From: Bacteroidota bacterium
Lineage (GTDB): Bacteria > Bacteroidota > Rhodothermia > Rhodothermales > JAHQVL01
Assembly: GCA_039111535.1 (NCBI GenBank)
Contig: JBCCIM010000021.1
Span: 1 to 48,057, forward strand
Length of the DNA stretch: 48,057 nucleotides
Reading direction: 5' to 3'
A program made the translations under genes and the position numbers. Positions within the stretch are counted from its first letter, which is position 1, and each line of letters opens with the position of its first letter. The notes beneath the pieces were generated by a model that made no database searches, had not been told where the DNA came from, and saw only the letters and a program-made list of their open reading frames with translations. Below, piece by piece: positions 1 to 48,057 of this stretch.

Positions 1-376
1 GTAGATCTGATTGTGTTGTGAGAAAATAGGGGATATAGATTGGATAGGGCTTTCCAATATCTACAAAACACGGGAATATATGGGTAGGACTATCGACCAG
101 ATGCCAATACGTTAAATTTATGCCCCATACGCATTGACGTGGTAGCTTTTGCATGATTGGGAATCAATGTTATCAACCCAGCTACTGGTCCAGGGGCGAT
201 TTTTTGTTTGAGCAGATTCGCCACGCTTGTCCCATCTGTGCACTGCTAATGCCGGCTAAATTTTTTTATGTGGTGTGTAACTATACCGAAAAGCCCCCGT
301 AATTTGAAGTCCATTCGAAGACACACACTCGTTCCTTTTTTACTTCACACTTCTAACAACGAATGTGGCTTCTATT
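1..376. other. intergenic stretch, no gene recognised
   Basis: No convincing coding region, RNA gene or hairpin is visible before the first gene. It contains one GCCGGC hexamer near 251, and it must hold the promoter of the exported protein that starts at 377, but I cannot place the promoter elements. Confidence 0.5.
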
Positions 377-835
377 ATGAAAAAAATTACCCCTTTATTT
401 GCCATCCTATTGCTGGCACTTGGCACAACGGCATTTGCAAATTCAACCCCTCTCAACACAGAAGACATACGGGGTAAAGCATTCATTGAAAGCGTCAATG
501 AAGATCCCGAAGCAGATCAATGGAAAACATTTAGCAAAAACCTTGTTGTTGCCCTCAAGTCGGAGAATGACGGCGTGAGTGCTGGGGCCATGGGTTTGGT
601 CATCCGATTTAGCGAAAAGGTCGACGTTTCTGATGCCCTTTTTGATGTTGTGAGCATTTACAGAAACCACGAAGATGAGAACATGCGGCGCATGGCACTG
701 GTCACGCTGGGGAAAATGGATAGCCCCCAGGCCATTGGGTTTTTGACGCGCGCTGAGCAATTTGAAAAGTCTGATGTATTAAGACAAACCATGCGTGCGG
801 TGATTCATGATTACCAGCGCAGGCACGAGGGCTAA
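377..835 (+). CDS. small exported HEAT-like repeat protein
   Basis: A 152-residue protein. The start at 377 is chosen because it places a classic signal peptide first: MKK, a hydrophobic run rich in L and A, and a probable cleavage after AFA near residue 22. An in-frame ATG at 365 would add four residues. The mature part is mostly helical. The stretch with NMRRMALVTLGKM and SPQAIGFL resembles one HEAT-type helical pair (alternating small and hydrophobic positions), so a protein-protein scaffold in the periplasm is plausible. No catalytic motif is seen. It stands alone and is followed by a terminator-like hairpin at 920. The function is unknown. Confidence 0.75.
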   Translation: MKKITPLFAILLLALGTTAFANSTPLNTEDIRGKAFIESVNEDPEADQWKTFSKNLVVALKSENDGVSAGAMGLVIRFSEKVDVSDALFDVVSIYRNHEDENMRRMALVTLGKMDSPQAIGFLTRAEQFEKSDVLRQTMRAVIHDYQRRHEG

Positions 836-919
836 AGGCACTGCATTGCCGCATGGATTACGCAGCAGCTGAAGTGACGATTCAGGAGACTTGAGAAAGA
901 TCACATGATTTTTATACCC

Positions 920-955
920 AAACCTGGGCGCCTAAATGGGGTCCAGGTTTTTTAT
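920..955 (+). terminator. rho-independent terminator candidate
   Basis: Arms AAACCTGG (920-927) and CCAGGTTT (943-950) pair perfectly around a 15-nt loop, and the right arm runs into a T-rich tract (948-954). It lies 85 bp downstream of the HEAT-like gene. Confidence 0.7.
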
Positions 956-1043
956 TGCAGCGAATTTGGTTCACGACTTAATCCGGCGACTGAATTTCAA
1001 TTTCACAGATTGGCCGGCTTTGGCTAACATGTAAATGAGCATA

Positions 1044-1601
1044 TTAATTTGTACGTGAATCAGTTCGCTTTGTCGGTTCAGGATCAGGCAACTCATTAAA
1101 CAAAATAGCTTCCGGGATTTCGGCCCCCAGTAGCTTCATGCGGCTCCTTATTTTCGTCATAAGCACCTCCCGTAACACCTCCGGCTCATCACTGCCCAGT
1201 ACAATGATTTTGTTCTTCTTCCAGGGTGTTTTTACTTCCAATTCAATACCCCGCCCAAACGTGACCGCGTATTGCATGCCTTTAGACGTATGCCGCGAAC
1301 CCAGTCCACCCATGCTCAATTCCTTTTCAATCCTCACATCTACAATATCTTCGATCGCCACCTGTTTACGAAAAGACCCCAGGCCATAGTGCCAGCAGAT
1401 ATGGGTGTCGTCGATGGTGATGGTCATTCCGTAAAGGAAACAGGCCAACAACGCGAATCCGATAGCTACCAGCCCATAAAGAATATCCATACCAGGTGGT
1501 GGGGTACCCCATATCAGGATAAAAATAAACGTGGCTATCCAGGGCAGTGTAAAAAACAGGGCCCAATAACCAATTTGTGTATGTCGATAGATTGCTGGCA
1601 T
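1044..1601 (-). CDS. two-TM membrane protein with PH-like domain
   Basis: A 185-residue protein. Two hydrophobic helices near residues 11-31 and 39-59 are followed by a soluble part of about 120 residues. That part starts with a strand pattern (MTITIDDTHICWHYGLG) typical of bacterial PH-like (bPH, YdbS/YdbT-type) domains. The C-terminus is charged and probably disordered. There is no signal peptide. It is a single gene on the minus strand between two plus-strand genes. Membership of the bPH group rests on the TM-pair plus beta-rich layout, not on a diagnostic motif. Confidence 0.7.
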   Translation of the reverse strand: MPAIYRHTQIGYWALFFTLPWIATFIFILIWGTPPPGMDILYGLVAIGFALLACFLYGMTITIDDTHICWHYGLGSFRKQVAIEDIVDVRIEKELSMGGLGSRHTSKGMQYAVTFGRGIELEVKTPWKKNKIIVLGSDEPEVLREVLMTKIRSRMKLLGAEIPEAILFNELPDPEPTKRTDSRTN

Positions 1602-1878
1602 TGAATCAGTTTACTGTTGAAATGCTATCAATTTACAGACTATGAATGTGCGTGTCTGGCTTTTTGATTTGAAGGATTGTACTTGTTTCCTGTTGATTTG
1701 CCCTGTTTAGGTATAGCTTTAGTTCAATCAAACCTTTGCCAAATATGAAAGTGTCCGCTGCTTGTGCTCGATTGGTCCCCTGTATATTAGCGCCGGCGCG
1801 GACTGTGCGTATTGACTTGATTAATTGGAATGGTAGTTGGAAGATGTATAGTAACCCAAAATCAATCCCACACTTGGC

Positions 1879-3636
1879 ATGAAGCAGTCTGTATGCGCGT
1901 TTTTAAGGTACGGGGTGCTGGTATTAGCTGTTGCCCAACTGGCTACGCCGGCCCTCGCTCAGCAAACCGTCACCTACCAGCCCTCAACCGAGCGGATTGC
2001 CAACCCAGAGCGCGGATTCTATCACTACATCGAAACGAAAGCCAGCGACCCGAATGCGTACAGCTTGAGCCAACTGGTGGGCTATCGCCGAAACGAAGAC
2101 ATTACCCTGCTCTATTGCATCAACTACCTCGACACCTTTGTGGAAGCGCCCATTAGCAACGGCTACCTGGATCATTTTGAGGCGAATATGAACGCGGTGC
2201 GCGAAGCCGGCCTCAAATGTGTGCTGCGGTTTGCGTACACCAAAGACGATCCCACAGTCCGCAACGAGCAGCCGCCCTTTGGCGATGCTACCAAAGAGCA
2301 GGTACTTGCTCATATCGATCAACTCGGGCCACTACTCACAAAACACGCCGACGTCATTGCGGTAATGCAGGCCGGCTTCATCGGCGTTTGGGGGGAATGG
2401 TACTACACCGATCATTTTGTCGACAACCCCTCAGTCCCCTGGCAGGTGTCTGCTACACAGCAGGCCAACCGCCTCGAAGTGGTGGAGGCGCTGCTGACGC
2501 ATTTGCCCGAAGATCTGCAGGTTGCCGTTCGCTATCCGAGCGCGAAGCAAGGGATGTTGCAGCGCACTACCCCTGTCTCTGCCGAGGAGGCTTTTGAAAA
2601 TACCAACCTCGCGCGCATCGGCTTTCATAACGATTGCTTCCTCGCGGGCGACCAAGACTTTGGCACTTACCGCGACAACACCGACCGCGAGTTTCTGGCT
2701 GCTGAAACGAAGTACGTCGGACTCGGCGGAGAATCCTGCCAGAACAACCCGCCGCGCTCCTCTTGTGACAACGCGCTTGCAGAGCTGGCGCAGTTTCACT
2801 GGACGTATATCAATGCTGATTACCATCCACAGGTATTGTCTGGCTGGGAGAGTGGGGGCTGTATGGAAGAAATTGAACAGCGGCTAGGGTACCGGCTTGT
2901 CCTGACAGAGGGCACATATCCGCTTGCGGCGGCGACGGGGGAGGATTTTGGCGTCCAACTGGCCATCGAAAACGCCGGCTGGGCCGCGCCAATTCAAAAC
3001 CGACCGCTTACCCTGATCGCGACCAATACCGGTACTGGTGAGGCATACACAGCCGTATTGCCGGCGGCGCTCCAGTTTTGGGAAGCCGGCGCTACCCAGC
3101 AACTGGACTACACCGTATGTGCTGCGGAGGGTATTCCTGCTGGTGACTATGCACTTTCGCTGCAGCTACCAGATACAGCGCTGTCGGATGACAATCAGGG
3201 CAACTATGCAATCCAATTTGCCAATGCAGGTAATTTGTGGGATGATGCAAGCGGATTCAATAGCCTGAACCATACAATGAGACTGACGCAAGGGACCGAG
3301 AATTGTGCGGGCCCTATTGTGCTTATTTCAGATGCATTGCCAACCCATGTTGAGGGTGAAGATCTGGAAGAGGGGAGCTTTAATTGGACGCTTTATCCAA
3401 ACCCATCTCGTGGTGAAGTAAACATCGAGCTAGCACAAGCAGGGGGCATGGGTGAAGAAATTCAACTGGAGGTATTCGACATGCTAGGCCGGCTGGTTGA
3501 TCGCAAAACGATGACTGCCGTACCCGGTACAAAATCGTTTGCGCTTTCCATGACGTCATACAAGCCTGGCGTTTATGCAATTCGAATTAGCACCTCTACC
3601 CGGCTTACAACCCGTATGATTACCGTCGACAAATAG
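1879..3636 (+). CDS. secreted DUF4874/DUF4832 protein with T9SS tail
   Basis: A 585-residue surface or secreted protein. Residues 1-27 form a signal peptide ending ALA-QQ. Residues about 30-190 match DUF4874: the opening NPERGFYHY and the later GFIGVWGEWYY are hallmarks of this glycoside-hydrolase-like barrel family. The next roughly 200 residues look like DUF4832. Six or more cysteines in the C-terminal half suggest disulfides outside the cytoplasm. From about residue 504 the motif WTLYPNPSRGEVNIEL and the later GVYAIRIS form a type-A type IX secretion sorting domain. The substrate is unknown, but the family is expected to act on or bind carbohydrate. Single gene. Confidence 0.85.
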   Translation: MKQSVCAFLRYGVLVLAVAQLATPALAQQTVTYQPSTERIANPERGFYHYIETKASDPNAYSLSQLVGYRRNEDITLLYCINYLDTFVEAPISNGYLDHFEANMNAVREAGLKCVLRFAYTKDDPTVRNEQPPFGDATKEQVLAHIDQLGPLLTKHADVIAVMQAGFIGVWGEWYYTDHFVDNPSVPWQVSATQQANRLEVVEALLTHLPEDLQVAVRYPSAKQGMLQRTTPVSAEEAFENTNLARIGFHNDCFLAGDQDFGTYRDNTDREFLAAETKYVGLGGESCQNNPPRSSCDNALAELAQFHWTYINADYHPQVLSGWESGGCMEEIEQRLGYRLVLTEGTYPLAAATGEDFGVQLAIENAGWAAPIQNRPLTLIATNTGTGEAYTAVLPAALQFWEAGATQQLDYTVCAAEGIPAGDYALSLQLPDTALSDDNQGNYAIQFANAGNLWDDASGFNSLNHTMRLTQGTENCAGPIVLISDALPTHVEGEDLEEGSFNWTLYPNPSRGEVNIELAQAGGMGEEIQLEVFDMLGRLVDRKTMTAVPGTKSFALSMTSYKPGVYAIRISTSTRLTTRMITVDK

Positions 3637-3812
3637 TACGGTTGGGTGAAATTATATGTCATATAGAGACCGAATCATGCTGAAGACGCCGATGGATGCC
3701 ATGCAATTGCATCTCTTGAAAAAGGAGACCCTGTTTTAACGTAGATTGGAGCATCGGGCACATGAAACTGTTTTGCTCGACCCACCCCCTCTTCGTAATA
3801 GTTACGTCTCGT

Positions 3813-5276
3813 ATGAAAAGGTTTGTTTTTCTAGTTGGTGTGCTGATGGTGTCGCTCATTGTGATCATCGCAATCAACACCACGCGGTTTGCTTCGAAAC
3901 AACTCACTGTGACGCCTGCACAGCCCGTAGCTGTTGATACAGAAGCTGCGGCCCTCCGACTTGCCGGCGCACTTCGGATTCCCACAATCGCTGAAGTCGA
4001 CACAACGCTCATCGATCACGCTGCTTTTGATGCGCTGCACGCTTATTTAGCACAGGCTTTTCCCAGTGTACACGCGTCTTTGCAGCAAAATGTGATAAAC
4101 AGGCATTCACTTCTGTACTTGTGGGAAGGTACTGCGCCCGACCTCGATCCGCTTGTACTCATGAGCCATCTGGATGTAGTGCCTGTCGAGCCCGGTACTG
4201 AGAGCAATTGGCAACACGCGCCTTTTGTCGGCCACATTGACACAGATCATATTTGGGGGCGTGGTGCTTTGGACGATAAAAATGGCGTGCTGGCTATTCT
4301 TGAAGCTGTAGAAATGTTGATACAGGGAGGGTTTCAGCCTACGCGTTCGGTTATGCTGGCTTTTGGGCACGACGAAGAAATTGGCGGCCGGCGTGGGGCG
4401 AGCTATATCGCTGATCGCCTTGAAATGGCCGGTGTGACCCCGTGGCTTGTGGTCGATGAAGGTGGGGTGGTGCTCGAAGATCATCCGATGCCTGTGGATG
4501 CACCGCTTGCCCTTGTAGGTATTGCTGAAAAAGGGTCACTCAGCCTTTTGCTCTCTGTTGAGGGGCCGGGTGGACACTCCTCTATGCCAGACCGGGAGAC
4601 CACAGTCGGTATTTTGAGCGGCGCTATCGACAAATTGTCGCATAACCCGTTTCCTGGACAGATTGGCGGCGTGAGCAAGCAGATCCTGGATTACCTGGGC
4701 CCCGAAATGTCGTTGCTGCCAAAGGCCGTGTTTGCCAACCAGTGGCTTTTTAGTCCCTTGATTGTTCGCCAGTTATCCGCAAGCCCGAGTAGCGACGCCC
4801 TGCTGCGTACCACGATCGCACCGACGATGTTGAAGGCCAGTCCCAAAGCCAATGTGTTGCCTGCGCGTGCAGAAGCTGTTGTGAACTTCCGAATTGTGCC
4901 GGGTGAAACCATCAAAAGCGTTGAGGCGCGTGTGCGTGAAGTTGTAAATGACCCGCGTGTTGAGATTAAACCCTACCAAGGCGGGCATGACAATCCTTCC
5001 GGTGTTTCTTCAACTACAAGTGAGGCCTTTCTAACGCTACAGCGATCCATCCACGAGGTATTCCCGGAGGCGGTGTTTGCGCCCTATTTGATGGTGGGAG
5101 GCTCGGACGCCAAACATTTCAGCCGGCTATCCGACAACGTGTACCGCTTTCTGCCCGTCTATTTCAGAGAAGGAGACCTTGCGCGGATGCACGGTACAAA
5201 CGAGCGCATCTCAAAAGCAGATTATGCAAATGCAATTCGGTTTTATCATCGGCTGATAAGGAATGTTGGGGAGTGA
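3813..5276 (+). CDS. M20-family metallopeptidase (PM20D1/CPS1-like)
   Basis: A 487-residue di-zinc hydrolase. I prefer the ATG at 3813 over 3762 because it puts an N-terminal anchor first (MKRFVFLVGVLMVSLIVIIA). Visible M20 ligands, numbered from 3813: H119 and D121 in SHLDVV, bridging D154 in GALDD, catalytic E188 and zinc ligand E189 in DEEIGG, D215 in VVDEGG, and H435 in SDAKHF. The dimerisation or lid domain lies between about residues 240 and 360 (GGHSSMP). Length and anchor resemble the CPS1/PM20D1 carboxypeptidases and N-acyl amino acid hydrolases, so peptides or N-acyl amino acids are likely substrates. The active site should face the periplasm. The stop codon falls inside a tandem repeat. 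Confidence 0.9.
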   Translation: MKRFVFLVGVLMVSLIVIIAINTTRFASKQLTVTPAQPVAVDTEAAALRLAGALRIPTIAEVDTTLIDHAAFDALHAYLAQAFPSVHASLQQNVINRHSLLYLWEGTAPDLDPLVLMSHLDVVPVEPGTESNWQHAPFVGHIDTDHIWGRGALDDKNGVLAILEAVEMLIQGGFQPTRSVMLAFGHDEEIGGRRGASYIADRLEMAGVTPWLVVDEGGVVLEDHPMPVDAPLALVGIAEKGSLSLLLSVEGPGGHSSMPDRETTVGILSGAIDKLSHNPFPGQIGGVSKQILDYLGPEMSLLPKAVFANQWLFSPLIVRQLSASPSSDALLRTTIAPTMLKASPKANVLPARAEAVVNFRIVPGETIKSVEARVREVVNDPRVEIKPYQGGHDNPSGVSSTTSEAFLTLQRSIHEVFPEAVFAPYLMVGGSDAKHFSRLSDNVYRFLPVYFREGDLARMHGTNERISKADYANAIRFYHRLIRNVGE

Positions 5277-5321
5277 GGAGTATCGAGTGAGGAGTATCGA
5301 GTGAGGAGTGAGGAGTATCGA
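5273..5321. repeat. 14-bp tandem repeat at 3' end of M20 gene
   Basis: The unit GTGAGGAGTATCGA occurs at 5273-5286, 5287-5300 and 5308-5321, with a half unit GTGAGGA at 5301-5307. The first copy overlaps the M20 stop codon. Downstream, short CCGAA/CGAA units continue to about 5355. Confidence 0.9.
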
Positions 5322-5364
5322 GAATCCGAAAGAACGAAAGCCCGAATATCCGAAAACACACCTT

Positions 5365-6105
5365 TTACGGCTTCTCAAACACCATAAAGTGCTGCTGCGG
5401 CAGGAAATCACGTGTTTCTACCCAGCGCAGGCCGGCAGCTTCCATTTCTTTCCGCGCTTGTGCCTCTGTCATTTTATGTAAAGGTTTAATCGGGACGCGC
5501 GGATCCTCGCCGCGGTATTCGATCAGCACAAACTTACCCCCCTGATTTAAAGCCCTCACCATCGCCTGCCCCATTTCATACGGATAGGCAAGCTCGTGGT
5601 ACACATCAACCATCAGGATTAAATCCATACTGTCTGCCGGTAAATTTGGGCTGGTTTCACTGCCTTGAATCAGCGCTACGTTTTGCACATTGCCGCGCTC
5701 AATGCGCGCAGCCATCACGTCGAGCATTTCTTGCTGGATGTCTACCGCCAGTACTTTCCCTTGCGGCACGCGCGGGGCCATTCGGAAAGTGAAGTAGCCA
5801 GTGCCGGCGCCGATATCGGCCACCACATCATCTTCCTCAAGTGGCAGGGCAGAGACCAAGGCGCTGGTGGCTTCTTCAGCATCGCGTTCGGTGCGTTCCA
5901 ACCATGCGGCGCCGGCAAATCCCATCACGTGGGAAATTTCTCGGCCCATGTAGAATTTCCCGATGCCATCGCGACTGGCGCGTTTGGTCTCGTAGCGGTC
6001 TGCGTTTTCCGTGGTTTGCGGGGCTTCGGTTTGGGCGCATGCCGGCATGAAAAACGTGAAGCAGAGGAGGAGGGCCAGGTATGTGGTTGTGTTACGAATT
6101 GTCAT
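5365..6105 (-). CDS. lipoprotein class I SAM-dependent methyltransferase
   Basis: A 246-residue protein from the ATG at 6105. Residues 1-23 form a lipoprotein-type signal (hydrophobic core, then FMPAC-AQ, probable lipidated C23). The methyltransferase core begins with motif I VADIGAGTGYF (D97-F105), followed by the acidic end of strand 2 (VLAVDIQQEM) and DLILMVDVYHEL as motif IV/post-IV. It belongs to the small exported methyltransferase-like group often annotated 'class I SAM-dependent methyltransferase'. An exported SAM enzyme is odd, since SAM is cytoplasmic, so either it acts before export or the signal is not cleaved. Extending the start upstream to 6357 only translates the repeats at 6195-6424. 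The substrate is unknown. Confidence 0.82.
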   Translation of the reverse strand: MTIRNTTTYLALLLCFTFFMPACAQTEAPQTTENADRYETKRASRDGIGKFYMGREISHVMGFAGAAWLERTERDAEEATSALVSALPLEEDDVVADIGAGTGYFTFRMAPRVPQGKVLAVDIQQEMLDVMAARIERGNVQNVALIQGSETSPNLPADSMDLILMVDVYHELAYPYEMGQAMVRALNQGGKFVLIEYRGEDPRVPIKPLHKMTEAQARKEMEAAGLRWVETRDFLPQQHFMVFEKP

Positions 6106-6194
6106 ACTAATTAGCTGGATTTGAACGGGCTCCGCTATAATACACACAAACGCCGGGGATATGCACCTATTTGCATCATGCTCCCATATCCCCA

Positions 6195-6290
6195 CGTCAT
6201 GCCCAGCTTGACTGCGCATCCACCGGTATTGCGAATTGTGTCCGTCTGTCAACTGATGCTGGTGCCAATTGGGGGGGATACCCAACAGTT
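6195..6290. repeat. degenerate copy of REPIN-like element
   Basis: The left end (6195-6231) matches the left end of the element at 6318 at most positions: CGTCAT(G/A)CCCAGCTTGACTG, then ATCCACCGGTAT. The right end is reduced to GGATACCCAA near 6277-6286. It is a decayed neighbour copy, 123 bp before the intact one. Confidence 0.7.
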
Positions 6291-6317
6291 TACTTCCCAA
6301 ACACACTGCCAACAATC

Positions 6318-6424
6318 CGTCATACCCAGCTTGACTGGGTATCCACCGGTATAGCAAACCGTATCTAGTCGTTAAGTGATGATACAGCCATTTGGGTGGA
6401 TACCCAATAGAGTTGGGTATGACG
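6318..6424. repeat. REPIN-like inverted-repeat element, 107 bp
   Basis: The left arm 6318-6345 starts CGTCATACCCA and ends GGGTATCCACC. The right arm 6396-6424 starts GGTGGATACCC and ends GGGTATGACG. The right arm reverse-complemented matches the left arm at about 25 of 30 positions. Each arm is itself a small palindrome (ATACCCA..TGGGTAT), the organisation of paired REP sequences (REPINs). It lies between the divergent methyltransferase and serine hydrolase genes. Confidence 0.8.
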
Positions 6425-6533
6425 TGTGTGAAGGGGAGAGTGAGAAAATGCTAGTTTTCTCGCATCTTTGCGCGAGCAAGGCACGTAAGGGTTCAGAAAT
6501 TGTGTGTTGAATCACAAAATCCCGCTCTTGGTT

Positions 6534-7586
6534 ATGAAAAACGCCACTTCTGTTTTCCTGCTGTTGCTTTTTGTGCCGCTGGTTGCATGCGCCCAAACGC
6601 CGAACCTGTCGAATGAACTGGATGCTTACGTGGACGAGGTGATGACGGCGTATGGTATGCCAGGTGTGGCGTTTGCCGTGATCAAAGACGGGGAGGTTAT
6701 CCATAAAAAGAACTACGGACTGGCCAATCTTGAACACCAGGTGCCCGTCACTGAAAACTCGATTTTCCGCGTGTATTCCCTTACCAAACTTGTGGTGATT
6801 TCAGGGCTCTTCCAGCTTGTTGAGCAGGGCAAGCTTTCGCTCGATGACCAGATCACTGACTATGTAGATGGCCTGCCGGCAACCTGGCACCATCTACAAA
6901 TCAAACACCTCATCACACATTCTAGTGGCCTGCCCGATATGGCGCCGATTCCAGTCTTCCAGGAGCTATCGGAAGACGCAGCAAAAGCACGCGTGTTTGC
7001 AGAGCCGCTGCGGGCTGAGGCCGGCAACGTGTACGACTACAACCAGACCAATTTCTGGCTACTCAAAGAAATCATTGAGCGGGTCACAACCATGCCTATG
7101 GATCAATTTCTTCTTGAAAATCAGTTCAGCACGGCGCCAGATACTGCCTTCTTCTCTGTGGACTCGCGAGACATCATCCGTAACCGCGTCACTGCGTATT
7201 TCCCTTTTGCGAAAGGCTACACAACCATTGAGCATCCCTATTTGCAAGGCGACTATGCTTATGCCATGAACGGACTCAATATCACCCTCAATGCTTTTAT
7301 CCACTGGAGCCAGCAATTGCGCAACGATACAATTATGCAGCCGGCAACGCGTGCTAAAATGTGGGAGCCCTTTCCGTATGCGGCGTCGGATAAGCTATTT
7401 ACGTATGGCTGGGACATGCGACCCGTGCAGGGGCACAATTCGTACGGCTTCTCTGGCAGCCTGGTCACTGCCTATCGCATTTTCCCTGATGACGATCTTA
7501 GCATCATCTTTTTAGCCAACGGCATGCGCGACTTCTTCAATATTGAGGACATCATGAATACCATCGCCATGCGCGTGCTCGAGTAG
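6534..7586 (+). CDS. beta-lactamase-like serine hydrolase lipoprotein
   Basis: A 350-residue protein of the serine beta-lactamase/class C-like family (esterase or D-aminopeptidase type). The start at 6534 gives a lipoprotein signal ending VAC-AQ. The active-site SxxK is S82-L-T-K85 (in RVYSLTKLV). The second motif, aligned by its flanks (YNQTNFWLL), has Y169 with the asparagine position of YxN replaced by glutamine, as in many Bacteroidota relatives. The C-terminal KTG-like position is probably in YGFSGS. The length is usual for the stand-alone catalytic domain without extra barrel domains. The substrate is not predictable: peptide, ester or cell-wall fragment. It is convergent with the FecR gene (26 bp apart). 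Confidence 0.87.
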   Translation: MKNATSVFLLLLFVPLVACAQTPNLSNELDAYVDEVMTAYGMPGVAFAVIKDGEVIHKKNYGLANLEHQVPVTENSIFRVYSLTKLVVISGLFQLVEQGKLSLDDQITDYVDGLPATWHHLQIKHLITHSSGLPDMAPIPVFQELSEDAAKARVFAEPLRAEAGNVYDYNQTNFWLLKEIIERVTTMPMDQFLLENQFSTAPDTAFFSVDSRDIIRNRVTAYFPFAKGYTTIEHPYLQGDYAYAMNGLNITLNAFIHWSQQLRNDTIMQPATRAKMWEPFPYAASDKLFTYGWDMRPVQGHNSYGFSGSLVTAYRIFPDDDLSIIFLANGMRDFFNIEDIMNTIAMRVLE

Positions 7587-7612
7587 GTAGCGTCAGGGAG
7601 CTACCACGTGCG

Positions 7613-8557
7613 CTATGGCAATGGGTCCAGTTTGAAACCTGCGTCGGATTGGGATACTGAACAGCCGGCAATCTCGCAGACAGCCGCTAATGATTCTTGC
7701 ACACCCGCAGGGTTTGGGGCGATCCACGTAAGAATAGTTGCGTGCAGCGGCGGTGCTACCTGAATGGATACCGCATACTTGCGTTCAAGGAGCTGGGCCA
7801 ACGAAGGTAACGCCTGGTCGATGCTGGCAATCCCTCCTTCTGTCCACATGTTGGCAATGGATTGGTTATACGGAACAGGCGCAGATGGATTGCCGGCGTT
7901 TCCAATGACTCGGCTTTCCTGGCCGGCTTCTACAACAGCAAGCGTGGTACCTTCGGTACTGGCCGTGAAGTGGACCGTACCTTCTGTAACCTGGAGTATG
8001 GTCTGCTGTATTTTTTGTAGCGAGTCTGGCGCCCAGGTGTTGACATTGAATGCCGTTCCCACAACCTGGATACGGGCGTTTGCAGTGGTTACCACAAAAG
8101 GCCGTGTGCCATGGGCGACATCAAAGAAAGCTTCACCCGCCAGATATACTGCACGGGTTTTGCCCCACAGGTTGCGGCCGTATGAAATAGTAGATGCACT
8201 GTTTAAGGCTACTGAAGAACCGTCGGGCAATGTGAACTGCGCGGTTACGCCGGCGGGTACTTCGTGCGTTATGGTACGTGTGCCATACCATGCGATAGCA
8301 AGGGCGAGGATGACGAGTGTCGCGGCTACTTTCCAGGTTTGCCGCAATACGTACATGGTCGCTGATTTCTGCACGGGTGTGGCCTTGCGCAACTGCTGTT
8401 CGAACTGGGCCACGGCGTCGTCAACTGCAGCACCAGGCATGGCCGGCGCATCTTTTGCCGTGATCGCCCACACTTTCTCCAGTGCCGCTTTTTCATCGGG
8501 CTGCTCGCGATTGAGCGAGTCCTGGACGTCTTTGGGTATCGTAGCTTTTGGTTTCAT
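7613..8557 (-). CDS. FecR-family anti-sigma regulator
   Basis: A 314-residue inner-membrane regulator. The N-terminal cytoplasmic part of about 75 residues would contact the sigma factor. One TM helix lies near residues 75-92 (AATLVILALAIAWYG). The periplasmic FecR domain starts at about residue 100, with the typical sequences TLPDGSSVALNSAS and GEAFFDV and a later VVGTAFNV. A small C-terminal STN-like/DUF4974 piece (LAQLLERKYAVSI) would interact with the receptor signalling domain. Its ATG overlaps the stop of the sigma gene by 4 bp (ATGA), so the two are translationally coupled. It is the last gene of the operon. Confidence 0.92.
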   Translation of the reverse strand: MKPKATIPKDVQDSLNREQPDEKAALEKVWAITAKDAPAMPGAAVDDAVAQFEQQLRKATPVQKSATMYVLRQTWKVAATLVILALAIAWYGTRTITHEVPAGVTAQFTLPDGSSVALNSASTISYGRNLWGKTRAVYLAGEAFFDVAHGTRPFVVTTANARIQVVGTAFNVNTWAPDSLQKIQQTILQVTEGTVHFTASTEGTTLAVVEAGQESRVIGNAGNPSAPVPYNQSIANMWTEGGIASIDQALPSLAQLLERKYAVSIQVAPPLHATILTWIAPNPAGVQESLAAVCEIAGCSVSQSDAGFKLDPLP

Positions 8558-9177
8558 GCTTGAAGTAGCTTGGCGTCGAAGGACTGAAGGCGGTCTCTTA
8601 GAAAGCGCAGGGCAGCAACCAGATGGTTCTCGACCGTTTTGATCGAGATGTCCATGACCTCCGCAATTTCTTTGTAAGAGAGGTTGGCGTATCGGCTCAG
8701 TTCAAATACTTCGCGCCGACGTGCCGGCATTTCGTTTACCCAGGTTTCGATTTTTGCCTGCATGAGCGCGCCGTGTGTGGTAGAGGCCGGGTCAGCAGAG
8801 CGCGTTGGTTCGGGGATGTGTTGCATCAACCGCTCGTGGGTTTTGTCATCGCGGATGGCATTCAGGCAGAGGTTACGTACGCTTTTGTAGAGCAGCGCCC
8901 GGATGTTTGTATCTGCTGCGGTAAGGCTACGCCGGCTCCAAAGCCGCAGAAATGCTTCCTGTACGGCATCTTGCGCGCGCACCTCATCTTGCAAGAACCG
9001 CGAGGCATAGTAGTGCAGTTCTTCGTAGTGCTGTCTATACAAATTGGTGTAGTGCTGCTCAGACAGCACTGCATGTTTTTGGGACAACGCTTCAGGTGGG
9101 TGCTGATTGACAAGAATACCGAGCGCCGGCTTCATCGGCCTGACTGTATACTCCGCTGGCTTCAGGATGGTCTCCAT
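8554..9177 (-). CDS. ECF sigma factor, FecI-like (Bacteroidota type)
   Basis: A 207-residue sigma-70 family protein from the ATG at 9177; an in-frame ATG at 9204 would add 9 residues. Region 2 is seen in YYASRFLQDEVRAQDAVQEAFLRLW and region 4 in VFELSRYANLSYKEIAEVMDISIKTVENHL, the Bacteroidota ECF signature. It is 4-bp coupled to the FecR gene and lies downstream of DUF4249 and a TonB receptor carrying an STN domain. The likely circuit is that substrate at the receptor signals through FecR to release this sigma factor, which transcribes the operon. The N-terminal extension of about 35 residues before region 2 is unusual. Confidence 0.92.
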   Translation of the reverse strand: METILKPAEYTVRPMKPALGILVNQHPPEALSQKHAVLSEQHYTNLYRQHYEELHYYASRFLQDEVRAQDAVQEAFLRLWSRRSLTAADTNIRALLYKSVRNLCLNAIRDDKTHERLMQHIPEPTRSADPASTTHGALMQAKIETWVNEMPARRREVFELSRYANLSYKEIAEVMDISIKTVENHLVAALRFLRDRLQSFDAKLLQA

Positions 9178-9220
9178 AGCGATTGTTCGGTTTCCGCGTA
9201 GCATCTGCTAAAGAGGGGGA

Positions 9221-10252
9221 TTATCGCTCCTGGACGTGAATCCAGATTGCAGGATGCATGCCGGCAAACACGCCAATGTTGTTGCTCATATTGGTCTTGA
9301 TTCGCACAGCTTCTGCAAAAGGGTTTTGTAACGATTCGTTTTGCAGTTTCAGCGTGCGGTGGTAATCATGGAATGATTGGGTGACGGTTGAAAACTCGAT
9401 CACCTGCTGGCACTGGAGTTCTGGCGGCGAATTGGTGCTGGCGCCACAAATGTCGTCAGCTACCTCGATTACAATTTCTTTGCGCTCGCCATCGAAAAAT
9501 GCATCACTGAATGTGATGCCATCATCCTGGATCTGGGATGGATTGTTGTCGCCAATCAAGTCGTCGGGGTCGGCGCCAAACAGGTCGTCTTGAAGATTGG
9601 AAACAAGCTCAAAACCTGAGGTTGTAGAGATGATGAAGGTGGTTAACGTATCGATGGTCCGGTAGTGATGTCTGAGGTTGTAGTAGTTGTCCTCGCCGGC
9701 CGGATCGTCAAATACAATGCGGATTTCACCACGAACACCCAGTTCGTCACTGGCCGTTTGAGGCGTATAGACGGCTTCCTGTATGGCAACAGGCGCAGGA
9801 ATATGATCTGTACCCGTAACCGTTTCATAGCCTTCAGCGCTTACTTCTACGCTATACGTTTGGCCAGCGACCGGCCGGAACGTTTTCGATTTGTAGCGCG
9901 CTACCAGTCGGTTACTTTCATTGTTGCCGGGAGAATCAGTCGGCAGCGGCGTAAGGATAAAGCCACCATTCAGCCAAAATAAATCTTTATAAGGCAGCAC
10001 TTCGAGCACCTCGCCATCAGCAAGAACGGCTACCCTGGCGTTGGTAACGGCCTGCGGTTTGTTACTCCCAATGAGCGGCGCATTGGTGTTTACGTAGACT
10101 TCGATGAGGCTATCTGGCTGGAAAATACCATTCACCACAAGCGCAGGTTCTGGTTCTGGCAAGCTGGCTTCAAGGATGAAGTCTTCCTGGCAGCCCATGC
10201 TACCGATTGTGATTGCCAACAGGCCTATAAATGCAAAACGTTGAAAGCTCAT
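9221..10252 (-). CDS. DUF4249 lipoprotein
   Basis: A 343-residue lipoprotein. The signal peptide ends GSMGC-QEDF with lipidation at C21. It is followed by the family's opening pattern (PEPEPALVVNGIFQPDSLIEVYV), in which a hydrophobic strand leads into a beta-sandwich. DUF4249 proteins accompany TonB receptors in Bacteroidota, and no function has been demonstrated that I know of. The ATG lies 3 bp after the receptor stop codon, so the two are co-translated. It probably sits at the outer membrane as a receptor accessory. Confidence 0.9.
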   Translation of the reverse strand: MSFQRFAFIGLLAITIGSMGCQEDFILEASLPEPEPALVVNGIFQPDSLIEVYVNTNAPLIGSNKPQAVTNARVAVLADGEVLEVLPYKDLFWLNGGFILTPLPTDSPGNNESNRLVARYKSKTFRPVAGQTYSVEVSAEGYETVTGTDHIPAPVAIQEAVYTPQTASDELGVRGEIRIVFDDPAGEDNYYNLRHHYRTIDTLTTFIISTTSGFELVSNLQDDLFGADPDDLIGDNNPSQIQDDGITFSDAFFDGERKEIVIEVADDICGASTNSPPELQCQQVIEFSTVTQSFHDYHRTLKLQNESLQNPFAEAVRIKTNMSNNIGVFAGMHPAIWIHVQER

Positions 10253-10255
10253 ATC

Positions 10256-12922
10256 TTAAAATTCGAAAGCGTAGCTGAAAGAGGGCAGGAAGGGAAAAAG
10301 GCTGGCTTGTTTGAGCACAAACTCCGTGTCATCCACAAAGCCACCCCCACTTTCACCAAGGTTCTCTTCTACAAAAATGAAGTACGGATTGCGCCGGTTG
10401 TAGGTGTTGTAGGCACCAAGCGTGAGTACATGGTTACCCCGCGGAGTTGGCCATGTAAAGTTGGCGCCAATGTCCAGGCGGTGGTAAGCCTGCATCCGGT
10501 ACCCGTTGCGTGGACCTACGCGTTCAGCGTCTATGTTGGTTGCCTCGATAAGACTGTCGTAGGTGATATTCGAAATAACACCGGGACTGAAGCGCGCTGT
10601 GCTGATGGTGACCGCTGCGCCTGTGCCGTAGACCCATGAGCCGGATAAGCTGAGGCGGTCGGAAAGGTGGTGCACTAGGGTAAGTGCTACGTCGTGCCGC
10701 CTGTCGTATCTAAAGGGGAAGGTCTCGCCGTTGTTTAGGTTTTCAAACGTTCGATCGGAGCGGGACAGCGTGTAACCCAGCCACCCCGTAGTGCGGCCCG
10801 TGCTTTTCTGGATAAATAGCTCGATGCCGTACGACGTCCCTTCGCCGGCTTCTACATTGTCTTGCCAGTCGTTCGACGCACCAAGAAAGTTTGCCCCTTC
10901 TTTGTACTCGATGATGTTGTCCATCGTTTTGTAGTACGCTTCAAGACTCACCTCAAAAGCATGCGATGTACTATGCGCGAGGCCAACTGTAAATTGCTCA
11001 GAACGTTGGGGCGCGACATTGTCTGTAGCCGGCACCCAAAGATCGGTGGGCAGCCCTAGTCCACTGTTCACCAGCAAGTGGATGTACTGCGACATACGGG
11101 CATACGAGGCTTTTAACGACCAGCCGGCTGCCACCCGAATCCTTGCTGCAACGCGTGGTTCAATGTCGTTATAGGTTGTACCGTTTACCGCGTACAGCGA
11201 CCCGCGGAGTCCAAGGTTGAGGCCGAGCACGCGTCCAATTTTAATATCGTCTTCTACGTAAATGGCGGCTTCCAGGGTGTTGAGATTGGAGACCGGGACG
11301 ATGAGTGTATCCTGGCGCGGGGTGTCGACAGGGCCATCGTTTAATTGCAGGGTGCCGGTGGCGAAGTTGTGGTTTGTAATCTGGGTGCCGAAGCGGATAT
11401 GATGGGCCGGCGAGGGAATAAAGTCAAAGTCGATTTTCCCGCCTATGTCTTCTACCCCCGAGTCATACAGCAGGCGGTAGCGCTCCTGGACCAATTCATT
11501 TTCGACCCTTCGAAAGCGTACGTCGTCTTGTTTCGTTTCCAGGTTGTAGCGGCTGTATAGCAGCGTGGTGTTGCTGAAGAGCTTATCTGAAAACAGATGA
11601 TTCCAGCGGATCGTGGCAATGGTGTTGCCCCAACTGATACCAAACTGGTTGCGCGGTGAGACATTCTCTCCGCTATCAAAGTCATTGACCTGCTCGTACC
11701 GATCACTGCCACCATAAACGCTGGCAAAGATGCGATCTTTCGACGAAAAGCGGTGGTTTAGTTTGCCGTTGAAGTCGAATAAGGCGTAGGCCGGATAGTC
11801 GTTGGCATCTGTGAAGGGCGCAATAAACACGTCGACGAGCGATCGCCGGCCTGAGAAAATAAACGAGGTTTGATCTTTTTTTATTGGACCCTCGAGGGTC
11901 AGGCTGCTGGCTGCCAGTCCAAGCGAAGCTGCACCCGAGAGCTCCTTCATATTGCCCTCCTTCATGCTGATGTCGATCACCGAAGAGAGCCGGCCACCGT
12001 ATCTGGCGGGGAAGCCGCCTTTGAGCAGGGTGACATCATTTAGGGCCCGGGCATGAAAAATGGAGAGAAAGCCAAACAGGTGGGAGGGGTTGTATACAGT
12101 GGCACCATCTAGTAAAAACAGGTTCTGGTCCACGCTGCCGCCTCGTACGTAAATGCCTGTGGTACCTTCGTTGCCAGATTGTACGCCCGGCAACAACTGC
12201 ACAGCGCGGAGTACATCTGGCTCCCCAAGTAAAGCCGGCATGTCCTGCACCTGTTCTACAGGGAGCCGTACCATACTCATTTGGGTCCGTTCATCTATGG
12301 AGGCTTCCACTTCTCCAATTACAACCAGGGTGTCGAGTCCCAGGGATGCGGGGGTAAGCGAGATATCCAGGGTCCGGTCCTGGTTTAAGTCAAAATCGAA
12401 CAGCTCTTTTTCATAGCCGACATAGGAGGAGACCAGCGAAACGGGGCCCTCTTTAAGGGTGAGGCTGTAGAAGCCGTATGCATTGGATGTAACGCCGGCT
12501 TCTGCATTGCGGTCATATACCGTGGCATAAAGTAGGGCCTCACCCGTACGCGCATCCCTTATAAATCCGCTGATGGTATGTTTAGATGGACTGTCAGAGG
12601 CGGGCGGTTTAAGAACAACTTTATAGGTACCTGTGGCTGTACTTTCAATGTCCAGGTTTGTATTTGCCAAAATGCAGCGGAGTACGGCTTCGACAGGGGC
12701 GTTACTGATGGCACAATTCGTCAGGAGATCCGCCACAAGCTCAGACGTAAACCCGATACCTACCTGGGTATCCAGTGACACCTGGGTTAAAGCCTCTGCT
12801 ACCGGTTTATTTTCAAAAGTATAGCTGAACAGGGTGCTGTCTGGCCTGGCCGGCGATTGTGCGCTTGCCGTTTGCAGGGCAGCAGGCATCAGCAAGAAAA
12901 TCAGGGCAAAGAGACGGTACAT
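10256..12922 (-). CDS. TonB-dependent transducer with STN domain
   Basis: An 888-residue outer-membrane receptor. I choose the ATG at 12922 because it begins the signal peptide (MYRLFALIFLLMPAA...SAQ). Domains in order: STN secretin/TonB signalling domain at about residues 30-110 (FSYTFENKPVAEALTQVS), carboxypeptidase-regulatory-like domain at about 120-200 (ISGFIRDARTGEALLYATV), plug at about 225-340 (VRGGSVDQNLFLLDGATVYNP), then a 22-strand-type barrel ending in an aromatic FEF. The STN domain marks it as a transducer for the FecR/ECF pair in the same operon. The ligand is unknown; such receptors import siderophores, glycans or peptides. Confidence 0.93.
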   Translation of the reverse strand: MYRLFALIFLLMPAALQTASAQSPARPDSTLFSYTFENKPVAEALTQVSLDTQVGIGFTSELVADLLTNCAISNAPVEAVLRCILANTNLDIESTATGTYKVVLKPPASDSPSKHTISGFIRDARTGEALLYATVYDRNAEAGVTSNAYGFYSLTLKEGPVSLVSSYVGYEKELFDFDLNQDRTLDISLTPASLGLDTLVVIGEVEASIDERTQMSMVRLPVEQVQDMPALLGEPDVLRAVQLLPGVQSGNEGTTGIYVRGGSVDQNLFLLDGATVYNPSHLFGFLSIFHARALNDVTLLKGGFPARYGGRLSSVIDISMKEGNMKELSGAASLGLAASSLTLEGPIKKDQTSFIFSGRRSLVDVFIAPFTDANDYPAYALFDFNGKLNHRFSSKDRIFASVYGGSDRYEQVNDFDSGENVSPRNQFGISWGNTIATIRWNHLFSDKLFSNTTLLYSRYNLETKQDDVRFRRVENELVQERYRLLYDSGVEDIGGKIDFDFIPSPAHHIRFGTQITNHNFATGTLQLNDGPVDTPRQDTLIVPVSNLNTLEAAIYVEDDIKIGRVLGLNLGLRGSLYAVNGTTYNDIEPRVAARIRVAAGWSLKASYARMSQYIHLLVNSGLGLPTDLWVPATDNVAPQRSEQFTVGLAHSTSHAFEVSLEAYYKTMDNIIEYKEGANFLGASNDWQDNVEAGEGTSYGIELFIQKSTGRTTGWLGYTLSRSDRTFENLNNGETFPFRYDRRHDVALTLVHHLSDRLSLSGSWVYGTGAAVTISTARFSPGVISNITYDSLIEATNIDAERVGPRNGYRMQAYHRLDIGANFTWPTPRGNHVLTLGAYNTYNRRNPYFIFVEENLGESGGGFVDDTEFVLKQASLFPFLPSFSYAFEF

Positions 12923-13111
12923 GTATTGTAATGGCAGGCGCAATTGTGCGCAATGTGTAATCAGGGTTAGTTTGGTAGTGAAACCCGTAAGTCCACAATC
13001 CCCCCTATACAAAGAATCATTTTTTTACGTTGGTGTGCAAGAGGAGAGATCAACCAATTACCCATTGTGCCGTAGAGCACCAAAGATGCATGTTTAATCC
13101 CACCTGCTGTT

Positions 13112-14080
13112 ATGCGTAATGCCCTTCGTTATTTATTGATTGGCGTGGTACTGCTGTTGATTCTAGTGCCGGCTTTTTTACTTGGTCCGTATTTTTTGCG
13201 GGTTGAGCAATTCACTGCAAACCCGGCTAAAGGCTACCACGCTGATTTCTTTCTGTACGTATCTCCGCAGGCAAAAAGTCTGGCAAAAGCCGGCAAGCCT
13301 CTAACCATCCTTGTGCAGCCCAACAATTCGGGTATCAACTCGGATGATGCTGAAGTGCACGTAAAAGATGCCCGCTGGATGGGGTTTGGCCGGCATTTCC
13401 TTGCGAACGAACTTGGGGTTGCGCTCCTTGTGCCGGCTTTTGTGCGGCCGGGGGAGGACTGGCACATCTACACCCATGCACTGGACCGGGATGTATTAAC
13501 AACCAGCCGTGCGGACCTCGGCCGGCTTGATCTGCAGTTGATTGCCATGATCGATGCAGCGCGCGCCCATCTGGAATCAAAGGGCCTTGAATCGCGGCCC
13601 AGGGTGTTGTTGCAAGGCTATTCCGCCAGTGGGATGTTTGCCAACCGGTTTACAGCATTGCACCCAGACCGTGTTATGGCAGTTGCTGCCGGCTCTCCCG
13701 GTGGCTGGCCGATTGCGCCGGTGGCATCGTCTGACGGTACATCATTGCCTTATCCTATTGGGGTGGCAGATCTCGCAACACTCACTGGAGCTGCATTCGA
13801 TAGTACAGCGTATGCCCGCGTGCCACAACTCATTGTGATGGGTGGGGAAGATGAGAACGATTCTGTGGACTATACCGATGGCTGGGACACGCCCCATGCA
13901 GCACTTGTAGATAGTTTGTTTGAAGCGGATCCGGTAGCGCGCTGGCCGCATGCGATGACACTGTACAACGCAGCCGGCACCAATGCCCGGTTTACACTGG
14001 TGCCAGGCATCGGGCACGATCGGCGGGCGCTACAGCCTTATTCGACAGCCTTTTTTGAGGAAGTATTGGGTGGATTGTAA
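13112..14080 (+). CDS. membrane-anchored alpha/beta hydrolase
   Basis: A 322-residue protein. One N-terminal anchor helix (residues 7-27, LLIGVVLLLILVPAFLLG) places the enzyme on the periplasmic side. The nucleophile elbow is GYSASG near residue 170, an Asp candidate lies in GGEDEND near 250, and the His is in GIGHD near the end. It resembles PHB-depolymerase/feruloyl-esterase-like hydrolases. It is divergent from the TonB operon (189 bp between starts) and followed 47 bp later by a second hydrolase on the same strand. The substrate is unknown. Confidence 0.82.
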   Translation: MRNALRYLLIGVVLLLILVPAFLLGPYFLRVEQFTANPAKGYHADFFLYVSPQAKSLAKAGKPLTILVQPNNSGINSDDAEVHVKDARWMGFGRHFLANELGVALLVPAFVRPGEDWHIYTHALDRDVLTTSRADLGRLDLQLIAMIDAARAHLESKGLESRPRVLLQGYSASGMFANRFTALHPDRVMAVAAGSPGGWPIAPVASSDGTSLPYPIGVADLATLTGAAFDSTAYARVPQLIVMGGEDENDSVDYTDGWDTPHAALVDSLFEADPVARWPHAMTLYNAAGTNARFTLVPGIGHDRRALQPYSTAFFEEVLGGL

Positions 14081-14127
14081 TTTGGTATGTTGTTTATGCT
14101 GAATAATCGTTCTGGCAGGTTATACTT

Positions 14128-15180
14128 ATGCTTTATTGGTGCCGGCTAAATTTTATGCTACTTGCATTTCTGTTAGTATTTCTGATTCCAGAGGATGGAT
14201 ACGCGCAGTTTACGCAACCCGTAGAACCTCGATATCCAGATGTTGGCGCAGTTGCTTATGCGCCGGCCGATCCCGAAGGTTCGCGCGGTCATCTGCTAGA
14301 TCTATATTTACCTGGTGATGCAGCCAGCCCTGCACCCGTTGTCATCTATACGGGCGGTTCTGCGTGGTTTTCTGATGATACCAAAGTAGCTGCTCGTAAT
14401 GTATTGTTTCGATTTAGCTCTCAAGGGTATGTAGTAGCCGGGGTTTCCATTCGTGCGAGTACGCAGGCGAAGTTTCCTGCGCAAGTCCACGACATTAAAG
14501 CCGCTATCCGCTGGATTCGCACCCATGCCGCCAAGTACAACATCGATCCAAACAAAATTGCCATTATGGGTGACAGTTCGGGCGGATGGGCGAGCGTTAT
14601 GGCGGCTGTTACGGGCGATGTGCCTGCATTGGAGGGTGACCTGGGCGAAACAGGCGTGTCGAGTGCCGTGCAGGCTGCAATAGCGTTCTACCCACCAACA
14701 AATTTTCTGGAGATGGATAACTGGGCGGTCCGACCCTGCAAACCCGGATTAGCCATGGGAGAAGGGTTTCGGACAGGCGAGTTTTGCCATGATGATCCTT
14801 CGTCACCTGAATCGAGTTTGATTGGTTGTCCGATTCAGGACTGTCCGGCGAAAACGTTGGAAGCAGATCCGGCTGCGTACATTTCACCGGCGGACCCGCC
14901 CATCATGATTCTGCATGGTCAATCAGATTTGCTCGTACCACATCACCAGGGGGAGCGCCTTTACATGGCGCTGAACAAAGCATGTAACGAGGCTGTGTTT
15001 GTTAGTTTGCCGCTGGCCGGCCACGGTCCTGTGAAAGCATTTCTGCAGCAAGATGAGGTTCGTGCTGGCGCGACAATGCGTCGTACACAAAAAGAGGGCT
15101 GCATCGCCTCAGCGCCAGCGTTGGTCACACCGGACTGGCAAATGATCTACGATTTTCTAGAAACGCACTTGAAGGATTGA
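14128..15180 (+). CDS. secreted alpha/beta hydrolase, BD-FAE/carboxylesterase-like
   Basis: A 350-residue protein with an N-terminal signal (LLAFLLVFLIPEDGYAQ). It has the carboxylesterase/BD-FAE layout. The oxyanion region is YTGGSAW near residue 75, where the family usually has HGGxW, so the His is replaced by T. The nucleophile elbow GDSSGG is near 150, the Asp in HGQSD near 272, and the His in LAGHGP near 297. Several cysteines (CKPG, CHDD, CPIQDC) suggest disulfides in the insert. It probably acts on ester-linked plant or algal polymers or their fragments. It is tandem with the preceding hydrolase and convergent with the LacI gene (29 bp). Confidence 0.85.
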   Translation: MLYWCRLNFMLLAFLLVFLIPEDGYAQFTQPVEPRYPDVGAVAYAPADPEGSRGHLLDLYLPGDAASPAPVVIYTGGSAWFSDDTKVAARNVLFRFSSQGYVVAGVSIRASTQAKFPAQVHDIKAAIRWIRTHAAKYNIDPNKIAIMGDSSGGWASVMAAVTGDVPALEGDLGETGVSSAVQAAIAFYPPTNFLEMDNWAVRPCKPGLAMGEGFRTGEFCHDDPSSPESSLIGCPIQDCPAKTLEADPAAYISPADPPIMILHGQSDLLVPHHQGERLYMALNKACNEAVFVSLPLAGHGPVKAFLQQDEVRAGATMRRTQKEGCIASAPALVTPDWQMIYDFLETHLKD

Positions 15181-15209
15181 GCGGCTTTGGGATGGTTGCT
15201 CGGGCCCAG

Positions 15210-16205
15210 TTACAAAGCTTTTACAGAGTCCAATTCGATCAGGGACGTTTTGATTTTGGCATCGATTACCGTATCGGAATAGTCCTCAATGAGTCCGATG
15301 AGAATGTGCGCGGCCTTTTCGCCAACCTGGTAGCCCGTGTGCAAGAGGTGGGTTACGTTTGGGTAGAGAAATAGTGGGGCCTGCCCGTCGCTAATGGCAA
15401 TCAAAGAGCACGTCTCCGGAATGCTGTATCCACGTTGGTTGAGGAAATGGTGGGTCCAAACCAACAACTCATCCGACATCGTGAAAAAAGCCGTTGCATA
15501 CTCAATTTTGGATAAAGACTGCTGCATTTTTGTCGCATCAGGGATCGATATGATGCGTTTTTGAGAGAGCGGAATGCCGTTATGAGCATGTGCTTCGCGA
15601 AAGCCACGAATCCGCTCTCGGCTGATGGCCATTTTAGTGTCGGCAAAAATGCCAACAATTTCTTTGTGTCCTTTCTGAATCAGGTAGTTGGTTGCTTTAA
15701 AGGCTGCTTCCTGATCGTCAATGTTTACCGTAGAAAAGGCGTCGTTTTCGATGAGTTTATCGAAGAGCACCACTGGAATTTCGTTGTTTTGCAGGGGGGC
15801 CAGATGTGAGAGATTGTTTGTCTCTGTGCTCACCGATAGCAAAACCCCATCAACAGAAAGGTTCAGGCAATACTGGATCAGTTGCTTTTCTTTCCACAAT
15901 GAATTGTCGGATTGCAGCACGATCAGGGAGTAGTCTTTGGCTTCCACAACCTTATTTATGCCATTCATAAGAGAGGGCATAAAAAACATATTCATTTCTG
16001 GCATAATCAGGGCGATCAGCTTCGAGTGCCTGGACCGCAAATACTTGGCTCGCAGGTTAGGGATGTAGTTCATGCCCTGTGCAACATCTTTGACGCGTTG
16101 TTTGGTTGCGTCGCTAATATCCGGATGGCCGGCGAGTGCCCTTGATACGGTAGAAGGAGAGAGGCCGAGGAGCTTCGCGAGGTCTTTTAAAGTGGTTCTT
16201 TTCAT
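15210..16205 (-). CDS. LacI-family transcriptional regulator
   Basis: A 331-residue regulator starting at the ATG at 16205; a TTG two codons upstream is possible. The HTH is TLKDLAKLLGLSPSTVSRAL with a hinge helix at LRAKYLRSR, followed by a periplasmic-binding-protein-like effector domain (about residues 60-331, including the typical VDGVLLSVSTET and DGQAPLFLYPNVT). It is divergent from the sugar operon beginning at 16614. Three palindromes of LacI type lie 110-150 bp upstream of its start, so it probably represses that operon and itself. The effector is probably a sugar handled by the operon. Confidence 0.93.
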   Translation of the reverse strand: MKRTTLKDLAKLLGLSPSTVSRALAGHPDISDATKQRVKDVAQGMNYIPNLRAKYLRSRHSKLIALIMPEMNMFFMPSLMNGINKVVEAKDYSLIVLQSDNSLWKEKQLIQYCLNLSVDGVLLSVSTETNNLSHLAPLQNNEIPVVLFDKLIENDAFSTVNIDDQEAAFKATNYLIQKGHKEIVGIFADTKMAISRERIRGFREAHAHNGIPLSQKRIISIPDATKMQQSLSKIEYATAFFTMSDELLVWTHHFLNQRGYSIPETCSLIAISDGQAPLFLYPNVTHLLHTGYQVGEKAAHILIGLIEDYSDTVIDAKIKTSLIELDSVKAL

Positions 16206-16316
16206 GCCCAAAAAAGTAGTTGGCCAGGTTAGGTTGAGGCAAAATTGTGGTCGAAACAGGATGGCGGTATTCCTAAAGTTCGACAGATATTTAGTTTTCT
16301 ATAAAAAGTTATCCAC

Positions 16317-16357
16317 AGAAAACGTTTGCACAAACGTTTGCAACGGAAGCGCTTCCG
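16317..16357. promoter_or_regulatory. LacI-type operator cluster
   Basis: Three palindromes with a CpG centre lie side by side: AAACGTTT (16320-16327), CAAACGTTTG (16331-16340) and CGGAAGCGCTTCCG (16344-16357, perfect 14 bp). The first two fit the general AAACGTTT-type LacI-family operator. Centres are about 12 and 15 bp apart. They lie in the 408-bp gap between the LacI gene and the receptor remnant. A further small palindrome GCAATTATTGC is at 16471-16481. Nothing else is recognised in the gap. Confidence 0.75.
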
Positions 16358-16613
16358 AAATGCTCTTGAATTAAAATAATGTTAGAAGTACCATGGTGAC
16401 AATTCAAGTGATCAGTCCATTTTTCGATAAAAATGTGCAAACAACTTTGCGAAAGTACTGAATTTATCCCGCAATTATTGCAGGTAAAAGAACTTGTTTA
16501 ATTATCGGCACAACGCTTTGCACCTGAAAAGCACGAAAAACGCCGTGCATGCAAACTGGGCAATACACTCCACCAATGTGCCACGATTTTTTAATGACCA
16601 TACCAAGAGCACG

Positions 16614-16868
16614 ATGAAAAAGAATTTGGTCCTAGCATTTACTTCTATCATGATGTGGGTTCTGCCAATGAGCGCGTTTGCGCAGCAGGACTACACGATC
16701 TCGGGCGTTGTCTCCGATGCTGATGGGGCGCCACTGGCCGGCGCTACCATTCGCGTTGACGGAACGACCTCGGGTGCTGCCACGGATCTCGATGGCGCGT
16801 ACGTTTTTAATTTCACGGGCCAGAGGGCTGGCAATGTAGCGCTGAAACATTGCAGGCCCTCTCTCTAA
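16614..16868 (+). pseudogene. truncated SusC-type TonB receptor (N-terminal remnant)
   Basis: An 84-residue reading frame. It starts exactly like a SusC-family receptor: signal peptide MKKNLVLAFTSIMMWVLPMSAFAQ, then the carboxypeptidase-regulatory-like strand pattern YTISGVVSDADGAPLAGATI and DGTTSGAATDLDGAYVF. Family resemblance stops near residue 67. The last 17 residues are unrelated and the frame ends at a TAA. The remaining roughly 900 residues of plug and barrel, and any SusD partner, are absent. The break coincides with a hairpin at 16824-16860. It leads the symporter-hydrolase-kinase operon and follows the LacI operators, where an intact susC would be expected. Either a genomic deletion or an assembly collapse could explain it. 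Confidence 0.75.
16824..16860 (+). other. stem-loop at the receptor break point
   Basis: AGGGCTGGCAATGT (16824-16837) pairs with ACATTGCAGGCCCT (16847-16860) at 12 of 14 positions around a 9-nt loop. No T-tract follows. It may be an intergenic processing or attenuator stem that once followed the lost receptor/SusD genes. Confidence 0.6.
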
Positions 16869-16896
16869 GGCTATTAACCCATTACGCGCAATTGGT

Positions 16897-18498
16897 ATGA
16901 TAGAAGCGAATCTGGAAGCGATAGACTACCTCATCATTGGGCTGTACGTCGTCTTCGTCATTGGTCTCGGATTTTATTTTCGGAAGAAGCAGCAATCAGA
17001 ATCCGACTATTTTCTTGCCGGCCGATCTTTGTTATGGCCCGTGATCGGGTTTTCTCTTTTTGCTTCCAACATGGGCAGCATCAGCCTGGTTGGACTGGCA
17101 GAAAGCGGGTTCAGGTCCGGATTTGCGGTATTTAGCTATGAGTGGATGGCCTCCTTTGTGCTCATCCTCTTTGCCGTCTTCCTGCTACCGTTCTACCTGA
17201 AAAACAAAATCTATACGGTCCCGCAGTTCCTGGAACTCCGATACGGGCCTTTTGCACGCTCATATTTCTCCATCGTTACGATTATCCTGAACGTGTTTAT
17301 CGACATTGCGTCTGGCCTTTTTGCCGGCGCCATTGTCATCAAAATGGCGTTTCCAGACCTGAGTTTGATTGCTATTGTCTGGATTATTTCAGCTATCGCG
17401 GCCCTGTATACCCTGCTTGGTGGTCTGGCATCTGTGGTGTATTCGGATACCATTCAGGCCATATTGCTGCTGGTCAGTTCGGCGGTAATGACGGTGATTG
17501 CGTACCAGAAAGTTGGCGGATGGGACCAGATTGTACAAAGCGTCGATCCGGTGATGCTCGATATTGTGCGTCCGATTGGCGATGAGACGTTGCCGTGGCC
17601 CGGCCTGTTTGCCGGCGTGTTTTTACTCGGGTTTTATTTCTGGACCACCAACCAGTTTATTGTTCAGCGTGCATTAGCAGCTAAAGATATCCGGCAAGGG
17701 CAGTGGGGTGCCTTGCTCGCCGGATTTCTGAAGCTGCTCACGCTGTTCATTATGGTCTTGCCCGGTGTTATGGCCTTGATGTTGTACCCCGAATTGGATG
17801 ATGCAAAGAACGCGTACCCTACCCTAGTATTTGACCTGTTACCAACGGGGCTTTTGGGACTAACGCTGGCTGGTTTTATCGCGGCCCTGATGTCTAGCGT
17901 CGACAGCGGACTCAACGCTGCTGCTACGTTATTTACCATCGACTTTTATAAGAAGCGGAACCCGGATGCAGCGCCGGTAAAGGTGTTGCGTGTGGCCAAA
18001 ACCATGATTCTTGTGTTTATGGTGGTTGCCGCGCTTTGGGCGCCTCACATCAACTCGTTTGAGTCGTTTTGGGATTATTTACAGATGGTGTTGTCGTTTC
18101 TTTGTCCGCCCGTTGTTGCGCTCTTCCTGTTTGGCTTGTTTACAAAGCGGGTGAATGCCCGTGGTGCAAACGCAGCCATTATTGTAGGTATTGTGCTGAG
18201 TCTGGCCGGCGTGGTTTACAAGGTTATTGCCGCGCTGTATCTGGATGGGAAAGATGTGCTGCCGCATTATCTGTACCTCGCGGGCATTATCTTCATTGCC
18301 TGTACCATTGTTTTGTTTGTGGTCAGCGGGCTTTCGAAGGAGCACGAAGCCGATAAAGACTGGGACAAACTGCTGTGGACGCCGGCCTATTTCCGAAAAG
18401 AGTCTGCAGCACTGGCTGATGTCCCATTTTACAGTAACTACAGGTACCAGGCCGTAACCCTCCTTGCTTTGATTATTTTAATGTTGATTGTCTTCTAA
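16897..18498 (+). CDS. sodium:solute symporter (SSS family)
   Basis: A 533-residue inner-membrane protein with about 13-14 hydrophobic helices. Family features visible: the N-terminal helix (DYLIIGLYVVFVIGLGFYF), then SDYFLAGRSLLWPVIGFSLFASNMGSISLVGLA as TM2 with the core sodium-site region, YTVPQFLELRYG after TM3, and GFIAALMSSVDSGLNAAATLFTIDFY (the SSS signature, with conserved S-S-x-D-S). It probably imports a sugar or polyol with Na+, as in vSGLT relatives. It lies 28 bp after the receptor remnant and 13 bp before the hydrolase, in a LacI-controlled operon. Confidence 0.93.
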   Translation: MIEANLEAIDYLIIGLYVVFVIGLGFYFRKKQQSESDYFLAGRSLLWPVIGFSLFASNMGSISLVGLAESGFRSGFAVFSYEWMASFVLILFAVFLLPFYLKNKIYTVPQFLELRYGPFARSYFSIVTIILNVFIDIASGLFAGAIVIKMAFPDLSLIAIVWIISAIAALYTLLGGLASVVYSDTIQAILLLVSSAVMTVIAYQKVGGWDQIVQSVDPVMLDIVRPIGDETLPWPGLFAGVFLLGFYFWTTNQFIVQRALAAKDIRQGQWGALLAGFLKLLTLFIMVLPGVMALMLYPELDDAKNAYPTLVFDLLPTGLLGLTLAGFIAALMSSVDSGLNAAATLFTIDFYKKRNPDAAPVKVLRVAKTMILVFMVVAALWAPHINSFESFWDYLQMVLSFLCPPVVALFLFGLFTKRVNARGANAAIIVGIVLSLAGVVYKVIAALYLDGKDVLPHYLYLAGIIFIACTIVLFVVSGLSKEHEADKDWDKLLWTPAYFRKESAALADVPFYSNYRYQAVTLLALIILMLIVF

Positions 18499-18511
18499 TT
18501 GAGAGGAGAAA

Positions 18512-19708
18512 TTGGAGATCTATAAAGAGGCAAGAGCACTGTTGGGTAAGCTGAGTGGTCCGCATGGGATTCGGGCGTCATTGTCTGAAAAGGCGAACTA
18601 CGCAGCTGTGTTTACCCGGGATGCCGTGATGGCTGGGATTGCTGGCTTGCTATGTGAGCTGGATGATGTTGCTGATGGATTAGTGCGAAGCCTTGAGGAA
18701 TTGCGCAACCTGCAGGGGCCACAGGGGCAAATTGCATCGAACTTTACGTACGTAGATGGGGTGTTCTCGCGGGTGAGTTTTGGTACGCTGAGTCCCAAAG
18801 TAGATGCCGCCACATGGTACGTGGTTGGGGTCTGTTTTGGAATTGCACAGGGCCGGCTGCGAGCGGATGAGTGGCGGGAATCTGTAGAAAAAGTGATCGC
18901 GCTTTTGGATGCAATGGAGTACAACGGCCGGCACTTGATTTATGTGCCGATGGGCGGCAATTGGGCGGATGAATACATCGACGAGGGGTATGTGTTGTAT
19001 GATCAGGTGTTACGCGCCTGGGGACTACAACTGGCGGGAGACCTGTTCGATAAGGCTGCCTGGCGCGAGAAAGCAACCACGATCTGGGAGGTAACTCGGA
19101 TCAACTATTGGCCGCAATCGGACTATACCGGTCACCCCCTGGCATCCCATACAACGATCATGGGCCGGCAAGCATTGGACGCGCGTGCATACCCGTGTTC
19201 GTGTTTTACACCAGCAGGTTACCGGCACACATTTGATCTGGCTGCTTGCTGTCTGTTGACTATTGCTTCACCGCTGGAACTGGAAAACGCAAAAACGCTC
19301 GACTGGATTGAAACAGCGTTTCTTGATGCCAATCGATTGCCGCCGGCGTTCTATCCTGTTATTGCAGCAGGTGATGCCGGCTGGGAAGCGTTGTCGAACT
19401 ACCACCTGTTCGATTTTAAAAACAAGCCGCATCATTACCACAATGGCGGAATTTGGTTGATCTGGCTTGGGTGGCTTGCGCTGGCCTTTTACGAAAACGG
19501 CAGAACGGACGCCCTGGCAAAACTCGGGCAACGCGTAGACGCAGTTATCGCCGGCCAGGAAAACTTTGCATATGAAGAGTACTTCGATGGCCTGGCATTA
19601 AAACCGGGCGGTGAAAAGCGGATGGCCTACTCTGCATCTGGTTTATTGATGCTGCAGAAGGCCCGTAGTTCAGAAATTAGCGGGAGGTTGAAAGATGCTT
19701 GGCGATAA
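18512..19708 (+). CDS. GH100-like (alpha/alpha)6-barrel glycoside hydrolase
   Basis: A 398-residue cytoplasmic protein without signal peptide. The start is a TTG at 18512, supported by a strong SD GAGAGGAG (18501-18508). Regions typical of the invertase-like/GDE clan: FTRDAVMAGIAGL (R36, D37), LSPKVDAATW (D98), MGGNWADEYID (D153, E154), YHNGGIWLIWLGW (about 316) and YEEYFDG (about 360). The pattern P-V-D followed by W after a few residues resembles the acid-bearing region of GH100 neutral invertases. Sucrose or a related compatible-solute glycoside is a reasonable substrate, unproven. The 14-bp overlap with the kinase gene indicates translational coupling. Confidence 0.75.
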   Translation: MEIYKEARALLGKLSGPHGIRASLSEKANYAAVFTRDAVMAGIAGLLCELDDVADGLVRSLEELRNLQGPQGQIASNFTYVDGVFSRVSFGTLSPKVDAATWYVVGVCFGIAQGRLRADEWRESVEKVIALLDAMEYNGRHLIYVPMGGNWADEYIDEGYVLYDQVLRAWGLQLAGDLFDKAAWREKATTIWEVTRINYWPQSDYTGHPLASHTTIMGRQALDARAYPCSCFTPAGYRHTFDLAACCLLTIASPLELENAKTLDWIETAFLDANRLPPAFYPVIAAGDAGWEALSNYHLFDFKNKPHHYHNGGIWLIWLGWLALAFYENGRTDALAKLGQRVDAVIAGQENFAYEEYFDGLALKPGGEKRMAYSASGLLMLQKARSSEISGRLKDAWR

Positions 19709-20375
19709 AATCCTGATTAAGCCAGAGTACTATGCGCTTGCTCGTACGATCTTTTCAACGCTTGAAAAGGAGCCGTTTATGCAAGCAACGCAACGCTGCG
19801 TAATCGGCATTGGTGGCGAATCAGGTAGTGGAAAATCCGTTACTGCAACGTGTCTCAGATCGTTGATGGATGAGCAAGGGATCGGAGTGCATATTTTACA
19901 TCAAGATGATTATTTCATACTGCCGCCGCTTCAGAATCATTTGAATAGGAAGGCAGATTTGAAAAATGTCGGTATGCACGAAGTGGATACCGAAAAGCTG
20001 CAGCATAACATCGATAGCTTTCTCGCAGGTGCTGAAGCTGTGCAGGCACCGTTGGTGGATTTTAACCGCGACACCATTACCCATCGCACCTTTGCTTTCG
20101 ACGACGCACAAGTCTTGATTGTAGAAGGCACGTATGTGCTCGCTCTACAGAATCTCAATGCCCGTATTTTCCTCTCCCGAAATTACGAAGATACCCGGCA
20201 TCTGCGTACACTAAGAAATCGAGATACACACGTCGAGGCAGATTTCATAGATCGAATACTTGAAATTGAGCACCAGATTATCAGCCAGTTTGCAGATACA
20301 GCGTCGATGGTCATCGATAAATCATATCGTATTAAAGGCAACTCATCCGTCCAGCCCAGAGCTGGGCTTAGCTGA
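19695..20375 (+). CDS. uridine-kinase-like P-loop kinase
   Basis: A 226-residue protein with Walker A GESGSGKS (residues 41-48) and the QDDYF (about 73) and LIVEGTYVLAL segments characteristic of the uridine kinase/phosphoribulokinase superfamily. RNRDTH near 180 could be the lid. It has an N-terminal extension of about 30 residues compared with Udk. Because its start overlaps the hydrolase gene by 14 bp and it sits in a LacI-controlled sugar operon, its substrate is more likely a sugar released by the hydrolase than uridine. A palindrome AGCCCAG-AG-CTGGGCT covers its last codons (20353-20368). Confidence 0.85.
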   Translation: MLGDKILIKPEYYALARTIFSTLEKEPFMQATQRCVIGIGGESGSGKSVTATCLRSLMDEQGIGVHILHQDDYFILPPLQNHLNRKADLKNVGMHEVDTEKLQHNIDSFLAGAEAVQAPLVDFNRDTITHRTFAFDDAQVLIVEGTYVLALQNLNARIFLSRNYEDTRHLRTLRNRDTHVEADFIDRILEIEHQIISQFADTASMVIDKSYRIKGNSSVQPRAGLS

Positions 20376-20877
20376 ATATAAATTCATTTTCAATGAGGCG
20401 AGCGGGGTGCAATTAAAAAGTGCGGCCTGAGCTTTTCTTTTTGTTGGCGACAATTTGCATGTGGCCTGCAAGGGTGGTAACTCCATTTGTAGGGGCTTCC
20501 TTGCCTTGGTTGGTGCAGACCTCCCTTACTTGATCATTTCTTCAGGGCTAGTCATGGCCCATCGATACTTCAGTAAAGGTACATTTGTGCGTAAATCGGT
20601 CTGGCAGGTGGGGGTTGTACCTCGTTGTTTACGGTTGCTAAGGGTGCATTTCGTGCACGCATACTGCGTTTATCTCCTCCTGAACCTGAAAAAAATCAAT
20701 AAAATCAGCAAAAAACGATCAGTTGTGGTATATGTGATCGTTTTTATTTTTTATTTTCAGAAATAATTGAAACTAAAGCGTTCTATTGCGTATATTATAA
20801 TCGGAGTTAGTAGGTGAGGTGTCGCTTGCGAGCTCCTGATAAAATCAACAGTCGGCACTTTAGTAAGGTGTGTTATT
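20376..20877. other. intergenic region with terminator, no gene supported
   Basis: It separates the sugar operon from the sigma-photolyase pair. A frame of 103 codons (20455-20766) has no recognisable protein character and runs through the terminator at 20711. The last 110 bp should hold the sigma gene promoter; TATATTATAAT at about 20793-20803 is AT-rich, but no clear element can be assigned. Confidence 0.5.
20711..20755 (+). terminator. rho-independent terminator
   Basis: AAAAACGATCA (20711-20721) pairs perfectly with TGATCGTTTTT (20735-20745) around a 13-nt loop, followed by ATTTTTTATTTT. It should end the sugar operon transcript, and its T-tract/A-tract flanks make it possibly bidirectional. 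Confidence 0.85.
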
Positions 20878-21546
20878 ATGGCTCGACGTTTACATAAAGA
20901 AGACGCCGTGGACCAGCTCCAGTCTGATGCGCGTCGATTTAGAGCAACCTTGGAGGGGATGAGTGATGAGGAGTTGATGGAGCAGTTCCAAACCGGTTGT
21001 GTGGAAGCGTTCAATATTATTGTAGATCGCTTCTCAGATCGTTTAATGCAGTACCTGCGCGGGTTTCTTAAAGACGAAAGCCAGTGTCAGGATATGCTGC
21101 AGGAAACGTTCATGCGCGTATACCGGAATCGGCATTCATACACGCGTATTGCGCGGTTGTCTACCTGGATTTATACCATCGCCGGTAACCTGGCGCGTTC
21201 GGATTACCGCCGGCGCCAGCGCTGGAAGATGTCATCAATCACTGCCCAGACGCGAGATGGGGAAGAGGAGTTTGAAAAGCAGTTGATGGGAGATATTCTT
21301 TCTCCGGATGAGTACGCTGAATCGGTTATCCAGGATAAGCACATTCAGAATGCATTGATGCGGATTCCGGTAACCTTCCGGGAGGTGATTGTTCTTCGCG
21401 ACATCCAGGACATGGATTACGAGAGCATCGCCAGGATTACAGCGTTACCACTGGGTACCGTGAAAAGCCGTATCAACCGCGGTCGTATTAAGCTCCAGGA
21501 GCTTTTGCGGGACATATATCCGTACGATAACCTCTCCACAGTTTGA
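20878..21546 (+). CDS. ECF sigma factor adjacent to photolyase
   Basis: A 222-residue sigma-70 family ECF protein. Region 2 spans about residues 45-110 (FLKDESQCQDMLQETFMRVYRN, then ARLSTWIYTIAGNLARSDYRRR). Region 4 is near 160-215 (VTFREVIVLRDIQDMDYESIARI, LPLGTVKSRINRGR). A basic and acidic N-terminal extension of about 40 residues precedes region 2. No anti-sigma gene is adjacent. The photolyase starts 17 bp after its stop on the same strand, so the two are probably one transcript. In Streptomyces a LitR-controlled ECF sigma (LitS) drives light-induced photolyase and carotenoid genes; the same wiring here is inference. Confidence 0.93.
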   Translation: MARRLHKEDAVDQLQSDARRFRATLEGMSDEELMEQFQTGCVEAFNIIVDRFSDRLMQYLRGFLKDESQCQDMLQETFMRVYRNRHSYTRIARLSTWIYTIAGNLARSDYRRRQRWKMSSITAQTRDGEEEFEKQLMGDILSPDEYAESVIQDKHIQNALMRIPVTFREVIVLRDIQDMDYESIARITALPLGTVKSRINRGRIKLQELLRDIYPYDNLSTV

Positions 21547-21563
21547 TGTGACAGGTAGCAGGC

Positions 21564-23105
21564 ATGAAGCATAACCTGCAGGGTTTGCAGGTTGTATGGT
21601 TCAAACGCGACCTGCGAATAACGGACCATGAGCCGCTTTTAGAGGCCGCAAAACGCGGCCCTGTGCTACCTTTGTATATTTTTGAGCCGGCCCTCTGGCA
21701 ACAACCTGACATGAGTGGCCGGCATTATGCATTTCTCAAAGCTTCGCTCACTTCGCTCGACAATGCATTGCGGGCATTGGGGCAGCCGCTTGTCTATCGC
21801 ACAGGTGATGCCGTTGCTGTCCTCCAGCAGCTAAAAGAAAATTACGGCATTGCGGCGCTTTGGTCGCACCAGGAAACGTGGAATGGATGGACCTATACGC
21901 GGGATATCGCAGTAGGGAAGTGGTGTAAATCCAACAATATCCCCTGGCATGAATCCCGGCAATTTGGTGTAGTCCGGCGCATGAAATCACGCGATGGCTG
22001 GGCGGAAGCCTGGGATGCGTTAATGGATCAACCGCTGTGGGAAGCGCCGGCCTCACTTCAACCCCTCGATATAGAAGCAGGCCGTATACCTGCTGCCACC
22101 TCGCTGCACATCCTCCCAGATCCCTGTCCGCTTTTGCAGCCGGGCGGAAGAGAAAACGGGATACTGGAACTACAATCGTTTTTTGAAGAGCGAGGTGAGG
22201 ATTATCAGCAGGGCATGTCATCACCGTCACGCGCAGTTTCTGCATGCTCACGTATATCACCGCATCTTGCGTTTGGGACGCTTTCAATGCGTGAGGTGCA
22301 CCGGGCAACAGAAAAGGAAAAGCGCACATGGCAGGGTGCGCCGCCGGCAATGCGCGGTAATTGGTTACGGGCGTTGCAAGCTTTTTCAGGGCGGCTACGC
22401 TGGCACTGTCACTTTATCCAAAAACTGGAAGACGAGCCGACGCTTGAGTTTGATAACCTGCATCAAGCCTACAACGGGCTCCGAGAAGCCGGTAAAGGCT
22501 CAGTGCACTACGAGGCCTGGGCAAGTGGACAAACAGGTTTTCCTATGGTAGATGCCTGCATGCGTGCGCTGCAGGCAACGGGGTGGATCAATTTTCGTAT
22601 GCGCGCCATGCTTATGAGTTTTGCTTCTTACCACCTGTGGTTGCATTGGCGCGATACCGGCCTCCACCTTGCGCGCCTATTTGTCGATTATGAACCAGGT
22701 ATTCACTACAGCCAATGTCAGATGCAGTCGGGCACCACAGGCATCAACACCATTCGCATTTACAACCCCATCAAACAGGGCATCGACCACGATTCTGATG
22801 CAGCATTTATAAAGCGTTGGGTGCCCGAGTTGGCAGACGTGTCTGCAGCGCAAATACACACGCCGGCATCTTTGCAAGGTTTACCCGTAGCTTATCCGCA
22901 GCCCATCGTGGAAGAAGCAAGTGCGCGCAGGATGGCTGCAGACAAAATCTACAGCATCAGACAAGATGCGGGACACGCTGAAGTTGCACAACGCATTGTT
23001 CAGAAACACGAGAGTCGAAAGGCGGGGCTCAACAGATCACGACGTGTACAGCGTCCGAAGACAAAAAAGCGGCACCGTGGTCAGTTGGAACTGCCGTTTG
23101 AATAG
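21564..23105 (+). CDS. cryptochrome/photolyase family protein
   Basis: A 513-residue flavoprotein. The N-terminal Rossmann-like domain opens VVWFKRDLRITDHEPL. The FAD-binding domain has SRISPHLAFGTLSMREV (about 230), TGFPMVDACMRAL and WINFRMRAMLMSF (about 330-350), and NTIRIYNPIKQG near 400. The catalytic-domain Trp/His pattern is compatible with DNA repair. It ends in a strongly basic tail of about 30 residues (RKAGLNRSRR...KTKKRHR, then ELPFE) that could bind DNA. The likely role is light-driven repair of UV pyrimidine dimers. It is downstream of the ECF sigma gene, and its 3' end overlaps the CarH-like gene by 25 bp (convergent). Confidence 0.92.
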   Translation: MKHNLQGLQVVWFKRDLRITDHEPLLEAAKRGPVLPLYIFEPALWQQPDMSGRHYAFLKASLTSLDNALRALGQPLVYRTGDAVAVLQQLKENYGIAALWSHQETWNGWTYTRDIAVGKWCKSNNIPWHESRQFGVVRRMKSRDGWAEAWDALMDQPLWEAPASLQPLDIEAGRIPAATSLHILPDPCPLLQPGGRENGILELQSFFEERGEDYQQGMSSPSRAVSACSRISPHLAFGTLSMREVHRATEKEKRTWQGAPPAMRGNWLRALQAFSGRLRWHCHFIQKLEDEPTLEFDNLHQAYNGLREAGKGSVHYEAWASGQTGFPMVDACMRALQATGWINFRMRAMLMSFASYHLWLHWRDTGLHLARLFVDYEPGIHYSQCQMQSGTTGINTIRIYNPIKQGIDHDSDAAFIKRWVPELADVSAAQIHTPASLQGLPVAYPQPIVEEASARRMAADKIYSIRQDAGHAEVAQRIVQKHESRKAGLNRSRRVQRPKTKKRHRGQLELPFE

Positions 23106-24061
23106 GTCAAAACAGGCGGTACATTGCCGAGCCAATCCTGAAAAGGCGCCATCCGGCTAAACAGTTTTACGTCAGGAATCCGCGTGATGAGTGCTGCGGG
23201 CTCCGTATTGTTACCCAATGCGCTGCCACCCAAAATCAGCCGGTAGGGGAGTGTTTTATCGTAAATGCGGTCCAGCAAACGGATCATGGCGTGCGCTTCG
23301 GGAATGCCCATTGGTGGCATCAAAGAAATACACACCAGCGCTGCACCATGTTTTAACTGTTGATGGGCAAACTCTTCGGTTGGTACGTTAAGACCGAGGT
23401 AAACAATTTTCCAGCCCATTGCTTCCAGCAACACCCGAACCATCAAGGCACCCAGTTCATGCACTTCGCCGCGGGCGCATCCAACAATTGCAACCGGGGG
23501 CGTTTCCGGTTTCTCCTTCAGTTTAAGTGCGCTGGTTGTGCTGAGGGTGACGAGAATATCCCGCATCACCTGCGTCATGCGGTGCTCGTCTCCGATGGTC
23601 AGATTACCTTCAAAATAGTTCACTCCTACCCGGCTCATAACAGGGCCAACCAGGTAGTCAAAGACCATCCCCACTGAATAACCCGTGTTAACCAGATGCG
23701 TCATGAGGTACGTCATGCGGGCTATTTCGCTTTGTTGTATCCACCGATAGCACAAAGCTACGAGGCCATTAAAATCAGTTTTCTGTTTGATTTGGTCGAG
23801 TAGTGCCCAAACTTCGCCGGCGTCAGCACCAAAATGCCGTAAGTGAAGGTCGATACGCTGCGTATTAGCAAATCGCACGAGGGCATGAATGGGAATACGC
23901 CTGTGTCCACCCGGTGTCAGCCAAAATTCGAGTTCGTTGGCGTTGCACCACCTCTTGACCGATGACTCGTGCACGCCAAGCATTTCAGAGGCTTGTCTCG
24001 TTGATACAGACCTGTCCTTGTCTGCTCTATCTGCTGATGTTGACTCCTGTAGCACTGCCAT
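23081..24061 (-). CDS. CarH/LitR-like B12-binding transcriptional regulator
   Basis: A 326-residue regulator. Residues about 18-70 form a MerR/BldC-type winged HTH (STRQASEMLGVHESSVKRW, wing GGHRRI). Residues 90-175 match the helical bundle that caps adenosylcobalamin; the W-x9-EH motif of CarH is present as Y149-x9-E159-H160. Residues 188-320 form a B12-binding Rossmann fold with E199-V-H201-E-L-G204 in place of DxHxxG, S236-x-M and G268-G269. In CarH, light breaks the cobalamin Co-C bond and releases DNA. The neighbours (photolyase, rhodopsin, lycopene cyclase, blh) fit a light sensor. The Tyr-for-Trp and Glu-for-Asp changes are deviations. Confidence 0.9.
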   Translation of the reverse strand: MAVLQESTSADRADKDRSVSTRQASEMLGVHESSVKRWCNANELEFWLTPGGHRRIPIHALVRFANTQRIDLHLRHFGADAGEVWALLDQIKQKTDFNGLVALCYRWIQQSEIARMTYLMTHLVNTGYSVGMVFDYLVGPVMSRVGVNYFEGNLTIGDEHRMTQVMRDILVTLSTTSALKLKEKPETPPVAIVGCARGEVHELGALMVRVLLEAMGWKIVYLGLNVPTEEFAHQQLKHGAALVCISLMPPMGIPEAHAMIRLLDRIYDKTLPYRLILGGSALGNNTEPAALITRIPDVKLFSRMAPFQDWLGNVPPVLTYSNGSSN

Positions 24062-24074
24062 AGCTGTTCAGCTA
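24061..24074. promoter_or_regulatory. inverted repeat at the regulator start codon
   Basis: TAGCTG (24061-24066) and CAGCTA (24069-24074) are separated by 2 bp and abut the start codon of the CarH-like gene (24059-24061 on the minus strand). It could be an operator or an RNA stem limiting translation. Confidence 0.4.
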
Positions 24075-24152
24075 ATATTCTAAAGTTGCACGCAAGCGTA
24101 GAGACCTGAGGGTGGTGGAGTGGAAAGTTAGGTACGACAAACGATCATAATA

Positions 24153-24165
24153 GTTCGAGTCGAAC
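24153..24165. promoter_or_regulatory. palindrome GTTCGA-G-TCGAAC, operator candidate
   Basis: A perfect 6-bp inverted repeat around one base, about 92 bp upstream of the CarH-like start codon, embedded in a longer imperfect ACAAACGAT...CGATTTGT arrangement (24137-24171). The position fits autoregulation. Confidence 0.5.
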
Positions 24166-24338
24166 GATTTGTATGTACGGACGCATCTCGATAAAAGTTG
24201 GTGCAGGAGGATCTTTGTGACCATAAATCTTCATTTTGAAGACAGAAAAGCACTTTCAAGCATGTTGATACATTTGTTGATAACGCTCTTTTTTGTATGA
24301 AAAGATCGTTAAGATACATCTTTTTGTTAGTGTGTATC

Positions 24339-24371
24339 GATCAAGTCGATCTTTTGATCTATTTAAGATCG
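24339..24371. promoter_or_regulatory. interlocked GATC inverted repeats upstream of rhodopsin
   Basis: GATCAA (24339-24344) pairs with TTGATC (24354-24359), and CGATCTT (24347-24353) pairs with AAGATCG (24365-24371). AAGATC/AAGATAC also occur at 24302 and 24311. The cluster is 115-185 bp before the rhodopsin ATG in the 424-bp divergent region, where a regulator of both sides could bind. No promoter hexamers can be assigned with confidence. Confidence 0.5.
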
Positions 24372-24423
24372 AAATAAACTGGTTATTAATGGTCGGGATA
24401 GTGTAATATCGTTCAGTAATACT

Positions 24424-24453
24424 AAATCAGAACGTAATGTTAGTGTCTGATTT
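24424..24453 (+). other. 5' leader hairpin of rhodopsin mRNA
   Basis: AAATCAGA (24424-24431) and TCTGATTT (24446-24453) form a perfect 8-bp stem with a 14-nt loop, ending 32 bp before the rhodopsin start. It may stabilise the mRNA or be a protein site. Confidence 0.5.
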
Positions 24454-24472
24454 CTTTATCTCACCAAACTCG

Positions 24473-24479
24473 TAAGAGG
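24473..24479 (+). promoter_or_regulatory. ribosome-binding site of rhodopsin gene
   Basis: The sequence GTAAGAGGT lies 7 bp before the ATG at 24486. This is a clearer Shine-Dalgarno than most genes here have, which suggests strong expression. Confidence 0.6.
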
Positions 24480-24485
24480 TCCCTC

Positions 24486-25283
24486 ATGTTTGAGATGCCT
24501 ACACTCACCCCAGGGCAATATGCACTGGTCTTTAACATGTTTTCGTTTTCGATTGCTGCCATGTTGGCTGCTTTCGCGTTTTTCTTCATGGCACAAAATC
24601 GGGTAGCGCCGAAGTATCGAATTTCATTGATCGTGTCTTCCCTGGTTGTCGGCATTGCTGCATACCACTATTTCCGGATTACAGCCAGTTGGGAAGCTGC
24701 CTACACATTGAGCGGCGGCGAATATGTTTTCAGCGGTGAACCTTTCAATGATGCGTATCGCTATGTCGACTGGTTGCTTACCGTCCCGCTTTTGCTTGTT
24801 GAACTCGTGCTTGTGCTGTCGCTGTCCCGCTCCAAAAGTGGTCCGATGCTGGCCAAACTTACAGTTGCAGCAGCAGCAATGATCATTCTTGGCTACCCAG
24901 GCGAACTGGCTACCGACAATGGTACGCGCGCACTCTGGGGTGGACTGAGCACAATTCCTTTTGTATACATCCTCTACATACTCTGGGGAGAGCTTGGTAA
25001 GGTCCTGAAAACGCAGCCCCCTCGCGTGCAGGTACTTACACGCAACATTCGCCTGCTCCTTATCGCAACATGGGGCTTCTATCCGATCGCATACATGGGT
25101 CCTTTCTTTGGACTCGGTGGTGCTTCGGGCGAAGTGATCGTACAGGTCGGTTACTCCATTTCCGACGTGCTTGCAAAAGCGGCATTTGGTGTGATGATCT
25201 ACGCCATTGCCCGCGCGAAGTCTGAAGCCGACGGTTGGTTGGTTGTAGAAGAAGAGCGCGAGTACGCGGAAGTCGCTGCTTAA
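24486..25283 (+). CDS. xanthorhodopsin-like outward proton pump
   Basis: A 265-residue seven-helix microbial rhodopsin. Helix C RYVDWLLTVPLLLVE carries D95 (proton acceptor), T99 and E106 (donor), the DTE motif of proton pumps, with R92 before it. H61 is the likely partner of D95. L103 at the tuning position predicts green absorption. Helix G carries the retinal lysine K231 (DVLAKAAFG). A long B-C loop (about residues 66-90) and G153 at the place of proteorhodopsin F152 are xanthorhodopsin features; that glycine opens the site where a carotenoid antenna binds. It pumps H+ out of the cytoplasm in light. The lycopene cyclase and blh genes follow on the same strand. Confidence 0.95.
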   Translation: MFEMPTLTPGQYALVFNMFSFSIAAMLAAFAFFFMAQNRVAPKYRISLIVSSLVVGIAAYHYFRITASWEAAYTLSGGEYVFSGEPFNDAYRYVDWLLTVPLLLVELVLVLSLSRSKSGPMLAKLTVAAAAMIILGYPGELATDNGTRALWGGLSTIPFVYILYILWGELGKVLKTQPPRVQVLTRNIRLLLIATWGFYPIAYMGPFFGLGGASGEVIVQVGYSISDVLAKAAFGVMIYAIARAKSEADGWLVVEEEREYAEVAA

Positions 25284-25307
25284 TGACAACAACATAATGC
25301 AGCACAA

Positions 25308-25355
25308 CCAGGTGCGGGATGTTTACCTCCTTTAACCCGCACCTGGGCCCTTTTT
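25308..25355 (+). terminator. strong terminator between rhodopsin and lycopene cyclase genes
   Basis: CCAGGTGCGGG (25308-25318) pairs perfectly with CCCGCACCTGG (25336-25346), an 11-bp GC-rich stem with a 17-nt loop, followed by GCCC and five T (25351-25355). It starts 25 bp after the rhodopsin stop. Partial read-through would give the enzyme genes less transcript than the pump. Confidence 0.88.
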
Positions 25356-25390
25356 CCGCTTCCTCCCACCTTCTATAGCGGCAGTGTATC

Positions 25391-26143
25391 ATGACCTACT
25401 TGCAGTTCCACCTGATTTTTACGTTACCAGTTATTTTTTACCTGAAAATGACTGGGCCGAAGGTTTTTGCGCGCGATATGACCAAGGCAACGGTTTCGCT
25501 TTTTGTGATCGCGTCTATTGCCTTTATTTGGACCACACCCTGGGACAACTACCTGATTCAACAAGGTATTTGGGGCTATGGACAGGGTCGCGTGCTTGGT
25601 ACACTTGGCTATGTCCCTGTTGAAGAGTATTTCTTTTTTCTTGCTCAGCCCTTGCTGACAGGGTTTTGGCTGTACCGCCTGATCTGGAAATCCAACCTGA
25701 TCCAGCCGGCAGAACCCAGTAACCGGGCAAGGTATGTGGGCAGCGCCTGTATGCTGATTTTAAGCCTTGTAGGTGTAGCGTTATTATCTGTTGAGTCGGC
25801 GCTTTACCTTGCGCTAATCCTCGTGTGGGCTTGCCCGATGCTTCTTATTCAGTGGTTGTATGGCGGTCATCACCTGTGGCGGTTGCGCAAGTTATGTTTT
25901 GTGGCCGTTTCCTTGCCTACGCTGTATCTATGGTGTGCTGATTGGATCGCCCTCCATTTTGGCATCTGGCATATTTCCGATCGGTTCACTACTGGTGCGC
26001 ATCTTTTCGGATTGCCCATCGAAGAAGCGCTGTTTTTTCTCGTAACAAACATGCTTGTTGTCCAGGGACTGGTGCTGATGCTGCACACCTGGAACGTCAA
26101 AGCGCTGCGTCATAAAACCCCCGTGTTTTATGGCAACCACTGA
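25391..26143 (+). CDS. crtY: fused lycopene cyclase (CrtYc-CrtYd type)
   Basis: A 250-residue integral membrane protein made of two homologous halves, each with the cyclase signature: PVEEYFFF (residues about 76-83) and PIEEALFF (about 209-216). In Gram-positive bacteria the halves are separate CrtYc and CrtYd; here they are fused, as in archaea and some Bacteroidota. It cyclises lycopene to beta-carotene. It starts 107 bp after the rhodopsin stop, behind a terminator, with no strong SD. Its last 14 bp overlap the start of blh, so the two enzymes are made together. Confidence 0.92.
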   Translation: MTYLQFHLIFTLPVIFYLKMTGPKVFARDMTKATVSLFVIASIAFIWTTPWDNYLIQQGIWGYGQGRVLGTLGYVPVEEYFFFLAQPLLTGFWLYRLIWKSNLIQPAEPSNRARYVGSACMLILSLVGVALLSVESALYLALILVWACPMLLIQWLYGGHHLWRLRKLCFVAVSLPTLYLWCADWIALHFGIWHISDRFTTGAHLFGLPIEEALFFLVTNMLVVQGLVLMLHTWNVKALRHKTPVFYGNH

Positions 26144-27251
26144 GTTCGTTGTTTCAGAGAGCCGGCGCCTGCATTTTTCTACTTTGATTCAGCAAGTGCC
26201 GTACGTATGTATCGCTTTGTTTGTAGCGCTGCATGCCATACTTCCTACACCTGAAGGTATTTGGTTATACGTTCCGCTGTTGGCAAGTATGCTATTTCTT
26301 GGGCTGCCGCATGGCGCTGTTGACCACATGGTTTTGCTACAGTTGCAGAACAAGGTGTGCAGCCCAGTTGCGTTGGCTCGCGTAATTTTCCCATATCTCG
26401 TGTTGGCTGGCTGTTATTTGGTGATGTGGTTTCTAACGCCGGCCCTGGCCTTTGGCTTGTTCATTCTGATTACCTGGTTTCACTGGGGGCAGGGGGATGT
26501 ACACACGCTGGTGATTTTTGCTCGTGCAGCTCACCTAACCTCGGTGCATATGCGCCGGCTCGCGCTTGTGGTACGCGGCGGACTGCCTATGTTAATACCG
26601 CTCCTTGCCTTTCCTGAAGTCTACCAAGAGGTGTTTACGGGTATAACAAGTCGTTTTACAACGGCAGCAGCTACCGACATAACCTGGCCATTTGCCCCCA
26701 GCTTTCGATTAGGAATGGGTTTGGGATTTGCAGGCTTGACCACGTTTTACTTCCTGTATGGATTTTACAAGCTCCGCTGGGGACTCAATCGGGCTTATTT
26801 GGAAGACCTGGCTGAAGTGATCTTGCTGGCTGTCTTATTTGCGTCGGTGCATCCGCTTGTTGCGATCGGCCTTTATTTTTGCTGCTGGCACGCCGTCCGG
26901 CACATTGCGCGGATAGTTGTTTTCTCAGTGCGCGATGATCAGCCTGATACCGGGCATCAGGTTGAAATGAAACACGGGGCAATTAAACTCCCGGTAATTA
27001 AACAGGGCATACGGCGCTTTTTTATACAGGCGTTGCCAACCACCCTGGTCGCGTTACTTGGCCTTGGTATGCTGCATGCGCTGGTGCCGCATACGCCAGA
27101 GTCGGTCGCAGAATTTACAGGTCTCTATCTCGTGTTAATTGCTGTGCTTACTGTACCGCATGTCTGGGTTGTCTGGCGGATGGATACTGCGGAGGGGGTT
27201 TGGTCGACGCTTCCTCAGAAAGAAACCGTAATCCCTGTTCCTAATTCGTAA
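26130..27251 (+). CDS. blh: Brp/Blh beta-carotene 15,15'-dioxygenase
   Basis: A 373-residue membrane enzyme with about 8-9 TM helices. It cleaves beta-carotene into two retinal molecules. The iron-binding histidine motifs of the family are present: GLPHGAVDH (H61, H66), TWFHWGQGD (H118), CCWHAVRH (H254, H258), and the C-terminal VPHVWV. Its start overlaps the lycopene cyclase stop by 14 bp. With the cyclase and rhodopsin it forms a retinal supply cassette. The 3' end overlaps the convergent barrel-protein gene by 37 bp. Confidence 0.94.
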   Translation: MATTEFVVSESRRLHFSTLIQQVPYVCIALFVALHAILPTPEGIWLYVPLLASMLFLGLPHGAVDHMVLLQLQNKVCSPVALARVIFPYLVLAGCYLVMWFLTPALAFGLFILITWFHWGQGDVHTLVIFARAAHLTSVHMRRLALVVRGGLPMLIPLLAFPEVYQEVFTGITSRFTTAAATDITWPFAPSFRLGMGLGFAGLTTFYFLYGFYKLRWGLNRAYLEDLAEVILLAVLFASVHPLVAIGLYFCCWHAVRHIARIVVFSVRDDQPDTGHQVEMKHGAIKLPVIKQGIRRFFIQALPTTLVALLGLGMLHALVPHTPESVAEFTGLYLVLIAVLTVPHVWVVWRMDTAEGVWSTLPQKETVIPVPNS

Positions 27252-28339
27252 GCATAAAAATCGCCTGCTGTGCCCGTTGCACGCAGTAGCACGGCAAGCT
27301 GGTTGTTGATCTGGTACATAGGAAGGATACTGAGGTAGGCGAGCTTGTGTACATCGTACAGCGTAGACGCTTCGAACTGCTGAATGCCAAATCGGACCCC
27401 CATGAATAGCGGCCTTGAAATGCGCCACTTGTATTGTAACATGGCTTCCGAAATGCTGGGTACCGTCTGAACAGCAAGTTGCGCCGGCTCATCGGAGACG
27501 AAAGCTGTGCCTTTTTCATTGTTGGTATGGCTAAACAGCAGGCGCAGGTCGTCGTGCCCACGTGCGTACCTGAACATGACATTAAACGCCTTGCGCATCC
27601 CTGCTTCAAATACCTGCGTCTCACCAATGTAGTCTCCACTATAGCGCGAAAAACTCGCGTCGGCAGACAACGTGACATGCGGTAAAATACGGCTGTCCAG
27701 CCCGATGCCGGCCATCCATTCATCCCCTGGATCGTACGGCATCGTCATGCCGGCAATGGGCTTGAAGGTACCCTGCCAGCTACGCTGCGCTACGAGTCCG
27801 ATGACCAGGCTTTTGAAAACCGGAAATGCCCAGGTGACGGTTGGCCGCACATTAAAGCCTTGCCCAAACCCCGGTGTATGAAACCCAAAAATAGGCTGGC
27901 TTATCTGAATGGCTGTCTCCAACTCATCCAGACTCAATTGTTCTTGCCCGCTTGGTATGTTGATGCCCATGGTGACCGCAAGGCTCGACCAGTTAAACTG
28001 GCGGGCGTATTGCAGCGATGTGTACACGTCATTTAAACCGCTTAGCGTTGGAGATACGTCTGATTGTGCGATGGCACTGCGTGTTTGCAGGCCAAAAGTC
28101 ACATATCTGCCCATGGGGGCGGAAAGGGCAAATGGCAGACTGGTTTCAGATAGCCGGCCAGAGGCTAGCGGTACGCTCTCGTAAACCCCTTGCATCGAAA
28201 TGACGATGGGTTTGCGTTCACTAGACAGGTTGCGATCTGCAAACTGCGCTTCTGCGGTTTGGGGCAGTAGCAAAAATAGCGTAACCGCGAGCAGCAAGGC
28301 GAAAAGAAGACTCGGAGAGAAGGAATAAAACCGTTGCAT
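27215..28339 (-). CDS. outer-membrane beta-barrel protein of unknown function
   Basis: A 374-residue protein. The signal peptide (SLLFALLLAVTLFLLLPQTAEAQF) is followed by alternating amphipathic strands through to a C-terminal strand ending ITVSF, the usual terminal aromatic of a barrel. Glycine and aromatic residues are plentiful and there are no cysteines. I do not recognise a named family; transporters and meta-pathway phenol degradation-like barrels share this look. Its ATG lies 3 bp after the stop of the choice-of-anchor-D gene, so it is the third gene of that operon and may be an outer-membrane partner of the two upstream products. Confidence 0.8.
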   Translation of the reverse strand: MQRFYSFSPSLLFALLLAVTLFLLLPQTAEAQFADRNLSSERKPIVISMQGVYESVPLASGRLSETSLPFALSAPMGRYVTFGLQTRSAIAQSDVSPTLSGLNDVYTSLQYARQFNWSSLAVTMGINIPSGQEQLSLDELETAIQISQPIFGFHTPGFGQGFNVRPTVTWAFPVFKSLVIGLVAQRSWQGTFKPIAGMTMPYDPGDEWMAGIGLDSRILPHVTLSADASFSRYSGDYIGETQVFEAGMRKAFNVMFRYARGHDDLRLLFSHTNNEKGTAFVSDEPAQLAVQTVPSISEAMLQYKWRISRPLFMGVRFGIQQFEASTLYDVHKLAYLSILPMYQINNQLAVLLRATGTAGDFYAYELGTGITVSF

Positions 28340-28342
28340 AAT

Positions 28343-31333
28343 TTATCTCGATAATACAATGCGACGAGCGGTGGTAGCGGCGCCGGCTTTGAGGTGAACG
28401 ATGTAGACGCCACTTGCCGCTGGTTTGCCTGTTGATTGGCTACCATCCCAGCTAGCGATATGTGCACCTGCTGCGTGCTGTCCAGCTGCTAGCAGTGCAA
28501 CGCGCCGGCCGAGTAAATCGAATACAGAAAGCTCAATTGGGCCGGCTTCAGACAGGGTATAAGGAAACGAAACACGCGTCTGGAAAGGATTGGGATACCC
28601 GGAGTGAAGGGCAAATGCCTGCGCAGCTTCAGATGCTTCGCTGTGTTGCGCCGCAAAAGCCGAAGTACCAATAACAATGCGCAGGTTATGCGTTGGCTTA
28701 GCGTCAGTCAGTACAAGTGATACCGTACTGTCAGCTGCTGGCAGCCTGTGTCCGTTGGTTGTATCTAGGATGTGTACCTCAAATCCTTCAGGCAGGCTGC
28801 CCGTTGCTGCGAATGAAAGGTCTACGCGTTTTTCCAGTTGCAGCAGGTTGTGCTCGATTGTACTGGATACTGCAACGTCCCAATAGGCGCCTTCTTCGGT
28901 TGCGCGTACAAATTTGCTGGACAGGCCGGTTTGCGCTGAGATAACACTGAGTTGCACGTGATCACCAAGCGGTGGTGCTTCCCGCCGAGCATGTGCATCT
29001 GCGTCAAAGCCGATGAAATTCTGGGTATCAACCAGCCCAAAGTGTGGCATGGCTGCGGAGAGCTGGAGGCGATAGGATGGCCCCGCGTTTATCTTATCTG
29101 ATTTGCCGGCAGCAATCTCTGGCCCGGTTTCGATTGGGCGAAAAAACGCCTGCGTTGCGGTCTCGTTACCGTTGAACACAAAGTAGCCCCACCAGGGTTG
29201 CAGGATATTCTCATCATACAGGTATTCCTCTCCGTCGAATGCGACCGGCGCTTCAATAAGTTCGCGTGCGCCGGGGTCTTCAGTGAAGAAACTTGTTTGC
29301 CAGCTAATTGGGAAAGCAAAAGGGTTGGCAATCTGATTCCAGCCAGGAGCGAGTGTGATCGCGAAGGGTGTGTTGGCCGGCACAGAGAAGCCGCTGCCGA
29401 AGTCGAACGGCATACCTTCCCTTGTTACAAGCCAAAATGCCTGACCAGGTGCAGTGGCAAGTGCCAGCTCGTCGTATTCATCGTACAGGTTCGTTTCTGT
29501 ATTCCATCGATGTAATCGCCAGGCCCGGTTGTTGTACTCCCCGTAGTCATCTTCCAGAATTTCTTTTAACTGGGGTTCATCAAGTAGCAAGGGGATGGAC
29601 ACCATCCGGTTCTTTTCAGCCGACAATGCCAGCGGAGCTTCAAAGGCTGCTGTTTGTACGCGCAGATGAAACGGGTTTAATGCTGCATCAAGGGTTGGGA
29701 TGGTAAGCGTATTTGTATTGTTGGAGAGCTCTATGTAATAGTCGACCCCGCGCTGTGTGATGTGGGAGAGGGGAATGAGCCCCTCTAATCTATCACCTTG
29801 ATCGATCAGGTCCGCGCTTTGATACGTGGTTTCTCCCCCTCGCCTGAAGTAGAGTGTTTGCTGATTCCACACTTCAACGCTGGATTTCCTGACGGTGATG
29901 GCAAGGGGCTTGCCGGTTGCTGGCATCTCATTTTCTATAAACGAATTGTCGAGTCCACCCAGGCCAGCCAGAGAGATGCTAACAGGAGATTCCGGAAGGC
30001 CGGTGTAAACCAGCAGTTCGGCTTCGTGTTCGTTTACCTTTTGCGGCGCAAATTGGATTGCGAGGGTGCGTACTTCGTTTGGTGCCAGGGCGGTGGCTGT
30101 AGCCGGAGTGACGATGCTAAATGCTGATGCATCAGTCCCTGTTATGGTGCGTTCAGAAATTGTAAAAGGAGCAAATCCTGTATTGGTAATGGTAAACGTT
30201 GCTGTTGTATTCATACCTACAGTAACCCGGTTAAAGGATACCGCAGAAACAGATGGCGTTGCCACGCCGGCACGCGCTTCCCCAACAATTGGCAGCACCA
30301 GCGGTTCAGCCTGGGTATTGGTTTGTACAACAAGCGTAGCCTCGTTCAGTCCAGGGATTTGTGGACTGAAGTTGATGTTGATCTCTGGGCGGTCGCCGCG
30401 TAACACGGTAAGGGGCAGGGTTGGCGCCGTGGTGATCTCGAATGAAGACGCTTGCGCCCCTTCAAGCTGATAGCCTGTTACTATCAGCGGGACAGGACTG
30501 GTGTTTACAAATTGTATCCGGTTTTGCGAGGTGTCCAAAAGGATAGTTGATTCAAACTCCAGCAACTCCCGCGTGAACGCAAAAGTGCCAGCAATACCCG
30601 TTGCGGTAATGGGTACCGTTCGCGTTTGCCCGTCTTCCGCAATTTCTATTTCAATGGCGCTCTCGTAGGTGTCTGGCAGTTGGGGCGCAAACCGGATGTC
30701 GACCGTTCTTGAAGCACCTGCCGCGAGGACACCCAGCGCATCACCTCCTGTAATAGAAAATGGCTGGTCTGTATCCGTTAATGCCAGGGAGGTGATGGTA
30801 ATTGGACCGTCGCTAGGGTTTTCCAGCACAAGCATGGTGTCTGCTACGGACAATGCCTCGAGTGCGCCAAATGCGAGTGCATCAATAGACAACCGCAAAC
30901 GTTCAAGTTCACCGGTAGCCTCAAGCGCAACCCTGTATTTTTCGTCTGGAATGATCGTCTCGATCACGAGAAACGTTGTCAGGGTCGTTTCTACAACGGG
31001 GGTAAAGCGAATGCGCACATTGCGCACTTCTCCAGGATCCAACGCGGTCAGGCTGGGTGAATTAACAATTTCAAATTCAGCCAGCGCTGTGTCAGAAAAA
31101 TCAATTTTGTCGAAAGTGACGGGCGCCTCACCGACGTTTTCGTAGGTCACAATGGCTTCTGAAAAATCGCCAATAAACGTAGTCGGGAACGTGATAGCTT
31201 CTACAGAGAGCTGAAGCTCCTGGGCAACCACGGGTTGGCTCAGCAACACGGGTTGGCTCAGGCAAATGAGCAGGCTAAACACGAGGTGCCATGGTTTTGG
31301 AAAGGTGCGTGCCACAGGCATTAACTGCTGCAT
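28343..31333 (-). CDS. T9SS-exported protein with four choice-of-anchor-D repeats
   Basis: A 996-residue surface protein from the ATG at 31333, which places the signal peptide correctly (hydrophobic run ending VVAQE). Four Hydin/ASPM-like Ig repeats of about 100 residues each cover roughly residues 38-450. Each has a strand like VTYENVGEAPVTFDKI or FTITNTGFAPFTIS and an RIRFTP or IQFAPQ strand near its end. A middle region of beta-sandwich type (about 450-900) contains a GWNQIANPF segment common in such proteins. The C-terminal about 85 residues (SGYPNPFQTRVSFPY, FDLLGRRV, GVYIVHLKAG) are a T9SS type-A sorting domain. It may be an adhesin or matrix component. Flanked in operon by a CsgG-like lipoprotein (49 bp upstream) and a barrel (3 bp downstream). 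Confidence 0.88.
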   Translation of the reverse strand: MQQLMPVARTFPKPWHLVFSLLICLSQPVLLSQPVVAQELQLSVEAITFPTTFIGDFSEAIVTYENVGEAPVTFDKIDFSDTALAEFEIVNSPSLTALDPGEVRNVRIRFTPVVETTLTTFLVIETIIPDEKYRVALEATGELERLRLSIDALAFGALEALSVADTMLVLENPSDGPITITSLALTDTDQPFSITGGDALGVLAAGASRTVDIRFAPQLPDTYESAIEIEIAEDGQTRTVPITATGIAGTFAFTRELLEFESTILLDTSQNRIQFVNTSPVPLIVTGYQLEGAQASSFEITTAPTLPLTVLRGDRPEININFSPQIPGLNEATLVVQTNTQAEPLVLPIVGEARAGVATPSVSAVSFNRVTVGMNTTATFTITNTGFAPFTISERTITGTDASAFSIVTPATATALAPNEVRTLAIQFAPQKVNEHEAELLVYTGLPESPVSISLAGLGGLDNSFIENEMPATGKPLAITVRKSSVEVWNQQTLYFRRGGETTYQSADLIDQGDRLEGLIPLSHITQRGVDYYIELSNNTNTLTIPTLDAALNPFHLRVQTAAFEAPLALSAEKNRMVSIPLLLDEPQLKEILEDDYGEYNNRAWRLHRWNTETNLYDEYDELALATAPGQAFWLVTREGMPFDFGSGFSVPANTPFAITLAPGWNQIANPFAFPISWQTSFFTEDPGARELIEAPVAFDGEEYLYDENILQPWWGYFVFNGNETATQAFFRPIETGPEIAAGKSDKINAGPSYRLQLSAAMPHFGLVDTQNFIGFDADAHARREAPPLGDHVQLSVISAQTGLSSKFVRATEEGAYWDVAVSSTIEHNLLQLEKRVDLSFAATGSLPEGFEVHILDTTNGHRLPAADSTVSLVLTDAKPTHNLRIVIGTSAFAAQHSEASEAAQAFALHSGYPNPFQTRVSFPYTLSEAGPIELSVFDLLGRRVALLAAGQHAAGAHIASWDGSQSTGKPAASGVYIVHLKAGAATTARRIVLSR

Positions 31334-31382
31334 GGTGCTTGCTTGTGTATGAAAGGGAGTGGAAATGAGGTGTTGGGCCGGC

Positions 31383-32678
31383 CTAGTTGTTGTTTGGCAG
31401 GCTTGGCGGCGCCGGCAGGATGCCACCCTGCGCACTCACAGCCTCCGCGGCAGGTTGCCGGGCTGCGGCGTTGGCTGGTCCGTTGCTCAGTATCGACATG
31501 CGAAGGCCAACAAGGTCACCCCCGCCGTCTTCGGCCGCGGCTGCTGCCTGATTGGCCGCTTGAATTGCGGCATCGGCATCGCCGCCTAAGGTGGCAAGTG
31601 CATCTGCCCGGGCGGCTTCTGCGGCTGCTTGTGTAAAGCCCGGGTCGAGTGTGGTTGCTTCTCCAAATGCAGTTGAAGCCATCTGGTAAAGGCCGCGATC
31701 CCTAAAGCCAAGTCCCCGGCTGTAGGCAAGGAAAGCCTGCATGTTTTGCGTAGGAATCTGCTCTATCTGTTCGCGCTCTTCAGGAGAAAGCTGGATGCCC
31801 AGTTGGTTGAGAAGGGTATAGACGACCTCTTTCTCGATCCGCATGAGCTGCTGTAAAGACCCGTTATGATCTGAGAATGCCGGCGCATCGCTGTTGTCTG
31901 GAGACCACTGGGCAAAGCCTATCTTGATAGCCTCGTTATGGTCGAGGTTGATGTTGCCACCGGCCATGTTGCCGGCGCCCAACAGCTTACCCAGTCGAGG
32001 AGATACGCTGGGGTCGGTTACACCGTCTGCGGCGAGTTGTAATTCATCGAGGAGCGTTTGCACGCGGATGCGCTCAACCAGTTTGACACGGGAGAGCTGT
32101 GCAAGGTCAGCCAGGACGAGTTCGCTGAATGCTCGGCCAAGGTGTTCATAGTCTGTATTACTCCCGATGTAATGGAGGGGGAAAATAGCCAGGGCTGCAG
32201 CATCAACGCCGGCGGTTTGCAGCGACGCTTCTTCAGCAATCCGCGTTTTTATTTCACTTTTGATCAACTGCTCTGATAGCCAGGCATACCTGCCCATCAT
32301 CATTTTCCGGTAAGGCGATGTGATGGGCACCTCTGTATAGTTACCATAAATTTGAAGCGCGTCTTGCATCCCTTGCTCAATTTCTGTGTAGAGCCCCATG
32401 TAAAACAGGGTCTTGGGATCGGTAGGCAGGTTTTGATAAGCCTGCGTAATGTAAGGGCCGGCTGTAGCTGCATAGTTTAATCGCAGATAAATGGCACCAA
32501 TGTCGCGTGAAGCCAGCACATCCGTGTGGTCTTTCTGAAGCCGGGCGTGCAGCACACGGAGGTGGCTGCTGTCATTTGGGCCAGGCTCCTGGTAGCGGAG
32601 CGCTGAACAGCCCGAAAAGCAGAGCATGCAGCATAAGAGGCATGCCGTTGATCGGCGAACAATCGTCGGTTTCAACAT
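31383..32678 (-). CDS. CsgG-like lipoprotein with TPR-like flanks
   Basis: A 431-residue protein starting at 32678, which gives the lipoprotein signal LLCCMLCFSGC-SAL. An N-terminal helical TPR-like region (about residues 45-140) is followed by a CsgG/LpoB-type domain (about 155-270): LGRAFSELVLADLAQLSRVKLVER, then LLDELQL and the GKLLGAGNMAGGNI strand. A second TPR-like segment follows (about 330-400), and the C-terminus is rich in Ala, Gly and Pro. CsgG forms the curli secretion pore, while related proteins such as LpoB and FlgO do not. It leads an operon with a T9SS surface protein and a barrel, so an outer-membrane assembly or secretion role is plausible. Confidence 0.83.
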   Translation of the reverse strand: MLKPTIVRRSTACLLCCMLCFSGCSALRYQEPGPNDSSHLRVLHARLQKDHTDVLASRDIGAIYLRLNYAATAGPYITQAYQNLPTDPKTLFYMGLYTEIEQGMQDALQIYGNYTEVPITSPYRKMMMGRYAWLSEQLIKSEIKTRIAEEASLQTAGVDAAALAIFPLHYIGSNTDYEHLGRAFSELVLADLAQLSRVKLVERIRVQTLLDELQLAADGVTDPSVSPRLGKLLGAGNMAGGNINLDHNEAIKIGFAQWSPDNSDAPAFSDHNGSLQQLMRIEKEVVYTLLNQLGIQLSPEEREQIEQIPTQNMQAFLAYSRGLGFRDRGLYQMASTAFGEATTLDPGFTQAAAEAARADALATLGGDADAAIQAANQAAAAAEDGGGDLVGLRMSILSNGPANAAARQPAAEAVSAQGGILPAPPSLPNNN

Positions 32679-33082
32679 GATTCTGGGAGACTGAAGAGAA
32701 AAATAGATATGTCGGGGGAGCAAGGCTAAAACGCTAATGCATGCGCTCGCCAGGGTCGAAGTGATGATTAAAATGAAAGGCGAACTGCCTGATCATTGAA
32801 TTTCTACAATTCACGCACTGTGCCATCTTCAGAAATGCCTTCTGCACAGGCCGGAATTGCGAACCGGGAGATGTGTTGTTTGATATTGATGTCTGATAAT
32901 GTTGTTTCCTGTTCGAATCTGCAATTCGTGGTTTGAGATCAAAATGCCTTGAAAATAGCTGTTTTGGTCATTTTATCTGTGTGTTCTTTCTATTTCCTGG
33001 ATGGTGTAGCTAAGTGGCATCATCTTGTCTGTTGCACTCACTCGCCTCCCCATCCACCTTTAGATTTAGAGAAGGGAGTGTT
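32679..33082. other. divergent intergenic region, nothing recognised
   Basis: It holds promoters for the CsgG-like operon (minus) and the small gene at 33083 (plus). No strong hairpin, repeat or RNA gene is seen. GAAGGGAGTG at 33071-33080 is the probable SD for the plus-strand gene. Confidence 0.45.
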
Positions 33083-33424
33083 ATGTCGCTGTCTGAAGAA
33101 GATCTTATCTGGTTGCGGAGTCATCCGTGCCTGAACTATTTGGAGCTTATCAAGCGCCACGCCAGCGGGGGGAAAGACGACGAAACCTGGCAGATGATTT
33201 TGCGGCAGGCTGTGCTGGGAGATTTAACCGATGTGGAAAAGGCATTGGTATTGGCAACGGTCAGGGAGCTCCGGGAAGAGCTTACTGAGTTTTTGAACCG
33301 CACTAATCTGAAACACTCGCTTGAGAACTTGTCGAACGAGGCAGAAGCGGAACCAGGCTCCCGTGCAAACGAAACCGAGCGCGCCTGGGAGCAGCATTCC
33401 ATTTGGAAGCGGTTGGATGATTGA
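33083..33424 (+). CDS. small acidic helical protein, unknown
   Basis: A 113-residue protein. The ATG at 33083 is chosen because GAAGGGAGTG lies directly upstream and the protein begins MSLSEEDL; an earlier in-frame ATG at 33014 adds residues without protein character. It is highly charged and predicted to be all helical (VEKALVLATVRELREELTEFLNR), with a polar Glu/Asn-rich stretch before the C-terminus. No signal peptide or membrane segment. I recognise no family. It is convergent with the nicotinate phosphoribosyltransferase gene (17 bp gap). Confidence 0.65.
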   Translation: MSLSEEDLIWLRSHPCLNYLELIKRHASGGKDDETWQMILRQAVLGDLTDVEKALVLATVRELREELTEFLNRTNLKHSLENLSNEAEAEPGSRANETERAWEQHSIWKRLDD

Positions 33425-33441
33425 TGAGACTTGTGTTGTGC

Positions 33442-34680
33442 TCATAACGGTGCAAGCTTCGGGTTTGGCAGGTAGGTGCGGCCGGCTTTAGCCGCTGGTT
33501 TGCCGTCTAGCAACACAATATCAGCAGTAAAAGAGCGGTTGCCGCTTGTGAGTGCATTGCCTACGCCATACGCATCAACAGGTACTTGCTGCGCTTCAAA
33601 CTTCTTGATTTTCTCGGCATCAAATCCGCCAGACACAATGATCCGAACATGGCTGTAGCCTTCGCGGTCGAGTGCTTTGCGCATGGCAACCACCAACTCC
33701 GGGATCACTCCCGTGGGTTTAAACCGCCCCATCAAAGGCATCATAGACTGGTCGACCATATTTTCTGAGGTATCGAGGCGCACTGCCCACAGCTTGTCTC
33801 CCATTGCATGGGCACACTTGAGTGCTGTACCAATGCTGTCATTTTCAAAGTCGACGAGGGCAACCAGGTTTACGTCGGGATACGACGCGTTGAAGAGGGT
33901 AACTGCCCGGACGGTGTCGCCGCCTACAGATGCGATGAGGGCATGCGGCACGGTGCCGGCAGCTGATGCACCCCACCACTCGCCTTGCGCCTGCGTTGAG
34001 ATACCATGGATGCCACCAATATGGGCTGCATAGCCATCCCCACCTTGCACAGCCCAATGATCAAAACGGGCGGGGAAATACAATACTGTTTTTCCATTGG
34101 CAGCGTCTACAACGCGTCGTACATTGGTCGCAATTTTTGTACGCCGTGCAAGTACACCCAGGTACACCGTTTCAAGGTGGGCAAAAAGGCTGGCGTCTCC
34201 TGTGATATGCATCACCGTTTCCCAGGGCGCAATGGCATCACCGTCATAGAGCGCCTGTATGTCCAGGTTATCAAATCCATCTTCCCAGAGTGCGTCCAGC
34301 GTCTCAGAAATTTCAGTTTTTTCCCGCGTGATCTGGAGATACCGTGTTTTATCTCCCTGAAAAGATTGCCGGGCCAGGCCTTTTAGTTCGATCAGGCGGT
34401 CAAAGAGTTTATACGCTTTTTTGCTGTCTTTGTACTTGCCGCAGGCAACCTTCAGGATAGCAATGGCTTCATCCATCCCGCACAACACCGCGTCTTTCTT
34501 TTGAAAAACTTGCATGGTTGCCCGTGGTGTCAGGCCGTGTTCTTCAAGAATCACCTTTTGACGCCAGAAATAAACATCGCTGCGGTAACCACGGCGCAAT
34601 TCCTGGATGGGCAAATCGAAGATGTGGCTGGGCAAACGTTTTTGACGATCGGGGGCCGATTGATCCGGAGATGTAAACAT
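33442..34680 (-). CDS. nicotinate phosphoribosyltransferase
   Basis: A 412-residue enzyme of the nicotinate/quinolinate phosphoribosyltransferase fold. Recognisable elements: an N-terminal RRGYRSDVYFWRQK, GDAIAPWETVMHITGD (N-terminal domain), ETVYLGVLARRTKIATNVR, the FDHWAVQGGDGYAAHIGG region, and the C-terminal barrel segments LVDFENDS, IIVSGGFDAEKI and VDAYGVGNAL, which bind phosphate. It converts nicotinate and PRPP to nicotinate mononucleotide, the step after nicotinamidase, whose gene is 80 bp upstream on the same strand. Third gene of the ROK - nicotinamidase - NAPRT operon. Confidence 0.92.
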   Translation of the reverse strand: MFTSPDQSAPDRQKRLPSHIFDLPIQELRRGYRSDVYFWRQKVILEEHGLTPRATMQVFQKKDAVLCGMDEAIAILKVACGKYKDSKKAYKLFDRLIELKGLARQSFQGDKTRYLQITREKTEISETLDALWEDGFDNLDIQALYDGDAIAPWETVMHITGDASLFAHLETVYLGVLARRTKIATNVRRVVDAANGKTVLYFPARFDHWAVQGGDGYAAHIGGIHGISTQAQGEWWGASAAGTVPHALIASVGGDTVRAVTLFNASYPDVNLVALVDFENDSIGTALKCAHAMGDKLWAVRLDTSENMVDQSMMPLMGRFKPTGVIPELVVAMRKALDREGYSHVRIIVSGGFDAEKIKKFEAQQVPVDAYGVGNALTSGNRSFTADIVLLDGKPAAKAGRTYLPNPKLAPL

Positions 34681-34760
34681 GAAATTGGACAGATTGCAGG
34701 AGAAAGCTGGGCAATGCCCACGAAGTTACAAATTGCCCAATTGAGAAACGAAGCCTCAGC

Positions 34761-35384
34761 TTATTGACGTGTAGTGCGCAAATCGTCTGCTGTTGTGAGA
34801 TGCACGCCAGCTCCATGCATCAGTTCGTACGCGGCGTCCATCGAGCCGTTTGTATTGATACCGCGCGTTGCGTTTTCTATCACGGTGACATCAAATCCGA
34901 GTTGCTGCCCATCTACAGCAGACCAGCATACGCAGAAATCCAGTGCGAGACCGGCCATAAATAACGTTGTTATCCCCCGTTCTCTGAGGTAGCCGGCAAG
35001 CCCGGTAGCCGTCTGGTGGTCGTTTTCAAAAAAGGCAGAGTACGAGTCGATGCCTTTCCGAAACCCTTTGCGGATAATGAGCTCAGCATGTGGAATATTG
35101 AGGGCCGCGTGAAATGCAGCGCCGTGAGACGCCTGCAGGCAATGGTCTGGCCATAGAACTTGTTTGCCATAATCGACATCGATCACATCGAAAGGCGCTT
35201 TACCTGCATGTGAAGAGGCAAATGAAAGGTGGCCGGCCGGGTGCCAGTCCTGGGTGAGGATTACGTGTTCAAACTGTTGTGCCAGTTTGTTAATGACTGG
35301 CACCACCTGGTCGCCTTCCGGTACGGCAAGCAAGCCACCCGGACAGAAATCGTTTTGTACGTCAATGACTACGAGCGCTTCCAT
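34761..35384 (-). CDS. pncA: nicotinamidase
   Basis: A 207-residue isochorismatase-fold amidase. The catalytic triad is visible as D8 (VVIDVQNDF), K106 (LIIRKGF) and C151 (ALDFCV). Metal ligands are D46 and H48 (TQDWHP) and H81 (WPDHC). It deamidates nicotinamide to nicotinate. The product is used by the phosphoribosyltransferase encoded downstream. Its ATG lies 8 bp after the ROK gene stop. Length is normal for PncA. Confidence 0.95.
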   Translation of the reverse strand: MEALVVIDVQNDFCPGGLLAVPEGDQVVPVINKLAQQFEHVILTQDWHPAGHLSFASSHAGKAPFDVIDVDYGKQVLWPDHCLQASHGAAFHAALNIPHAELIIRKGFRKGIDSYSAFFENDHQTATGLAGYLRERGITTLFMAGLALDFCVCWSAVDGQQLGFDVTVIENATRGINTNGSMDAAYELMHGAGVHLTTADDLRTTRQ

Positions 35385-35392
35385 GAAGCCGG

Positions 35393-36406
35393 TTACCCAA
35401 AGATTTCAAGTGCAGCAAAGCCCATCCCAAGCGCACCAGCAGAATCTCCGCCTTGTGCCCATTCAAAATGGGTTGTGAATTTGTCAGCCTCTATGGGGCT
35501 TTTGCGGTAAATCGGCCAGGCGCGATCTTCAAACCCTTCCATAATCCAGACCATAAATTGATCGCGGAAGGAAGACTCAGCGAGCCCTCCACCCACAACA
35601 ACGAGGCCCGGGTCGAAAACGCGCACGAGGTCTGCTATGGCATAACCGAAGATGAAGCCTTGTTGTTTGAATATTTTTACGGCCATCGGGTCTTTTTGCT
35701 CTGCATAATCGCGCAATTGAAACGCTTTTTCCTCTGTCGGGATGGCCGGGTCGTTGAGGGGATGGTTTTGCCATTCAGCTTTGGCGAGTTCGATACTGAT
35801 CCGCCGCCGTAGGGCAACAAGCGATACCCATGCCTCAACACAACCTTTCCAGCCGCACGAGCAATCGGGCAACGAGCCGTCTTCTTCGAGGAAGGGTGCT
35901 GAAATATGGCCAGCCTCCAGCGCCAGTCCATTTGCCCCTTCATAGATTTTACCGCCGGGTAAAACGAGTCCGCCGGCGAGGCCCGTACCGGGGGCAACGT
36001 AGAGCAGGCTGCCCAAATGTTTGCGACGAACCATGTATTCTCCCAAGGCCGCTGCATTACCATCATTTGTCATGAAAACAGGTAGGTTGGCGCGTGCTGA
36101 AAAGGCCTCCTGGATATTCATTCCAACCCAGTCTTGCGCCAGGTTGGCTTTGCCCCAAATTACGCCATCACTATTGGCGGCCGGGACGTCGATGCCGGCA
36201 GCCTCGATGGCTTCTCGCGTGGTGTTTGCGCTTGCTGCGAGCAAACGCAGTGCTTCTTCAAGTTGCGCAAAGGTAGCTTCATAGCCGTCAGCGACGTGGC
36301 TTCGCACTTCGATAATTTCGCTTGCCTGTTCACCGTTGGTGTTTACGAGAACAGATTTGATGGTGGTGCCGCCGATATCAAGGCCGGCAAAATATCTTTC
36401 TCCCAA
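35393..36406 (-). CDS. ROK-family kinase (glucokinase-like)
   Basis: A 337-residue sugar kinase. The start is a TTG at 36406, preceded by AAAGGAC as SD; no in-frame ATG precedes it. The ATP phosphate loop is FAGLDIGGTTIKSVLV (residues 6-21), the sugar-site Asp is in MTNDGNAAALGE, followed by GTGLAGGLVL. The ROK zinc motif is HIS (EAGHI) plus C-x-C-G-x-x-G-C-x-E (CSCGWKGCVE). No HTH, so it is an enzyme, not a repressor; glucose is the default guess. It leads the NAD-salvage operon, with nicotinamidase 8 bp downstream, an uncommon pairing. Confidence 0.92.
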   Translation of the reverse strand: MGERYFAGLDIGGTTIKSVLVNTNGEQASEIIEVRSHVADGYEATFAQLEEALRLLAASANTTREAIEAAGIDVPAANSDGVIWGKANLAQDWVGMNIQEAFSARANLPVFMTNDGNAAALGEYMVRRKHLGSLLYVAPGTGLAGGLVLPGGKIYEGANGLALEAGHISAPFLEEDGSLPDCSCGWKGCVEAWVSLVALRRRISIELAKAEWQNHPLNDPAIPTEEKAFQLRDYAEQKDPMAVKIFKQQGFIFGYAIADLVRVFDPGLVVVGGGLAESSFRDQFMVWIMEGFEDRAWPIYRKSPIEADKFTTHFEWAQGGDSAGALGMGFAALEIFG

Positions 36407-36911
36407 TTGTCCTTTTTCCTCTTCTTCTTGAATGCAGGATGCGCTACAGGTGGTGATCAGTCTTCCGGGGGGTAGTCACAAAATGCCGGCCCACAGGTGC
36501 TATGCTGGTGCAAAATGCTCAAAATGACAATAAATCACAACCTGCTTTAATTACATCACAGTACATCAACTACAGGTACTTTACCAGGAATATGTTTTTT
36601 GCAGTTGTTTGGCCCCCTTTTCGCTGGCGGGTTTCTCTGTATGATCGAATTACTAAATTTTTTAGCCTCAGGCGCAGTATTTAGGGCTGCAAAGCCCCCA
36701 CTTCTGCTCTCAAGCCTTTGTATCGTTTAAGGTAGGTTGCGCTGTTACCGAAATTCTAGGCAGGAGCTTTGATCAATGATTTGGTAATTCCTGTACCATT
36801 TTCACGGTATAGAATGCGCTTTTAGCGCATCTTTATTGTTTCAAATCCGTTGTATCTTAAACCACTTTTGAGTAATTTTGCAGGAAGAGCTTAACTAGAA
36901 GCGTATCTTTT
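36407..36911. other. intergenic region with small hairpins
   Basis: It lies between the divergent ROK gene and the small gene at 36912. GGGCT-gcaa-AGCCC at 36684-36697 and the hairpin at 36814 are the only structures seen. A frame of 60 codons at 36502-36684 has no protein character. Confidence 0.45.
36814..36830 (+). terminator. short hairpin ATGCGCT-TTT-AGCGCAT
   Basis: A perfect 7-bp stem with a 3-nt loop, followed by CTTTATTGTTT. It could be a terminator or attenuator upstream of the gene at 36912. The T-tract is interrupted. Confidence 0.45.
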
Positions 36912-37094
36912 ATGAAAGTACCTAACTCAGAACGGACACGGCAGATATTGGCCAACAAGCGGTCAATCAAGGCCTTGTACAGTGCGTTAAGTAACCCAGA
37001 TACACCCATCCCGTTAAATGGACGCCACGTCTATTTATCGTCAATATCCAGTAGCTCAAACGACAATAACAAAGGCAAGTCTAATTCTAAGTAA
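36912..37094 (+). CDS. small hypothetical protein (60 residues)
   Basis: A 60-residue frame, basic at the N-terminus (MKVPNSERTRQILANKRSIKAL) and ending in a low-complexity Ser/Asn/Lys tail. No hydrophobic segment. It ends 6 bp before the next gene on the same strand, which is the main reason to consider it real; no clear SD precedes it. The family is unknown. Confidence 0.45.
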   Translation: MKVPNSERTRQILANKRSIKALYSALSNPDTPIPLNGRHVYLSSISSSSNDNNKGKSNSK

Positions 37095-37100
37095 GCTTGG

Positions 37101-38015
37101 ATGAGCATTGCGTTTCCGGCGTTAGTCATTACCATTCTGGTTTTGCCGGGAATCCTGTTTTTTTATACCTACCGAAGGGGTTTTGGCCCCAGTCCCGTTG
37201 TATTACAGTCGATCCAGAGCGAGATCGTCCATGGCATTCTCTGCTCAATCCCCATTAATCTGATCGCCATCTGGATTATCGATTGGCTGCCGTTTCCGGA
37301 TGTTGATTTTCGTGCTGTTGTTGCGCTGTTAACCGGGTGGCACGGCCAAAATGACGCAGAAATTGCGCGCAATATATCAGCCCTTTCGTTTAATGCGCGC
37401 CTGATCCTGTATTACGTTTTTGTCACCTGTATTCTCAGTGCCTCGGCTGGCTACCTGACGCATGCTTACATCCGTTATTACCGCTTAGACCTGCGGTTCG
37501 ATGTGCTCCGCTTCTCAAACGAATGGCGTTACCTGTTCTCGGGTCAGGAGTATATCATGAATATTCTCCGAGAGGAGAAAGAACATGAAGCGTTAACTGC
37601 ATACGCAGCGCAACGCGAAGCAGCCGGCCCGGACGGGGCTGGTCCGCATCCAATCAAGAAAGTCAGGAAGTGGAAAATTCCTGCTGCCGAAATTAAGGCA
37701 AAAGAAGCTGAAATCGACTTGCACATTGCTTCCGTTGCAGTCGAGCAGGGGGGAGAAGTGTATATCTACCGCGGTATCCTCGATCAATACTTCTTTGATA
37801 AGAAAGGGGGGCTGCAGAAAATTGTCATCATGTACCCCCAACGCCGGCGCATCAAACACGACAAGAAGGTGACCATCGTTGACGGCACACCGCAGGTAGA
37901 CTCCGGGTTCTATCAAATCGACGGCCACTATTTTGTCATCGAATACGCGCAGATCCTAAACTTCAACCTGTACTACTACCGATACAGTGATACCTCTGAT
38001 GAAGGGGTGATATAA
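37101..38015 (+). CDS. three-TM membrane protein, possibly DUF6338-like
   Basis: A 304-residue protein. Hydrophobic helices are at about residues 5-24 (LVITILVLPGILFFYTYRRG), 44-62 (IVHGILCSIPINLIAIWII) and 104-123 (ILYYVFVTCILSASAGYL). A cytoplasmic domain of about 170 residues follows: a charged helix, a basic linker (IKKVRKWKIPAAEIKAKEAEI) and a beta-rich end (VYIYRGILDQYFFDKKGGLQKIVIMY). The opening LPGILFF followed by YRR resembles DUF6338 membrane proteins, a tentative match. No catalytic motif is visible. Followed immediately by a bidirectional terminator. Confidence 0.75.
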   Translation: MSIAFPALVITILVLPGILFFYTYRRGFGPSPVVLQSIQSEIVHGILCSIPINLIAIWIIDWLPFPDVDFRAVVALLTGWHGQNDAEIARNISALSFNARLILYYVFVTCILSASAGYLTHAYIRYYRLDLRFDVLRFSNEWRYLFSGQEYIMNILREEKEHEALTAYAAQREAAGPDGAGPHPIKKVRKWKIPAAEIKAKEAEIDLHIASVAVEQGGEVYIYRGILDQYFFDKKGGLQKIVIMYPQRRRIKHDKKVTIVDGTPQVDSGFYQIDGHYFVIEYAQILNFNLYYYRYSDTSDEGVI

Positions 38016-38047
38016 AAAAGAGAGGCGTGAAGCACACCTCTCTTTTT
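38015..38047. terminator. bidirectional rho-independent terminator
   Basis: AAAAAGAGAGG (38015-38025) pairs perfectly with CCTCTCTTTTT (38037-38047) around an 11-nt loop. The A-tract and T-tract flanks serve both the plus-strand membrane gene and the minus-strand desaturase that converge here. Confidence 0.9.
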
Positions 38048-38069
38048 AGTTTTATAACGCTATGCCAGA

Positions 38070-39182
38070 TTAGGCAGTTACGGGTGCCAATTCCATTTCA
38101 GGGTTACCTAACTGCTTCAGCATACGCAGGTGTGATGCCACAGCGCTACGGAAGGTAGGCTGATCGTTGTAAGGGATGCCATGTTCGTTGGCAACACGCT
38201 TGACAATATCGCTGATGTCTGGATAATGGATGCTGCATGTTTTAGGGAACAGGTGGTGTTCAATCTGGAAATTTAACCCACCAACATACCAGCAAAGCAG
38301 CTTGTTTGAGCGCCCGAAGTTGGCTGTAGTTTTCATTTCGTGGATGAGCCATGCGTCTTCCATGGTATCATTGCCATTGGACGTAAAATGCTCGGGGCCT
38401 TCCACTACATGCGCGAGCTGAAAGACCACGCCGAGAATGGTGCCAGCCACAAGATGGATCGTCAGGAAGCCGATCACAAACTGCCACCAGGTAATTTGGA
38501 GGAATAGCAGCGGCAGGACAATCATGTAGGCGTAGTACACCAGTTTCATGCCGATAAGGAGCGCCACCTGTCCTTTGCTGTGCGTGATATTCCGGTAGGG
38601 CCCAAGGTCTTTCTGCAAGAGGTATTTATAATCCTTTACAAATACCCAAAAGAGTGTAGACATGCTGTACGCCGCTATACCATAAAGATGTTGGTATTTG
38701 TGTATTGCATGATGCTCTGATTCTGGTGAAAGCCGGAGCAGCGGCGACACTTCGAGGTCTTCGTCTATCCCTTGAATGTTTGTGTAGGTGTGATGGATGA
38801 CGTTATGGGTGATTTTCCACAGATAGCCATTGGCCCCCATAAGGTCAAAGGTGAGCCCAAGGGCTGTATTGACCCCGTTATTGGACGAGTATGCGCCGTG
38901 GAGGGCATCGTGCGATACCGAGAACCCGATGCCGGCAACGCCGATACCCATTACAATGGCAAGGGCCCACATGGCCCAGATCGAGAACTGGTTGCTCATG
39001 ATCAACGCATAGGGTACAAACGTGAGCGAGAGCATGGCAACAGTTTTTAAAACCATCGCCGTATTGGCTTTACGCGAAATACCACGCTCCTTGAAATAGG
39101 CGTTGACCTGTTGCTTCAGGTCTTTGATAAAAAGCGTCCCCGTACCGTTCTTGTTAGAGAACTTAATGCTTACAGTATCCAC
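38070..39182 (-). CDS. front-end fatty acid desaturase
   Basis: A 370-residue membrane di-iron desaturase. Histidine boxes: H91-D-A-L-H95, H126-N-V-I-H130-H131, and Q306-I-E-H309-H310. The glutamine in the third box is typical of front-end (delta-5/6 type, linoleoyl-CoA-like) desaturases. Four TM helices are arranged in two pairs. The start is a GTG at 39182 preceded by TAGGAG; an upstream ATG is blocked by a stop codon. No cytochrome b5 domain is fused, so an external electron donor is needed. It introduces double bonds into membrane acyl chains, possibly in cold adaptation. Single gene. Confidence 0.93.
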   Translation of the reverse strand: MDTVSIKFSNKNGTGTLFIKDLKQQVNAYFKERGISRKANTAMVLKTVAMLSLTFVPYALIMSNQFSIWAMWALAIVMGIGVAGIGFSVSHDALHGAYSSNNGVNTALGLTFDLMGANGYLWKITHNVIHHTYTNIQGIDEDLEVSPLLRLSPESEHHAIHKYQHLYGIAAYSMSTLFWVFVKDYKYLLQKDLGPYRNITHSKGQVALLIGMKLVYYAYMIVLPLLFLQITWWQFVIGFLTIHLVAGTILGVVFQLAHVVEGPEHFTSNGNDTMEDAWLIHEMKTTANFGRSNKLLCWYVGGLNFQIEHHLFPKTCSIHYPDISDIVKRVANEHGIPYNDQPTFRSAVASHLRMLKQLGNPEMELAPVTA

Positions 39183-39335
39183 TGAAATCTCCTAATTAAT
39201 GTTCATTTTGCGCAGCTTGTTAACCCAGCATGGCACAAAAATCTGTGGCTATGGTCGGACCACAAATTATACGATGCAAGGGCTCGCAAAATGGGTGGCT
39301 TGAGAGAGGATCAATTGGCAGTAGCTTTGTGCATG

Positions 39336-39361
39336 CATTGTTTAACATACATTGTTTAACA
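39336..39361. repeat. direct repeat CATTGTTTAACA x2
   Basis: The 12-mer occurs at 39336-39347 and 39350-39361 (14-bp period), about 155 bp upstream of the desaturase start. The spacing and position suit a regulator site. Confidence 0.5.
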
Positions 39362-39671
39362 AGTCAACTACCAAACATCAGGGACCCGGTATGTTGCAGG
39401 GGGCCGGGCCGTAGCGTGGCTAAAGAGTCCTCATTTTGCTACGTGAAGGGGGTATTTAACCCATGATCTTACTTTCTTGTCTCATAGGATAGGTTAAAGC
39501 GCCACACATCCGCAACCAGATCAGGAATAACATCAAATCCTCATAATTGACAATAAACCGACACCAGACACGAATTTGACAAATTGGATGGTGATCAAAT
39601 ATGGAATGGGTGTATACCTGGCGGGTGGTAAAGGGGAGACAGCGCGCGAAGTGCAGCACGTCGTGTCCAGG

Positions 39672-39720
39672 TGGTGAATAGCTGGGTCGCGGCAGTATCC
39701 GCAACCCAGCGTATTCATCG
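39672..39720. ncRNA. long stem-loop, structured RNA candidate
   Basis: TGAATA (39675-39680), GCTGGGT (39681-39687) and GCGG (39689-39692) pair with CCGC (39699-39702), ACCCAGC (39704-39710) and TATTCA (39712-39717). One C/A mismatch and one bulged G interrupt the stem; the loop is CAGTAT. That makes 17 Watson-Crick pairs, extended by G-T and G-C pairs at the base. No T-tract follows on either side, so it is not an ordinary terminator. Confidence 0.55.
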
Positions 39721-40133
39721 GGGAGATGCTTCATCGCCTAACCAAATCGGTTTATGCCGACACAACAGGTTTGTCGAGAAGCAGAGACAAGGCAACTAAC
39801 GATGGCGTCAGTACCGTGTCCTGGTAGAGAACCGAGGCGCCGGGTCATCAAATTCAATAACCCGGGGGTTCTTTAAACGGGGAGCAAAAGGCGCGGCAAC
39901 TGCCGGCTGGGGTTCAATAGAGCGTACATGGTACACTTGCTCTCGCAAGCGCAGCGTCGCAGAGATCCTGCAAAGGCAAAAGCGTCGAGATTGCCAACAG
40001 GCAAATAGAACTTGCTACAAGGTTGTTGATTGGGCAACGGAATGTGCAATCTTTCCGCATGACCTGCCCGATTCGGTGCACGAACCGGACAGGTCCGGAA
40101 ATCAACAAGTAACAGACAGCAAATGCTTACTAA

Positions 40134-40166
40134 ACAGTATGGTGATGCGCGTTCAAGTCATACTGT
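40134..40166. repeat. inverted repeat ACAGTATG...CATACTGT
   Basis: Perfect 8-bp arms at 40134-40141 and 40159-40166 with a 17-nt spacer in the non-coding region. Confidence 0.55.
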
Positions 40167-40267
40167 AGCCATGAGTTGTATCGATCACAACGTAATCGAC
40201 GGGAATAAACTACGCGCTCAATTCGCCTGGAAGATTATACAAATGATCCATTCTGTGGTGCGTTTTA

Positions 40268-40439
40268 GGCGCACTGTGTTGTACCTGATTGGCGCATAAG
40301 GTGGCCTTTGTCTGCTGTAAATCTACATAAAACACGTTTTTTTGCAGTTTAGCCGGCTGGCCCGCACAATTACTCATCCAGCGAGATGCGTTGTCAATTC
40401 TTTGCTTTGCAGCATGTTATGCGCCAAATCGAGTGCGCC
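40268..40439. promoter_or_regulatory. inverted pair of TTGGCGCA/AGTGCGCC elements
   Basis: Left: GGCGCACT (40268-40275) and ATTGGCGCATAA (40288-40299). Right, inverted: TTATGCGCCAAAT (40417-40429) and AGTGCGCC (40432-40439). A fifth AGTGCGCC follows near 40753, just before the TonB receptor start at 40774. The arrangement looks like paired binding sites 120 bp apart. Confidence 0.55.
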
Positions 40440-40773
40440 AAATTAGAGGCACATCCGCGGGTGCATTACGCGCGCTATTTAATTAAGCGTTATTGTAACC
40501 GTGTGCGGGGCAAGGGACAAAAAAGTGCCTCACAAAAAAAGCGGGTGCATACGTAATTGATACGGTACACGATGACGCGCATATCCATGGCTATTGTGTT
40601 GCCTTGAACTCCTGACCAGGGCCCTAGATATAGCTCCCCCAGCACGTGGTAAATGCGCTTGCGTTCTGTACAATCGAGATCACTCCTGAAGTGAAAACCT
40701 GATCTCGAGAACAGATACCACCATCCACTGCAGCGCTCAACCCACCAAATTGAGTGCGCCCTCCTTGTGCCGC

Positions 40774-43194
40774 ATGAATGCCAAGTTACTATCATTATTG
40801 ATGGTTGGCTGGGTTATGTCCTGTTTTTCGTTGAGTATGGCCCAGGACAAGCCGGCTAATCCTTCATCGCCTATAAACAAATCGCCTGTCCTGGTTGCTT
40901 CCAACCCGCTGGGAGCACGCACAGGCACGTTGACCGGTAGCATCCAGGGCCTGGTTGTGGAAGCAGGTACCGAACTTCCAGTTGTAGGTGTACACGTGCA
41001 TGTAAAAGGCACTGATTATGGTGCTGTAACCCATACTGATGGTACTTTTGTTGTGAATGGCGTGCCGGTCGGCCGGCATACCGTTGAAGCACGTATGTTG
41101 GGGTTTTCCTCGCAAGAATTCAGGGTTGATGTGCGCCGGCAGCCAACGCCTTTTGTCACTGTCGCATTGGAAGAGGCAGCCCTGCAGCTTGATGGCATCG
41201 TAATTAAACCAGAAAACACGACTCCAGAGACGGCAACACTGGCTGGTTTACAGCACTTGCCGGCTTACAAAATTGCGCGCGCCAAGGCTTTTGATGAAGA
41301 CATCTACCGGACGGTAACACGAACGCCCGGCATCGTAGCAAATGACTTTTCTTCCCGTTTCATGATCCGCGGCGGGGCACACGATGAGGTGCTTGTTACG
41401 CTGGATGGACTTGAGCTGAACGATCCTTTCCACTTGAAAGACTTTGGCGGTGGAGGGATCAGCATTGTCGATGCAGATGCCGTTGGGGCGATGACGCTAT
41501 CAACCGGTGGGTATACAGCTGATCTGGGCGACCGGATGAGTGGTGTGCTTCAGATAAATTCTGTTGAACCGGCTGCCGGTCAGGCCGTTTCGCGGCTGGG
41601 TCTCAGCCTCATGAATGCCCGCATTTTTAGCCAGGGGACCCTTGGAAATGGAAATACGCAATGGGTTTTCTCTGGCCGGCGCGGTTACCTTGATTTTTTG
41701 CTCGACCTGATGCAAACGTATCCGAGCTACTCGCCACAGTTTTTTGACGGATTTGCGAAGCTGAGTCATAAATTTGGCGAAAAACATACCGTTGCACTGG
41801 AAGGTCTCGTATCAGGCGATCAATTTAAATATCTCGATGTAACGGACCCCAACGACCAGGTGCACACCAACTATGGCAATGGCTATGTATGGCTCAATTG
41901 GCAGAGTGTATGGCGTCCGCGCCTGTTTTCTGAAACCGTGGTGTCCACAGGCAAGGTTTGGCGCATGCGAGAAGGGGTTGATATACGGCGAGACAGCCTG
42001 GTCAACTTTGAGACAGACGACACGCGCAAGTTTGCCATCTTCCAATTCAAACAAGACTGGACACTGCAGCAGGATGAGCACAGGCAAGCACGGTGGGGAT
42101 TCAGTTTAAAACAACAGCGTGCCAACTACAGGTATAGCAGTGGGCATCTGATTCAGCAAGTTGCGCATGCACAGGCTTCTCAGAAGGTGACCAACAGGTA
42201 TGCGGAACGACACACCGCAACAGATCCCGCCGGCGTCTTATTTAATATGTATGGTAGCCAGCAAGTGCGTTTGGCGCCAAAAATTCTTGCTACAGCCGGA
42301 CTCCGTACAGGTTATGCTTCGTGGAGCAGTGACTTTTACCTTGATCCGCGCCTTAATCTACAATATAGCCCATCCTCTGCCACCCTGATTCGCGGTGCAT
42401 GGGGCTTTTTCCACCAACCGCAAGGTATCGCACAACTCTACGTTGAAGACGAAGAGCAACGCTACCATAAAGCGGAACGTTCTCGACACATTATTTTGGG
42501 GCTCGATCATACATTAAGAGGCACGTGGGCGCTCAAGCTGGATCTGTATGATAAACAATACGCCAATGTGCGGCCCCGGTATGTAAGTCCGGCAGGCGAT
42601 GTGGCTGCATTTTTCCCGGAAATAGACAAATACAGGACGTATTGGAAACCTGATGAAACACATACACGCGGCGTCGAAGTATCGGTTGTCAAAACAGCCG
42701 GCAGGGTTCTGACTGGCGCAGCAGGATATACGCTGTCACAAGCTTTTGATATACGCGATGGACAGCGGTTCTATAAAGACCATGATCAGCGACAAGCAGC
42801 CCTGGTAGATTTCAATATCCAACCCACCAAGCAGCTGCTCATCAATCTGTCGTGGCAATACCATGCCGGGTGGCGCCATGCTGAGGCTGCATTTGATGTA
42901 ACCTATCAACAAGGCAATGACGTGTTATTTGATACCCACTTTGGCGCGCGAAATGCAGCACGCTATCCTGCCTATCACAAAATGGACCTTCGCATAGCAC
43001 GACAGTTCTATTTCAAAAACCAGTCTGTAGCAGCTTTTCTGGAAATACAAAACCTTTACAACAGGCAAAACGTCAGGCGCTACCGCTACGAGCCGGCTGT
43101 TTCTTCTGATGGCGAAGTATCTTTCCTTACACATGCTGAGGCCTGGCTCCCGCGCCTTCCAACCCTAGGCCTCAAATGGGAGATCTCGCATTAA
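40774..43194 (+). CDS. TonB-dependent receptor
   Basis: An 806-residue outer-membrane receptor. The ATG at 40774 gives a signal peptide MNAKLLSLLMVGWVMSCFSLSMAQ. A carboxypeptidase-regulatory-like domain covers about residues 55-145 (GLVVEAGTELPVVGVHVHV), and the plug about 170-275 (FMIRGGAHDEVLVTLDGLELNDP). The barrel ends with LGLKWEISH. No STN domain, so it is not a sigma transducer. No SusD, DUF4249 or ABC genes are adjacent, so the ligand cannot be inferred. The upstream non-coding region has repeated TGCGCC elements that may control it. Confidence 0.9.
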   Translation: MNAKLLSLLMVGWVMSCFSLSMAQDKPANPSSPINKSPVLVASNPLGARTGTLTGSIQGLVVEAGTELPVVGVHVHVKGTDYGAVTHTDGTFVVNGVPVGRHTVEARMLGFSSQEFRVDVRRQPTPFVTVALEEAALQLDGIVIKPENTTPETATLAGLQHLPAYKIARAKAFDEDIYRTVTRTPGIVANDFSSRFMIRGGAHDEVLVTLDGLELNDPFHLKDFGGGGISIVDADAVGAMTLSTGGYTADLGDRMSGVLQINSVEPAAGQAVSRLGLSLMNARIFSQGTLGNGNTQWVFSGRRGYLDFLLDLMQTYPSYSPQFFDGFAKLSHKFGEKHTVALEGLVSGDQFKYLDVTDPNDQVHTNYGNGYVWLNWQSVWRPRLFSETVVSTGKVWRMREGVDIRRDSLVNFETDDTRKFAIFQFKQDWTLQQDEHRQARWGFSLKQQRANYRYSSGHLIQQVAHAQASQKVTNRYAERHTATDPAGVLFNMYGSQQVRLAPKILATAGLRTGYASWSSDFYLDPRLNLQYSPSSATLIRGAWGFFHQPQGIAQLYVEDEEQRYHKAERSRHIILGLDHTLRGTWALKLDLYDKQYANVRPRYVSPAGDVAAFFPEIDKYRTYWKPDETHTRGVEVSVVKTAGRVLTGAAGYTLSQAFDIRDGQRFYKDHDQRQAALVDFNIQPTKQLLINLSWQYHAGWRHAEAAFDVTYQQGNDVLFDTHFGARNAARYPAYHKMDLRIARQFYFKNQSVAAFLEIQNLYNRQNVRRYRYEPAVSSDGEVSFLTHAEAWLPRLPTLGLKWEISH

Positions 43195-43516
43195 TTTCTA
43201 ACAAGGCTTTTCACTCAACTTGCGAAAACTGCTGCGTCAGCCGATACTAAAGGGCAGAACGTAGCACCCTACCGCTAAAGGAACAGGATTTGATTAGACT
43301 TTTGGCAACTAACGTTCGATATTTACATCGCTACCCTACGTCTACCCAGACAGGATCTTTAGAATAAGATTGGCGCTAAGTGTTTGATATTAATGGATTT
43401 GTGGGAATATCTTTTGCGCCATACTCCTGTATCTTTTGCGAAGGTTGTTGCTTTTAGTTCTTAAGCAGGAGCCTTGAAATCTTCGTCTTCCCTCATTCGG
43501 ACACGCAGAAATAAGC
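43195..43516. other. intergenic region upstream of DUF1800 gene
   Basis: 322 bp. The only feature seen is a promoter-like direct repeat at 43383-43440; AGCAGGAG near 43464 is too far from the start at 43517 to be its SD. Confidence 0.45.
43383..43440 (+). promoter_or_regulatory. Bacteroidota-type promoter candidate with repeated TATCTTTTGCG
   Basis: TATCTTTTGCG occurs at 43408-43418 and 43430-43440. The first resembles the -7 element TAnnTTTG with one extra T and has TTTG 21 bp upstream (43383-43386), close to the known -33/-7 spacing. The second copy lacks a spaced TTTG. Confidence 0.4.
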
Positions 43517-45148
43517 ATGCGAGCAAGAAAACGCGCGTGGCCCGCGTCCTTTGACAAATATTTCAAAGAACGTGGCGAAAAGCCGGCGCAGCCTAACAGG
43601 TCAGTCCCAAGTGTCAAAAAATCATCTACAGCAGGTACGCTCTCCCCTTATCAGGGCACTTTTGATACTAAAATGAGCCAGCACCTGCTAAGACGGGCTG
43701 CTTTTGGGGGCTCTCCCGCAAAATTACAAGAATTTGAAGGTGCGTCGGTCGATGCCGCGATCAGCCAACTGGTTGTTGATGCGATCAATCGGCCGATGCC
43801 CACACCACCCCATTGGGTCAATGAAGGTTTGCCGCCAGATGGCTCCTCCGACGCTGTATATCAGGCCTATTTCGACAACAATGTAGAATGGGGCTTTTCA
43901 TACAGCCAGCAATGGATTCTTGACCTGTATGAAGGCGGGCTACGTGAGCGGATGACCCTCTTTTGGTCTGATCATTTTGTGACCGAAATAGACGTCTATT
44001 TCTTTGCACCGATGGTGTACCGGTATCTCACACTTTTGCGAACCCATGCCCTGGGCAATTTCAAGCAAATGGTGTACGAGATTGGCATCGACCCGGCCAT
44101 GCTGAATTACCTGAACGGAGATGTCAGCTACTGGTGGGCGCCCAACGAAAACTATGCGCGTGAACTGCTTGAACTCTTTACCATGGGGCAGTTCGACAAG
44201 AATGGCAACGAAAACTACACCCAGGAAGACATCACCGAACTCTCGCGTGCGCTCACCGGGTGGGGAATAGATTATTCAACCTACAACACATCTTTTGATC
44301 GAGGTTTACACGACTTCCTCAAGAAAACCATTTTTGGTGTTGAGGCGTCGTTTGACTACGAGCAGGTTATTGACCTGATTTTTGAGCAACGCAGCGAGCA
44401 AATAGCCTACTTCGTTTGCGCCAAATTATACGCTGCCTTTGTACAAGATGCACCAGATGATGATATCGTGCAGGGCCTGGCCGATATCTTTCTAGCCAAC
44501 GACTTCGAAATTGCGCCTGTTGTTGAGGCGTTGTTGAAAAGTGAACATTTCTATGCTTCTGAATTTCGCGGGGCAAAAATCAAGAGCCCTGTGGATATGA
44601 TGGTTGGGCTGATGCATGAAACCGGTGTGACGCGGTTTGCTGATAATGCGCACGAAGTCATGTATTGGATGCTGCGCGACATGGGGCAGCAATTGTTACA
44701 GCCGCCAAATGTAGCTGGCTGGCCCGGGTATCGAGACTGGATTTCTACCGCCACGTTACCGAACCGCTGGAATACTGCCCACTATCTGTATGTGAATGTT
44801 TTTACAGGCAACTACGTCAACCTGGTGCCTGTTGCTGAAAAGCTGATTGATCCTGCAGATCCGATGTTAGCATTCAAATTGCCGGCGCTCCTCGCTGAAC
44901 ACTTTGTTGCTGTACCACCCGATCAACTTGGGTTTGAAGCGTCCGGACAAGATTTCGCCGGGGATCTTGTTACCTATCCGATTCCCCAGGAGATCCTTGA
45001 TGCACCAGCGCATGTACGCGACCTTGCCAAAATTTTCCTGCAAGGCAATCCGTGGTATGAGTGGCACATGAACCATCCAGCCGTTGTCTTTATCCTGCTG
45101 GATTATCTGCAATTTCTTACCGAGCTGCCCGAGTATCAACTGGCCTGA
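43517..45148 (+). CDS. DUF1800 family protein
   Basis: A 543-residue protein of the DUF1800 family. Diagnostic segments: HLLRRAAFGGSPAKL (about residues 56-70), ERMTLFWSDHFV (about 147), WWAPNENYARELLELFTMGQ (about 207-225), YTQEDITELSRALTGW (about 233), and the C-terminal PPNVAGWPGYRDWIS (about 395). No signal peptide is visible at the N-terminus, which is basic and disordered, so export is uncertain. DUF1800 genes are regularly paired with DUF1501 genes, as here (34 bp downstream). The biochemical function is not established to my knowledge. Confidence 0.9.
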   Translation: MRARKRAWPASFDKYFKERGEKPAQPNRSVPSVKKSSTAGTLSPYQGTFDTKMSQHLLRRAAFGGSPAKLQEFEGASVDAAISQLVVDAINRPMPTPPHWVNEGLPPDGSSDAVYQAYFDNNVEWGFSYSQQWILDLYEGGLRERMTLFWSDHFVTEIDVYFFAPMVYRYLTLLRTHALGNFKQMVYEIGIDPAMLNYLNGDVSYWWAPNENYARELLELFTMGQFDKNGNENYTQEDITELSRALTGWGIDYSTYNTSFDRGLHDFLKKTIFGVEASFDYEQVIDLIFEQRSEQIAYFVCAKLYAAFVQDAPDDDIVQGLADIFLANDFEIAPVVEALLKSEHFYASEFRGAKIKSPVDMMVGLMHETGVTRFADNAHEVMYWMLRDMGQQLLQPPNVAGWPGYRDWISTATLPNRWNTAHYLYVNVFTGNYVNLVPVAEKLIDPADPMLAFKLPALLAEHFVAVPPDQLGFEASGQDFAGDLVTYPIPQEILDAPAHVRDLAKIFLQGNPWYEWHMNHPAVVFILLDYLQFLTELPEYQLA

Positions 45149-45182
45149 TCTACGCTAGATGTGAAAGGGGCGTACCGCCTTG

Positions 45183-46838
45183 ATGGCGGCGAAGCAAACA
45201 ACATTCAAACGTTTGATGACAATGAGAAATTCAGCATTTAAAGATAGAACAGGCAGCCGTTTACAGGATGGGAAAGCCCACAGCGATGACCATCGGAATT
45301 GGTCGCGGCGCGACTTTTTGGGTGCGCTAGGCGCTTCTGCCGGCGGGACAATGATGCTTGGCGGTGCTGCAATTCGCCCCCTGGGCGGGACCATGTATTC
45401 CGAGTTACTCCAGTCTTCCACTGACCGTGTGTTGGTGCTCATCCAACTCAACGGCGGCAACGACGGCTTGAACACGCTTATCCCTGTTGAAGACGACACG
45501 TATTATCAGCTTCGTCCCAATGTATCTGTGGCGAAGTCCGAAGCGCTGTTAATCAATAACGAGATGGGTTTTCACCCTTCTTTTGAAAAGATCTTGCCAT
45601 TGTATAACGAAGGCCAGATGGCAATTCTACAAAATGTGGGATACCCCGAACAGGACTTCTCGCATTTTCGCTCGACTGACATCTGGATGTCTGGGAGCGA
45701 GCCGGCTACGTACTGGAATACCGGTTGGATTGGCCGGTCGATGCAATTGGAGTCTGGGGAGGATGTGAAAACGCTTGAATACCCGCTCGCTGTACAACTA
45801 GGGTCGGAGTCTCCATTGTTGATCAAGGGCGAAGATCGGAGCATGGGCATGTCTGTCAACAACCCGGATACGTTTGAACGCCTGGCGGCAACGGGTAAGG
45901 TTTTCGACGAAGACAATGTGCAGGCTACACGCGCCGGCGAAGAGATCTCTTTTGTGCGGTCTGTTGCCAACGATGCCTTCCGGTATGCCGGCGCCATTCA
46001 AGAGGCAGCCAACGCTGGTCGCAACGGAGTCAATTATCCCAATAATAATTACCTCGCACACAACCTATCTATTGTTGCCCGGCTTATTAAAGGTAATCTG
46101 GGATCTCGGATTTACCACGTATGCCTGGGCGGGTTTGACACACACGCTGACCAGGTCGGCCAACACGCAATGCTCTTGCGCTACCTTTCGGAAGCCGTTG
46201 CTGCTTTTCAGGCAGATCTGGCGGATGGCGGATGGCAGGATCGCGTGTTGACTATGACGTTTTCAGAATTTGGCAGGCGCGTGGACGAAAATGGTTCTCG
46301 TGGCACCGATCATGGTTCTGCCGCACCACTCTTCCTGTTTGGCCCTACAGTGGCTGGCGGCCTCTATGGTTCACGGTTCAATCTGACCGACCTTGACATG
46401 TACGGTAACTTGCGATCGGAATTCAACTTCAGGAATGTATATGCCACCGTATTGCAAGACTGGTTTGGCTTTTCCCCTTCAGCCAGCCAGCAGGTAATGG
46501 GGGAGGCGTACAGCAGCCTTGGTTTTGTGGCGCGTCCGATTGCAACCACTAACGAGCGACCACAGCCTGAAACGGGTTTTGCGTTGCATACAAATTATCC
46601 GAATCCGTTTATCGGGCAAACCAACTTGTCGTTCACTTTACCGGCTTCCGTTTCTGTTCGGCTACGTGTCTTTGATGCGCAAGGGCGCCACGTGCATACC
46701 GTTGTGGATGGTGTGCTTGGAGCCGGCCGGCACGAAATACCCTTCCGGGCCAATGGCTTGCCGAGTGGACGCTACTTCTACCGCCTTGAATCACCAAATG
46801 CCGGTACAAAGGTTGGCACCATGACCTTACTCAGATAA
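45183..46838 (+). CDS. DUF1501 protein with Tat signal and T9SS-like tail
   Basis: About 551 residues. A twin-arginine motif SRRDFLGALGASAGG precedes a weakly hydrophobic stretch. The DUF1501 domain (about residues 80-450) shows VLIQLNGGNDGLNTLIP, FHPSFEKILPLYNEGQMAI, and HTLGGFDTHADQ-type and EFGRRVDENGSRGTDHG segments, related to the alkaline-phosphatase/sulfatase fold. The C-terminal about 85 residues (TNYPNPFIGQTNLSF, FDAQGRHV, GRYFYRLE) are a T9SS type-A tail. Start uncertain: ATG at 45183 (AAAGGGG about 15 bp before) or 45222. A strong terminator follows. Confidence 0.88.
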   Translation: MAAKQTTFKRLMTMRNSAFKDRTGSRLQDGKAHSDDHRNWSRRDFLGALGASAGGTMMLGGAAIRPLGGTMYSELLQSSTDRVLVLIQLNGGNDGLNTLIPVEDDTYYQLRPNVSVAKSEALLINNEMGFHPSFEKILPLYNEGQMAILQNVGYPEQDFSHFRSTDIWMSGSEPATYWNTGWIGRSMQLESGEDVKTLEYPLAVQLGSESPLLIKGEDRSMGMSVNNPDTFERLAATGKVFDEDNVQATRAGEEISFVRSVANDAFRYAGAIQEAANAGRNGVNYPNNNYLAHNLSIVARLIKGNLGSRIYHVCLGGFDTHADQVGQHAMLLRYLSEAVAAFQADLADGGWQDRVLTMTFSEFGRRVDENGSRGTDHGSAAPLFLFGPTVAGGLYGSRFNLTDLDMYGNLRSEFNFRNVYATVLQDWFGFSPSASQQVMGEAYSSLGFVARPIATTNERPQPETGFALHTNYPNPFIGQTNLSFTLPASVSVRLRVFDAQGRHVHTVVDGVLGAGRHEIPFRANGLPSGRYFYRLESPNAGTKVGTMTLLR

Positions 46839-46866
46839 CACACGTTCTACACCAGGATTACAACTG

Positions 46867-46907
46867 CGGCACCCCGGGTAAATGCTTCCCGAGGTGCCGT
46901 TTTTTTT
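46867..46907 (+). terminator. rho-independent terminator
   Basis: CGGCACCCCGGG (46867-46878) pairs with CCCGAGGTGCCG (46888-46899) with one mismatch, followed by eight T (46900-46907). It ends the DUF1800-DUF1501 transcript. Confidence 0.92.
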
Positions 46908-47194
46908 ATTTAGATAGCCACCATAATCCACGGGAATACGGGTCATAAAAGCCGGGTTTGTGGCATTTTGTTACACATTCTGTGAATTAGCCCACAGTTA
47001 CGATACCGTAAAATCAGCAAAATTTATCGTGTAGTGTATAGAAATGCGACATGGCACGGATTGGTTTGATTCTTGTCTTGTCCCAAATTGCAAATTGCAC
47101 GGATACAAGCCGGTATCCAGCCTTTGGTCCCATCGTGCAGTGCAAACGTACTGTTAGCAAAGGTCGTTTTTTAACGAGCATCATCGGAGGTGTG

Positions 47195-48057
47195 ATGGCA
47201 CATCATTATACAGGCACACACACGTCGAAATCGTCAACGCGTACTACAAGCCGGTATTTCAAATTACGGGAAGAGCCACTTGGTTGGTGGCCTGGTGGTT
47301 TACTGCCGCTACTCGGTTTGTTGCTATTGTTTCTATGGGGTGCAACACGTATTGCGCCTGATATGGAGGAAGCTACCGAAGCAGGCGTAGCGCAAGCGTT
47401 GCAAGCAACCGGTTACACTGGCCTCGACGTAGTTGCCGACGGACAACATGTAGCAGTAACTGCAAAAGGTACAGCAGCTGACGCTGTTCAGATTGAACGT
47501 ATCGCTCGCGGGACAACCTGTGACACGTGGGCAGGCGATCTGATTTGTCCAACACGGGTTGCTGTAGCACTCGACGAAGTCGCTGTTAGCAATCACAATT
47601 TCAATTTTGTACGCGGTACGGGGCAAACCATTTTGCGTGGTGAAGTACCGGATGAACAAACCCGCAATAACCTGCTTGCCGCAGCGCGGGCCCGTCTTGG
47701 CGAAGTGACAGACTCTTTGCAGATTACCGGAAAACACGCCGGCCCCGGATATCCCTGGGCTTTAAGCAAAGCATGGGACTTCCTCGGACAGATAACCGCC
47801 GGTCGGGTATCGTGGACTAATGGCGTCCTTTCTGCATCCGGTCGTGCCAAGAAAGACGACGAAGCTGCAATCCGAAACGGATTTGCAAGTGCCCAATTCC
47901 CTGATCGGATTGGCGACCTTTCGTTGATCTTCGACGAAGAGGTTGACCGCTGTAACGAGGCTTTCGAAACCCAATTGCGCCGTTCAGTGATCCGATTCCA
48001 GACGGGCAGTGCAGTGATCCAGGCAGCAAGCCGGCCACTGCTTACGCAACTCGCCGA
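47195..48057 (+). CDS. BON/OmpA-type membrane-anchored protein (partial, runs off window)
   Basis: An open frame of 287 codons without stop from the ATG at 47195 to the window end; GGAGG at 47187-47191 is a good SD. The N-terminus is polar, then one TM helix at about residues 36-50 (GGLLPLLGLLLLFLW). Two or three repeats of BON-like alpha/beta character follow (about 60-120, 150-185 and 195-245; for example LRGEVPDEQTRNNLL and LSASGRAKKDDEAAI). At about 265 an OmpA-C-like domain begins (IRFQTGSAVIQAASRPLLTQLA). This order resembles the mycobacterial ArfA-type BON-OmpA proteins that bind peptidoglycan. The C-terminus lies outside the window. Confidence 0.85.
   Translation, partial: MAHHYTGTHTSKSSTRTTSRYFKLREEPLGWWPGGLLPLLGLLLLFLWGATRIAPDMEEATEAGVAQALQATGYTGLDVVADGQHVAVTAKGTAADAVQIERIARGTTCDTWAGDLICPTRVAVALDEVAVSNHNFNFVRGTGQTILRGEVPDEQTRNNLLAAARARLGEVTDSLQITGKHAGPGYPWALSKAWDFLGQITAGRVSWTNGVLSASGRAKKDDEAAIRNGFASAQFPDRIGDLSLIFDEEVDRCNEAFETQLRRSVIRFQTGSAVIQAASRPLLTQLA

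Follow-up and report, generated by a model that had tools for sequence, protein, structure and literature searches.

Six genes lie together at 20878-27251 of the window, the 48,057-nucleotide stretch analyzed here, which makes up an entire contig in the 6.59-Mb, 355-contig draft genome of a Rhodothermales bacterium (genome G000). On the forward strand, an ECF sigma factor of 222 amino acids (20878-21546; Sigma70 r2/r4 by Pfam and NCBIfam) is followed after 17 bp by a photolyase/cryptochrome-family flavoprotein of 513 amino acids (21564-23105), comprising PF00875 DNA_photolyase and PF03441 FAD_binding_7 domains. This gene overlaps by 25 bp a convergent gene on the reverse strand (23081-24061), which encodes a regulator of the CarH/LitR/CtMerR type with HTH_17 and B12-binding domains. 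A 424-bp spacer (24062-24485) separates the regulator gene from a divergent forward-strand gene for a predicted xanthorhodopsin-type proton pump of 265 amino acids (24486-25283; Bac_rhodopsin). Behind the pump, on the same strand, are a lycopene cyclase of the two-domain CrtYcd/CarR-domain type (25391-26143; 250 amino acids; TIGR03462, PF18916) and, overlapping it by 14 bp, the retinal-making Blh β-carotene 15,15'-dioxygenase (26130-27251; 373 amino acids; PF15461 and TIGR03753 Brp/Blh). These ORF coordinates agree exactly with the six genes and all the spacings given in a first-pass annotation of this DNA, and the Pfam and NCBIfam searches confirm the families.

The rhodopsin has xanthorhodopsin as its best PDB match (3ddl, E 4.8e-98). 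Alignment to its PDB matches reveals a DTE motif (DWLLTVPLLLVE), which we take to be the proton-pump motif, and places a glycine, within LWGGLST, at the position of bacteriorhodopsin Trp138, presumably the opening used by a carotenoid antenna. The earlier assignment as a xanthorhodopsin-like pump is borne out by these features: the protein combines a xanthorhodopsin-like sequence with the DTE and glycine of a xanthorhodopsin-type proton pump, and both pumping and antenna binding are predicted.

The sigma factor contains Sigma70 regions 2 and 4 only, the architecture of an ECF sigma, and is a divergent paralogue of an ECF conserved in the order; no anti-sigma gene adjoins it. In the tree its nearest neighbor is the regulator-linked ECF of genome G002 (support 93/92). 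A single supported clade of regulator-linked ECFs was rejected, as only these two group together and the ECF of G012 falls outside any supported group. The adjacent flavoprotein has E. coli photolyase (1dnp) as its best PDB match. In the HMMER alignment to 1dnp, which is remote, E. coli Asn341, Met345, and Trp382 align with Phe, Ala, and Cys, respectively; we take these three to be catalytic or electron-transfer positions of the E. coli enzyme. In the same remote alignment, IHYSQCQMQSGTTGINTIRIYNP stands where the E. coli CPD active-site and Trp-chain positions are missing. The residues that would mark a class I CPD photolyase are not found here, within the limits of that alignment, and the protein may be cryptochrome-like or diverge from the rest of the family in another way. 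The photolyase of the first-pass annotation is upheld at the level of family domains. A DNA repair role is a family-level guess, since several key positions of E. coli photolyase are missing.

The regulator comprises a helix-turn-helix (HTH) domain (residues ∼17-70), a four-helix bundle (73-175), and a B12 Rossmann domain (190 to the end), which is the domain arrangement of CarH. Its best PDB match is CtMerR (8jbs, E 1.4e-25), CarH (5c8d) being weaker, and Foldseek matches an AF2 model (pLDDT 92.1) to both CarH and CtMerR. In the HTH, which matches HTH_17, the RxWERRY recognition helix of CarH is absent. The lower-axial motif D/ExHx2G...S...GG is present as E199-V-H201-E-L-G204, S246, and G278-G279, with His201 as the axial histidine, and GxxxP is present as Gly223xxxPro227. 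CarH is defined by Wx9EH together with ExHx2G; the tryptophan stacks on the adenosyl group and is reported to be conserved in every CarH studied. Here the cap motif is Tyr149-x9-Glu159-His160, that is, Yx9EH instead of Wx9EH. Three of the four SignatureFinder elements (GxxW, EH, GxxH, and GxxxP) are present, and GxxW reads GxxY, which places the protein outside CarH by this test. The score against the NCBIfam CarH equivalog NF052513 is 49.9 bits, below the curated cut-off of 400. Judged by its sequence, the regulator departs from the textbook CarH. The CarH/LitR-like B12 sensor proposed earlier stands as regards the HTH and B12 domains, the EH pair, and the axial histidine, and falls short at the tryptophan of Wx9EH. 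The genome encodes a cobalamin adenosyltransferase, so the cell can probably make adenosylcobalamin (AdoCbl) from cobalamin, and light sensing by the regulator through AdoCbl is plausible.

Loss of the cap tryptophan extends to all eight regulators linked to a rhodopsin: five carry Tyr (the window, L049, L052, L085, and L112), two His (L105 and L106), and one Cys (L110). Ten further regulators of the same clade all have Tyr. The tryptophan is kept in 41 other relatives from Rhodothermia, Gemmatimonadota, and Myxococcota, among them regulators beside carotenoid genes and all new Gemmatimonadota and Myxococcota homologues. The tree splits the two types with support of 95/96, the cap column being included in the alignment. 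Outside one genus (g30), the tyrosine is invariant among proteins that are only ∼45% identical. In one genus, certain rhodopsin-linked regulators (L105, L106, and L110) combine His or Cys at the cap with Glu in place of the Gly of GxxW, which suggests relaxed or changed cofactor binding with the operators remaining.

Comparison of the regulator-rhodopsin spacers of relatives yielded an inverted repeat, AACG(A/C)TCA-N11-13-TGA(T/G)CGTT, as a candidate operator; when the intergenic region was searched for repeats by itself, none stood out clearly. A matrix built from sites outside the window was then scanned across it, and its five best positions in the 48 kb fall without exception within the two target promoter regions, one before the ECF gene and four in the 424-bp spacer. 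The top score (26.6 bits) belongs to O1 (20714-20742), a perfect inverted repeat, AACGATCA-N13-TGATCGTT, that lies 135 bp upstream of the ECF start codon. Within the spacer, predicted operators O2 (24140-24168; 13/16, gap 13, 18.6 bits), O3 (24282-24310; 14/16, gap 13, 18.0 bits), and O4 (24336-24362; 13/16, gap 11, 18.2 bits) are accompanied by a weak possible site, O5 (24408-24436; gap 13), ∼50 bp before the rhodopsin start, whose 12.7 bits are about what the best chance sites of the window score. When either region was shuffled 1000 times, the observed best score was never matched. Tandem 11-bp repeats of the CarH type (nnnnTnnACAn) were absent from both 24062-24485 and 20376-20877.

Across the 6.59-Mb genome, O1 is the sole match with 0-1 mismatches at a gap of 12 or 13. 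Allowing 2 mismatches at gap 13 adds nine sites, of which one is in the regulator-rhodopsin spacer and most of the others inspected are inside ORFs. A wider regulon in this genome was rejected on these grounds. One AT-rich 2-mismatch site (G000:C4:35826-35854, L195), near a malate-dehydrogenase-like gene, may be intergenic. The sole promoter-like match before the ECF gene (20767-20796) is downstream of O1, a position of O1 that would suit an activator as well, so the regulator may repress or activate this promoter. O1 falls outside 20767-20877, one of the two fragments that had been chosen in the first-pass annotation for a binding assay. The hairpin at 20711-20745 was also considered as a mere terminator. 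This was rejected, as in L049 the repeat immediately precedes the regulator gene at a place without any gene end; termination of the preceding gene is a possible side role.

The candidate operator follows the regulator clade. It occurs within 350 bp upstream of 17 of the 18 non-Trp regulator genes at p ≤ 0.05 against dinucleotide shuffles (14 at p ≤ 0.01), many of these 18 loci not having been used to find the motif, as against 15 of the 41 Trp-type genes in the same test. With a second matrix, made from non-rhodopsin loci only, rhodopsin promoters next to a regulator (n = 8) score 14.1-26.3 bits and those without one (n = 24) at most 12.7 bits (p 1.6e-5); the eight are not phylogenetically independent, six coming from one genus. 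The regulator-linked ECF genes of G002 and G012 also have an operator upstream.

The arrangement recurs in its parts. Among 114 genomes of the order, a close rhodopsin is found in 26 and a regulator homologue likewise in 26. Both occur in nine, and in eight of these they are divergent neighbors (G000, G030, G045, G058, G097, G098, G100, and G101), mostly followed by cyclase and/or blh, so the linkage of regulator and rhodopsin is not due to chance. In G002 the regulator has a related ECF gene as its divergent neighbor; in G012 one lies close by, beyond a transposase gene. Among the genomes examined, only the window shows all six genes in this order, and no photolyase-family gene adjoins the regulator in the other rhodopsin loci; G097 has a 44% relative of the flavoprotein in the vicinity of a Trp-type regulator. 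Outside the order, 17 more rhodopsin loci from a phylum-wide sample showed no regulator in their 1.5-kb flanks. Of the gene order described earlier, the regulator-rhodopsin pair recurs in the genomes examined, as does the regulator-ECF pair in G002 and G012, and the six genes as a unit do not. As far as can be read from sequence, the locus is a real, recurring, and dedicated regulatory module.

Several known systems resemble the locus in part. With CarH/LitR of Thermus, Myxococcus, and Bacillus megaterium it shares the HTH and B12 domains, EH, ExHx2G, and a carotenoid-type gene neighborhood, but it has Yx9EH rather than Wx9EH and an inverted rather than a tandem repeat, and a rhodopsin pump is among its predicted targets. 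CarA of Myxococcus xanthus likewise lacks the cap tryptophan while keeping EH and the B12 motif; in contrast to CarA, the window regulator has an aromatic Tyr that is conserved in most of its clade. In Streptomyces, LitR-LitS pairs a MerR-type light regulator with an ECF sigma and a photolyase. In Vibrio cholerae, a MerR protein acts with SigmaE-ChrR, where an anti-sigma keeps the sigma bound and ROS are the signal (PMC5241685). Both resemble the window in joining a MerR-type light regulator, an ECF sigma, and a photolyase, and differ from it in having no rhodopsin. The nearest relative of known structure is CtMerR of Chloracidobacterium thermophilum (PDB 8jbs/8jbt), an AdoCbl-bound tetramer that responds to green light and is dismantled by it, and whose DNA-binding domain is unlike that of CarH (PMC11796333). 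CtMerR is the best PDB sequence match and among the best fold matches, with a four-helix bundle and B12 Rossmann domain in common and a DNA-binding domain again of a kind distinct from CarH; it differs in having the signature Trp156 where the window regulator has Tyr149, and no operator or target of CtMerR is described in PMC11796333.

The shared predicted operators make it very probable that one CarH/LitR-type regulator controls both the sigma-photolyase and the rhodopsin units. We propose that the regulator would bind the inverted repeats in two places, ahead of the sigma-photolyase unit and in the spacer that divides its own gene from the rhodopsin-cyclase-blh unit, and would thereby control itself, a light-stress branch (ECF and photolyase-family protein), and light-energy capture (pump and retinal synthesis). 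By analogy with the family, the AdoCbl-bound regulator would repress in the dark, and light would cleave the cofactor, free the operators, and switch on both branches. Joint control by one regulator, as put forward in the first-pass annotation, gains from the shared operators; the direct repeats of CarH are missing, and an inverted repeat takes their place. To explain control of the pump, the sigma factor need not be invoked, because the rhodopsin unit has its own predicted operators. Taken as a whole, from B12-domain regulator and inverted-repeat operators to dark repression and release of both branches by light, we consider this proposal rather probable. The light step is its weakest part, because the adenosyl-capping Trp is Tyr.

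The same substitution bears on the reading that competes most directly, in which the regulator keeps its targets and, like CarA, has lost B12 light sensing, light or oxidative stress arriving through, for example, the ECF sigma or an antirepressor. Myxococcus CarA, which has lost this Trp, is B12-independent, and the residue is missing in every rhodopsin-linked regulator while the Trp-type relatives keep it. However, the invariance of Tyr outside one genus at such low identity looks like constraint rather than decay, EH, the axial His, and GxxxP are intact, and Tyr could still stack on adenosine; we regard this reading as unlikely, though well short of negligible. A changed cap with retained corrin and lower-ligand features would also suit a sensor of cobalamin status (the supply of B12, or a different cobalamin, for example methylcobalamin) rather than of light, and the genome encodes, beside the adenosyltransferase, a B12 protein of methionine-synthase size. 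Against this, the target genes are all light-related and no B12 uptake or synthesis gene with an operator was present among the sites inspected, making such a role improbable. That the cluster is accidental or merely historical, its two units not being co-regulated, might be argued from the restriction of the six-gene order to the window and from the position of the photolyase-family gene away from the regulator at other rhodopsin loci. The near-unique predicted operators common to both units, and the separate recurrence of each pair, argue against it strongly enough that we give it hardly any weight.

For the Trp-less, mostly Yx9EH clade as a whole, we see an even chance that it serves Rhodothermales as a dedicated rhodopsin switch whose cofactor pocket has changed and whose operator is an inverted repeat, being either a B12 photoreceptor of a new photochemical class or a sensor of another signal. 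How bacteria switch on rhodopsin pumps is poorly known, and here a regulator, an operator, and targets can be named. The locus would link a family of green-light B12 sensors, until now connected chiefly with carotenoids, to a proton pump and a light-stress branch, and its natural Trp-to-Tyr change at the adenosyl cap bears on what makes a B12 domain light-sensitive. As the earlier annotation had held of this coupling, we found no report of CarH/LitR control of a rhodopsin in the open-access literature. For the CtMerR-like branch, the open-access literature found describes no binding site, and we propose the inverted repeat as one.

Several non-Trp regulators without a rhodopsin (L033, L034, and L036) stand beside genes for ferritin-like, fasciclin, GTP cyclohydrolase I, and FAD-oxidoreductase proteins, which may reflect a broader light-stress regulon in this clade. 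In G012 (L034), the gene between regulator and ECF is that of a DDE transposase (9986-11173), and the operator before the ECF is kept. The window genome itself contains a second CarH/LitR-type regulator (L044, G000:C24, 8990-9949) with intact Wx9EH, adjoining phytoene-synthase, desaturase-type, and LytB genes in an ordinary carotenoid locus, which provides a built-in control for the window regulator. Sharing of the operator by this paralogue was rejected, as no strong site lies by its gene. A single in-frame stop divides the lycopene cyclase gene of that locus (6562-7308, reverse strand) between its two halves, giving frames of 100 and 136 amino acids; this may represent a cyclase of two subunits, a disrupted gene, or an error in the sequence.
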